DNA of 36,049 bases. Origin: Actinomycetota bacterium. GTDB lineage: Bacteria; Actinomycetota; Actinomycetes; Nanopelagicales; Nanopelagicaceae. Positions within the stretch are counted from its first letter, which is position 1; every line of letters begins with the position of its first letter. Location of the stretch: contig WLHW01000002.1 of the NCBI GenBank assembly GCA_009702525.1, forward strand, positions 1 through 36,049, given 5' to 3'. The notes below the pieces were generated by a model. That model was not told the DNA's origin, ran no database searches, and worked only from the letters and a program-made list of their open reading frames with translations. The position numbers and the translations under genes are program-made. Positions 1 to 36,049 of this stretch are shown piece by piece.

Positions 1-59
1 ACGCCTTTAACTAATAGGCGTGCACCTGCACGTAGTTCTAGAGCTTGGGTTGAAATCAC
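1..59 (-). CDS. ABC-F family ATPase, N-terminal fragment (partial)
   Basis: Too short for the ORF track. Reading the minus strand from a GTG at 59 gives VISTQALELRAGARLLVKG, which then runs off the window. The pattern of a short beta strand, then LELRAGARLL, resembles the opening of actinobacterial ABC-F proteins just before their first Walker A motif. ABC-F proteins are soluble ATPases that act on ribosomes, in translation relief or antibiotic protection. The start lies 18 nt after the topoisomerase stop codon on the same strand, so it is the next gene of that run. GTG is the only usable start after the in-frame stop at 78-80. Only 19 residues are visible, so the family call is tentative. 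Confidence 0.5.
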   Translation of the reverse strand, partial: MISTQALELRAGARLLVKG

Positions 60-77
60 ACCGTATTCTAGCCGAGT

Positions 78-1598
78 TTATGCCGCGCCAATTCTGGTCT
101 TTCGAGGGGTAGCAAATGACTTAGCTACAGCGGTTAATTCATCAGAAACCTGAGTCTTGATAGCTTCCTCACTTTTGAGCAGCTTCGTTAACTCAGCGAT
201 AATGGCTTTAAGTTGCTTTTGTTCGGTTTCAAGTTCTAATTTGCTCATTTTTGTTAAACGGCGAAGTGGCATATCCAAGATGTAGGTCGCCTGCTCTTCA
301 TTTAACTTGAAATCCTTCATTAATTTATCTTTGGCAGTTGATGCATCATCACTTGCCCGAATTACTTTAATGACCTTATCTATATCGATAATCGCCTTCA
401 GTAATCCATCTACTAAGGTCAAACGACCCTCAGCTTTAGCTTTACGGAACTCACTGCGTCTGCGGACAACTTCAATGCGGTGTTCTATGAAGACTTTGAG
501 AAGTTCTTTCAAGCCCAAAGTCTGCGGACGACCTTTGACGAGTGCTACTGCATTGATAGAGAAAGCATCTTCCATAGGGGTCAATGCATAGAGTTGCTCA
601 AGTACGGCCTCTGGTTCAAAACCATTCTTTAGTTCGATCACAACGTTAGTACCGGTCTGTCCATCGGTTAAGTCGATGATGTCGCTAATACCTTGAATCT
701 TCTTTGATTTCACTAGGGCCGCGATACGTTCTACAACTTTTTCTGGCCCGATAGTAAATGGTAACTCCTTGATAACAAGGCCCATTTTGCGGGAGGATAC
801 TTTTTCAATCTCAACACTGGCTCGGACTTTAAATGAACCCTTGCCGGTGGCATATGCCTCTCGCACACCATCTAGACCAACAAGCTCGCCACCAGTTGGA
901 AAATCTGGACCTGGAATATATTTCATCAACTGCTTAACGGTTGCCGTCGGGTTATCAATCAGAAATTTAGTTGCAGCGATAACTTCACCCAAGTTATGAG
1001 GTGCCATATTTGTTGCCATACCAACTGCGATACCTGAACCACCGTTAACTAATAAGTTGGGGTATGCCGCAGGCAAAACTAATGGCTCAGAAAGTTGTCC
1101 ATCGTAGTTAGGACCAAAGTCAACGGTGTCTTCATCGGCTTCGGCAACCATCGCCATTGCAGCAGTTGCAAGGCGAGCCTCGGTATAACGCATCGCTGCA
1201 GGACCCGCATCAAGAGAACCAAAGTTTCCGTGGCCATCGATTAAAGGTAAGCGCATAGAAAAAGATTGAGCCATACGCACTAGTGCGTCATAGATTGCAC
1301 CATCACCGTGTGGGTGCAACTTACCCATCACTTCACCAACTACACGTGCACTCTTTACATGTCCACGTTCTGGACGCAGACCCATATCTGCCATCATATG
1401 CAAGATGCGACGGTGTACAGGTTTTAAACCATCTCGCGCATCAGGAAGTGCTCGTGAGTAAATTACTGAATATGCATATTCAAGAAAGGATTCAGATACT
1501 TCTTTAGAAACATCGATATCTACGATCTTGCCTGGAAACTCTCCAGGCTTAGGGCCGACAGGTTTCTTCGTCTTAGTTGTGCTCGTTGTCTTTGCCAT
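78..1598 (-). CDS. parC: DNA topoisomerase IV (gyrase-type) subunit A, breakage-reunion domain only
   Basis: Type IIA topoisomerase A subunit, which cuts and rejoins DNA with a partner ATPase subunit (ParE/GyrB, not in this window). The winged-helix motif HPHGDGAIYD and the catalytic tyrosine in RYTEAR (Tyr138 from this start) are present, followed by the tower and coiled-coil region. The ORF track begins 22 codons earlier, but MAKTTS at 1598 is a better start; the upstream part overlaps psuK and reads unlike the family. The protein is 506 aa, against roughly 800 or more for full family members, and it stops where the C-terminal beta-pinwheel would begin. The next gene starts 18 nt later, so no pinwheel remnant exists. 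A basic, Thr/Lys-rich N-terminal tail of about 20 residues precedes the domain. The ParC rather than GyrA assignment is inferred from context and the missing tail. Confidence 0.85.
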   Translation of the reverse strand: MAKTTSTTKTKKPVGPKPGEFPGKIVDIDVSKEVSESFLEYAYSVIYSRALPDARDGLKPVHRRILHMMADMGLRPERGHVKSARVVGEVMGKLHPHGDGAIYDALVRMAQSFSMRLPLIDGHGNFGSLDAGPAAMRYTEARLATAAMAMVAEADEDTVDFGPNYDGQLSEPLVLPAAYPNLLVNGGSGIAVGMATNMAPHNLGEVIAATKFLIDNPTATVKQLMKYIPGPDFPTGGELVGLDGVREAYATGKGSFKVRASVEIEKVSSRKMGLVIKELPFTIGPEKVVERIAALVKSKKIQGISDIIDLTDGQTGTNVVIELKNGFEPEAVLEQLYALTPMEDAFSINAVALVKGRPQTLGLKELLKVFIEHRIEVVRRRSEFRKAKAEGRLTLVDGLLKAIIDIDKVIKVIRASDDASTAKDKLMKDFKLNEEQATYILDMPLRRLTKMSKLELETEQKQLKAIIAELTKLLKSEEAIKTQVSDELTAVAKSFATPRKTRIGAA

Positions 1599-1624
1599 GG
1601 GGGAGATTGTGCCAACTACAAGGG

Positions 1625-2506
1625 TTAATTTAAGGGAGGACGCGCCCCAACGGTTGCAACACACTTTGCCGCCAGAGTTGTTCCCGCGGTAAGTGCAGCC
1701 TCTAAGTCACGTGTTTCTAGCCACTTTGGAATAAATCCAGCGGCAAATGAATCACCAGCACCGGTCGTATCGACAACGTTTGTAGTCACTGCAGCAACTC
1801 GTGCGCTTTCATTATTGTGGATACCCATTGCTCCACGTGAGCCGAGTTTGATTACTACAAGAGGCGTGTACTTCTTCAAATTCTCTTCAGCCTCAGCAAT
1901 ATCTGTTGAGTTACCCAGATACAACGCTTCTTCAGCGTTCAAAAGGATTCCATCCATCAAGGCGACCCATGTAAGAACTTCTTCCAGGGAAACAATCTTC
2001 ATCGCTCCAGTTGTAGTTGGGTCAAAGAAAATTGGAACTCCAGCGGCCTTGATCTTTTTTACCATCGCTAATACAGCCTCACGACTGCGAAAATCTAACA
2101 GCGCATAGCCACTCAGATATGCACCATCGAACTCTTCCAGCGGTGGCAAGTCGCCAACTTCTAGATCGGCGTTAGCTCCATTATCTGGAAACATTGTGCG
2201 CTCACCATTGGCATCGACCAAAATAACAACAACGCCGGTTGGTCGACCTGAGCGCATTAAATTCAAGTGTTCTACGCCGTACTTATCTAAATCAGAGATA
2301 AGCGCAAAACCAACTGGATCATTGCCCACACGCGCAACTAACTGCGCCCTGGTGTTGGTACGTGTAATCCAAGTAGAAACATTTGCTGCCTGCCCACCTG
2401 GGTGGGTCGAGATGCGACTAGCCGTGTCATTTCCGTAGTTAATACTCTCTTTTAGTTGAGCAATAACATCAAGAGCTAAGTCACCGATGCATAAGATCTT
2501 TTTCAT
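1625..2506 (-). CDS. psuK: PfkB-family sugar kinase, probable pseudouridine kinase
   Basis: A ribokinase/PfkB-fold kinase, expected to phosphorylate pseudouridine to pseudouridine 5'-phosphate with ATP in the cytoplasm. The N-terminal GGQAANVS substrate loop and the C-terminal DTTGAGDSFAAGF signature, with its catalytic Asp and anion hole, are both present. The start was moved to MKKILCIGD at 2506, because its ATG overlaps the psuG stop codon as ATGA. That overlap implies translational coupling and gives the specificity: the neighbour PsuG splits the product of this kinase. By sequence alone it could be another nucleoside or sugar kinase of the family. Length (about 293 aa) is normal. The topoisomerase gene follows 26 nt downstream. 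Confidence 0.8.
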   Translation of the reverse strand: MKKILCIGDLALDVIAQLKESINYGNDTASRISTHPGGQAANVSTWITRTNTRAQLVARVGNDPVGFALISDLDKYGVEHLNLMRSGRPTGVVVILVDANGERTMFPDNGANADLEVGDLPPLEEFDGAYLSGYALLDFRSREAVLAMVKKIKAAGVPIFFDPTTTGAMKIVSLEEVLTWVALMDGILLNAEEALYLGNSTDIAEAEENLKKYTPLVVIKLGSRGAMGIHNNESARVAAVTTNVVDTTGAGDSFAAGFIPKWLETRDLEAALTAGTTLAAKCVATVGARPPLN

Positions 2507-3405
2507 TGCAGTGCCACAGCAATATCTGCGGCTAGCGCACAATTGGATTTAATAATTTCAGTGTTGATATCAAGTGATTCACCATCAGAAGCCGTATGAA
2601 AATGTTCTAGAAGGTAAGGAGTAACGGCTTTACCATCGATGCCATCGTGAGCTGCTTTAGCTAAACCAGTTGCCAAAATCTGATCATGACGGCTCTTTTC
2701 CATCTCTTTTTCAACCGGGTTGGCGACGATTAGCGCTTTGAACTGGGTACCGATCGCAGATCTTGCATGAACAATCTCAGCAATCTCTTCTGCACTATCA
2801 ACTCGATGCTCAAGTGAAAAGCCTGAGTCAGTTAAGTAGAAACCTGGGAAGCGGTGAGTTTTGTAACCTACTAAGCCGATTGCCAAAGTCTCTAGACGCT
2901 CTAGCGTTGCATGGACATCCAGAATTGATTTAACGCCAGCGCACACTATCGTCATGTCTAATTGTGAAAGCGCAGTCAGATCGGCAGATTCATCAAATGA
3001 CTCATTGGCACCGCGATGAACGCCACCTAAACCGCCAGTTGCAAAAACTGGGATCCCGGCCATGGCCGCGATATGGGCAGTTGCTGCGACTGTAGTAGCC
3101 GCACTTTTTCCCTGAGCAACGATGATCGCTAAATCACGAATCGAAGCCTTCGAAATATCATCGCGATTGGCAATCTCTTCAAGTTCCATATCCTCTAGAC
3201 CAACGTGAATTACTCCATCGAGCAGTGCGATAGTTGCAGGTACCGCCCCGTGATCTCTAATAATTCGCTCGCATTCAATGGCTACTGCCAAGTTAGAAGG
3301 ACGAGGCAAGCCATGACTAATAATCGTTGATTCCAGTGCGACTATCGGCCTTGAAGCCGCCACTGCAGCCGCAACTTCAGCTGAGTATTTAATTGCGCTC
3401 TTCAT
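2503..3405 (-). CDS. psuG: Pseudouridine-5'-phosphate glycosidase
   Basis: Splits pseudouridine 5'-phosphate into uracil and ribose 5-phosphate, so that modified nucleosides from RNA turnover can be reused. The family signature is clear: ALESTIISHGLP near the N-terminus, then KSAATTVAATAHIAAMAGI and the Gly-rich FATGGLGGVHRG, the Lys in CAGVKSILD, and the late IVANPVE. It is about 300 aa, the normal length. The track ORF extends 30 codons upstream, but MKSAIKYS at 3405 is preferred because a TAAGGT hexamer lies at -13 to -8 with no Shine-Dalgarno, as in other leaderless starts here. It is the first gene of a unit that continues into psuK by an ATGA overlap. Confidence 0.92.
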   Translation of the reverse strand: MKSAIKYSAEVAAAVAASRPIVALESTIISHGLPRPSNLAVAIECERIIRDHGAVPATIALLDGVIHVGLEDMELEEIANRDDISKASIRDLAIIVAQGKSAATTVAATAHIAAMAGIPVFATGGLGGVHRGANESFDESADLTALSQLDMTIVCAGVKSILDVHATLERLETLAIGLVGYKTHRFPGFYLTDSGFSLEHRVDSAEEIAEIVHARSAIGTQFKALIVANPVEKEMEKSRHDQILATGLAKAAHDGIDGKAVTPYLLEHFHTASDGESLDINTEIIKSNCALAADIAVALQ

Positions 3406-3412
3406 ATGTACA

Positions 3413-3418
3413 ACCTTA
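3413..3418 (-). promoter_or_regulatory. -10 box of psuG (leaderless type)
   Basis: The minus strand reads TAAGGT at -13 to -8 of the psuG ATG, which would place the transcript start at or next to the start codon. No clear -35 is visible. Confidence 0.4.
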
Positions 3419-3443
3419 GCGGATGTAATGAGAAGATACGCAC

Positions 3444-4550
3444 GTGCATTTATCGCAGATAACACCATCGATATTTTCGGCGCTGGGGCTAACAACTGCT
3501 ACTGACACACTGGGGTGTGGCCCAAGTCCGATGGGCCGTGAAGTCCTTTTTCTTATCGATGGATTTGGTGCCGATACGCTCGAACTTTTTGCCGATGCTA
3601 TGCCAACTATCTCTAGGTTAATGCAGCATTCAATTGTGCACACAGCATTTCCATCAACTACTGCAACAAGTCTTGCAACGTTAACTACGGGGACACTTCC
3701 AGGAACACATGGAATGCTGGGTTACACAGTGCAAGTTCCCAGAAGTGGGGGACGAATTCTTAATGCATTGAAGTGGGATGAGCGGGTAGATCCGAATAAT
3801 TGGCAACCAATCCCAACACTTTTTGAACGAGCAAGCGAGCAAGGTATTCGAGTTTCACATGTTGCCGCTAAGCGTTATGAAAACTCTGGTTTCACGCGCG
3901 CAGTTTTTCGCGGTGCAGAGTATCGCGGTGCCAACGTTGTTAGCGACTTAATCGCTGAAACAAAGGCCGCGCTACAAAAAACTCCCTCCTTTGTTTATCT
4001 CTACATGAATGATTTAGATGTTGCCGGTCATAGTGATGGTGTCGGTAGTCCAAAATGGTTGGCAGCACTTTCAATGATTGATCAAATGCTGGCAAGTTTG
4101 ATGAAAGAGATGCCCATGGGAACAAGAATATGGTTAACATCAGATCACGGAATGATCAATGTTGGCGAAAAAATTGTTATTGGTCAGGGAAATCCACTAC
4201 TCAACAACATCGCAGTTATTGCTGGAGAACCACGTGCAAGGCACTTATACCTAAACGATGATCACGATAGTCCAGCTGCGCGAAGTGATGTGGCCAGTGT
4301 GTGGCAAGAGTATTTAGGTCAAAGAGCTGACGTTATGACGCGAGAACAGGCCATTGAAAATAAGCTCTTTGGTGAGCACGTAAGTGCTGATGCAATCGAT
4401 CGCATGGGAGAAGTGATTGCAATTGCTCAAGCTGATGTGGTCTTGCTCGATCCAGCGCGTGTAGAAAAAGAAGGCTCAATGATCGGACACCATGGTGGTC
4501 AGAGTGAGATTGAAACTCAGGTGGGATTACTTACAGTTACTTTGAATTAA
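3444..4550 (+). CDS. Type I phosphodiesterase / nucleotide pyrophosphatase family protein
   Basis: Alkaline-phosphatase-superfamily hydrolase of the nucleotide pyrophosphatase/phosphodiesterase group, which cleaves phosphodiester or pyrophosphate bonds using two metal ions. Metal and nucleophile motifs are in the expected order: LIDGFGADT, then FPSTTATS carrying the nucleophilic Thr, then NDLDVAGHSDG, SDHGM and a late GHHGG. There is no signal peptide, so it is probably cytoplasmic. It starts with GTG at 3444, 38 nt from the divergent psuG start. It ends exactly where sepH ends on the other strand, with no bases between the stops. A similar gene beside sepH is known in other actinobacteria (recalled, not checked here). 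The substrate is unknown; nucleotide scavenging together with psuG is a guess. Confidence 0.8.
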   Translation: MHLSQITPSIFSALGLTTATDTLGCGPSPMGREVLFLIDGFGADTLELFADAMPTISRLMQHSIVHTAFPSTTATSLATLTTGTLPGTHGMLGYTVQVPRSGGRILNALKWDERVDPNNWQPIPTLFERASEQGIRVSHVAAKRYENSGFTRAVFRGAEYRGANVVSDLIAETKAALQKTPSFVYLYMNDLDVAGHSDGVGSPKWLAALSMIDQMLASLMKEMPMGTRIWLTSDHGMINVGEKIVIGQGNPLLNNIAVIAGEPRARHLYLNDDHDSPAARSDVASVWQEYLGQRADVMTREQAIENKLFGEHVSADAIDRMGEVIAIAQADVVLLDPARVEKEGSMIGHHGGQSEIETQVGLLTVTLN

Positions 4551-5330
4551 TTACTGATCCTCGGTTGGTTTAATGCCAAACATGATTTCATCCCAACTTG
4601 GAACTTTTGCGCGCGCAACAACACCATCACGCGCAGCATCGTTATCAGGTGCTTCACGAATTACTGCCAGGCGCGGTACTTCAGGCTCTGAGGTCTCTTC
4701 ATGTCGCATCGTTGGATGAGGTGAATCTGAATAGACCAAACCTGGTGCAACGATAGGGCGTGGGGTGGGTTCATCACCCATCATCCATCGGGCATTTTCA
4801 TCGAGAGAGACAACAACTCTGCGCGTTGGATCAAAGTTCCATTGGGCAACCCCATGACCATTGGCATTTGGATAGTGGAGCTCAACAGTCCACGTCCCAT
4901 CTTCTAAGCGCCAGGTATCCCAGGAAAGATCCGATAAATCAACATTACGCGGAGCAAGGCGTGAGACAACAACACCTAATAATGAAACAGGATCACGGCC
5001 ACCCTCTTTGCGAATCGCAATTTGTTGAGCTTGATCGATAATGTAAATACGCTCTTGCAAAATTGGACCTGAGAAGCGTTCAATTTTTTCAAGAGAGATA
5101 TTGTTTTCACGAGCTAGCTCGTCGGCTAGTTCACCTGCACGCAATCGGCGTTGAATCTCTTTAACTGAGATTGTTTCAACTTCTTGCTCTGGTACTGAAA
5201 TTAAATGTGGTTGATTGACCGAACTCTTCAATGCATCGCTAATACGCACAGTAAATTCATTTCCATCGCTATCGTGAAGGTTTATGTGGGTACCCTCATC
5301 GCTCTTGCCGATGAATCTCAACTCAGTCAT
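4551..5330 (-). CDS. sepH: Septation protein SepH (DUF3071)
   Basis: An actinobacterial cell-division protein; in Streptomyces and mycobacteria SepH binds FtsZ and promotes filament assembly. The N-terminal DUF3071 domain covers about residues 1-165, opening with LRFIGKSDEGTHINL and containing a helix-turn-helix-like stretch around SVKEIQRRLRAGELADELA. It is followed by a Pro-rich linker that looks disordered. The short conserved C-terminal motif VPSWDEIMFG is intact. Length (259 aa) is short for the family because the linker is reduced. The gene starts 8 nt inside the end of the upstream MFS gene, suggesting coupled translation. Confidence 0.9.
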   Translation of the reverse strand: MTELRFIGKSDEGTHINLHDSDGNEFTVRISDALKSSVNQPHLISVPEQEVETISVKEIQRRLRAGELADELARENNISLEKIERFSGPILQERIYIIDQAQQIAIRKEGGRDPVSLLGVVVSRLAPRNVDLSDLSWDTWRLEDGTWTVELHYPNANGHGVAQWNFDPTRRVVVSLDENARWMMGDEPTPRPIVAPGLVYSDSPHPTMRHEETSEPEVPRLAVIREAPDNDAARDGVVARAKVPSWDEIMFGIKPTEDQ

Positions 5331-6564
5331 GTTCGGAAGAATAACCGATGAGTTGCTTATAAGTGGTGAGGTAGGGCAGCGTGGCTACAAGTGCGCTAGA
5401 CATAAATGCAAAAGGTAGCCAATAAGCAGTTTGTGCGCCGTAATAATCTATAACCCAACCGGATATGGCGCTAGAAATTGCCCCACCCAAAGGCATTCCG
5501 GCAATAACCCAACTGAGGGCTTCGGTGATCTGCTCAGTTGGAACTGCGGTTTCGGCAACACCGTAGGCGCTAACAATAAGCGGGGCAATTGCAAAGCCGT
5601 TGAAAAATAAAGCGAATGCCAACCAGAAAATTGTATGTACAAATAGAAAGGGAATCGATAGCAAGGTTAAGGAAAGTAGAAAGATAATGAATCGAGCGGC
5701 ATGAGAGATTCGCCATTTGATGAGGCCATTTAAAATAGCGGCTACAGCGCTTCCGCATGCCCACAGTGCAAGTAAGAGTCCTGACTGATTCTTGTGCCCA
5801 AGTTCGTCAGTAAAGCTAACCGTCACAATTGCAACCGCGCCAAAGAAGCCACCGATAAACATCGTAGGAAGCACAATGGCTTGAAGCGATTTACGCTTTA
5901 TTACGTGTGGATGCGGATCAATTATTCGTTTGGGCGATGCAGGTGGTTCAGTCGATTTCTGCATCAGAAATAGTGGAATACCCACAATCAGAAATAACAT
6001 TCCAGCTATGAGTCCGGCTGCAGGATCAATTGAGGTTGCACATGCTGTGGCAATAATTGGTCCAGCGATAAAGACGAACTCATCATTAAGGGCTTCTAGA
6101 GAGTATGCAGTGTTAATTAAATGGCGGTCACTATTATTTCCAGTGGCCGCAGATTTATCTGGATTTAAAATATGAAGCCAGCGACGTCGTACTAAACCAC
6201 CTAAATTTACCGAAGTGGATTCGGCGATAATAATTGAAATAAACCATGTCCATGTCGGTGCGTGATTAAGAACTAAAGCAAGGAAAATACTTAATCCAAC
6301 CAGTTTGATTGGCACTACCCGCATCAGTAATGCACGCTGGCCAATTCGATCAGACACACGTGCCCAATAAGGCATAGCGATTGAAACTACAATAGAGGCC
6401 GTGGCACTGAGCGCGCCAGCAAGGGCATATGAATCACTAGCGGCAACCACGATAAAGATCAGGGCTAATGAGTCCATGGAAACAGGCATGCGTGCGATGA
6501 TTCCGGCAAGTGAGAACTTCATCGCCCCTGGGGTACGAAAAAGTGTGGTGTATGCCGAGAACAT
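5323..6564 (-). CDS. MFS transporter
   Basis: A major-facilitator-superfamily membrane transporter of 413 aa with about 12 hydrophobic segments. The cytoplasmic loop between the second and third segments reads YWARVSDRIGQR, a recognisable version of the family's G-x-x-x-D-R/K-x-G-R-R motif. A second half repeats the fold after a long basic central loop (about residues 205-225). The substrate cannot be told from sequence. The start at 6564 is supported by a TAGACT -10 box at -13 to -8. It is divergent from the phosphatase at 6599 and overlaps sepH by 8 nt at its 3' end. Confidence 0.8.
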   Translation of the reverse strand: MFSAYTTLFRTPGAMKFSLAGIIARMPVSMDSLALIFIVVAASDSYALAGALSATASIVVSIAMPYWARVSDRIGQRALLMRVVPIKLVGLSIFLALVLNHAPTWTWFISIIIAESTSVNLGGLVRRRWLHILNPDKSAATGNNSDRHLINTAYSLEALNDEFVFIAGPIIATACATSIDPAAGLIAGMLFLIVGIPLFLMQKSTEPPASPKRIIDPHPHVIKRKSLQAIVLPTMFIGGFFGAVAIVTVSFTDELGHKNQSGLLLALWACGSAVAAILNGLIKWRISHAARFIIFLLSLTLLSIPFLFVHTIFWLAFALFFNGFAIAPLIVSAYGVAETAVPTEQITEALSWVIAGMPLGGAISSAISGWVIDYYGAQTAYWLPFAFMSSALVATLPYLTTYKQLIGYSSEHD

Positions 6565-6571
6565 AGTGGCA

Positions 6572-6592
6572 AGTCTATTGCAGCGTTAGACT
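6572..6592. promoter_or_regulatory. Divergent leaderless -10 boxes (MFS gene / phosphatase gene)
   Basis: The 34-nt space holds AGTCTA (6572-6577) and TAGACT (6587-6592), the same hexamer in opposite orientation. Each lies at the leaderless distance from its gene: -13 to -8 for the MFS gene on the minus strand and -12 to -7 for the phosphatase on the plus strand. The pair also makes an inverted repeat. Confidence 0.5.
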
Positions 6593-6598
6593 GGGGAT

Positions 6599-7357
6599 AT
6601 GAAAGATGACCTACTAGCACTCGCTTTAACAATTGCGAAAAAAGCTGGAGAGCTACTAGTTGATCGCCCTGCATCATGGGACTTAACAGTTAAATCAACT
6701 GCAATCGATATTGCGACTCAGATGGATATGGCCAGCGAAAAATTGATTGTTGATGAAATTCTCAAAGCCCGCCCACATGATGGAATAATTGGCGAAGAAG
6801 GCGCATCGCGTTCTGGCACAAGTGGAATCACCTGGGTAATTGATCCAGTCGATGGCACGGTTAATTATTTTTACGGCCTGCCTGGATGGAATATCAGTAT
6901 CGCCGCCAAAGATTCAACGGGCACGATTGTGGGAGTTGTTCATGCTCCAAGCATCGCTTCGACATGGCACGCATCCCGAGGGGGAGGCGCTTTCTTAAAT
7001 GGCATTACGATCGAGTGCAATAACCCTGTGGCATTAAACCGTGCCTTAATTTCTACTGGCTTTGCCTATGACGTTAACGATCGAGCAAACCAACTAGAGA
7101 TCATCGATACATTGGTTCCACAGATTAGAGATATACGTCGAATGGGCGCCGCCGCAACAGATTTGTGTTGCGTGGCCACCGGAATGGTTGACGGCTACAT
7201 TGAAACCGGCTTACAGGAGTGGGATCTAGCTGCTGGGGCGTTAATTGCTAGTGAAGCCGGGGCCGTGGTGACAACCCATACGTGGCGGGGCATGGAGCTA
7301 ACTGTGGCCGCTGGACCGTCGTTACACGCCGAACTGCGCTCGCAGATTCCTGGATAA
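6599..7357 (+). CDS. Inositol monophosphatase family protein
   Basis: A Mg-dependent sugar/inositol phosphatase of the SuhB fold. Both metal-site signatures are intact: IGEEGASRSG with the first Glu, and WVIDPVDGTVNY with the Asp cluster. The C-terminal EWDLAAGALIASEAGA, carrying the catalytic Asp, is also present. At 252 aa it is of normal length. Members of this family hydrolyse inositol 1-phosphate, histidinol phosphate, fructose 1,6-bisphosphate or PAP, and the motifs do not settle which. The start is supported by TAGACT at -12 to -7 and by the lack of a usable Shine-Dalgarno. Confidence 0.85.
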   Translation: MKDDLLALALTIAKKAGELLVDRPASWDLTVKSTAIDIATQMDMASEKLIVDEILKARPHDGIIGEEGASRSGTSGITWVIDPVDGTVNYFYGLPGWNISIAAKDSTGTIVGVVHAPSIASTWHASRGGGAFLNGITIECNNPVALNRALISTGFAYDVNDRANQLEIIDTLVPQIRDIRRMGAAATDLCCVATGMVDGYIETGLQEWDLAAGALIASEAGAVVTTHTWRGMELTVAAGPSLHAELRSQIPG

Positions 7358-7453
7358 TCTGGCCGATTTAGGCTTGAGGGCCTATCTATGGCAAGATATG
7401 CCGTCTGCACCGCCAAAGTGAGTGCTTGTAGAGAAACAGAAAAAGGTACGTAG

Positions 7454-7972
7454 ATGAACATCCTTGACGCCGTAGACGCAGTATCCCTGCGTAAAGACAT
7501 CCCTCAGTTTCGTGCTGGTGATGAGCTCAAGATTCACGTACGTGTTATCGAAGGCAGCAAGAGCCGCCTTCAGGTCTTCCAGGGAATCGTTATGCGTCGC
7601 CAAGGCGATGGCGTTCGCGAAACTTTCACTGTTCGTAAGGTTTCTTATGGTGTTGGCGTAGAGCGCACATTCCCAGTGCACACACCAGTTATTGAAAAGA
7701 TTGAGTTAGTAAAGAAGGGCGATGTACGTCGCGCCAAGTTGTACTACCTACGCGATCTACGCGGTAAGGCTGCAAAGATTCGCGAAAAGCGCGATGGCGT
7801 TGAGGGTTACGGCGATGGAATTCTTTCTACACCTGAACCCGTTGCTGTTGTTGTTCCAGAAGCAGTTGTTGAGGCACCAGTAGTTGAGGCACCAGTTGCA
7901 GAAGCTGTAGTGGCCGAGGTTCCAGCTCCAGAGGCAACTGAAGAAGTTGCATCTGAAACTCCTGCTGAATAA
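7454..7972 (+). CDS. rplS: 50S ribosomal protein L19 with C-terminal acidic/Ala-Pro-rich extension
   Basis: Large-subunit ribosomal protein at the 30S-50S interface. The L19 core is unmistakable over residues 1-115: [32 protein letters not shown] and [15 protein letters not shown]. An extra tail of about 55 residues, rich in Val, Ala, Pro and Glu with VEAPV repeats, makes the protein 172 aa where bacterial L19 is usually 110-120. AAAAGG about 7 nt before the ATG serves as Shine-Dalgarno, and a 96-nt leader region precedes it. A possible promoter there (TTGAGG at 7374, TATGCC at 7397) is weak. It heads the co-directional run rplS-lepB-rnhB-yraN-comM-dprA-era; the usual rpsP-rimM-trmD neighbours are not next to it. 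Confidence 0.95.
7868..7897 (+). repeat. Tandem 15-bp repeat inside the rplS tail
   Basis: GTTGAGGCACCAGT occurs at 7868-7881 and again at 7883-7896, a 15-bp period coding VEAPV twice. Related, less exact units follow ([15 protein letters not shown]). It belongs to the low-complexity C-terminal extension of L19. Confidence 0.8.
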
Positions 7973-7981
7973 CTAGCGTCA

Positions 7982-8635
7982 ATGCGCCGTAAGGGCTCCC
8001 TCCTTCGAGAGTTCCCAGTTCTTGTAATAGTGGCACTGCTTGTCTCCCTATTTATTAAAACTTTCATCGTACAGTTTTTCTATATTCCATCTGGATCCAT
8101 GGAAAATACTTTGCAAGTCAATGATCGCGTTGCAGTAAATAAACTGCCGTTTGCCTCTAAACACATATCCCGTGGTGATGTAGTTGTCTTTCGTGATCCA
8201 GCCAAGTGGCTTCCATATTACGCGGACACTTCTGGAAATAAAGTTATCGCCCAAGCTAAAAAGGTTTTGGTAGAAGTCGGTGTGCTTCCAAATCCAGCAA
8301 AACAATATTTAGTAAAACGAGTTATTGGCGTTGCCGGAGACCATGTTGTTTGCTGCACTAAAGCAGGCTTATTGACGGTTAACGACAAAGCAATCACTGA
8401 GCCATATATTTTTGCTGGCAATGTTCCGAGTGATATGAAATTTGATATTACGGTTGCCAAAGGAAAGTTGTGGGTAATGGGTGATCACCGCGGAGCAAGT
8501 GCGGATTCACGCTATCACCAAGAAGATATTAATAAGGGAATGGTGCCGCTCTCTCGCGTAACTGGACGAGTTTTTGCTGTGATTTGGCCATTTAAGAATC
8601 TGACATACATCCCAAAGATTGACGTAGTTAAGTAG
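7982..8635 (+). CDS. lepB: Signal peptidase I
   Basis: Membrane-bound serine/lysine endopeptidase that removes signal peptides from exported proteins. One N-terminal transmembrane helix (about residues 11-32) is followed by the extracytoplasmic catalytic domain. The nucleophile Ser lies in IPSGSMENTL and the general-base Lys in LVKRVIGVAGD. The conserved MGDHRGASADSR box is present. Length of 217 aa fits a single-helix Gram-positive type enzyme. A loop of about 30 residues between the Ser and Lys boxes (KVIAQAKKVLVEVG) is somewhat long. The start is 9 nt after the rplS stop, with no Shine-Dalgarno. Confidence 0.93.
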   Translation: MRRKGSLLREFPVLVIVALLVSLFIKTFIVQFFYIPSGSMENTLQVNDRVAVNKLPFASKHISRGDVVVFRDPAKWLPYYADTSGNKVIAQAKKVLVEVGVLPNPAKQYLVKRVIGVAGDHVVCCTKAGLLTVNDKAITEPYIFAGNVPSDMKFDITVAKGKLWVMGDHRGASADSRYHQEDINKGMVPLSRVTGRVFAVIWPFKNLTYIPKIDVVK

Positions 8636-8641
8636 CTCTTA

Positions 8642-9250
8642 ATGAAAGTGATCGAGCAGCTGCTCATCAATGCAGGTATTTCACCCATTGCAGGGGTTGA
8701 TGAAGCTGGTCGAGGTGCATGTGCCGGACCATTAGTTATAGCTAGCGTTATTCTGCAGAATCCTTTTGCACCCGAGTTATCAGTTGTGCGAGATTCCAAG
8801 GAAATCTCTGAGAAAAAGCGTGAAGAAGTCTTCGAGTTGATTCAAAAATCCGCACTATCAATTAGCGTTGTGATAGTTCCAGCAAAAGAAGTCGATCAAC
8901 GTGGTGTACATGCAGCTAATCTCGACGGGATGCGCCGAGCGGTACACGGCTTAGATCAAATACCCGCCTATGTTTTAACCGATGGATATGCAATAGAAGG
9001 TTTGGGTCTACCAAATTTAGCGGTATGGAAAGGTGATCAAGTCGTCGTGAGCATTAGTGCGGCATCCATCATTGCAAAAGTAACTCGTGATCGAATCATG
9101 CGCACCATGGACCAAGAATTTCCACAGTTTGGCTTCGCTGGACACAAGGGCTATATCACGGCTTCACATACAAGAGCCCTTGAAGAGTATGGCCCGTGCA
9201 TAGAGCATCGACGTTCTTTTTCAAATATCGCCGGACTCATCCACAAGTAA
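8642..9250 (+). CDS. rnhB: Ribonuclease HII
   Basis: Cuts RNA in RNA-DNA hybrids and removes single ribonucleotides misincorporated in DNA. The active-site motif GVDEAGRGACAGPLV with its Asp-Glu pair is at residues 18-32; the later Asp in VLTDGY and the SIIAKVTRDR box are also there. A normal-length 202-aa protein. It starts 6 nt after lepB. The lepB-rnhB-yraN-comM-dprA order is the standard actinobacterial arrangement, though the small DUF2469 gene often found between rnhB and yraN is missing. Confidence 0.94.
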   Translation: MKVIEQLLINAGISPIAGVDEAGRGACAGPLVIASVILQNPFAPELSVVRDSKEISEKKREEVFELIQKSALSISVVIVPAKEVDQRGVHAANLDGMRRAVHGLDQIPAYVLTDGYAIEGLGLPNLAVWKGDQVVVSISAASIIAKVTRDRIMRTMDQEFPQFGFAGHKGYITASHTRALEEYGPCIEHRRSFSNIAGLIHK

Positions 9251-9296
9251 CGAGAGAATTCATGTAATTGTCAGGGTGGAAATTTATGGTCCCCCT

Positions 9297-9662
9297 ATGC
9301 AAAAAATTAGTAATCAGCGCACAGGTGCCTTTGGGGAAGAGATAGTTACGCAGTATCTGAGTTCACATCATGCCGAAATCATCGAACGTAATTGGCGAAT
9401 CCGCGAAGGTGAGATCGATATTGTCGCCCTCTACCGCAACGGAATCTTTGCTTTCGTAGAGGTCAAAACTCGTTCATCGGTTGCATTTGGTCACCCTTTC
9501 GAGGCGATTAATCGGGATAAAGCCCGACGAATGCAGCGGTTAGCGTTGGGGTGGCTAGCAACGCATGGATGTCTGGGATGTGATTATCAGATCGATGCAG
9601 CGGCAGTATTGATCGCACCGGATGGTTCGCACAGTATTGAATACCGAGCAAATATCCTATGA
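9297..9662 (+). CDS. yraN: YraN / UPF0102 family nuclease-fold protein
   Basis: A small protein with the PD-(D/E)xK nuclease fold: GAFGEEIV at the N-terminus, then GEIDIVALYRNG and FVEVKTRSS, which supply the Asp and Glu-x-Lys of the catalytic core. Its cellular role is unsettled; the place between rnhB and the comM-dprA pair suggests DNA processing. I prefer ATG 9297 (MQKISNQRTGAFGEE, 121 aa) over the track's GTG at 9276, because family members usually begin about 10 residues before GAxGE. An AGGGTGG at 9273-9279 fits neither start well. The stop overlaps the comM start as ATGA. Confidence 0.8.
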   Translation: MQKISNQRTGAFGEEIVTQYLSSHHAEIIERNWRIREGEIDIVALYRNGIFAFVEVKTRSSVAFGHPFEAINRDKARRMQRLALGWLATHGCLGCDYQIDAAAVLIAPDGSHSIEYRANIL

Positions 9663-11179
9663 GCCTGGCACAAACTCTCTGTGTCGCACTTCTTGGTTTA
9701 GACGGTCATGTTGTCACTGTAGAAGTTGATATTGCCGACGGGCTTCCCATGTATTCACTTCTAGGTTTACCCGATGCTGCGCTCTCAGAGTCTCGCGATC
9801 GTGTACGTGCAGCAATGGTGAACTGTGGTGAAAGTTGGCCCAACCGCAAAGTTACCGTCTCGTTGTCTCCTGCATGGTTACCAAAGAGTGGCTCCTCTTT
9901 TGACGTAGCAATATGCATTGCGTTGTTATCGGCCCATCAGAGTATTGATCCCGCAAAAATTCGTGATGTTGTATTTATTGGCGAACTCGCACTCGATGGT
10001 CGCCTTCGATCAGTGCGGGGAGTTTTGCCATCGCTCATGGCAGCCTATAAAACTGGAGTTCGTACCGCAGTTGTTCCTACTGCAAATTTTGAAGAAGCCT
10101 CTCTGATGCACAACATGGAGATAATTCCGATGGAGCATTTAAAGAAGATTCTTTTGTGGTTGCGCACGGGCGAACGAGAGTGCAGTCAAGAGTTTGATTT
10201 AGAGTGGGAACCGAATGATGATCGTTTGGATTTTGCCGATGTAGCAGGTCAAGTACAAGCACGCTTAGCTGCAGAGATTGCCGCAACTGGTGGTCATCAC
10301 ATCTTATTAATTGGCCCACCCGGAACTGGAAAGACAATGATTGCCGAGCGAATTCCAACGATTATGCCGGCTTTAAATATTGCGCAAGCATTAGAAGTAA
10401 CGGCAGTGCACTCACTTGCCGGAACATTTGCAACTAGGTCACCCACGTCACTTATTGCACCAATAGTCTCTCCGCATCACACGACAACGCGAGTAGCTAT
10501 GGTCGGCGGTGGCGCGCATGCGATAAAGCCAGGCGCCTGCTCTTTGGCCCACAACGGTGTTCTCTTTATCGATGAAGCACCCGAGTGCCCATCGGGAGTT
10601 TTGGATTCACTGCGTCAGCCATTAGAAGCGGGAACAATTACTATCGCCCGCAGCATTGGGAATGTAACCTTCCCTGCGCAGTTTCTTTTGGTCCTGGCTG
10701 CAAACCCATGTCCTTGTGGCAAATTTTCAGGTCGCGGTCGTAACTGCACATGCTCCTCTCAACAGGTACGCCGTTACTTAGGAAAACTCTCTGGACCTTT
10801 AATGGATCGGATAGATATGCGGGTATATCTAGATCCTGTAGGACGTTTAGATATGGCCCGAACTGAACTGGGAGAAAGTAGCGCCGAGATTCGCCAACGT
10901 GTGATTACCGCTCGCACCATTGCCGATGCACGATTTAAAGGTCTTGGGTGGAGTTTGAATTCACAGATTCCTTCACGTGCATTGCGCACAACTTTTAAAC
11001 CAGAGCGCGCTGCAATGAGTTTTTTACATGATGAACTTGAAAGTGAACATATCACTGCACGTGGCTTACATAAGATTGCCCGAGTTGGTTGGACGCTTGC
11101 AGATTTACATGGGCATGAAGTCCCCATGCTCGCTGATATTAAATTGGCGCATAGTTTGCGATCAGGTGTTGAACAGTGA
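9659..11179 (+). CDS. comM: YifB/ComM family Mg-chelatase-like AAA+ ATPase
   Basis: AAA+ ATPase of the ComM family; in Vibrio ComM is a hexameric helicase that extends heteroduplex branches during natural transformation. An N-terminal Lon-protease-like domain (about residues 20-140, with SRDRVRAAMVN and KVTVSLSPAWLPK) precedes the ATPase. Walker A is GPPGTGKTMIAERIP and Walker B is VLFIDEAPE. The Cys-containing ANPCPCGKFSGRGRNCTCS stretch, typical of the family, is intact. It is full length at 506 aa. It is coupled by 4-nt overlaps to yraN upstream (ATGA) and dprA downstream (GTGA), consistent with one DNA-uptake or recombination unit. Confidence 0.93.
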   Translation: MSLAQTLCVALLGLDGHVVTVEVDIADGLPMYSLLGLPDAALSESRDRVRAAMVNCGESWPNRKVTVSLSPAWLPKSGSSFDVAICIALLSAHQSIDPAKIRDVVFIGELALDGRLRSVRGVLPSLMAAYKTGVRTAVVPTANFEEASLMHNMEIIPMEHLKKILLWLRTGERECSQEFDLEWEPNDDRLDFADVAGQVQARLAAEIAATGGHHILLIGPPGTGKTMIAERIPTIMPALNIAQALEVTAVHSLAGTFATRSPTSLIAPIVSPHHTTTRVAMVGGGAHAIKPGACSLAHNGVLFIDEAPECPSGVLDSLRQPLEAGTITIARSIGNVTFPAQFLLVLAANPCPCGKFSGRGRNCTCSSQQVRRYLGKLSGPLMDRIDMRVYLDPVGRLDMARTELGESSAEIRQRVITARTIADARFKGLGWSLNSQIPSRALRTTFKPERAAMSFLHDELESEHITARGLHKIARVGWTLADLHGHEVPMLADIKLAHSLRSGVEQ

Positions 11180-12036
11180 ACGAGCGAGAAGCGCGTGCAA
11201 TCCTCTTTAGCGGTATCGAGGGTGGTCATAGCTTCTGGGCCGCTGAAATCTACGGTTCAAGTGCGTTAGAGGTTTTCAATAAACTTATCAATGGCGGTTA
11301 TGATCGGATTAAATACAGTGCACTTATTGCACACATCACATGTACTTCCTCTGATTCAATTCTTAGTTCTATCGATACTGTGGGAGCTACATTTTTAGTT
11401 CCGGGAGATCCTTTATGGCCATCTCGGGTTGAAGATTTAGTGACACCGCCTATCGCACTGATCGGTAAGGGAAATATTGCAGTATTAACTAACGACTCAC
11501 TAGCAATTGTCGGTACCCGAAACCCAACAAACTACGGAGCACGTATTGCTGGAGATTTTGCTGCCGGTTTTGTAGATAGAGATTGGGCGGTGATTAGTGG
11601 TGGTGCATACGGTATCGACACATATGCACATAAAGGTGCGCTCATTGCCGAAGGCAGCACCGTAGCCGTAATCGCTTCTGGTATCGATGTTAATTATCCG
11701 GCCGGCAATACGCGATTGTTTGAAGAAATCTGCGAATCAGGAGCGCTTATTACTGAAGTAATGCCTGGAGTAAAAGCCATGCCGCATCGCTTCCTAACGC
11801 GCAATCGATTAATCGCAGCGATATCACTCGCCACACTTGTTGTTGAAGCGGCATTTCGCAGTGGCTCACTTCGTACCGCCCGCGATGCCGCAGAACTATT
11901 ACGACCGGTTATGGCAATTCCTGGACCTATTCATTCACCAACTAGTGATGGTTGTCATCGGCTTATAGGTGAGCGAGCAGCCGAATTAGTTACATCGGTA
12001 GCAGATGCAGTGGAGTTCATAGGGTTAAATCAATGA
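11176..12036 (+). CDS. dprA: DNA-processing protein DprA (short form)
   Basis: Single-stranded DNA-binding protein that loads RecA onto incoming DNA. The Rossmann core is intact: VGTRNPTNYGARIAGDF, VISGGAYGIDTYAH and the later MPHRFLTRNRLIAAIS and EAAFRSGSLRTARDA. At 286 aa it lacks the C-terminal winged-helix domain found in many DprA proteins (350-390 aa); it ends soon after the core. It starts with GTG overlapping the comM stop (GTGA). era follows 12 nt later, an arrangement I do not recall as usual. Confidence 0.9.
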   Translation: MNEREARAILFSGIEGGHSFWAAEIYGSSALEVFNKLINGGYDRIKYSALIAHITCTSSDSILSSIDTVGATFLVPGDPLWPSRVEDLVTPPIALIGKGNIAVLTNDSLAIVGTRNPTNYGARIAGDFAAGFVDRDWAVISGGAYGIDTYAHKGALIAEGSTVAVIASGIDVNYPAGNTRLFEEICESGALITEVMPGVKAMPHRFLTRNRLIAAISLATLVVEAAFRSGSLRTARDAAELLRPVMAIPGPIHSPTSDGCHRLIGERAAELVTSVADAVEFIGLNQ

Positions 12037-12048
12037 GAGAATCTACCT

Positions 12049-12969
12049 ATGAGTAATTTCCGTTCGGGCTTTGTTGCCATTGTTGGCCGCCCAAACGTTG
12101 GAAAATCGACATTGATTAACGCACTTGTAGGAAGCAAGATTGCAATCACATCTCATCACCCAAATACCACTCGCAGCGCAATTCGCGGAATCGTTCATGG
12201 TGCAGATTTTCAAGCTGTACTCGTCGATACACCTGGAGTTCATAAGCCAAAAACACTTCTTGGTCACCGCCTGAATGCCGTTGTAGATCAGAGCATGGAT
12301 TCAGTTGACGTAGTCATTATGTGTATTCCTGCCGATGAAACATCTGGTGCTGGAGATATATTCATTGCTCAAGAGATCGCTAAACATCCACGGGCTAAAA
12401 AGTTTGCAGTAGTTACTAAAACAGATTTAATTTCAAAGGAAAAATTAGCATTGCGTCTGGCTGGAATCATGGCGCTGGCTCAAGGATTCGTATGGGATGA
12501 AATCATTCCGGTTTCGGCTGCGATTCATGATCAAATCGATTTACTCAATCAACTGATTGGCAAGAGTCTTCCGTCAGGTCCGCAGTACTACCCGGCTGGC
12601 ACAACGAGTGATCAAGCGATTGAGCATTTAATCTGTGAGTTTATCCGGGAGGCAGCTTTGCAAGATGTACGTGAAGAGCTACCGCACTCGATTATGGTGA
12701 CTATCGATGAGTTTGGTGAGCGCGAAGAAAAAGGCTCCCGTCCTTTTTATGATGTCCACGCAACGATCCATGTAGAACGTGATACCCAGCGCGCGATTTT
12801 ATTGGGCCACCAGGGGAGTCGACTTAAAGAGATTGGGATTCGTGCGCGAGCCGATATTGAGCGCGCGTTAGTTGCCAAGATTTTCCTAGGTTTACACATC
12901 AAAGTATCTAAAGAGTGGCAGCGAGATCCTAAATTGCTGGAGCGTTTAGGGTTCGGCGATAACAACTAA
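12049..12969 (+). CDS. era: GTPase Era
   Basis: Ribosome-assembly GTPase that binds the 3' end of 16S rRNA. All GTPase motifs are readable: G1 GRPNVGKST, the G2 TTRSAIRG region, G3 DTPGVHKPK, G4 TKTD and the SAA of G5. The C-terminal KH domain carries GHQGSRLKEIGIRARADIE. A complete 306-aa protein. The last 24 nt overlap the end of the transporter gene on the opposite strand. Confidence 0.96.
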   Translation: MSNFRSGFVAIVGRPNVGKSTLINALVGSKIAITSHHPNTTRSAIRGIVHGADFQAVLVDTPGVHKPKTLLGHRLNAVVDQSMDSVDVVIMCIPADETSGAGDIFIAQEIAKHPRAKKFAVVTKTDLISKEKLALRLAGIMALAQGFVWDEIIPVSAAIHDQIDLLNQLIGKSLPSGPQYYPAGTTSDQAIEHLICEFIREAALQDVREELPHSIMVTIDEFGEREEKGSRPFYDVHATIHVERDTQRAILLGHQGSRLKEIGIRARADIERALVAKIFLGLHIKVSKEWQRDPKLLERLGFGDNN

Positions 12970-13827
12970 CTTACTTTTTCGGCTAGCTAAGTAAGAGCCT
13001 AAAAGCACTAAGGGCAGACCAACAATAATTCCTAAAGTAATTGGCTCATTCAAAATAATGATTCCAAGAACCACTGCTACAGCAGTATTAACATAAGTAG
13101 TCAATGAGCCTCGTGCTGGGCCTATCTCTTTAATAACAATAAAGAAGAGCATGAAGGCGATAGCTGTCGAGAAAATACCGAGTGCAACTAAGGCTGCCAT
13201 TGCATTAAAGGAGACTGGATTGCTGGGCCACATTGCGATGGCAATTGGCAGATAGAAAACGCATGTAATTGCCATAGCTACACCGTTGATTGCAACACCA
13301 TCTACTCCTGGTAAGTTAGATGTCACCATTAAGACGGCGTATGAATACAGAACTGCAGCGAGAATGCACATGGCTATAGCTTTTGGATTGCTAGTACCCG
13401 TGATTGATTCGATTCCAACAAGTGCAACGATTCCAATAAAGCCAACGACTAAACCAAAAATTCGCTTAGGTTGCCACACTGAATGATCACCGCGCAAAGA
13501 TGTAAAGATTGTTGCAAAGATTGGTACGGTTGCAACAAGTAAACCAGCCAAGCCAGAAGAGATTTCTTTTTCTGCATTAGTAATTAAAATCCATGGTCCG
13601 ACCATTTCAAGGAATGCATAAGGAAGCACGTATTTAATGCCCCTAATTGCATCCATAAAAGAGCCTTGGCGGATGGCGATAGGAATCAAAATCGCCGCGC
13701 CAATACATGTACGGCCCGCAACAATTAGTGGAGGGGGAATGTCGGCAACTGCAACCTTCATAAGTAAGTAGGGGATTCCCCACAAGAAGCCAACGAAGGC
13801 AAATTGAATCCAAGATTTACGTGTCAT
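12946..13827 (-). CDS. EamA/DMT-family transporter
   Basis: A 293-aa integral membrane protein with about 10 hydrophobic segments in two EamA repeats. The family pattern is an N-terminal FVGFLWGIPYLLMKVAV helix and a later LTTYVNTAVAVVLGIIILNEPIT segment. The substrate is unknown; relatives export amino acids or metabolites. The ATG directly follows the glgM stop with no gap, so the two are probably co-transcribed. Confidence 0.82.
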   Translation of the reverse strand: MTRKSWIQFAFVGFLWGIPYLLMKVAVADIPPPLIVAGRTCIGAAILIPIAIRQGSFMDAIRGIKYVLPYAFLEMVGPWILITNAEKEISSGLAGLLVATVPIFATIFTSLRGDHSVWQPKRIFGLVVGFIGIVALVGIESITGTSNPKAIAMCILAAVLYSYAVLMVTSNLPGVDGVAINGVAMAITCVFYLPIAIAMWPSNPVSFNAMAALVALGIFSTAIAFMLFFIVIKEIGPARGSLTTYVNTAVAVVLGIIILNEPITLGIIVGLPLVLLGSYLASRKSKLVVIAEP

Positions 13828-14988
13828 TTAAGCAATCACACGGCGATATAAATCAACGGTTGCTTGAGCAACTGCTGCCCAACCAAAATGTGCAGATGCA
13901 CGAAGCCGTCCAGCTTTACCGTATTTCACCAGAAGTTGTGGCTGTGACATTAAAACTGTGATTGATTGCGTCAATGCGCGCTCGAAAGCTGCTGCATCGC
14001 CGGTGTAGTCAACTAACTCACCCGTTTCCCCATGGGTGACAACTTCAGGAATCCCACCTACGCGTGATGCAAGCACCGCAGTCTCACATCCCATGGCCTC
14101 TAAGTTGACGATTCCAAGTGGCTCATAGATCGAAGGACAAATAAATAGTTCGGCGCCGGTAAGTAAGGCGGCTAATTCGTGATGAGGCAACATTTCTTGT
14201 ATCCACCAAATATTGCTGCGAGATTTTTGCAACTCAGCGATTAATTCGGCTACCTCGTTTCCAATTCCTTCTTCATCTGGGCTTCCAGCAGCAAGGACTA
14301 AGCCATATTCAGAAGGAACTTCTTTCCATGCCCGCAGAAGATGTGCTAAACCTTTTTGTCGAGTAATTCGCCCAACAAAGATTGCATAAGGTCCGACAAT
14401 GCTAAATTTTTCAGCAACCGATGAATCGTGATTGGGTGCAAACTTATCGGTATCAACACCGTTTCGAATTGTCACAACTATTGTTGGATCAAGATTGGGG
14501 TAGGCCTGTAAAACATCGGCGCGCATGCCATCGCTGACTGCAATGATTGCCGCTGCAGATTCAAAGGCAGTTTTTTCTGCCCATGAAGAAATTGCATATC
14601 CTGTGCCTAATTGTTCGGCTTTCCAGGGGCGAAGTGGTTCAAGTGAGTGCGCACTCACAATGTGCGGAATTGAGTATTGAAGTGCTGCTATGTGGCCAGC
14701 CATGTTGGCATACCAGGTATGCGAATGAACTACATCGACGTTAGACATATGCGATGCAATTTCTAAATCTGTCACTAGGGCTTGCACTGCTGGATTAGCA
14801 TCATTGAATTCAGTGGGGGTCTGGTAACCAAAAGCGTCATCTCGTTTTCCACCAAAGCAATGGACGCCAACCGATATTCCGTTGATTCTGCGAAGTGCTT
14901 GCGTCAATTGCACGACGTGTACGCCGGCTCCGCCATAGACCGCAGGGGGCCACTCTTTAGTTACGATGCCAACTTTTAGCTCGCTCAT
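13828..14988 (-). CDS. glgM: GT4 glucosyltransferase, GlgM/GlgA-type
   Basis: A GT-B-fold glycosyltransferase of the actinobacterial group annotated as glycogen synthase. The mycobacterial member (Rv1212c) forms alpha-maltose-1-phosphate from ADP-glucose and glucose-1-phosphate. Visible motifs are the N-terminal EWPPAVYGGAGVHV loop, SAHSLEPLRPWK, VGRITRQKGLAHLLRAW, and the C-terminal nucleotide-sugar motif PSIYEPLGIVNLEAMGC. The start is MSELKVGIV at 14988, because AGGGGG lies about 5 nt before it; the longer track ORF would run into the glgC start. Divergent from glgC, the ADP-glucose producer, so the pair is a storage alpha-glucan module. Classical glycogen synthase activity cannot be excluded. 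Confidence 0.85.
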   Translation of the reverse strand: MSELKVGIVTKEWPPAVYGGAGVHVVQLTQALRRINGISVGVHCFGGKRDDAFGYQTPTEFNDANPAVQALVTDLEIASHMSNVDVVHSHTWYANMAGHIAALQYSIPHIVSAHSLEPLRPWKAEQLGTGYAISSWAEKTAFESAAAIIAVSDGMRADVLQAYPNLDPTIVVTIRNGVDTDKFAPNHDSSVAEKFSIVGPYAIFVGRITRQKGLAHLLRAWKEVPSEYGLVLAAGSPDEEGIGNEVAELIAELQKSRSNIWWIQEMLPHHELAALLTGAELFICPSIYEPLGIVNLEAMGCETAVLASRVGGIPEVVTHGETGELVDYTGDAAAFERALTQSITVLMSQPQLLVKYGKAGRLRASAHFGWAAVAQATVDLYRRVIA

Positions 14989-15020
14989 ATTTCCCCCTAC
15001 CCCGACCAAGAGGTACAGGC

Positions 15021-15026
15021 TATCGT
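15021..15026 (+). promoter_or_regulatory. -10 box of glgC (leaderless type)
   Basis: TATCGT lies at -12 to -7 from the glgC ATG, with no Shine-Dalgarno. It sits in the 44-nt space shared with the divergent glgM gene. Confidence 0.4.
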
Positions 15027-15032
15027 TAGGAC

Positions 15033-16256
15033 ATGGCAAAACTTAAACTTCCCCTTGGCATCGTCCTTGCCGGTGGTGAAGGTAAGCGATTGATGCCGCT
15101 GACAGCAGATAGAGCCAAGCCAGCTGTTCCTTTTGGTGGTTCATATCGCTTGATTGATTTCGTTTTATCAAATCTAGTAAATGCGAATATGTTAAAGATT
15201 GCCGTTCTTACGCAATACAAATCTCACTCTCTGGACAGACATATAACAACGACCTGGCGCATGTCGACTTTATTGGGTAACTACATCACTCCTGTTCCAG
15301 CTCAGCAACGCTTAGGCCCACGTTGGTATACCGGAAGCGCTGATGCAATTTTGCAGAATTTCAATTTGATTCACGATGAAAATCCCAAGCATATTTTGGT
15401 CTTTGGTGCTGACCACGTTTATCGTATGGATCCAGGTCAAATGTTTACTCAGCATGTCGAATCTGGCGCAGGTGTAACCGTTGCCGCTATTCGCATGCCA
15501 CGTTCTGAGGCGCATGAATTTGGAGTCATTGAGTTAGCCGAGGATGGCATAACAATCAAGGCCTTTCATGAAAAACCAAGTGATCCTCCGCCGATGCCTG
15601 GACATCCAGATTTATGTCTAGTCTCCATGGGTAACTACATTTTCAAGCGCGATGTCATGGAAGAGGCGTTAATAATTGACTCAGAAGATTTAGAGTCACG
15701 TCATGATTTAGGCGCCAATATCATTCCGTTCTTAACTAAAGCTGGCGTAGCTAAAGTTTATGATTTTGCTGACAATGTGGTGCCGGGAGAGACCGAACGC
15801 GACAAAGGCTATTGGCGAGACGTGGGTTCGATAGATGCTTATTACGATGCACACATGGATCTAGTATCGGTGCATCCGATATTCAATTTATACAACCGTG
15901 AATGGCCGTTGCTTACTAATCCACCATCATTGCCTCCAGCTAAATTTAGCGAAGGTGGCGCAGCCCATGATTCAATTGTTGGCGCTGGCACAATTATTTC
16001 TGGTGGAATTCTGCACAATTCAGTTGTTTCTTACGATGTTTCAGTAGGTAACGGTGCCCTAGTTGAAGGCTCAGTACTCATGCCATCTGTCACAATTGGA
16101 AATAAAGCCATCATCCGAAATGCGATTTTAGATAAGAACGTTTTCGTAGAACCTGGTGCACAAATTGGAGTTGACTTGGCGCGCGATCGCGAACGCTTCA
16201 CTATTAGCCCTGGCGGAATTATCGTTGTAGGTAAAGGTGTACGAGTAACAGCCTAA
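15033..16256 (+). CDS. glgC: Glucose-1-phosphate adenylyltransferase (ADP-glucose pyrophosphorylase)
   Basis: Makes ADP-glucose from ATP and glucose-1-phosphate, the committed step of bacterial alpha-glucan synthesis. The N-terminal nucleotidyltransferase domain begins [19 protein letters not shown], with the [14 protein letters not shown] box. [17 protein letters not shown] and [12 protein letters not shown] mark the substrate sites. The C-terminal left-handed beta-helix is visible as hexapeptide-like repeats from about residue 300. Full length at 407 aa. It ends 3 nt from the convergent xylulokinase stop. Confidence 0.96.
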
Positions 16257-16259
16257 GTT

Positions 16260-17663
16260 TTACCAGGTGCTTGTGTTATCACGAAGTGTTCGATATTTAT
16301 CCATGACATGTGGCGTTGGCTTTTCGGTGAATGCTTGTGTTGCTCCACCGTGCCAGGTTGGCATTTCGCCTAATAGCGCCCATGCTGCCTGTTTAGCTGC
16401 GCCATCTGCAACATATTCACCAGCTGGCGGCACAACAACAGTGCGACCAAAAATTGCACTAGCAATCGTTGGAATCGCAGGATTTTTAGCCGCACCTCCA
16501 ATTAGAAGAATTCGATTTACTGTGACTCCCAACGCGACTAAAGCATCAACGGAATCGGCCAAACCGCACAACATTCCTTCGATCATGGTACGAGCTAAAT
16601 CAGAAGGATTTGAGTTGTTTAGATTCATTCCCGCAATGGTTCCAGTTGCATGAGGTCGATTCGGAGTTCTTTCACCCTCAAAATAAGGTAACAACGTTAA
16701 GCCGTTGGCCCCGGCTGGTGAGAGCAACGCTAATTGACCAACTTCATCATGTGTCTTTCCTAAAATCTTTGTAGCCGCATCCAAAATTCTCGCTGCATTT
16801 AACGTACACACTAATGGTAAGAAGCGACCTGTTGCATCTGCAAAACCCGCAACTGCGCCAGTTGAATCATGCGTAGGTGTATCAGAGACTGCAAATGCAG
16901 TTCCACTAGTTCCTAATGAAACTATGACATCACCTGGTTGTGCTTGAACTCCAAGTGCGGCCGCTGCGTTATCGCCGGCACCTGCAGCGATAGGAATTCC
17001 CGCCAACGTACTTCCACCAAACTCTGCTGGAGAAATAATACGAGGTAATGTAATTTCTAGATCATGGCGAAGTGCAAGTCGTACGATATCTTCGCGATAA
17101 TGCGATGTTGTCGGATCAAAATAACCTGTACCCGATGCATCGCTACGATCAGTAAAGAGTTTTTCTAAATCTTTTCCACCTTGCAACTGCCACGATAACC
17201 AATCATGGGGAAGGGCGACTGCTGAAACTCGAGCGGCATTAGCGGGTTCATTATCTGCAAGCCAGCGCAACTTCGATGCAGTAAAAGATGCAACCAGTAC
17301 CGAACCAACTTTTCTGGCAACATCAGAGTCTCCGCCGAGCTCCTTATTTAAATCACGTGCAGCTTGGGCCGATCGAGTGTCATTCCATAAAAGTGCAGGA
17401 CGAATAACATCACCGCTGCTATCGAGGGCGACCATGCCATGTTGTTGGCCACCGATAGAAATTGCAGCAACATCATCGAGACCACCGGCTTGTGCAAGAG
17501 CGGAGTCAAGGGCGCTTTTCCATGACTGGGGATCGACTTCGGTGCCATCTGGGTGTGGGGCACGGGCTTGGCGCACCAAATCTCCAGTATGCGCATCACG
17601 TATTACAACTTTTACGGATTGCGTAGATGAGTCCACGCCAGCGATGAGTTGTTGATTAGCCAT
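16260..17663 (-). CDS. xylB: Xylulokinase
   Basis: FGGY-family kinase that phosphorylates D-xylulose to xylulose 5-phosphate for the pentose phosphate pathway. The N-terminal [14 protein letters not shown] phosphate-binding loop, the substrate box [13 protein letters not shown] and [10 protein letters not shown] fit xylulokinases rather than glycerol kinases. [11 protein letters not shown] (catalytic Asp) and the C-terminal [12 protein letters not shown] follow. Normal length of 467 aa. The start at 17663 is backed by TAGCCT at -12 to -7. No xylose isomerase or sugar transporter is next to it. Confidence 0.9.
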
Positions 17664-17669
17664 GAGTCA

Positions 17670-17675
17670 AGGCTA
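17670..17675 (-). promoter_or_regulatory. -10 box of xylB (leaderless type)
   Basis: The minus strand reads TAGCCT at -12 to -7 of the xylB ATG, and there is no Shine-Dalgarno. Confidence 0.35.
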
Positions 17676-17692
17676 GACTGTTCTTGTCAGCG

Positions 17693-17720
17693 TTGACCAC
17701 AGGTTGGGCGATTTGATAGT
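17693..17720 (+). promoter_or_regulatory. Possible sigma-70-type promoter of pfkA
   Basis: TTGACC (17693-17698) and GATAGT (17715-17720) are 16 nt apart in the 98-nt divergent space. An alternative -10, TATAAA, lies at 17734. pfkA itself has a Shine-Dalgarno, so it needs a leader of this kind. Confidence 0.4.
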
Positions 17721-17761
17721 TCGAGCCCTACTTTATAAAACTTTTCTTAATGGAGTTCATA

Positions 17762-18787
17762 ATGCGTATTGGTGTGCTAACTGGTGGTGGAGATTGCCCT
17801 GGACTAAATGCTGTTATTCGTGCAGTGGTCCGAAAAGGCGTAAAAGAGTACGGACATGAGTTTGTTGGTTTTCGCGATGGCTGGAAAGGCCCGCTTGAAG
17901 GCTTGACCATGCCGTTGACCCTAGAGACAACTCGGGGAATTTTGCCGCGTGGTGGAACAATTCTTGGGTCATCACGTACCAACCCATTTAAGATCGAGGG
18001 CGGCGTTGAAAAGATTAAAGAGAATTTAGCAAAAGCTGGAATCGATGCGCTTATTGCAATCGGTGGCGAAGATACTTTGGGAGTTGCTACAAAACTTGAT
18101 TCATTGGGAGTTAAAGTTATCGGTGTTCCAAAAACTATTGATAACGACCTCAACAACACTGACTACACATTTGGTTTTGATACAGCCGTCAATATTGCAG
18201 TTGAGGCTATTGATCGCTTACACACCACAGCTGAATCCCACCACCGAGCATTAATCGTTGAAGTTATGGGCCGACATGCTGGATGGATTGCACTTCACGC
18301 CGGCCTCGCTGGTGGTGCTGCATGTATTTTGATTCCAGAACAAAAATTCTCAGTAGATAAAGTTTGCGAATGGGTTGAGTCTCGATTTAAATCTCATTAC
18401 GCCCCAATTATTGTTATTGCCGAAGGTGCGATTCCTCAAGATGGTGACATGGCAGTTAAGGATCAAACACTCGATGCCTTTGGCCACGTTAAGTTAGCTG
18501 GTATTGGTGATTGGTTAGCTGGAGAGATTGAAGCGAAAACTGGCAAAGAGGCGCGGACATCGGTTCTTGGTCACATTCAGCGCGGCGGCTCACCTACGGC
18601 ATTTGATCGCGTACTTGCCACTCGCTTTGGTTTGCAGGCAATTACTGCAGCCCATGAAGGCGATTGGGGAAAGATGGTTGCACTTCACGGCACCGATATC
18701 GTCCGGGTTCCACTTGCCTCGGCTACAGAAAAGCTGAAGCTAGTACCAATCGAGCGCTATAAGGAGGCCGAGATTTTCTTTGGTTAA
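17762..18787 (+). CDS. pfkA: 6-phosphofructokinase, residues of the PPi-dependent type
   Basis: Phosphorylates fructose 6-phosphate in glycolysis. The start was moved to ATG 17762 (MRIGVLTGGGDCPG), which has GGAG 6 nt upstream. With that start, residues follow the standard numbering: GGEDT places Asp at 104, PKTIDND places Lys at 124 and the catalytic Asp at 127. Asp104 and Lys124 are the known marks of pyrophosphate-dependent enzymes such as that of Amycolatopsis methanolica, while ATP-dependent enzymes carry Gly at these sites. The phosphate donor is therefore predicted to be PPi, which would make the step reversible. The 341-aa length fits the actinobacterial class. aroG follows 42 nt downstream. 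Confidence 0.93.
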   Translation: MRIGVLTGGGDCPGLNAVIRAVVRKGVKEYGHEFVGFRDGWKGPLEGLTMPLTLETTRGILPRGGTILGSSRTNPFKIEGGVEKIKENLAKAGIDALIAIGGEDTLGVATKLDSLGVKVIGVPKTIDNDLNNTDYTFGFDTAVNIAVEAIDRLHTTAESHHRALIVEVMGRHAGWIALHAGLAGGAACILIPEQKFSVDKVCEWVESRFKSHYAPIIVIAEGAIPQDGDMAVKDQTLDAFGHVKLAGIGDWLAGEIEAKTGKEARTSVLGHIQRGGSPTAFDRVLATRFGLQAITAAHEGDWGKMVALHGTDIVRVPLASATEKLKLVPIERYKEAEIFFG

Positions 18788-18816
18788 TCGCACTTCGCGG
18801 TTGCTACCGAACTCTC

Positions 18817-18822
18817 TACTCT
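18817..18822 (+). promoter_or_regulatory. -10 box of aroG (leaderless type)
   Basis: TACTCT lies at -13 to -8 of the aroG ATG; no Shine-Dalgarno and no good -35 are visible. Confidence 0.35.
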
Positions 18823-18829
18823 TATCCCT

Positions 18830-20176
18830 ATGAACTCATCCCTTGATTCTCTCTTCACCCCTGGGTTAGTTGCCGCACAACAGCCCAACTGGCCAGGTGG
18901 AGCCGATGGTGCTCCTATAAAGGCTGCCGTTGCAGAGTTGAAATCTTTTCCACCACTTGTCTTTGCTGGTGAGTGCGATGATTTGAAAAAACGAATTGCA
19001 CTAGCTGCAGACGGAAAAGCTTTCTGGTTGCAAGGTGGGGACTGTGCTGAAACATTTGCTGCAGCCACTGCAGATTCAATCCGTAATCGCATTAAGACAA
19101 TTTTACAGATGGCTGCTGTATTGCAGTACTACTCATCTCTTCCAGTTGTAAAAGTTGGCCGCATGGCTGGCCAGTTTGCCAAGCCTCGCTCGAATGACAT
19201 GGAGACTAGAGGAGACGTAACTCTTCCGGCCTATCGCGGAGATGCAGTCAATGATCTTGAATTTACCGAGAGTTCGAGAACACCAGATCCACATCGCTTA
19301 GTGCGCGTCTACAACACGTCGGCGGCAACGTTGAACTTAGTTCGTGCATTTACTCAAGGTGGATTTGCCGATCTTCGACAAGTGCACGAATGGAACAAGG
19401 GATTCATTCGTGACTCTTCAGTTGGAGTTCGCTATGAACAAATGGCCAATGAAATTGGCCGGGCATTGGCTTTTATGAAATCTGCAGGAGTAGATCCAGA
19501 GTCATTCAAGTCAGTTGATTTCTTTTCAAGCCATGAGGCTTTAATTCTAGAATATGAAAAAGCACTTACTCGTATCGATTCTCGAACTGGAACACCTTAC
19601 GATGTCTCTGGCCACTTTATTTGGATCGGGGAGCGCACTCGTCAATTAGATGGAGCGCATATTGATTTTGCATCTAAGGTACGCAATCCAATTGGTGTAA
19701 AGCTTGGACCTAAATCCAGTGTTGATGATGCACTTGCATTAATCGATAAGTTAGATCCTGAGCGCGAACCAGGTCGACTTACTTTTATTACTCGCATGGG
19801 TGCCGGAAAGATTCGTGAGGCTCTTCCTGCACTTGTTGAGGGTGTCACCAAATCAGGAGCAAAAGTCCTGTGGGTCTGTGATCCCATGCATGGCAACACA
19901 TATGAAGCCCCTAGTGGATATAAGACTCGTAGTTTTGATGATGTTATGGATGAAGTTAAGGGTTTCTTTGAGGTCCATAAGGCTCTGGGAACCCATCCTG
20001 GTGGAGTTCATATTGAACTCACTGGTGATGATGTCACCGAGTGTGTTGGTGGCGGCGAGAAGATTTCTCATGAGGATCTAGCGACCCGCTATGAAAGCGC
20101 CTGCGATCCGCGACTCAATCATGCACAGTCATTAGAGCTGGCATTTTTAGTTGCCGAGATGTTGCGCGACCGCTAA
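18830..20176 (+). CDS. aroG: 3-deoxy-7-phosphoheptulonate synthase, class II
   Basis: First enzyme of the shikimate pathway: phosphoenolpyruvate plus erythrose 4-phosphate gives DAHP. It belongs to the plant-like class II type usual in actinobacteria. Visible marks are LQGGDCAETF with the metal-binding Cys, GRMAGQFAKPRS, the FSSHEALILEYE segment, ITRMGAGKIREALPALV, and HPGGVHIELTGDDVTECVGG near the C-terminus. Full length at 448 aa. It lies a few kb from a PknL-like kinase gene and a prenyl synthase, which matches an arrangement remembered from mycobacteria and Streptomyces. Confidence 0.96.
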   Translation: MNSSLDSLFTPGLVAAQQPNWPGGADGAPIKAAVAELKSFPPLVFAGECDDLKKRIALAADGKAFWLQGGDCAETFAAATADSIRNRIKTILQMAAVLQYYSSLPVVKVGRMAGQFAKPRSNDMETRGDVTLPAYRGDAVNDLEFTESSRTPDPHRLVRVYNTSAATLNLVRAFTQGGFADLRQVHEWNKGFIRDSSVGVRYEQMANEIGRALAFMKSAGVDPESFKSVDFFSSHEALILEYEKALTRIDSRTGTPYDVSGHFIWIGERTRQLDGAHIDFASKVRNPIGVKLGPKSSVDDALALIDKLDPEREPGRLTFITRMGAGKIREALPALVEGVTKSGAKVLWVCDPMHGNTYEAPSGYKTRSFDDVMDEVKGFFEVHKALGTHPGGVHIELTGDDVTECVGGGEKISHEDLATRYESACDPRLNHAQSLELAFLVAEMLRDR

Positions 20177-20185
20177 TTTAGTTGA

Positions 20186-20659
20186 GTGCCTTTACTCGTA
20201 TCCTCGCTCAAGACCCCAGTTGGCACCCTCAATTTATTAGCTGATGATCAGATTCTAATAGGTGCAAACCTTTCAACGTTTTCAGCTTTCAACGTATCTG
20301 GTGAAGTAAAGAGCGTTAAAGCGATTCCAGTTATTTCAGATCTCATTAGTGATTACTTCGATGGTGATTTAGCTGCCATTAATGCCATCAAAGTTCGACA
20401 ACCTGGAGCAGCATTTTCACAAGCGGCATGGAAAGCTATGCGAAAAGTTAATGCAGGTAAAGTTATTTCATACTCTGATCTCGCCGAGAAAGCTGGATCA
20501 CATGCAGCAGTTCGCGCCGCTGGAAGTGCATGTGCAAGTAATGCAATTATGTTAGTTGTGCCGTGTCATCGAATTGTAAAAACTGGGGGAGCCCTCGGTA
20601 ACTATGCCTACGGGGTTGATAAGAAGGAATGGCTTTTAAGCCACGAGGGCTTTCTTTAA
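20186..20659 (+). CDS. ogt: Methylated-DNA--protein-cysteine S-methyltransferase
   Basis: Suicide repair protein that moves an alkyl group from O6-alkylguanine to its own cysteine. The acceptor Cys is in VVPCHRIVKTGGALGNYAYG. The helix-turn-helix DNA-binding part includes ISYSDLAEKAGSHAAVRAAG. It starts with GTG at 20186, 9 nt after aroG, and the 157-aa length is that of the Ogt/MGMT catalytic unit without an Ada regulatory domain. The last 24 nt overlap the end of the threonine aldolase gene on the other strand. Confidence 0.93.
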   Translation: MPLLVSSLKTPVGTLNLLADDQILIGANLSTFSAFNVSGEVKSVKAIPVISDLISDYFDGDLAAINAIKVRQPGAAFSQAAWKAMRKVNAGKVISYSDLAEKAGSHAAVRAAGSACASNAIMLVVPCHRIVKTGGALGNYAYGVDKKEWLLSHEGFL

Positions 20660-21670
20660 GATTTCAATAGCTTGGGCGCATTGAGCATCATCAAAATCCA
20701 TATGTGTAACAAGACGCGCATACTTTGGTCCGAGCGCACTAATCCATAAACCAGCATCGCGGCAACGTTGCGAAAGCTCAGCAGCGGTAAATGGCATTGA
20801 CGCTAAATCTAGTCCCACAATATTTGTCACAACAGTTGATGGATCGATAAGTGAACTATCGATAGCTTCGATTGCAACCGCTAAATCTTTGGCTCGGCGA
20901 TGATCATCAGCAAGTCGCTCAATATTATTATCAAGGGCGTAGTGAGCTGCCGCTGCCAAGATTCCGACTTGACGCATTCCTGCACCGTAACGCTTGCGCC
21001 AAACACGCGCCTTTGAAACACGTTCTTTGGTTGAGAGCATGATTGAACCAACTGGAGCGCCAAGACCTTTAGAAAGACAGACGCTAATGGTGTCAAAGTA
21101 TTGTCCGTAGTCGGAAAATGAGGTTCCGCTTGCAATGTGTGCATTCCAAATTCGTGCCCCATCTAAGTGCAGAGCTAGACCTAAAGCATCAGCACCTTTA
21201 CGAAGGGCGGCAATCTCAGTTAGTGGTTGTACGGTTCCGCCACCAAAATTATGGGTATTTTCAATGGCAATTGCCGTTGTGGAGACTAAGTATGGGCCTG
21301 AATCTGGTCGGGCAATCTCAAGGGGATCTGCCGCCTTTAATAATCCAAAGGGTGCGGGCCATGTGCGAGTTGTTATGCCGCTAAATACGGCAGCTGCACC
21401 AAGTTCAGCACGAACAATATGAGAATTGGTTTCGGCGATTAACTCTTCTCCGGGTGCAACTAACATGCGAATGGCAAGCTGATTTGCTAGCGAACCAGTA
21501 GGCGTAAATACACCAGCCTCTTTGCCAAAAAGTGCAGCTACACGCTCTTCTAGGGAGTTAACCGTTGGATCGTCGCCATACACATCATCACCAACGGGTG
21601 CGCTTGCAATAACTTCACGCATTGCAAGAGATGGTTTGGTGACGGTATCGGATCGTAAGTCAATTGCCAT
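20636..21670 (-). CDS. ltaE: Low-specificity L-threonine aldolase
   Basis: PLP enzyme that splits L-threonine (and allo-threonine) into glycine and acetaldehyde. The N-terminal [19 protein letters not shown] and [16 protein letters not shown] motifs are diagnostic. [11 protein letters not shown] gives the cofactor-binding Asp, and [14 protein letters not shown] contains the Lys that binds PLP. Full length at 344 aa. It is the last gene of a minus-strand run, 9 nt after the EamA gene. Confidence 0.95.
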
Positions 21671-21679
21671 GGTCTAAGA

Positions 21680-22546
21680 CTACTTCTCTTCTTTCATGAC
21701 AATCAAATACATTGCAGTAACGACCATTACCCCGCCAATGGAGCTCTGTAATGTCAGGCTTTCTCCGCCAAAAATGATTGCAAAGATTGCGGCAAATACA
21801 ACTTCCATAGTCAAAATTACTGCAACCTTAGTGGCACTCATATGTGCTTGCGACCAGGTCTGAACTATAAATGCAATTGCTGTAGCAAAGACTGCAGTGA
21901 AGATAACAACCGCCCAGACACCATAATCCGGTGGAGGGGAGTAGCCACTAGGAATCGAAGCTAAACCAGAAAGAAGTGCGCACATTGATAACTGAATGAC
22001 AGTCATGGCATATGCATCGCGGCCCGAACTCCATTTACTAAGCGCAATAATATGAAGGGCGTAGAAAATAGCGCTGATAAAAGTTAATAGCTCACCAAGA
22101 CCAATAGTAAAACCGTGGATAGAAAGCAAACCAAGGCCGATTGTTGCAATAGCAACACATGTCCACGTAAATTTACTTACCCGTTGGCGCAAAATTATTG
22201 ATGCAAAAAGTGGTGTCAAAACAATATATAGCCCCGTAACAAATCCAGTGATAGCAGCTCCAGTACGGGCTAAGCCTAAAGTTTGAAAAATATACCCAAA
22301 ACCCAGAAATACTCCGCCGGCTAAACCTCTAAGAACTAGGTCTTTAGTGAATAATTTAATAACTCCTGGACGAATCAGAACCATTACTACTATTGCTAGT
22401 AAAAATCGTGTGAAAAGAAAATTGTTGACACTTTGTCTCTCAATAGCATCTTTCATGACCACAAAAGCTAGGCCCCATGCCATTGAGACTGTTAGCAAAG
22501 CCCAAGGGGCCATCTGCAACTTCCACTGATGCTTTGCTGTGCTCAT
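21680..22546 (-). CDS. EamA/DMT-family transporter
   Basis: A 288-aa membrane protein with about 10 hydrophobic segments in two EamA repeats, for example LLTVSMAWGLAFVVMKDAIE in the first and TAVFATAIAFIVQTWSQAHMSATKVA in the second. The substrate is unknown; export of amino acids or related compounds is common in the family. The start overlaps the nfo stop as ATGA. It is not a close copy of the other EamA gene at 12946. Confidence 0.83.
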   Translation of the reverse strand: MSTAKHQWKLQMAPWALLTVSMAWGLAFVVMKDAIERQSVNNFLFTRFLLAIVVMVLIRPGVIKLFTKDLVLRGLAGGVFLGFGYIFQTLGLARTGAAITGFVTGLYIVLTPLFASIILRQRVSKFTWTCVAIATIGLGLLSIHGFTIGLGELLTFISAIFYALHIIALSKWSSGRDAYAMTVIQLSMCALLSGLASIPSGYSPPPDYGVWAVVIFTAVFATAIAFIVQTWSQAHMSATKVAVILTMEVVFAAIFAIIFGGESLTLQSSIGGVMVVTAMYLIVMKEEK

Positions 22547-23406
22547 TTCTTATCGCGGAGTTTTTTCAAAAGCGCGACTTCACCAGTATGTTTTTCCTCC
22601 ATACCTGGAGTCTCCAAAACTAGTGGCACATGTGCAACGGCTGGATGAGCAAGTAACTCAGCAAAGGCATCTACTCCGATATGACCATCTCCAATATTTT
22701 GATGGCGATCTTTAAGCGCACCACATACATCCATTGAATCATTGGCATGAATAAGTTTGAAACGTTGGACTCCAGCAATTTGAATGAGTAAATCTATGGT
22801 CTGAGTCATTCCACCTTTAACGGCGATATCGTGCCCGGCAGCAAAGACGTGACAGGTATCTAGGCAGATTCCTACCTTTGGATGATATTCAAGAGCTTTC
22901 AAGTAGTTCTCTAAGTCATCGAGTTTCTTTACAAGTGATTGTCCTTGACCGGCTGTGGGTTCTAAAAGCAAGAAAGGAGCATCATCATCAAGGCCGTTCA
23001 GAATGGGCATCATGCCCTCATGAATCTGTTTCCACGCCTGATCAACAAAATTTACATCTACAGCTGAGCCTGTATGAATAACTACGCCGAGTGCAGCGAT
23101 GTCTTTGGCGCGTCCTAATGAGTAAGAAGTCGACGCTAGAGAGTTTAGGTAGGTGGCCTCAGTCGGTGAACCTAAGTTAATTAAGAAAGGGGCGTGAACA
23201 TATGTTTCAATATCTAACTCTGCGGCCTTAACTTTAAAGGCCTCATCTAAATCTGGTTTGGCAGCGGGCATGGCCCACATGCGTGGACTAGATGCGAAGA
23301 CTTGAATAACTTCTGCGCCAGTTGTTACGGCGTACTCGATAGATCGCTTAGCCATGCCACCGGTGGTAGGAGTATGTGCGCCGATACGCGGCTTGGCTTT
23401 TGGCAT
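22543..23406 (-). CDS. nfo: Endonuclease IV (AP endonuclease)
   Basis: Cuts the DNA backbone 5' of abasic sites in base-excision repair, using three zinc ions in a TIM barrel. Metal ligands are recognisable in order: His in YVHAPFLINLGS, Glu in LLLEPTAGQG, Asp and His in CLDTCHVFAAGHD, His in KLIHANDSMD, the DRHQNIGDGHIG box, and the last Glu in LVLETPG. Normal length of 287 aa. It begins 4 nt after the PASTA kinase stop codon and overlaps the next gene by 4 nt. Confidence 0.96.
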   Translation of the reverse strand: MPKAKPRIGAHTPTTGGMAKRSIEYAVTTGAEVIQVFASSPRMWAMPAAKPDLDEAFKVKAAELDIETYVHAPFLINLGSPTEATYLNSLASTSYSLGRAKDIAALGVVIHTGSAVDVNFVDQAWKQIHEGMMPILNGLDDDAPFLLLEPTAGQGQSLVKKLDDLENYLKALEYHPKVGICLDTCHVFAAGHDIAVKGGMTQTIDLLIQIAGVQRFKLIHANDSMDVCGALKDRHQNIGDGHIGVDAFAELLAHPAVAHVPLVLETPGMEEKHTGEVALLKKLRDKK

Positions 23407-23410
23407 TGGC

Positions 23411-25312
23411 CTACCCTACGGTAATTGTGACCGTACTGCCACGTTTAACTTTGCTACCAACCTTTGGCGAAATATTCGTTACCTTTTTAAGCTTTTTTGA
23501 TCCCAATTTCTTCACGATAACTTTGAGCTCTAAATCTTTCAAGGCCTTTATCGCTTTGGCCTCATCGATAGAAAAGACATTTGGTATAAATACATATTGA
23601 GAACCCTTAGAGACAACCAGATTAATCTTTGCGCCCTTAGGAATTGAGGCATCGCCCTTAGGGGTTTGAGAAATAACGGCTCCAGCAAGAATCTTCTCGT
23701 CAAAGTCATACGTACTTTCGACATTAAATCCTGCACTCGTAAGTTCGTTGAGAGCTTGCTCACCACTCTTACCTACATATGAAGCAACAGGAACTGTCTC
23801 TATACCTTTACTTACAACTAGATCAACTACTGAATCGCGTTTTACCTGCAACCCTGCATCGGGTGATGATGAGATCACAAATCCTTGCGGCACTTCACTA
23901 TTAAATGCCTCGGTAACACTTCCTACAGTTAATGGCAGTTTTGTAATTGCGGTTTTTGCCGCATCAGGGGTTAAGCCTTTTAGTGTTGGAATAAGGTAGC
24001 GCTCAGCCCCCTTGGAAATAATCAAAGTAACGCTTCCACCATTATCAATTCGGCCGCCTCCAGGGGGAATAGATTCGATAATGGTCCCTTTCGGGATGTT
24101 CTCGTCAAAGCGTTTTTCAACTTTTACGGTAGTAATTCCAAGAGGATTAAATACTGCAACTGCTTCCTCATAACTTCCACCAACAGTTGACGGCACTACG
24201 ATTCGAGAGCCGGGTCCAATCAGGGTGTACCAAGCACCTATTCCTAGGGCAATAGCTAGAACTATTGCCACTTTTCGATTACGGCGCACTCGCTGACTAG
24301 ATTTATGCTTTTTTTCTTCAGAACGCTTGAGAGATTTAGTATCTTCGATAACTTCAGTAGTTTTTTCAATCACTTCTTCTACGATTTTTTTCACTTTACC
24401 TCGTGGTTTTTCACGAATCAGTTCCACAGGTAAATCCAATTCGAGTCGAAGTTGATTTTTCTTGGGATCGAGATCGATAGAGATTGTTTCAAGAGCGGCC
24501 AGAAATTCCCCAGCATTGTGTGGGCGCTTATCTGGATCTCGGTCAGTGGCTCGACCAATTAATGCATCTAAAGCTTCAGGAATCTCTTTACGCTTAGATC
24601 GCAGTGACGGAATCTCTTGATTGACATGCATATATGCAATTTGAATGGGAGAGTCTCCAATAAATGGTTTCTCACCTGTCAGCATTTCAAATGCAACTAT
24701 TCCCACCGCATAGACATCACTTCGGGCATCGGCAATGCCTCGTTGAACTTGTTCTGGTGATAAATATGAGACCGACCCCAAAATGACACTGGATTCAGCG
24801 GTCATTGTTGAGCCAATAAGCTCGCCCCGAGCTAGACCAAAATCGGCGATTTTAATGCGCCCCTCTTTTGAGACCAGAATATTCTCGGGCTTAATATCTC
24901 GATGAACAATTCCTAGAGCATGTGCTGCGGCAAGTGCACTTAAAATTGGCGTCAAGTAATTGATTGCATCTTTCATTTCAAAGCGACCTCGTTCATTGAG
25001 GTACTCACGCAGCGTATGGCCTTCGATTAATTCCATGACAAGAAAAACTGCGGGAACACCATTTTGATTCCACCCTTGATCCATGACGGCAACAATATTT
25101 GGGTGCGATAGGGCAGCAGCGGCTTTAGCTTCACGAATAAAGCGACTAACGAAAGCATCATCTTGTGCTAAATGTGGGTGCATGATCTTTACAGCGACTT
25201 TACGGTCCAGTCGTGTGTCTATGGCCTCATAAATCGAGGCCATTCCACCGTTAGCGATCTGACGAATCAATTGATAGCGATTATCAATTATTTCTCCCGT
25301 TAGATCAGACAT
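23411..25312 (-). CDS. pknL: Serine/threonine protein kinase with four PASTA repeats (PknB/PknL-like)
   Basis: A membrane-anchored Hanks-type kinase expected to sense cell-wall material. The start was moved to MSDLTGEIIDNRY at 25312; the track ORF extends 44 codons back into the upstream gene. Residues 14-275 are the kinase: IANGGMASIYEA, AVKIMHPHL with the Lys, VHRDIKPENILV, DFGLARG and SYLSPEQVQ. A basic juxtamembrane stretch leads to one transmembrane helix (VAIVLAIALGIGAWYTLIG). About four PASTA repeats then fill the extracellular part to the C-terminus. TAAAAT at -13 to -8 suggests its own leaderless promoter. The pknL symbol rests on proximity to aroG and a prenyl synthase, as in mycobacteria; pknB is the alternative. 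Confidence 0.85.
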   Translation of the reverse strand: MSDLTGEIIDNRYQLIRQIANGGMASIYEAIDTRLDRKVAVKIMHPHLAQDDAFVSRFIREAKAAAALSHPNIVAVMDQGWNQNGVPAVFLVMELIEGHTLREYLNERGRFEMKDAINYLTPILSALAAAHALGIVHRDIKPENILVSKEGRIKIADFGLARGELIGSTMTAESSVILGSVSYLSPEQVQRGIADARSDVYAVGIVAFEMLTGEKPFIGDSPIQIAYMHVNQEIPSLRSKRKEIPEALDALIGRATDRDPDKRPHNAGEFLAALETISIDLDPKKNQLRLELDLPVELIREKPRGKVKKIVEEVIEKTTEVIEDTKSLKRSEEKKHKSSQRVRRNRKVAIVLAIALGIGAWYTLIGPGSRIVVPSTVGGSYEEAVAVFNPLGITTVKVEKRFDENIPKGTIIESIPPGGGRIDNGGSVTLIISKGAERYLIPTLKGLTPDAAKTAITKLPLTVGSVTEAFNSEVPQGFVISSSPDAGLQVKRDSVVDLVVSKGIETVPVASYVGKSGEQALNELTSAGFNVESTYDFDEKILAGAVISQTPKGDASIPKGAKINLVVSKGSQYVFIPNVFSIDEAKAIKALKDLELKVIVKKLGSKKLKKVTNISPKVGSKVKRGSTVTITVG

Positions 25313-25319
25313 GTGAGAG

Positions 25320-25325
25320 ATTTTA
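25320..25325 (-). promoter_or_regulatory. -10 box of the PASTA kinase gene (leaderless type)
   Basis: The minus strand reads TAAAAT at -13 to -8 from the ATG at 25312. The hexamer lies in the 25-nt gap after the P-loop kinase stop. Confidence 0.45.
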
Positions 25326-25337
25326 GGGCTTATAACC

Positions 25338-25829
25338 TCACGAACTTTGAATGTATTGTGCGTTTTCGCGTGTCTTATCTCGCAAAAAATGGATTTCTTG
25401 GTCGAGTTGCCATTGGTGCATGAATACTTCAATCTCATGACCATCGCGGGCTAAGACTCGTTGGAGTCCAATTGAAGGCTCGATATCTAGCCAAAAAGTT
25501 GTTGCACCAGCATCACGCACTATTTTTTGTGCTGCCCCTACCCCTTCGATAATCAATACCTCAGTTGGTTGGATTCTTTGAACTCCATCAAATTTCATGG
25601 AGCTCCAGTTAAAAATCTCGATGTCGAATGGCACGCCGAGGCTATTTCTATGCAGAATGTCATTAAGTCTTGATGTTAGTTCCTCATTGAGTGCATGTGT
25701 CCAACCGTTGTAGAGATCATCCATGTGAATCACGGTTACAGTTTGACTCACACTATATTCATGCAGCAATTTCTCAGCCAGCGTTGTTTTACCGGCTCCA
25801 GCTGGACCATCAATGGCTATAAGTATCAT
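25338..25829 (-). CDS. P-loop kinase of uridine-kinase-like type, candidate thiamine (vitamin) kinase
   Basis: A 163-aa cytoplasmic P-loop NTPase. Walker A is DGPAGAGKTTLAEKLL at the N-terminus. A DDLYNGW box follows where nucleoside kinases bind substrate, then a Walker B-like VLIIEGVGA. A basic stretch near the C-terminus (FLRDKTRENAQ) could be the lid. The fold resembles uridine kinases, and similar small proteins occur widely in actinobacteria without an assigned role. Its start lies 20 nt inside the upstream pnuC-type gene, which a TPP riboswitch controls, so phosphorylation of imported thiamine is a reasonable guess. Alternatives are a nucleoside kinase or a nicotinamide riboside kinase. 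No similarity to known thiamine kinases or pyrophosphokinases is apparent. Confidence 0.75.
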   Translation of the reverse strand: MILIAIDGPAGAGKTTLAEKLLHEYSVSQTVTVIHMDDLYNGWTHALNEELTSRLNDILHRNSLGVPFDIEIFNWSSMKFDGVQRIQPTEVLIIEGVGAAQKIVRDAGATTFWLDIEPSIGLQRVLARDGHEIEVFMHQWQLDQEIHFLRDKTRENAQYIQSS

Positions 25830-26385
25830 GCCAACGTTTCCACCCTAGTACTGCGATTGCAGTAAAAGCCGCATATAAAACTGCTGTAAACCAATATCCA
25901 AGTAATGCATATTGCACTGTTCCAGCAGCGTCAACAATAAGCCAGAGAATCCAGGATTCAACTTTCTCATACACCATTAATATTTGAGCGACCAAGCTTC
26001 CAATCAATAAAAATGCATCTGACCAGGTAGCCGCCGCTCCAATATGAGATAGCAATGGAGTCAGAGCAATGACAGAGACGATTGTTCCAAGTGCCCAATA
26101 GATGCGTATCCGTTGTGAGAGGGCACCAGGTACTGCGCCAGTAGGCGCCCAATCACGCCAACCCCAGACTGCGGCAAGGATAAAAACTATTTGCAGAGCT
26201 GCACTCGCAAAAAGCTCTACTTGATAAAAGAAGACCATGTACAAGGCGCTACTCAAAGCCCACCATGGCCAAGTAATTCGTTTCCCAGTGGTGCCTAACC
26301 AGACACCTGTGAAGGATGTGATGGCTGAAATCAACTCAAGATAGGAGACTTCATATCCCCATGCAGTAAAAGCAATCGATGACAT
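25810..26385 (-). CDS. pnuC: PnuC-family vitamin transporter, probable thiamine transporter (PnuT type)
   Basis: An integral membrane protein of 191 aa with about seven hydrophobic segments. The PnuC marks are the VWGWRDW motif in the middle and the C-terminal TAIAVLGWKRWHD. PnuC proteins move nicotinamide riboside, while relatives PnuT and PnuX move thiamine and riboflavin by facilitated diffusion, with trapping by phosphorylation. Because a TPP aptamer runs directly into the start codon at 26385, thiamine is the likely substrate and pnuT the likely proper name. The downstream kinase overlaps its 3' end by 20 nt, consistent with an import-and-trap pair. Confidence 0.88.
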   Translation of the reverse strand: MSSIAFTAWGYEVSYLELISAITSFTGVWLGTTGKRITWPWWALSSALYMVFFYQVELFASAALQIVFILAAVWGWRDWAPTGAVPGALSQRIRIYWALGTIVSVIALTPLLSHIGAAATWSDAFLLIGSLVAQILMVYEKVESWILWLIVDAAGTVQYALLGYWFTAVLYAAFTAIAVLGWKRWHDTYSH

Positions 26386-26473
26386 AAATACCCTTCCGCG
26401 TCCGCATTATCGGACGGGTCAATCGGTCGGTTTGAATCTCAAACCCTCTCAGCCTTAAGCGGCTCCCGTAGTT
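26386..26473 (-). promoter_or_regulatory. TPP (thi-box) riboswitch
   Basis: On the minus strand the aptamer core is clear. GGGAGCC and GGCTGAGA (the CTGAGA box is plus 26447-26452) form P2/P3. An extra hairpin GGTTTGA-GAT-TCAAACC makes P3a. The pyrophosphate-sensing half reads CCGATAATGCGGACG (plus about 26398-26412), with CGTCCG pairing with CGGACG around ATAATG. P1 can pair AACTAC with GTATTT with one mismatch, and GTATTT directly precedes the pnuC ATG. The Shine-Dalgarno-like GGAAGGG lies inside the aptamer, so TPP binding should block translation directly. The usual TTGAACC segment is degenerate (TTGACCC). Confidence 0.88.
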
Positions 26474-26480
26474 CCTAGAG

Positions 26481-26486
26481 TAGCGT
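26481..26486 (+). promoter_or_regulatory. -10 box of crtYc (leaderless type)
   Basis: TAGCGT lies at -12 to -7 from the GTG at 26493. On the other strand TACTCT (26477-26482) overlaps it and may be the -10 for the riboswitch transcript. Confidence 0.4.
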
Positions 26487-26492
26487 TATCTC

Positions 26493-26813
26493 GTGCACAA
26501 GTATGGCTATGTCGCGATGATTGTCTTCACAGTTGTCGGTTCATTTTGGCTGGAAGTTTTCCTAAAAGTAGGTGTACTTAAGCAGGTCAAGCGAATGCTT
26601 CTCACTATTGCCCCCGTTGCATTTCTCTTTATCGCTTGGGATAAATATGCAATCGCACATGGCCACTGGTTTTTCGACAAGGATCAGATTCTTGGAATCT
26701 ATGGACCGTGGTGCATTCCACTAGAGGAGTATCTATTCTTTATCGTGGTTCCGATTGCAGCTCTCATGACTATCGAAGCAGTTCGTAAAACCAAGAAGTA
26801 CTGGCCATTATGA
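26493..26813 (+). CDS. crtYc: Lycopene cyclase subunit CrtYc
   Basis: One half of the heterodimeric membrane lycopene cyclase of actinobacteria, which closes beta rings at lycopene ends. It has three hydrophobic helices in 106 aa, and the diagnostic loop ILGIYGPWCIPLEEYLFF, where PLEE is the conserved acidic motif. The GTG start at 26493 is supported by a -10 box at leaderless distance. The stop overlaps the crtYd start as ATGA, so the two halves are made together. Confidence 0.9.
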   Translation: MHKYGYVAMIVFTVVGSFWLEVFLKVGVLKQVKRMLLTIAPVAFLFIAWDKYAIAHGHWFFDKDQILGIYGPWCIPLEEYLFFIVVPIAALMTIEAVRKTKKYWPL

Positions 26814-27109
26814 GCTATACACAATTAGCCATAGTGGCTGTGGCAATCGCCGTTAGCTTCGATATGTATTTATTTAATACGCAGTTACTGAAGCGAAAAG
26901 TATTCTGGACTTCTTACGCAATCATTATTGGCTTTCAACTGCTTACTAACTGGTGGCTGACGTCTCGCAATATCGTGATGTATAGCCCAGATGCGATTAT
27001 AGGATTTCGTATCGCAGCAGCGCCAGTAGAAGATCTGTTGTTTGGTTTTGCCTTAGTTCTTGGAGTTATGTCTAATTGGATACGGCAAGACGTTTCACGT
27101 AGGCCTTAA
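26810..27109 (+). CDS. crtYd: Lycopene cyclase subunit CrtYd
   Basis: The partner half of the cyclase: 99 aa, three hydrophobic helices, and the matching acidic loop AIIGFRIAAAPVEDLLFGF (PVED corresponds to PLEE of CrtYc). It begins at the ATGA overlap with crtYc. Its final 38 nt overlap the end of crtB on the opposite strand. Whether this pair cyclises one end (gamma-carotene) or both (beta-carotene) cannot be told from sequence. Confidence 0.9.
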   Translation: MSYTQLAIVAVAIAVSFDMYLFNTQLLKRKVFWTSYAIIIGFQLLTNWWLTSRNIVMYSPDAIIGFRIAAAPVEDLLFGFALVLGVMSNWIRQDVSRRP

Positions 27110-27944
27110 TAAATACTTTTAACCTACGAGATGTTGAAGTCTTTGCTCTGTGATTAAAAATGTCGTAACCGATTTTTTCAACTTCATCGACGATGCCGCA
27201 GTAAAGCTCACTTGCAGCTTCAATGCATGGGCGACTTGAGGCTGACAGTAGTGCTATTCCTGGCGTGGCTTCACGTTGTAACTGTCGAACTCGTGCAATT
27301 TGAAACTTCAAAGCGCTCACGATCTGGGGTGTTAACTCGCGCGCTTCCAACATTTCTCTCGTAACACCGTGCTCTGCAAGCTCTGATATTGGTAGATAAA
27401 TACGACCTCGATCTAGATCTTCGTCCACATCTCGAATGAAATTAGCTAATTGAAAAGCTATTCCCAGTTTCTTTGCCGCTTCATAAGCTCCATCGTCGAG
27501 AACGCCAAGCACGGGCACCATTTCTAAACCAATAACTGCGGCCGAGCCATAGACGTATTCCAATAAATCCTCATAAGTTTGGTATTCCTGGATGGTTAGA
27601 TCCATGGTCATAGAGTGCAGAAACGCTTCAAAATGTGCGTGTGGGATTTCAAAAGTCTTGACTGTATCGATAAGGGCGCGACCTACAACATCATCACTTG
27701 TTCCGGTCTTCAGATCGCTCAATATTTTAGAGCCCCAAGTATTTAAGGCAGTGGCTTTTTCTTCTGCACTCAATGGCGATTCAAGATCATCGACGATTTC
27801 ATCGGCATATCGAGCAAAACCATAAAGCGCATGGACATATTTCCGTTTTGCCTCAGGTAAAAGCAGCGTAGCTAAGTAATAAGTTTTACCGTGCAATGAG
27901 TTTAATCTTTTGCACTCCTCGTACGATGCCTTGAGTTGGTCCAT
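27072..27944 (-). CDS. crtB: Phytoene synthase
   Basis: Condenses two geranylgeranyl diphosphates head to head into phytoene, the first C40 carotenoid. The two Asp-rich Mg-binding motifs are ARYADEIVDDLE (around residue 45) and NFIRDVDEDLDRGRIYLP (around 165). The FYLA-like YYLATLLLP start and QLANFIRD context fit phytoene rather than squalene synthases. Full length at 290 aa. The ATG abuts the crtI stop (TAAATG) with no gap. Last gene of crtE-crtI-crtB. Confidence 0.96.
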   Translation of the reverse strand: MDQLKASYEECKRLNSLHGKTYYLATLLLPEAKRKYVHALYGFARYADEIVDDLESPLSAEEKATALNTWGSKILSDLKTGTSDDVVGRALIDTVKTFEIPHAHFEAFLHSMTMDLTIQEYQTYEDLLEYVYGSAAVIGLEMVPVLGVLDDGAYEAAKKLGIAFQLANFIRDVDEDLDRGRIYLPISELAEHGVTREMLEARELTPQIVSALKFQIARVRQLQREATPGIALLSASSRPCIEAASELYCGIVDEVEKIGYDIFNHRAKTSTSRRLKVFIKAYVKRLAVSN

Positions 27945-29429
27945 TTACTTAACTGGACCAACGATGCGTTCGGCAGCTAAGCGACCCGAAATCAAAACCA
28001 TGGGAACGCCAACTCCTGGTTGAGTTCCAGAACCGGTGAAGACAACATTTTCAATTCCAGCTGCCATGTTGCGTGGACGAAATGGTCCAGTCTGGAAAAA
28101 AGTATGCGCACTTGCAAAAGGTGCGCCGCGCTCCATGCCTTGGGCTTGCCAATCAAGTGGCGTGGTCATTACTTCCGTTTCGATTGCATCGCCAAAACCC
28201 GTGTAACCGCGTTTTTCTAGAGTTTCGATCATGTGATCACGGTATGGCCGTGCTTGTGTGGTCCAATCAATATCTGCATCCAAGTTAGGTGTTGGAAAGA
28301 GAATGTAATACGAATGTTTTCCAGGTGGAGCCAGAGTTGGATCATCGTGGCTAGGGACAGTAACTAACACACTTGGATCACTCATGAGCTTCTTTTGTTT
28401 AATAAGCTCGTCGAAAACCCCATCCCAGGACTTACCAAAGTGAATATTGTGATGGGCGGCAAAATCAAACTTCTTTGATGATCCAACAAGCAGAGTTACG
28501 CAGGATGGTGAGTAATTTAAACGTTTAACAGACAGGGGAGTCTTACCCAATAAATCACGCCAAGCGACTGGTAAATCTGGATTGAGAATGACGGCGTCAC
28601 ATTCAATTCGCTGACCATCCTCAGTTAGAACAGCTTTAGCCCGTCCATTAGTTACTTCAATCTTAGAAACTGTGGTGCTGTACTTAAACTCAACACCATG
28701 CTTGTGGGCTGCTGCAGCTAAGGCACGCGGCACCGCATGCATTCCACCCTTAGGAAAAAAAACACCATTGACTGAATCCATGTATGCAATGACCGCATAA
28801 ATTGCAAGAGCTTGTTGCGGACTAACTCCGGCGTACATGGCTTGAAACGAATACACCTTTTGTAGTCGAGGATCCTTCATAAATTGATTAACTTTGGGCG
28901 ATAAGCGGCGGAACCCACCAATAGCAATTAAGCGTGCAAGGTTAGGCGTCAACAAATTAAGCGGGCTATCGATATTTCTATCAATAAAATCATTCATCTC
29001 GTACTTATAGAGCTTGGTAACAAAATCTACATATTTGCGATAGCCAGCAGCTTCAGCTGAACTCACTTTGGCGGCAATTTCAGCTTCCATTTCATTTGTA
29101 TCTGCATGCACGTCAATCTGAGATCCATCGTGATAGTAAGCGCGATATAAAGGGGATACCGGCATAAGTTCTAGCCAGTCATTCATATCTTCACCAACAC
29201 AACTAAATGCGTCTTGAATTAGTGAAGGCATTGTTAAAACTGAAGGACCTGTATCAAAGGCGTAACCTTGATGATTGAGTAATCCATTGCGTCCACCAGG
29301 AACTGATTCACGCTCTATGACTGTAACTTTTCGTCCTGCACCTGCTAATCGCAGAGCGGCGCTAAGGCCCGCCAGGCCAGCTCCGACAATTACAACGTGA
29401 TCAGTAGGACCTTTTACACGAGCGACCAT
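27945..29429 (-). CDS. crtI: Phytoene desaturase
   Basis: FAD-dependent desaturase that turns phytoene into lycopene in four steps. The N-terminal dinucleotide fold is VVIVGAGLAGLSAALRLAGAG, followed by ERESVPGGRNG and FDTGPSVLTMP. The C-terminal bacterial-type desaturase signature region FTGSGTQPGVGVPMVLISGRLAA is intact. Length of 494 aa is normal. It is flanked by zero-gap junctions to crtE and crtB. A second, distinct desaturase-like gene lies at 31270. Confidence 0.94.
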   Translation of the reverse strand: MVARVKGPTDHVVIVGAGLAGLSAALRLAGAGRKVTVIERESVPGGRNGLLNHQGYAFDTGPSVLTMPSLIQDAFSCVGEDMNDWLELMPVSPLYRAYYHDGSQIDVHADTNEMEAEIAAKVSSAEAAGYRKYVDFVTKLYKYEMNDFIDRNIDSPLNLLTPNLARLIAIGGFRRLSPKVNQFMKDPRLQKVYSFQAMYAGVSPQQALAIYAVIAYMDSVNGVFFPKGGMHAVPRALAAAAHKHGVEFKYSTTVSKIEVTNGRAKAVLTEDGQRIECDAVILNPDLPVAWRDLLGKTPLSVKRLNYSPSCVTLLVGSSKKFDFAAHHNIHFGKSWDGVFDELIKQKKLMSDPSVLVTVPSHDDPTLAPPGKHSYYILFPTPNLDADIDWTTQARPYRDHMIETLEKRGYTGFGDAIETEVMTTPLDWQAQGMERGAPFASAHTFFQTGPFRPRNMAAGIENVVFTGSGTQPGVGVPMVLISGRLAAERIVGPVK

Positions 29430-30506
29430 TTATGTATTCCTTTTGGTGGCAATTTTTGCCAACTCGGTTAGTAAAGAACGCCCCTTGTCATTGATTTCAG
29501 GAGCTTCAATGGCATTCAAGGACTCATTCGTTAAATTATCGATCATTATTTCCAGGGCATCTTTAGCCCCTGACGTTACAATCATTTCTTGCAAAATACT
29601 GACACCTTTATCATCTAGATCTGGCGCACCAAAGTATTTACGACTTGTCTCGCGCATCGCATCTGTTGAGCGCGCATCGGTAAGAGCAATTAAAACCGTC
29701 CGCTTACCTTCGCGTAAATCATCTCCTGTAGGTTTTCCAGTCACACTCGAATCCCCAAATACACCGAGCAAGTCATCTCTGTATTGAAAAGCTTCGCCGA
29801 GCGGCAAACCATAGCCAGACAGCGTAGACATCAGTTGTGATGAATTCTTATTGGACAGGGCAGCGCCAATATGCAAAGGGCGCTCAATTGTGTACTTGCC
29901 AGATTTATATCGGGCAATCTTAATAGAGCGATCTAAGCTCGTGCTCTTTTGTGTCTGTTCATGAATATCTAGAAATTGTCCGGCCATTAATTCAACACGC
30001 ATCTCATCATGAATAGGAAGAACATCACGTACTTGTCGTTGTGAAATGCCAGCCTCATTTAACATCTGATTCGACCACACCAGTGCAAGATCTCCTAACA
30101 AAACTGCTGCTGCTAAACCATAGGCTGGAGCAAAACCTTCTAACTCGTCTTGCACGTGAATAGATTCAAAGTGGCGATGTATCGATGGCTTTCCACGACG
30201 AGTATCAGAGCCATCCATGAGATCATCATGAATGAGTGCACATGCCTGTAAGAGTTCTAGGCTTGCTACAGCTTTGATTACTGACGTAGACATCTCATCA
30301 CCGGCACTGATGAACCCGCTGTATGCGAATAGAGGCCGCAGACGTTTTCCGCTATCTAGAACAAATGATGACAATGCTTGCGATACCGGCTTCAAATCAC
30401 TGGATATTGAGTCGAGAAAATCACTCTGTTGTTTTAAGAATCCAGATAGCTCTATATCAACGGCGTCGCGAATCTCTTGCAACTCGCTCTTGGCTACTGA
30501 ACTCAC
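29430..30506 (-). CDS. crtE: Geranylgeranyl diphosphate synthase (polyprenyl synthetase)
   Basis: Builds the C20 prenyl diphosphate for carotenoids from IPP and allylic primers. The first Asp-rich motif is IHDDLMDGSDTRRG and the second QYRDDLLGVFGD; GKRLRPLF binds IPP. A length of 358 aa, with an N-terminal extension, is usual for actinobacterial IdsA/CrtE enzymes. The start is GTG at 30506; TACCGT at -12 to -7 suggests a leaderless transcript. An alternative is coupling to a 32-codon ORF whose stop overlaps this start (GTGA). First gene of crtE-crtI-crtB. Confidence 0.93.
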   Translation of the reverse strand: MSSVAKSELQEIRDAVDIELSGFLKQQSDFLDSISSDLKPVSQALSSFVLDSGKRLRPLFAYSGFISAGDEMSTSVIKAVASLELLQACALIHDDLMDGSDTRRGKPSIHRHFESIHVQDELEGFAPAYGLAAAVLLGDLALVWSNQMLNEAGISQRQVRDVLPIHDEMRVELMAGQFLDIHEQTQKSTSLDRSIKIARYKSGKYTIERPLHIGAALSNKNSSQLMSTLSGYGLPLGEAFQYRDDLLGVFGDSSVTGKPTGDDLREGKRTVLIALTDARSTDAMRETSRKYFGAPDLDDKGVSILQEMIVTSGAKDALEIMIDNLTNESLNAIEAPEINDKGRSLLTELAKIATKRNT

Positions 30507-30601
30507 ACCGCAACGGTACCCTCACTCAGTGCCAGTCCGCACTTCGTATTAATTGGAGTTTTGCTTCCAAATAAAGCCCGCTCGGCATGAATAAAACCCA
30601 T
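30503..30601 (-). CDS. Possible 32-aa leader ORF upstream of crtE
   Basis: ATG at 30601 opens a frame coding MGFIHAERALFGSKTP and so on, 32 codons, ending in TGA that overlaps the crtE GTG as GTGA. That is the coupling seen between real genes in this window. AGGG lies about 11 nt before the ATG. No known family is recognised, and a leaderless crtE promoter inside this ORF is a competing reading, so it may be chance. Confidence 0.25.
   Translation of the reverse strand: MGFIHAERALFGSKTPINTKCGLALSEGTVAV
30513..30518 (-). promoter_or_regulatory. -10 box of crtE (leaderless type)
   Basis: The minus strand reads TACCGT at -12 to -7 from the crtE GTG. No good -35 is seen. Confidence 0.3.
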
Positions 30602-30620
30602 ATCTTGTGCACCCTAGGCT

Positions 30621-30649
30621 TTGGCCGACCAACCTATGACTTCTATACT
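30621..30649 (+). promoter_or_regulatory. Sigma-70-type promoter before the CDP-alcohol phosphotransferase
   Basis: TTGGCC (30621-30626), a 17-nt spacer and TATACT (30644-30649) form the best canonical promoter in the window. Transcription would begin about 30656-30657, leaving a leader of about 40 nt before the GTG at 30696. Confidence 0.6.
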
Positions 30650-30695
30650 ATGAATAATGCAACTGCCACCCTAGAGATTTACGGAAACCTCAACA

Positions 30696-31334
30696 GTGCT
30701 AACTAAAGAAGAGTTTTATACAAAGTGGAGCTCACTTCATGGTGATGCAGCGATTACTGGCGTCGTTGCGGGCTGGTTGAAAATTTCCTACCGCTTTGGA
30801 TTAGTTGCAACGTTGCTTAGAATTTCTCCTAATGTATTAACTCTTCTTGGTCTACTTAGTGCTGCCATGACGGCATTGACGGCCTCAACGTGGTGGGCCG
30901 TTCTGTTCTTAGTTTTTTCACTTTTTTGTGACGGGATTGATGGCAGTGTTGCAATATTCCAAAAGCGAGACAGCGCCTGGGGTGCAACCTTAGATTCAGT
31001 AGTTGATCGCATCAGTGAAGCTTTTTGGCTGTATGCACTTTATACAGTAGGGGTACCAGCTTGGCTTTCTATTTCTCTGTGGAGCATCTCAGCTTTTCAA
31101 GAGTATGCGCGCGCAAAACTTGTTTCACTGGGTGTTTCAGATATTGGAATCGTAACACCAGCTGAGCGACCAATGCGAGCTAGTTTCATTTTTATTATTC
31201 TTATACTTGCACTTCTGGATTTACCTGGAGTTGTCTTGGCTGCAAGTATTTTTCTAGTTATTCAGATTCTTAGTTTCTTGATGGTCGTTCGCTACGCGCG
31301 CCACCAATTGCATGAGCAACGATTTCTCCGCTGA
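30696..31334 (+). CDS. CDP-alcohol phosphatidyltransferase family protein
   Basis: An integral membrane enzyme of the family that joins a CDP-activated lipid to an alcohol in phospholipid synthesis. It has about six hydrophobic segments in 212 aa. The active-site motif is DGIDGSVAIFQKRDSAWG, then ATLDSVVD; all four Asp of D-xx-DG-xx-AR-x8-G-xxx-D-xxx-D are present, but the Arg after Ala is Ile. That change is unusual and may alter CDP binding. The alcohol substrate is unknown (glycerol phosphate, inositol phosphate or another). GTG start with weak GGAAA 10 nt upstream. It stands alone between two carotenoid units, and its last 65 nt overlap the end of the crtD-like gene antisense. Confidence 0.8.
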   Translation: MLTKEEFYTKWSSLHGDAAITGVVAGWLKISYRFGLVATLLRISPNVLTLLGLLSAAMTALTASTWWAVLFLVFSLFCDGIDGSVAIFQKRDSAWGATLDSVVDRISEAFWLYALYTVGVPAWLSISLWSISAFQEYARAKLVSLGVSDIGIVTPAERPMRASFIFIILILALLDLPGVVLAASIFLVIQILSFLMVVRYARHQLHEQRFLR

Positions 31335-32781
31335 GTCCAACGAGCGGTAATCCACCGCCAGGATGAGCTGAGCCTCCAACACAGTAAAGATTTTTAATTG
31401 GCGAACGGTTTTTAGCACGCATAAAAGCTGCACGAACTCCATTGCTAGAAGTTCCATAAATCGAGCCCCCTGGAGCGCCAACTGATGCTTCAAGATCAGC
31501 GGGCGTTCTAAATGTAAATGACTCAAGACGGGCACGCACTGAAATACCGCGCTCTTCTATCTGATCGATTATTGTGTTGGCATATGTGCGATTGAAATTT
31601 TCGTTGCTCCAATCAAAGCCATTTACACCATGATGCGGGGCATTAACTAAAATAGACCAGCTCTCTAGGGTCTCATCCTTAGTCATCGCAGCATCGATTG
31701 GTGCGCAGATATAGATGGTTGGCTTCTCAACGGGTGTCTTGCTAGAAAAAATGGCATCGAACTCAGCGTCGTAATTCTCTGGGAAAAGTACGGTGTGATG
31801 AGCAAGTGGTGCTGATCCATCTTTTCTAAGGCCCAGTAAAACTGTAAAGCCGGCTATAGATGGATCTGCCTTACTTAAGTTTTTGCGTACTTTCTTTAAT
31901 TTCCCTTTGTTACCTTGAATTAGCTGGTTGTAAGTAATCGCTGCATCGACGTTAGTGACGATGACATCGGCATCGATACTGCTGCCATCAGCAAGACGAA
32001 TGCCTGTGGCGCGCCCTTTGTGAGTTGTTATCTCTACAATGTTCGAGTTAAAGTGAAAATTAACCCCAACATCGACACAACGTTGATGAACTAAAGTTGC
32101 AAGTGTTCCAAGTCCACCTTTGATGTGCCAAGCTCCGAAACTCTCTTCAACAAAGGCGATAGTTGCAAGTACCGCTGGGGCTTTGCGTGGATCAGAGCCG
32201 CTGTACGTGGCATATCGGTCGAGAATGAAGCGAAGGTGTTGATCTGGCAAAAACTCATCAGCTAATTTTCGCAGCGAATTCCATGGCGCAATGGTAAAAA
32301 TATCTTTAAGAATACTTGTTCGTTTCAGAAGTGAGAGCGGTGAGCCAAGCTCTGATTCAACAAAAGGCTCCCGCGAAACGTCCCACATTTTTTCTGCTCT
32401 ACGCATCAGAGCATCCCACTGCCTAGCGACTTCATCACCATAAGAAAGTCGAATCGCATTTAGAGTATGAAACCGGGAAAGATTTGCAAACTTAACGCTG
32501 GTGCCATCGCTGAATCGATAATCAAAAGATGGGTCGACTGGAGTGATCTCACACAACATTCCTAAAGGTTTTCCAGTGCGGATAAAGAAATCCTTATAGA
32601 CGGCAGGCAATGTCAGTAATGAAGGACCAGTATCAAATGCTGATTTGCCAATCCATTCAGTTCGAAGTTTTCCACCATAGGTATCACTTGCCTCGTACAG
32701 GCTTACGTCATGCCCGGTTCGAGCCAAACGGCCGGCCGCAGTCATGCCGCCCATACCGGCACCGATTACAACGATCTTCAT
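31270..32781 (-). CDS. crtD: CrtD/CrtI-family carotenoid desaturase (probable 3',4'-desaturase)
   Basis: A second FAD-dependent carotenoid desaturase-like enzyme. The dinucleotide fold is VVIGAGMGGMTAAGRLARTG, then GGKLRTE and FDTGPSLLTLPAVYKDFF, a form typical of CrtD and hydroxyneurosporene desaturases. The C-terminal YCVGGSAHPGGGLPLVGLSGE matches the family signature. The start is moved to MKIVVIGAG at 32781, whose ATG overlaps the upstream glycosyltransferase stop (ATGA). Next to cruF- and cruG-like genes it probably adds the 3',4' double bond to a hydroxylated carotenoid end. A CrtO-type ketolase or CrtP-type oxidase is the alternative. Length is about 503 aa. Confidence 0.75.
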   Translation of the reverse strand: MKIVVIGAGMGGMTAAGRLARTGHDVSLYEASDTYGGKLRTEWIGKSAFDTGPSLLTLPAVYKDFFIRTGKPLGMLCEITPVDPSFDYRFSDGTSVKFANLSRFHTLNAIRLSYGDEVARQWDALMRRAEKMWDVSREPFVESELGSPLSLLKRTSILKDIFTIAPWNSLRKLADEFLPDQHLRFILDRYATYSGSDPRKAPAVLATIAFVEESFGAWHIKGGLGTLATLVHQRCVDVGVNFHFNSNIVEITTHKGRATGIRLADGSSIDADVIVTNVDAAITYNQLIQGNKGKLKKVRKNLSKADPSIAGFTVLLGLRKDGSAPLAHHTVLFPENYDAEFDAIFSSKTPVEKPTIYICAPIDAAMTKDETLESWSILVNAPHHGVNGFDWSNENFNRTYANTIIDQIEERGISVRARLESFTFRTPADLEASVGAPGGSIYGTSSNGVRAAFMRAKNRSPIKNLYCVGGSAHPGGGLPLVGLSGEIVAHAIGGARSERPSRN

Positions 32782-33851
32782 ACAGTGCGGCCCTTCCATT
32801 CAATAGTCCCGCGCATTACCCATGAATACACAATGAGGTAAATAAGCACGATAGATGAAATTGGATGTGCAAGCGAATCGAATAAGCGCCCTTTGCTTCT
32901 GAGTGCACTCAGAACTCGAGTTGCAACAACGAAGAGGTAGGCGATCCATCCCCATAAAGATCCGGTTAGCGCAACAACAAGAGGAGCGACACCTGTGATG
33001 AAGAGAAAGAGAATTGTAGTTAGTGAACCAAGCCCAGAACCAAAGGCCCGGTTAAGTGATTTTCCATAACCGCTTTCGATTTGGCTCCACGATGAATACA
33101 TGCGACATGTTGCAATTGAAGCTCCATTAATGACGCCACCATGGGAGCCAGATTTAATTAAATTGCGCGCTAAAAACATATCGTCTAGAACATCAGACTT
33201 AACGGATTCATATCCACCGGCCAGTAATAATGCATTTTTGCGAACCACGAAAAATTGACCATTGGCAACGGCCATCGAAGGACGTGAGGATTTCTTGGCA
33301 AGTGATAATGGAAGGGTTGCCATCCACGACCATTGCAATAGCGGCTGAATTAATCGTTCGGCAAGGGATTGAGTTAGCTGACGGGGGTAGGGGGAGACAA
33401 AATCTAGGCCTAAGTTCTTTAAAGAAGTCACTGAACGACTGATTGCATCTAGTGTTAACCGAACATCGGCATCGATAGAGACAATTATTTCACCACTGGA
33501 TGCTTCTAGAAGTTGATGTAATGCCCACGTCTTACCTATCCAGCCGAGTGGCAGTGGTGCACCTTTGATTACGCTGAAATTCTCTAAACCAACTAATTCT
33601 TGCTGAAGCAAGTTCAACGTTTCATCCTCTGAATTGTCATCTAAGAAAATGAACTCAGCTCTTTGCAAGTGATTCTGTGCCTTGAGGCACGCTACTAAGT
33701 CATGAATATTTGATGCTTCATTTCGAACCGGAACTATGACGCTAACAAACTCCTCAATAAATGCAGGGTCTTTAGGCTCAATAATCGTGATGAAGTTAAT
33801 GACTGAAATCAGGGTTATAAGTAAAACTGGCAGAGCTATTAGTAGATACAT
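32778..33851 (-). CDS. cruG: Family 2 glycosyltransferase, CruG/CrtQ-like (carotenoid glycosylation)
   Basis: A membrane-bound GT2 glycosyltransferase of 357 aa. An N-terminal helix is followed by the GT-A domain: SVIVPVRNEASNIHDLV, FLDDNSEDET and the metal-binding IVSIDADV. LLQWSWM is a Q-x-x-x-W-like acceptor-side motif, and the protein ends with three or four hydrophobic helices. This layout fits CrtQ (staphyloxanthin) and CruG (myxol 2'-fucosyl/glucosyl) enzymes. Lying between cruF- and crtD-like genes, it probably attaches a sugar to a hydroxylated carotenoid. The sugar and position are unknown. ATGA overlap with crtD, 6 nt after cruF. Confidence 0.7.
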   Translation of the reverse strand: MYLLIALPVLLITLISVINFITIIEPKDPAFIEEFVSVIVPVRNEASNIHDLVACLKAQNHLQRAEFIFLDDNSEDETLNLLQQELVGLENFSVIKGAPLPLGWIGKTWALHQLLEASSGEIIVSIDADVRLTLDAISRSVTSLKNLGLDFVSPYPRQLTQSLAERLIQPLLQWSWMATLPLSLAKKSSRPSMAVANGQFFVVRKNALLLAGGYESVKSDVLDDMFLARNLIKSGSHGGVINGASIATCRMYSSWSQIESGYGKSLNRAFGSGLGSLTTILFLFITGVAPLVVALTGSLWGWIAYLFVVATRVLSALRSKGRLFDSLAHPISSIVLIYLIVYSWVMRGTIEWKGRTV

Positions 33852-33857
33852 AAAAAT

Positions 33858-34661
33858 TTATGGCCGTCCCAGCCATCTGGCGAAGAAATAAGGCATGGCC
33901 ACCGCGCTAAAAATCGCGCCAGCAAAGAGCGCAATTCCTGGCCGGTGAAAAAAGAAAAGGTTTCCAACGACACCAGAAAAAAGTGTCCATGCCACAAAAA
34001 TATCAACCGCAGAAAATGAGGGACTTATTTTACGTCGATCACGGGGGAGCATGAGGTGCAATAAGGCGATTAATCCCATTCCAGTTAGCAGCCAGCCAAA
34101 TGTATTGGAGAGTGGAATCTCTGGTTGGAAGGGAACGTGAGCACCAGTTACTTTCCAGGTCCAACGACCAGATGTAACCATTAGTGGATCTAGGAAAAGA
34201 TCCCACGCCGCCATTGCAACTCCACCGTATAGAAAAACCCAGTTACCGGCAATACGTCTTGCAATTACAAGAACGGGATGCGCAATCATGATCCAGGCGA
34301 AAGGTACAACTAGTGGAACTGAAAATATCTGCAAGCCAAGGTCAGGTGAGTATGAATACTCACCAAATGGCCAAGATGTTGCTACTCCTATATTTTCAAT
34401 TAAAAGTGCGTAAAAAAATGTAAAACCTAAATAAGTAAAGGCATATCGTGATCCATATGCCATGATGGCGTGCAGAAGCATGGCCCCCGCGCCCCAATAC
34501 ACAACGGCAATTGTTAGTAGACGTAAAGCCTCACCATCGATAAGCGGGTATGCAATTTGAAGAGATATGGCGATTGCTAACACCGTTGCTAGCAATGCAT
34601 TCATTCGAGGCGACATACGTCCGCGGCGATTCCGGCGTGGTGAGTAATTGCGGATCGACAT
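33858..34661 (-). CDS. cruF: CruF-family carotenoid hydratase (DUF422)
   Basis: A multi-pass membrane protein of the carotenoid biosynthesis DUF422 group, 267 aa with about seven helices. CruF adds water across the 1',2' double bond of the open carotenoid end, as in deinoxanthin, myxol and bacterioruberin pathways. Visible family features are the YAFTYLGFTFFYALLIENIGV stretch, SWPFGEYSYS, VPFAWIMIAHPV, and the acidic AAWDLFLDPLMV followed by GRWTW. A basic N-terminal tail (RNYSPRRNRRGR) precedes the first helix. It lies 27 nt after the crtA-like gene, with a small hairpin in that gap. Confidence 0.85.
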   Translation of the reverse strand: MSIRNYSPRRNRRGRMSPRMNALLATVLAIAISLQIAYPLIDGEALRLLTIAVVYWGAGAMLLHAIMAYGSRYAFTYLGFTFFYALLIENIGVATSWPFGEYSYSPDLGLQIFSVPLVVPFAWIMIAHPVLVIARRIAGNWVFLYGGVAMAAWDLFLDPLMVTSGRWTWKVTGAHVPFQPEIPLSNTFGWLLTGMGLIALLHLMLPRDRRKISPSFSAVDIFVAWTLFSGVVGNLFFFHRPGIALFAGAIFSAVAMPYFFARWLGRP

Positions 34662-34673
34662 AGATATAAGTCT

Positions 34674-34688
34674 GCCCTATCTCAGGGC
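34674..34688 (-). other. Intercistronic hairpin between crtA-like gene and cruF
   Basis: GCCCT-GAGAT-AGGGC forms a perfect 5-bp stem with a 5-nt loop right after the crtA-like stop codon and 12 nt before the cruF ATG. There is no T-run, so it is not a standard terminator; an RNA-stability or partial-attenuation element is possible. Confidence 0.5.
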
Positions 34689-35345
34689 TTAGTCATTAAT
34701 TGAGCCACGCACATCTCGCAGTGCAAATCGTGCAAATAGCTCTTCTGAATACCATTTGTACGTAGCTGTGGCTGCAATCGCCTTCGTATGAGCATCACCG
34801 CGGTATGCAAAATCTCGTAGCGCTGCGGGGGATTCCCATATTGAGAATGTGCCCTGTAAGCCAATGGGAGCTTCACCGATGCCAATGGCTGCAACTAAGC
34901 CTGGCGCAGCTTTGAGAGAAGCAGTCACTGGTGGCACCGCTCGCCAAAATCTAAAGTTTTGTAGCCAAGCAATTCGTGCACGTGTAATGGCAACGACTTG
35001 TCCATCCCAGTTCTGCGCCGAAGGTGTAAATGGTTCTTTACTAGCCCATGTGCCATGGGATGCAATCGGTTCGATCACTGCGCGAAATTCACTCACGCTA
35101 TTTTTGCGCCACTGTCTGATTACAAATGATTTATCAAAAACTTCAACATCATGTACTTGTGCAATTAAACCCCACCGAAGTACGTTGGCATCGGATGGAG
35201 TAAAGGTTTCACCTTTGCCTGTACCGAGTGATTTAAAGAAGCCCACGTTGGAAGAAGAACGTAATACGAATCGATCCAATGCCATCGAAACAAGTGCAAA
35301 TGGAATTACGCTCGGCTTAATCTTCCAAAAATAGGCAACTATCAT
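34689..35345 (-). CDS. crtA: CrtA-like carotenoid monooxygenase (spheroidene monooxygenase family)
   Basis: Resembles Rhodobacter CrtA, which uses O2 to put a keto group at C-2 of acyclic carotenoid ends. Matching blocks recalled from CrtA are GTGKGETFTP (GTGEGFTP), HGTWASKEPF, AITRARIAWLQNFRFWRAVPP, AAIGIGEAPIGLQGTFSIWES and the C-terminal WYSEELFARF. These occur in the right order over 218 aa, close to the family length. It is soluble or peripheral, with an N-terminal hydrophobic patch. The ATG abuts the stop of the small membrane protein (TAAATG). Next to cruF, cruG and crtD it probably oxidises C-2' of the hydrated end. Its substrate differs from that in purple bacteria, so the exact product is inferred. 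Confidence 0.8.
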   Translation of the reverse strand: MIVAYFWKIKPSVIPFALVSMALDRFVLRSSSNVGFFKSLGTGKGETFTPSDANVLRWGLIAQVHDVEVFDKSFVIRQWRKNSVSEFRAVIEPIASHGTWASKEPFTPSAQNWDGQVVAITRARIAWLQNFRFWRAVPPVTASLKAAPGLVAAIGIGEAPIGLQGTFSIWESPAALRDFAYRGDAHTKAIAATATYKWYSEELFARFALRDVRGSIND

Positions 35346-35567
35346 TTAGAACCAGCGAATCATGCCAATGATTCCTGCAGCAGCATAAAAGAACTGCAGG
35401 AAGAGAATTCCCTTATGTTTACCCAAGAAGGCCCAAATACCAATGAGGGCAGATGATGCAAGTAAAAGAGAAAAACCAATGAACTCCGCGCCGATATTGG
35501 CTGCAACAAGAAGTGAATAAACAATCGCCGTTACAACGCCAAGCCATTCAAAGATCTTTGATTTCAT
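35346..35567 (-). CDS. Small membrane protein, unknown function
   Basis: A 73-aa protein, almost all hydrophobic, with three likely helices (about residues 6-24, 29-47, 53-71) and a short basic loop GKHKG. The C-terminal LQFFYAAAGIIGMIRWF recalls the end of a PnuC or CBU_0592-type half-transporter, but I do not claim homology. It is the first gene of the crtA-cruF-cruG-crtD unit and ends in TAAATG with the crtA-like gene, so it may work with carotenoid synthesis or membrane placement. GATACT at -12 to -7 supports a leaderless start at 35567. Confidence 0.7.
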   Translation of the reverse strand: MKSKIFEWLGVVTAIVYSLLVAANIGAEFIGFSLLLASSALIGIWAFLGKHKGILFLQFFYAAAGIIGMIRWF

Positions 35568-35573
35568 TAACCT

Positions 35574-35601
35574 AGTATCTCATACAGGTATATGCCATAC
35601 T
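35574..35601. promoter_or_regulatory. Divergent promoter with paired inverted repeats
   Basis: GTAT-CTC-ATAC (35575-35585) and GTAT-ATGCC-ATAC (35588-35600) lie side by side. The first covers GATACT (minus, 35574-35579), the likely -10 of the carotenoid unit. The second covers CATACT (plus, 35596-35601), the likely -10 of the small gene at 35619. They could be operator sites for a dimeric regulator, or simply two -10 boxes with similar letters. Confidence 0.35.
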
Positions 35602-35618
35602 TTTAACTATGAAAGTGA

Positions 35619-35864
35619 ATGTGCAACCTTAATTCCATGAAAATCACCCTAAACTTTTGGCGAAAACGAAAGAAGCCTTTACTTTCAACTTCTGAGCTTG
35701 AACTCCTGCGCACTGAAAACAAAGAAGCAATAAAAGGCGCAATGAGTCCATTTGGTTTAAGCGGGGGAGCAGATTCTTCAACTAAAGCACTAGGGGTTGG
35801 CTATACGGTTAGTGGACCTACTGCAATTATTGGGACACCGTTGTCAGAAGGGAATCATCCTTAA
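35619..35864 (+). CDS. Hypothetical small protein
   Basis: An 81-aa (or 75-aa) product with no family I recognise. The N-terminal part is very basic (NFWRKRKKP), the middle is a short helix (STSELELLRTENKEAIKG), and the rest is Gly/Ser-rich and probably flexible, ending GTPLSEGNHP. There is no signal peptide and no membrane helix. Two starts are possible, ATG 35619 and ATG 35637, neither with a Shine-Dalgarno. A CATACT at 35596 would start transcription near 35608. It is divergent from the crtA unit, and 31 nt separate its stop from the convergent VOC gene. A real gene is likely but not certain. Confidence 0.45.
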   Translation: MCNLNSMKITLNFWRKRKKPLLSTSELELLRTENKEAIKGAMSPFGLSGGADSSTKALGVGYTVSGPTAIIGTPLSEGNHP

Positions 35865-35895
35865 TCCAGTGCGGAATATCTGCCTCTGCTGCATC

Positions 35896-36049
35896 CTATT
35901 TCTTCTCAACTAAATCCCACTTATTTCCGTATTTGTCTAGGAATACAACAACTTGGCCATATGTCTCTTGGCGAGGGGATTCGATAAATTCAATGCCTCG
36001 GGAACTGTAGGCTTGGAAGGTTTCGGCAAAGTTTGTGGTGTACAAGAAA
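35896..36049 (-). CDS. VOC-family (glyoxalase/bleomycin-resistance fold) protein, C-terminal part
   Basis: Absent from the ORF track because it is cut by the window edge. The minus strand reads TTNFAETFQAYSSRGIEFIE, then QVVVFLDKYGNKWDLVEKK and a TAG stop. The pattern of helix, G-I-x-F, then V-V-F-x-D-x-Y-G-N-x-W-D-L is the last beta-alpha-beta-beta-beta module of VOC-superfamily metalloenzymes or binding proteins. About 51 residues are visible. The substrate is unknown, and the N-terminal half lies beyond 36049. Confidence 0.75.
   Translation of the reverse strand, partial: FLYTTNFAETFQAYSSRGIEFIESPRQETYGQVVVFLDKYGNKWDLVEKK

Follow-up and report, generated by a model that had tools for sequence, protein, structure and literature searches.

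A conserved carotenoid-tailoring operon of an acI actinobacterium and its predicted phleixanthophyll-type product

Described pathways and the acI locus

Phleixanthophyll of mycobacteria joins a β ring to a 1'-glucosyloxy-2'-hydroxy end; the product predicted here for an acI actinobacterium would have the same structure. The myxoxanthophyll (myxol 2'-fucoside) of cyanobacteria shares CruF and CruG with the acI system, yet it differs from the predicted acI pigment in its 2'-O-sugar, attached by a CruG that glycosylates O-2', and in its ring 3-hydroxyl; its synthesis is not known to include a CrtA step. Salinixanthin, from Salinibacter and Rhodothermus, is likewise monocyclic, 1'-glycosylated, 2'-hydroxylated and 3',4'-didehydrogenated, but has a 4-keto ring and an acylated sugar. 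For R. marinus, neither a CruF nor a CrtA homolog was found, and the case for CrtD was unclear (PMC5822342). Within Actinobacteria, the sioxanthin of Salinispora and other Micromonosporaceae carries the ψ end predicted for acI, a 1'-glucosyloxy, 2'-ol, 3',4'-didehydro group with the sugar on O-1', whereas its other end is an aromatic φ ring (PMC8469146). The myxol pathway of flavobacteria (Nonlabens spongiae, Flavobacterium P99-3) has CrtE-B-I, a lycopene cyclase, CruF and CrtD in common with the acI cluster, together with a CrtA-related 2-hydroxylase, and leads to a 1',2'-dihydroxy 3',4'-didehydro end (PMC11855829). The acI cluster differs in adding a glycosyltransferase and in using a heterodimeric CrtYc/CrtYd cyclase.

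The window analyzed here, a stretch of 36,049 nucleotides, belongs to an assembly of 1.10 Mb in 97 contigs that is 75.8% complete and probably derives from a Planktophila-type acI actinobacterium. Its tailoring genes form a single tight operon of five ORFs on the minus strand, running from 35567 to 31270 (Table 1). The initial annotation had placed this unit and its gene order correctly: a small membrane protein is followed by a CrtA-like monooxygenase, a CruF hydratase, a CruG-like glycosyltransferase and a CrtD desaturase. The first three junctions measure 0, 27 and 6 bp; at the fourth, cruG would overlap crtD by 4 bp if crtD starts, as is probable, at its second Met. Downstream of crtD come a CDP-alcohol phosphatidyltransferase gene in convergent orientation, the genes crtE, crtI and crtB, and finally the convergent crtYc and crtYd. 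The 73-residue membrane protein is restricted to a close subclade of relatives, and was therefore not counted in the core of the pathway. An Rfam search of the locus found no RNA element, and a promoter scan returned fewer matches than in shuffled sequences, so we make no claim regarding regulation of the operon.

Table 1. Carotenoid genes of the window, with the profile matches that support each assignment
Feature	Position	Strand	Remarks
Small PnuC-like half-repeat membrane protein (73 aa)	35346..35567	-	Opens the operon; PF04973 under its cut-off (E 0.007)
crtA-like carotenoid C-2' monooxygenase, 218 aa (CrtA-OH activity assumed)	34689..35345	-	NF045923 E 1.8e-44
cruF carotenoid 1',2'-hydratase, 267 aa	33858..34661	-	PF04240 111 bits; TIGR03460 E 2e-27
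cruG-like GT2 carotenoid glycosyltransferase, 357 aa	32778..33851	-	PF00535 above cut-off; NF045692 (CruG) E 3.4e-38
crtD 1-hydroxycarotenoid 3,4-desaturase, start probably 32781	31270..32799	-	NF045637 E 7.3e-99; TIGR02734 above cut-off
crtE prenyl diphosphate synthase	29430..30506	-	PF00348; syntenic in relatives
crtI phytoene desaturase	27945..29429	-	TIGR02734 524 bits
crtB phytoene synthase	27072..27944	-	PF00494 E 7e-69
crtYc lycopene cyclase subunit, main-cluster pair	26493..26813	+	TIGR03462 above cut-off
crtYd lycopene cyclase subunit, main-cluster pair	26810..27109	+	TIGR03462 above cut-off

Comparison of 80 related loci showed the order CrtA-CruF-CruG-CrtD again in every case where the contig extends far enough; in most of them the phosphatidyltransferase, CrtE, CrtI and CrtB come next. 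CruF is present in all 20 high-quality genomes of the host genus, and the cassette is retained in 1.2-Mb genomes of the host family. Against the relative G024, the five operon genes are under purifying selection (dN 0.018 to 0.18, dS >1), and all ten carotenoid-cluster ORFs compared give dN values of 0.016-0.18 with dS of 0.65-2.7. The conserved gene order and the purifying selection lie far beyond chance. Separately, a full-length PnuC-like gene occupies the opposite end of the carotenoid cluster (25810-26385), while the PnuC-like half protein abuts crtA.

The initial annotation also presented a CrtA-type enzyme with CruF/CruG as a combination not known to be described. This view did not hold, since the CruF, CrtD and CrtA-related 2-hydroxylase of Nonlabens have been expressed stepwise (PMC11855829), and the pairing is widespread in Actinomycetes. 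Among 297 genomes of this class, CrtA-like proteins were detected in 110, CruF in 140, and both in 105; in 97 of these 105 the two genes lie within 8 kb of one another. Outside the host family, CruF accompanies CrtA in 78 of 83 genomes. The surveyed genomes are related by descent, and these counts do not represent independent events. Nonomuraea gerenzanensis, for instance, carries CruF, CrtD, a glycosyltransferase and CrtA beside CrtE-I-B. The proximity of CrtA to CruF is thus a common actinobacterial arrangement rather than a new combination, and the acI operon is a well-conserved one for a predicted phleixanthophyll-type pigment, ordinary among actinobacteria. In some other families, a CrtO-like ketolase gene follows CrtA (L057:3872-5902 and L058:9128-11065; NF045689 E 3e-75 and 2e-72, both below cut-off), which suggests 4-keto versions of the same pigment.

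Tailoring enzyme families and the predicted product

The calls of CrtA-, CruF-, CruG- and CrtD-like proteins agree with the profile searches at the level of family, while the equivalog models for the tailoring enzymes score under their curated cut-offs. CruF is a clear member of its family, with 111 bits (E 1e-31) against a Pfam cut-off of 25 for PF04240; among NCBIfam models, it scores best with that of the archaeal bisanhydrobacterioruberin hydratase and not with the γ-carotene one. The glycosyltransferase belongs to GT2, with PF00535 above its cut-off, and finds its best NCBIfam match in the CruG model NF045692 at 131.6 bits, against an equivalog cut-off of 600. CrtD scores higher with NF045637 (331 bits, below the cut-off of that model) than with TIGR02734 (290 bits, above the crtI-family cut-off), and the CrtI protein shows the reverse. 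These two are the only CrtI-family proteins in the genome that exceed the cut-off.

The CrtA-like protein required closer comparison. Its sole NCBIfam match is NF045923, at 151.8 bits half of the equivalog cut-off of 300, so that it falls short of the purple-bacterial 2-ketolase model. Its membership of the monooxygenase family, as initially annotated, was nevertheless upheld by full-length homology and shared core motifs: a tblastn search against plasmids returned eight spheroidene monooxygenases of Rhodobacterales, 29-34% identical to the query along 91-96% of its length, with the motifs TFS[IL]W, FA, H185, W197 and EEL[FY]AR in common. The residues shared with the CrtA of Roseobacter litoralis (33% identity) include R121, W169, H185, W197 and the EEL.AR motif. 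A PDB sequence search with this protein gave no match, and its fold was therefore compared instead. The AlphaFold model (pLDDT 87, 68 sequences) comprises two ferredoxin-like halves resembling the ABM/dimeric α+β barrel superfamily, at modest TM-scores of 0.3-0.55. The matches include the heme proteins HmoB, coproheme decarboxylase and aldoxime dehydratase. The modeled fold suggests that the CrtA-like protein may depend on heme for its monooxygenase activity, with H185 as the heme ligand. An isolated CrtA-like gene, annotated as hypothetical and with no carotenoid genes within 8 kb, was also seen on a Deinococcus taeanensis plasmid (L249:7881-8666).

Taken step by step, CrtE, CrtB and CrtI would supply lycopene, and CrtYc/CrtYd would close one end to give γ-carotene. 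At the open end, CruF would hydrate C-1',2', CrtD would desaturate C-3',4', and the CrtA-like enzyme would hydroxylate C-2'. The Nonlabens spongiae genes provide a precedent for this sequence, as stepwise expression of CrtY, CruF and CrtD in lycopene-producing Escherichia coli gives 1'-hydroxytorulene, which the CrtA-related 2-hydroxylase (CrtA-OH) converts to deoxymyxol (PMC11855829). A glycosyltransferase step after deoxymyxol would give a deoxymyxol glycoside, with the CruG-like transferase placing the sugar on the 1'- or the 2'-hydroxyl. The expected product is therefore of the phleixanthophyll type, a glycoside of deoxymyxol (plectaniaxanthin) whose β ring is unmodified. If the sugar is a hexose, the formula of this glycoside would be C46H66O7, with a computed mass of 730.48 Da.

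The oxidation state at C-2' deserves separate consideration, since the characterized enzymes compared above, the Rhodobacterales spheroidene monooxygenases, introduce a 2-keto group, and the acI enzyme might by the same token yield a spheroidenone-like 2'-keto end. We consider this unlikely: the Nonlabens enzyme hydroxylated a substrate that already carried the 1'-hydroxyl and the 3',4'-double bond (PMC11855829), and sioxanthin, the known example of such an end group in actinobacteria, bears a 2'-hydroxyl (PMC8469146). A 2'-hydroxyl thus appears the better prediction for acI.

Cyclase pairs and the predicted cyclic end

The same genome holds a second CrtYc/CrtYd pair, on contig C67 (L068:11877-13536), divergent from the retinal gene blh. 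Throughout the genus, 30 of 32 blh matches adjoin a CrtYd match; of the other two, both situated at contig ends, one (G001) is next to CrtYc and one (G020) has no adjoining match. A FastTree phylogeny of concatenated CrtYc and CrtYd separates the main-cluster pairs from most of the blh-locus pairs, with weak support at some deep nodes. Within the genus, some cyclase pairs stand at a retinal locus and others in the pigment cluster, and every genome that has a second pair besides its main-cluster pair also has blh.

This division bears on whether the operon pigment is cyclic at all. Conceivably, the operon tailors the ψ ends of lycopene to an acyclic product, leaving CrtYc/CrtYd to retinal synthesis only; CruF does score highest with a hydratase model for acyclic bacterioruberin, and several genomes of the genus have no cyclase in the carotenoid cluster. 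All 20 high-quality genomes, however, keep CrtYc/CrtYd together with CruF, whereas blh is present in 11. Each of the nine that are blh-free retains a cyclase pair, six in the main cluster and three at the former blh locus, as recognized by its neighboring M23 peptidase gene. Since blh-free genomes keep the pair, the cyclase must be needed for more than home-made retinal, and an acyclic product is very unlikely. The simplest reading is that the cyclase serves another product, which fits a cyclic, non-retinal operon pigment. Two complete genomes (G014 and G015; loci L020 and L012) encode an actinorhodopsin with no blh found, so their retinal comes from elsewhere or from another enzyme. In the genus member G060 (99% complete), the cassette is present and neither rhodopsin nor blh was detected.

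The ring itself is predicted to be bare, because no CrtZ was found and only CrtI and CrtD exceed the crtI-family cut-off; this prediction covers ring modification by CrtZ and CrtO, with a host genome that is 75.8% complete. The CrtZ-type hydroxylase profile (PF04116) matched none of 61 genus genomes, while positive controls were matched. No ring 3-hydroxyl is accordingly expected in acI, unlike in flavobacterial myxol. Several genus genomes contain a weakly CrtO-like FAD protein of 504-516 residues, which scores 83-96 bits with NF045689 against a cut-off of 1000. The host copy (L214:3631-5154, 507 aa, 83 bits) lies outside any crt cluster, between two PLP-enzyme genes, and with these scores and neighbors its identity as a CrtO ketolase was set aside as unsupported.

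Overall, the product class proposed in the initial annotation, a glycosylated, 2'-oxygenated monocyclic carotenoid, is supported by family matches for each step, by the Nonlabens and sioxanthin precedents, and by retention of the cyclase. We put the probability at roughly 0.75 that the window encodes a complete C40 pathway whose ψ-end-tailoring operon leads to a monocyclic deoxymyxol glycoside, with a photoprotective membrane role the likeliest.

Actinorhodopsin and the role of the pigment

Known rhodopsin antennas carry either a 4-keto ring (salinixanthin) or a 3-hydroxylated ring (the Kin4B8 partners). The initial annotation proposed that, if the host has an actinorhodopsin, the operon pigment could be its antenna, as salinixanthin is for xanthorhodopsin. 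Part of the setting it anticipated is present in relatives: actinorhodopsin occurs in most genus genomes, and the glycine at the xanthorhodopsin G156 position, which forms the fenestration, is found in 20 of 20 aligned actinorhodopsins (19 from the genus, one from the same class but a different family), so that a carotenoid window is in place. In the host genome, at its 75.8% completeness, no rhodopsin was found. Persistence of the cassette in 1.2-Mb genomes of the host family also speaks in favor of an antenna. Moreover, Aquiluna actinorhodopsin takes up the native carotenoid of its own organism, and its initial pumping is faster once the pigment is bound (PMC8113403); an antenna whose head group differs is therefore possible. 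The Aquiluna pigment mass of 591.49 was considered as the diol predicted here, and rejected as a misfit with the diol plus sodium (591.42); Aquiluna belongs to another family.

Several observations weigh against an antenna as the main role of the operon in acI. Searches of the genus for CrtZ, the ring 3-hydroxylase of a Kin4B8-type antenna, and for CrtO found none of the former and no convincing case of the latter. The Kin4B8 contacts Ser208/Tyr209 and Asn188/Tyr191 are not conserved in acI actinorhodopsins, where the positions of Ser208, Tyr209, Asn188 and Tyr191 hold M/I/L/V, G/V/N/L, R and L/I, respectively. Outside the host family, cassette and rhodopsin are not associated: rhodopsin was detected in 7 of 83 genomes with CrtA and 11 of 186 without it (p 0.44). 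G060 has the cassette with no detected rhodopsin. The antenna proposal thus stands unsupported so far; as the main role of the operon it appears unlikely on this evidence. Slightly less likely still is the more specific idea that acI actinorhodopsins bind this glycosylated monocyclic carotenoid as an antenna in a new mode, through the fenestration glycine but with neither a 4-keto nor a 3-hydroxyl group on the ring and with none of the polar contacts made in Kin4B8, and that part of the lineage keeps separate cyclase pairs for retinal and for the antenna. We instead favor a pigment that would reside in the membrane, acting most likely in photoprotection and membrane stabilization, with actinorhodopsin binding a possible, secondary function.

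In lakes, acI bacteria rank among the most abundant cells. The conserved gene set probably enables one of these freshwater bacteria to make a red carotenoid linked to a sugar, of an already known chemical type. A firm prediction of the acI pigment, comprising mass, spectrum and a gene per step, would be testable in the few cultured strains; the CrtA homolog is present in the cultured relatives IMCC26103 and Ca. Planktophila lacus MMS-21-148. Moreover, the split of the cyclase pairs, together with the absence of blh from genomes that keep the cyclase, offers a handle on which cells synthesize retinal themselves and which rely on other cells for it.
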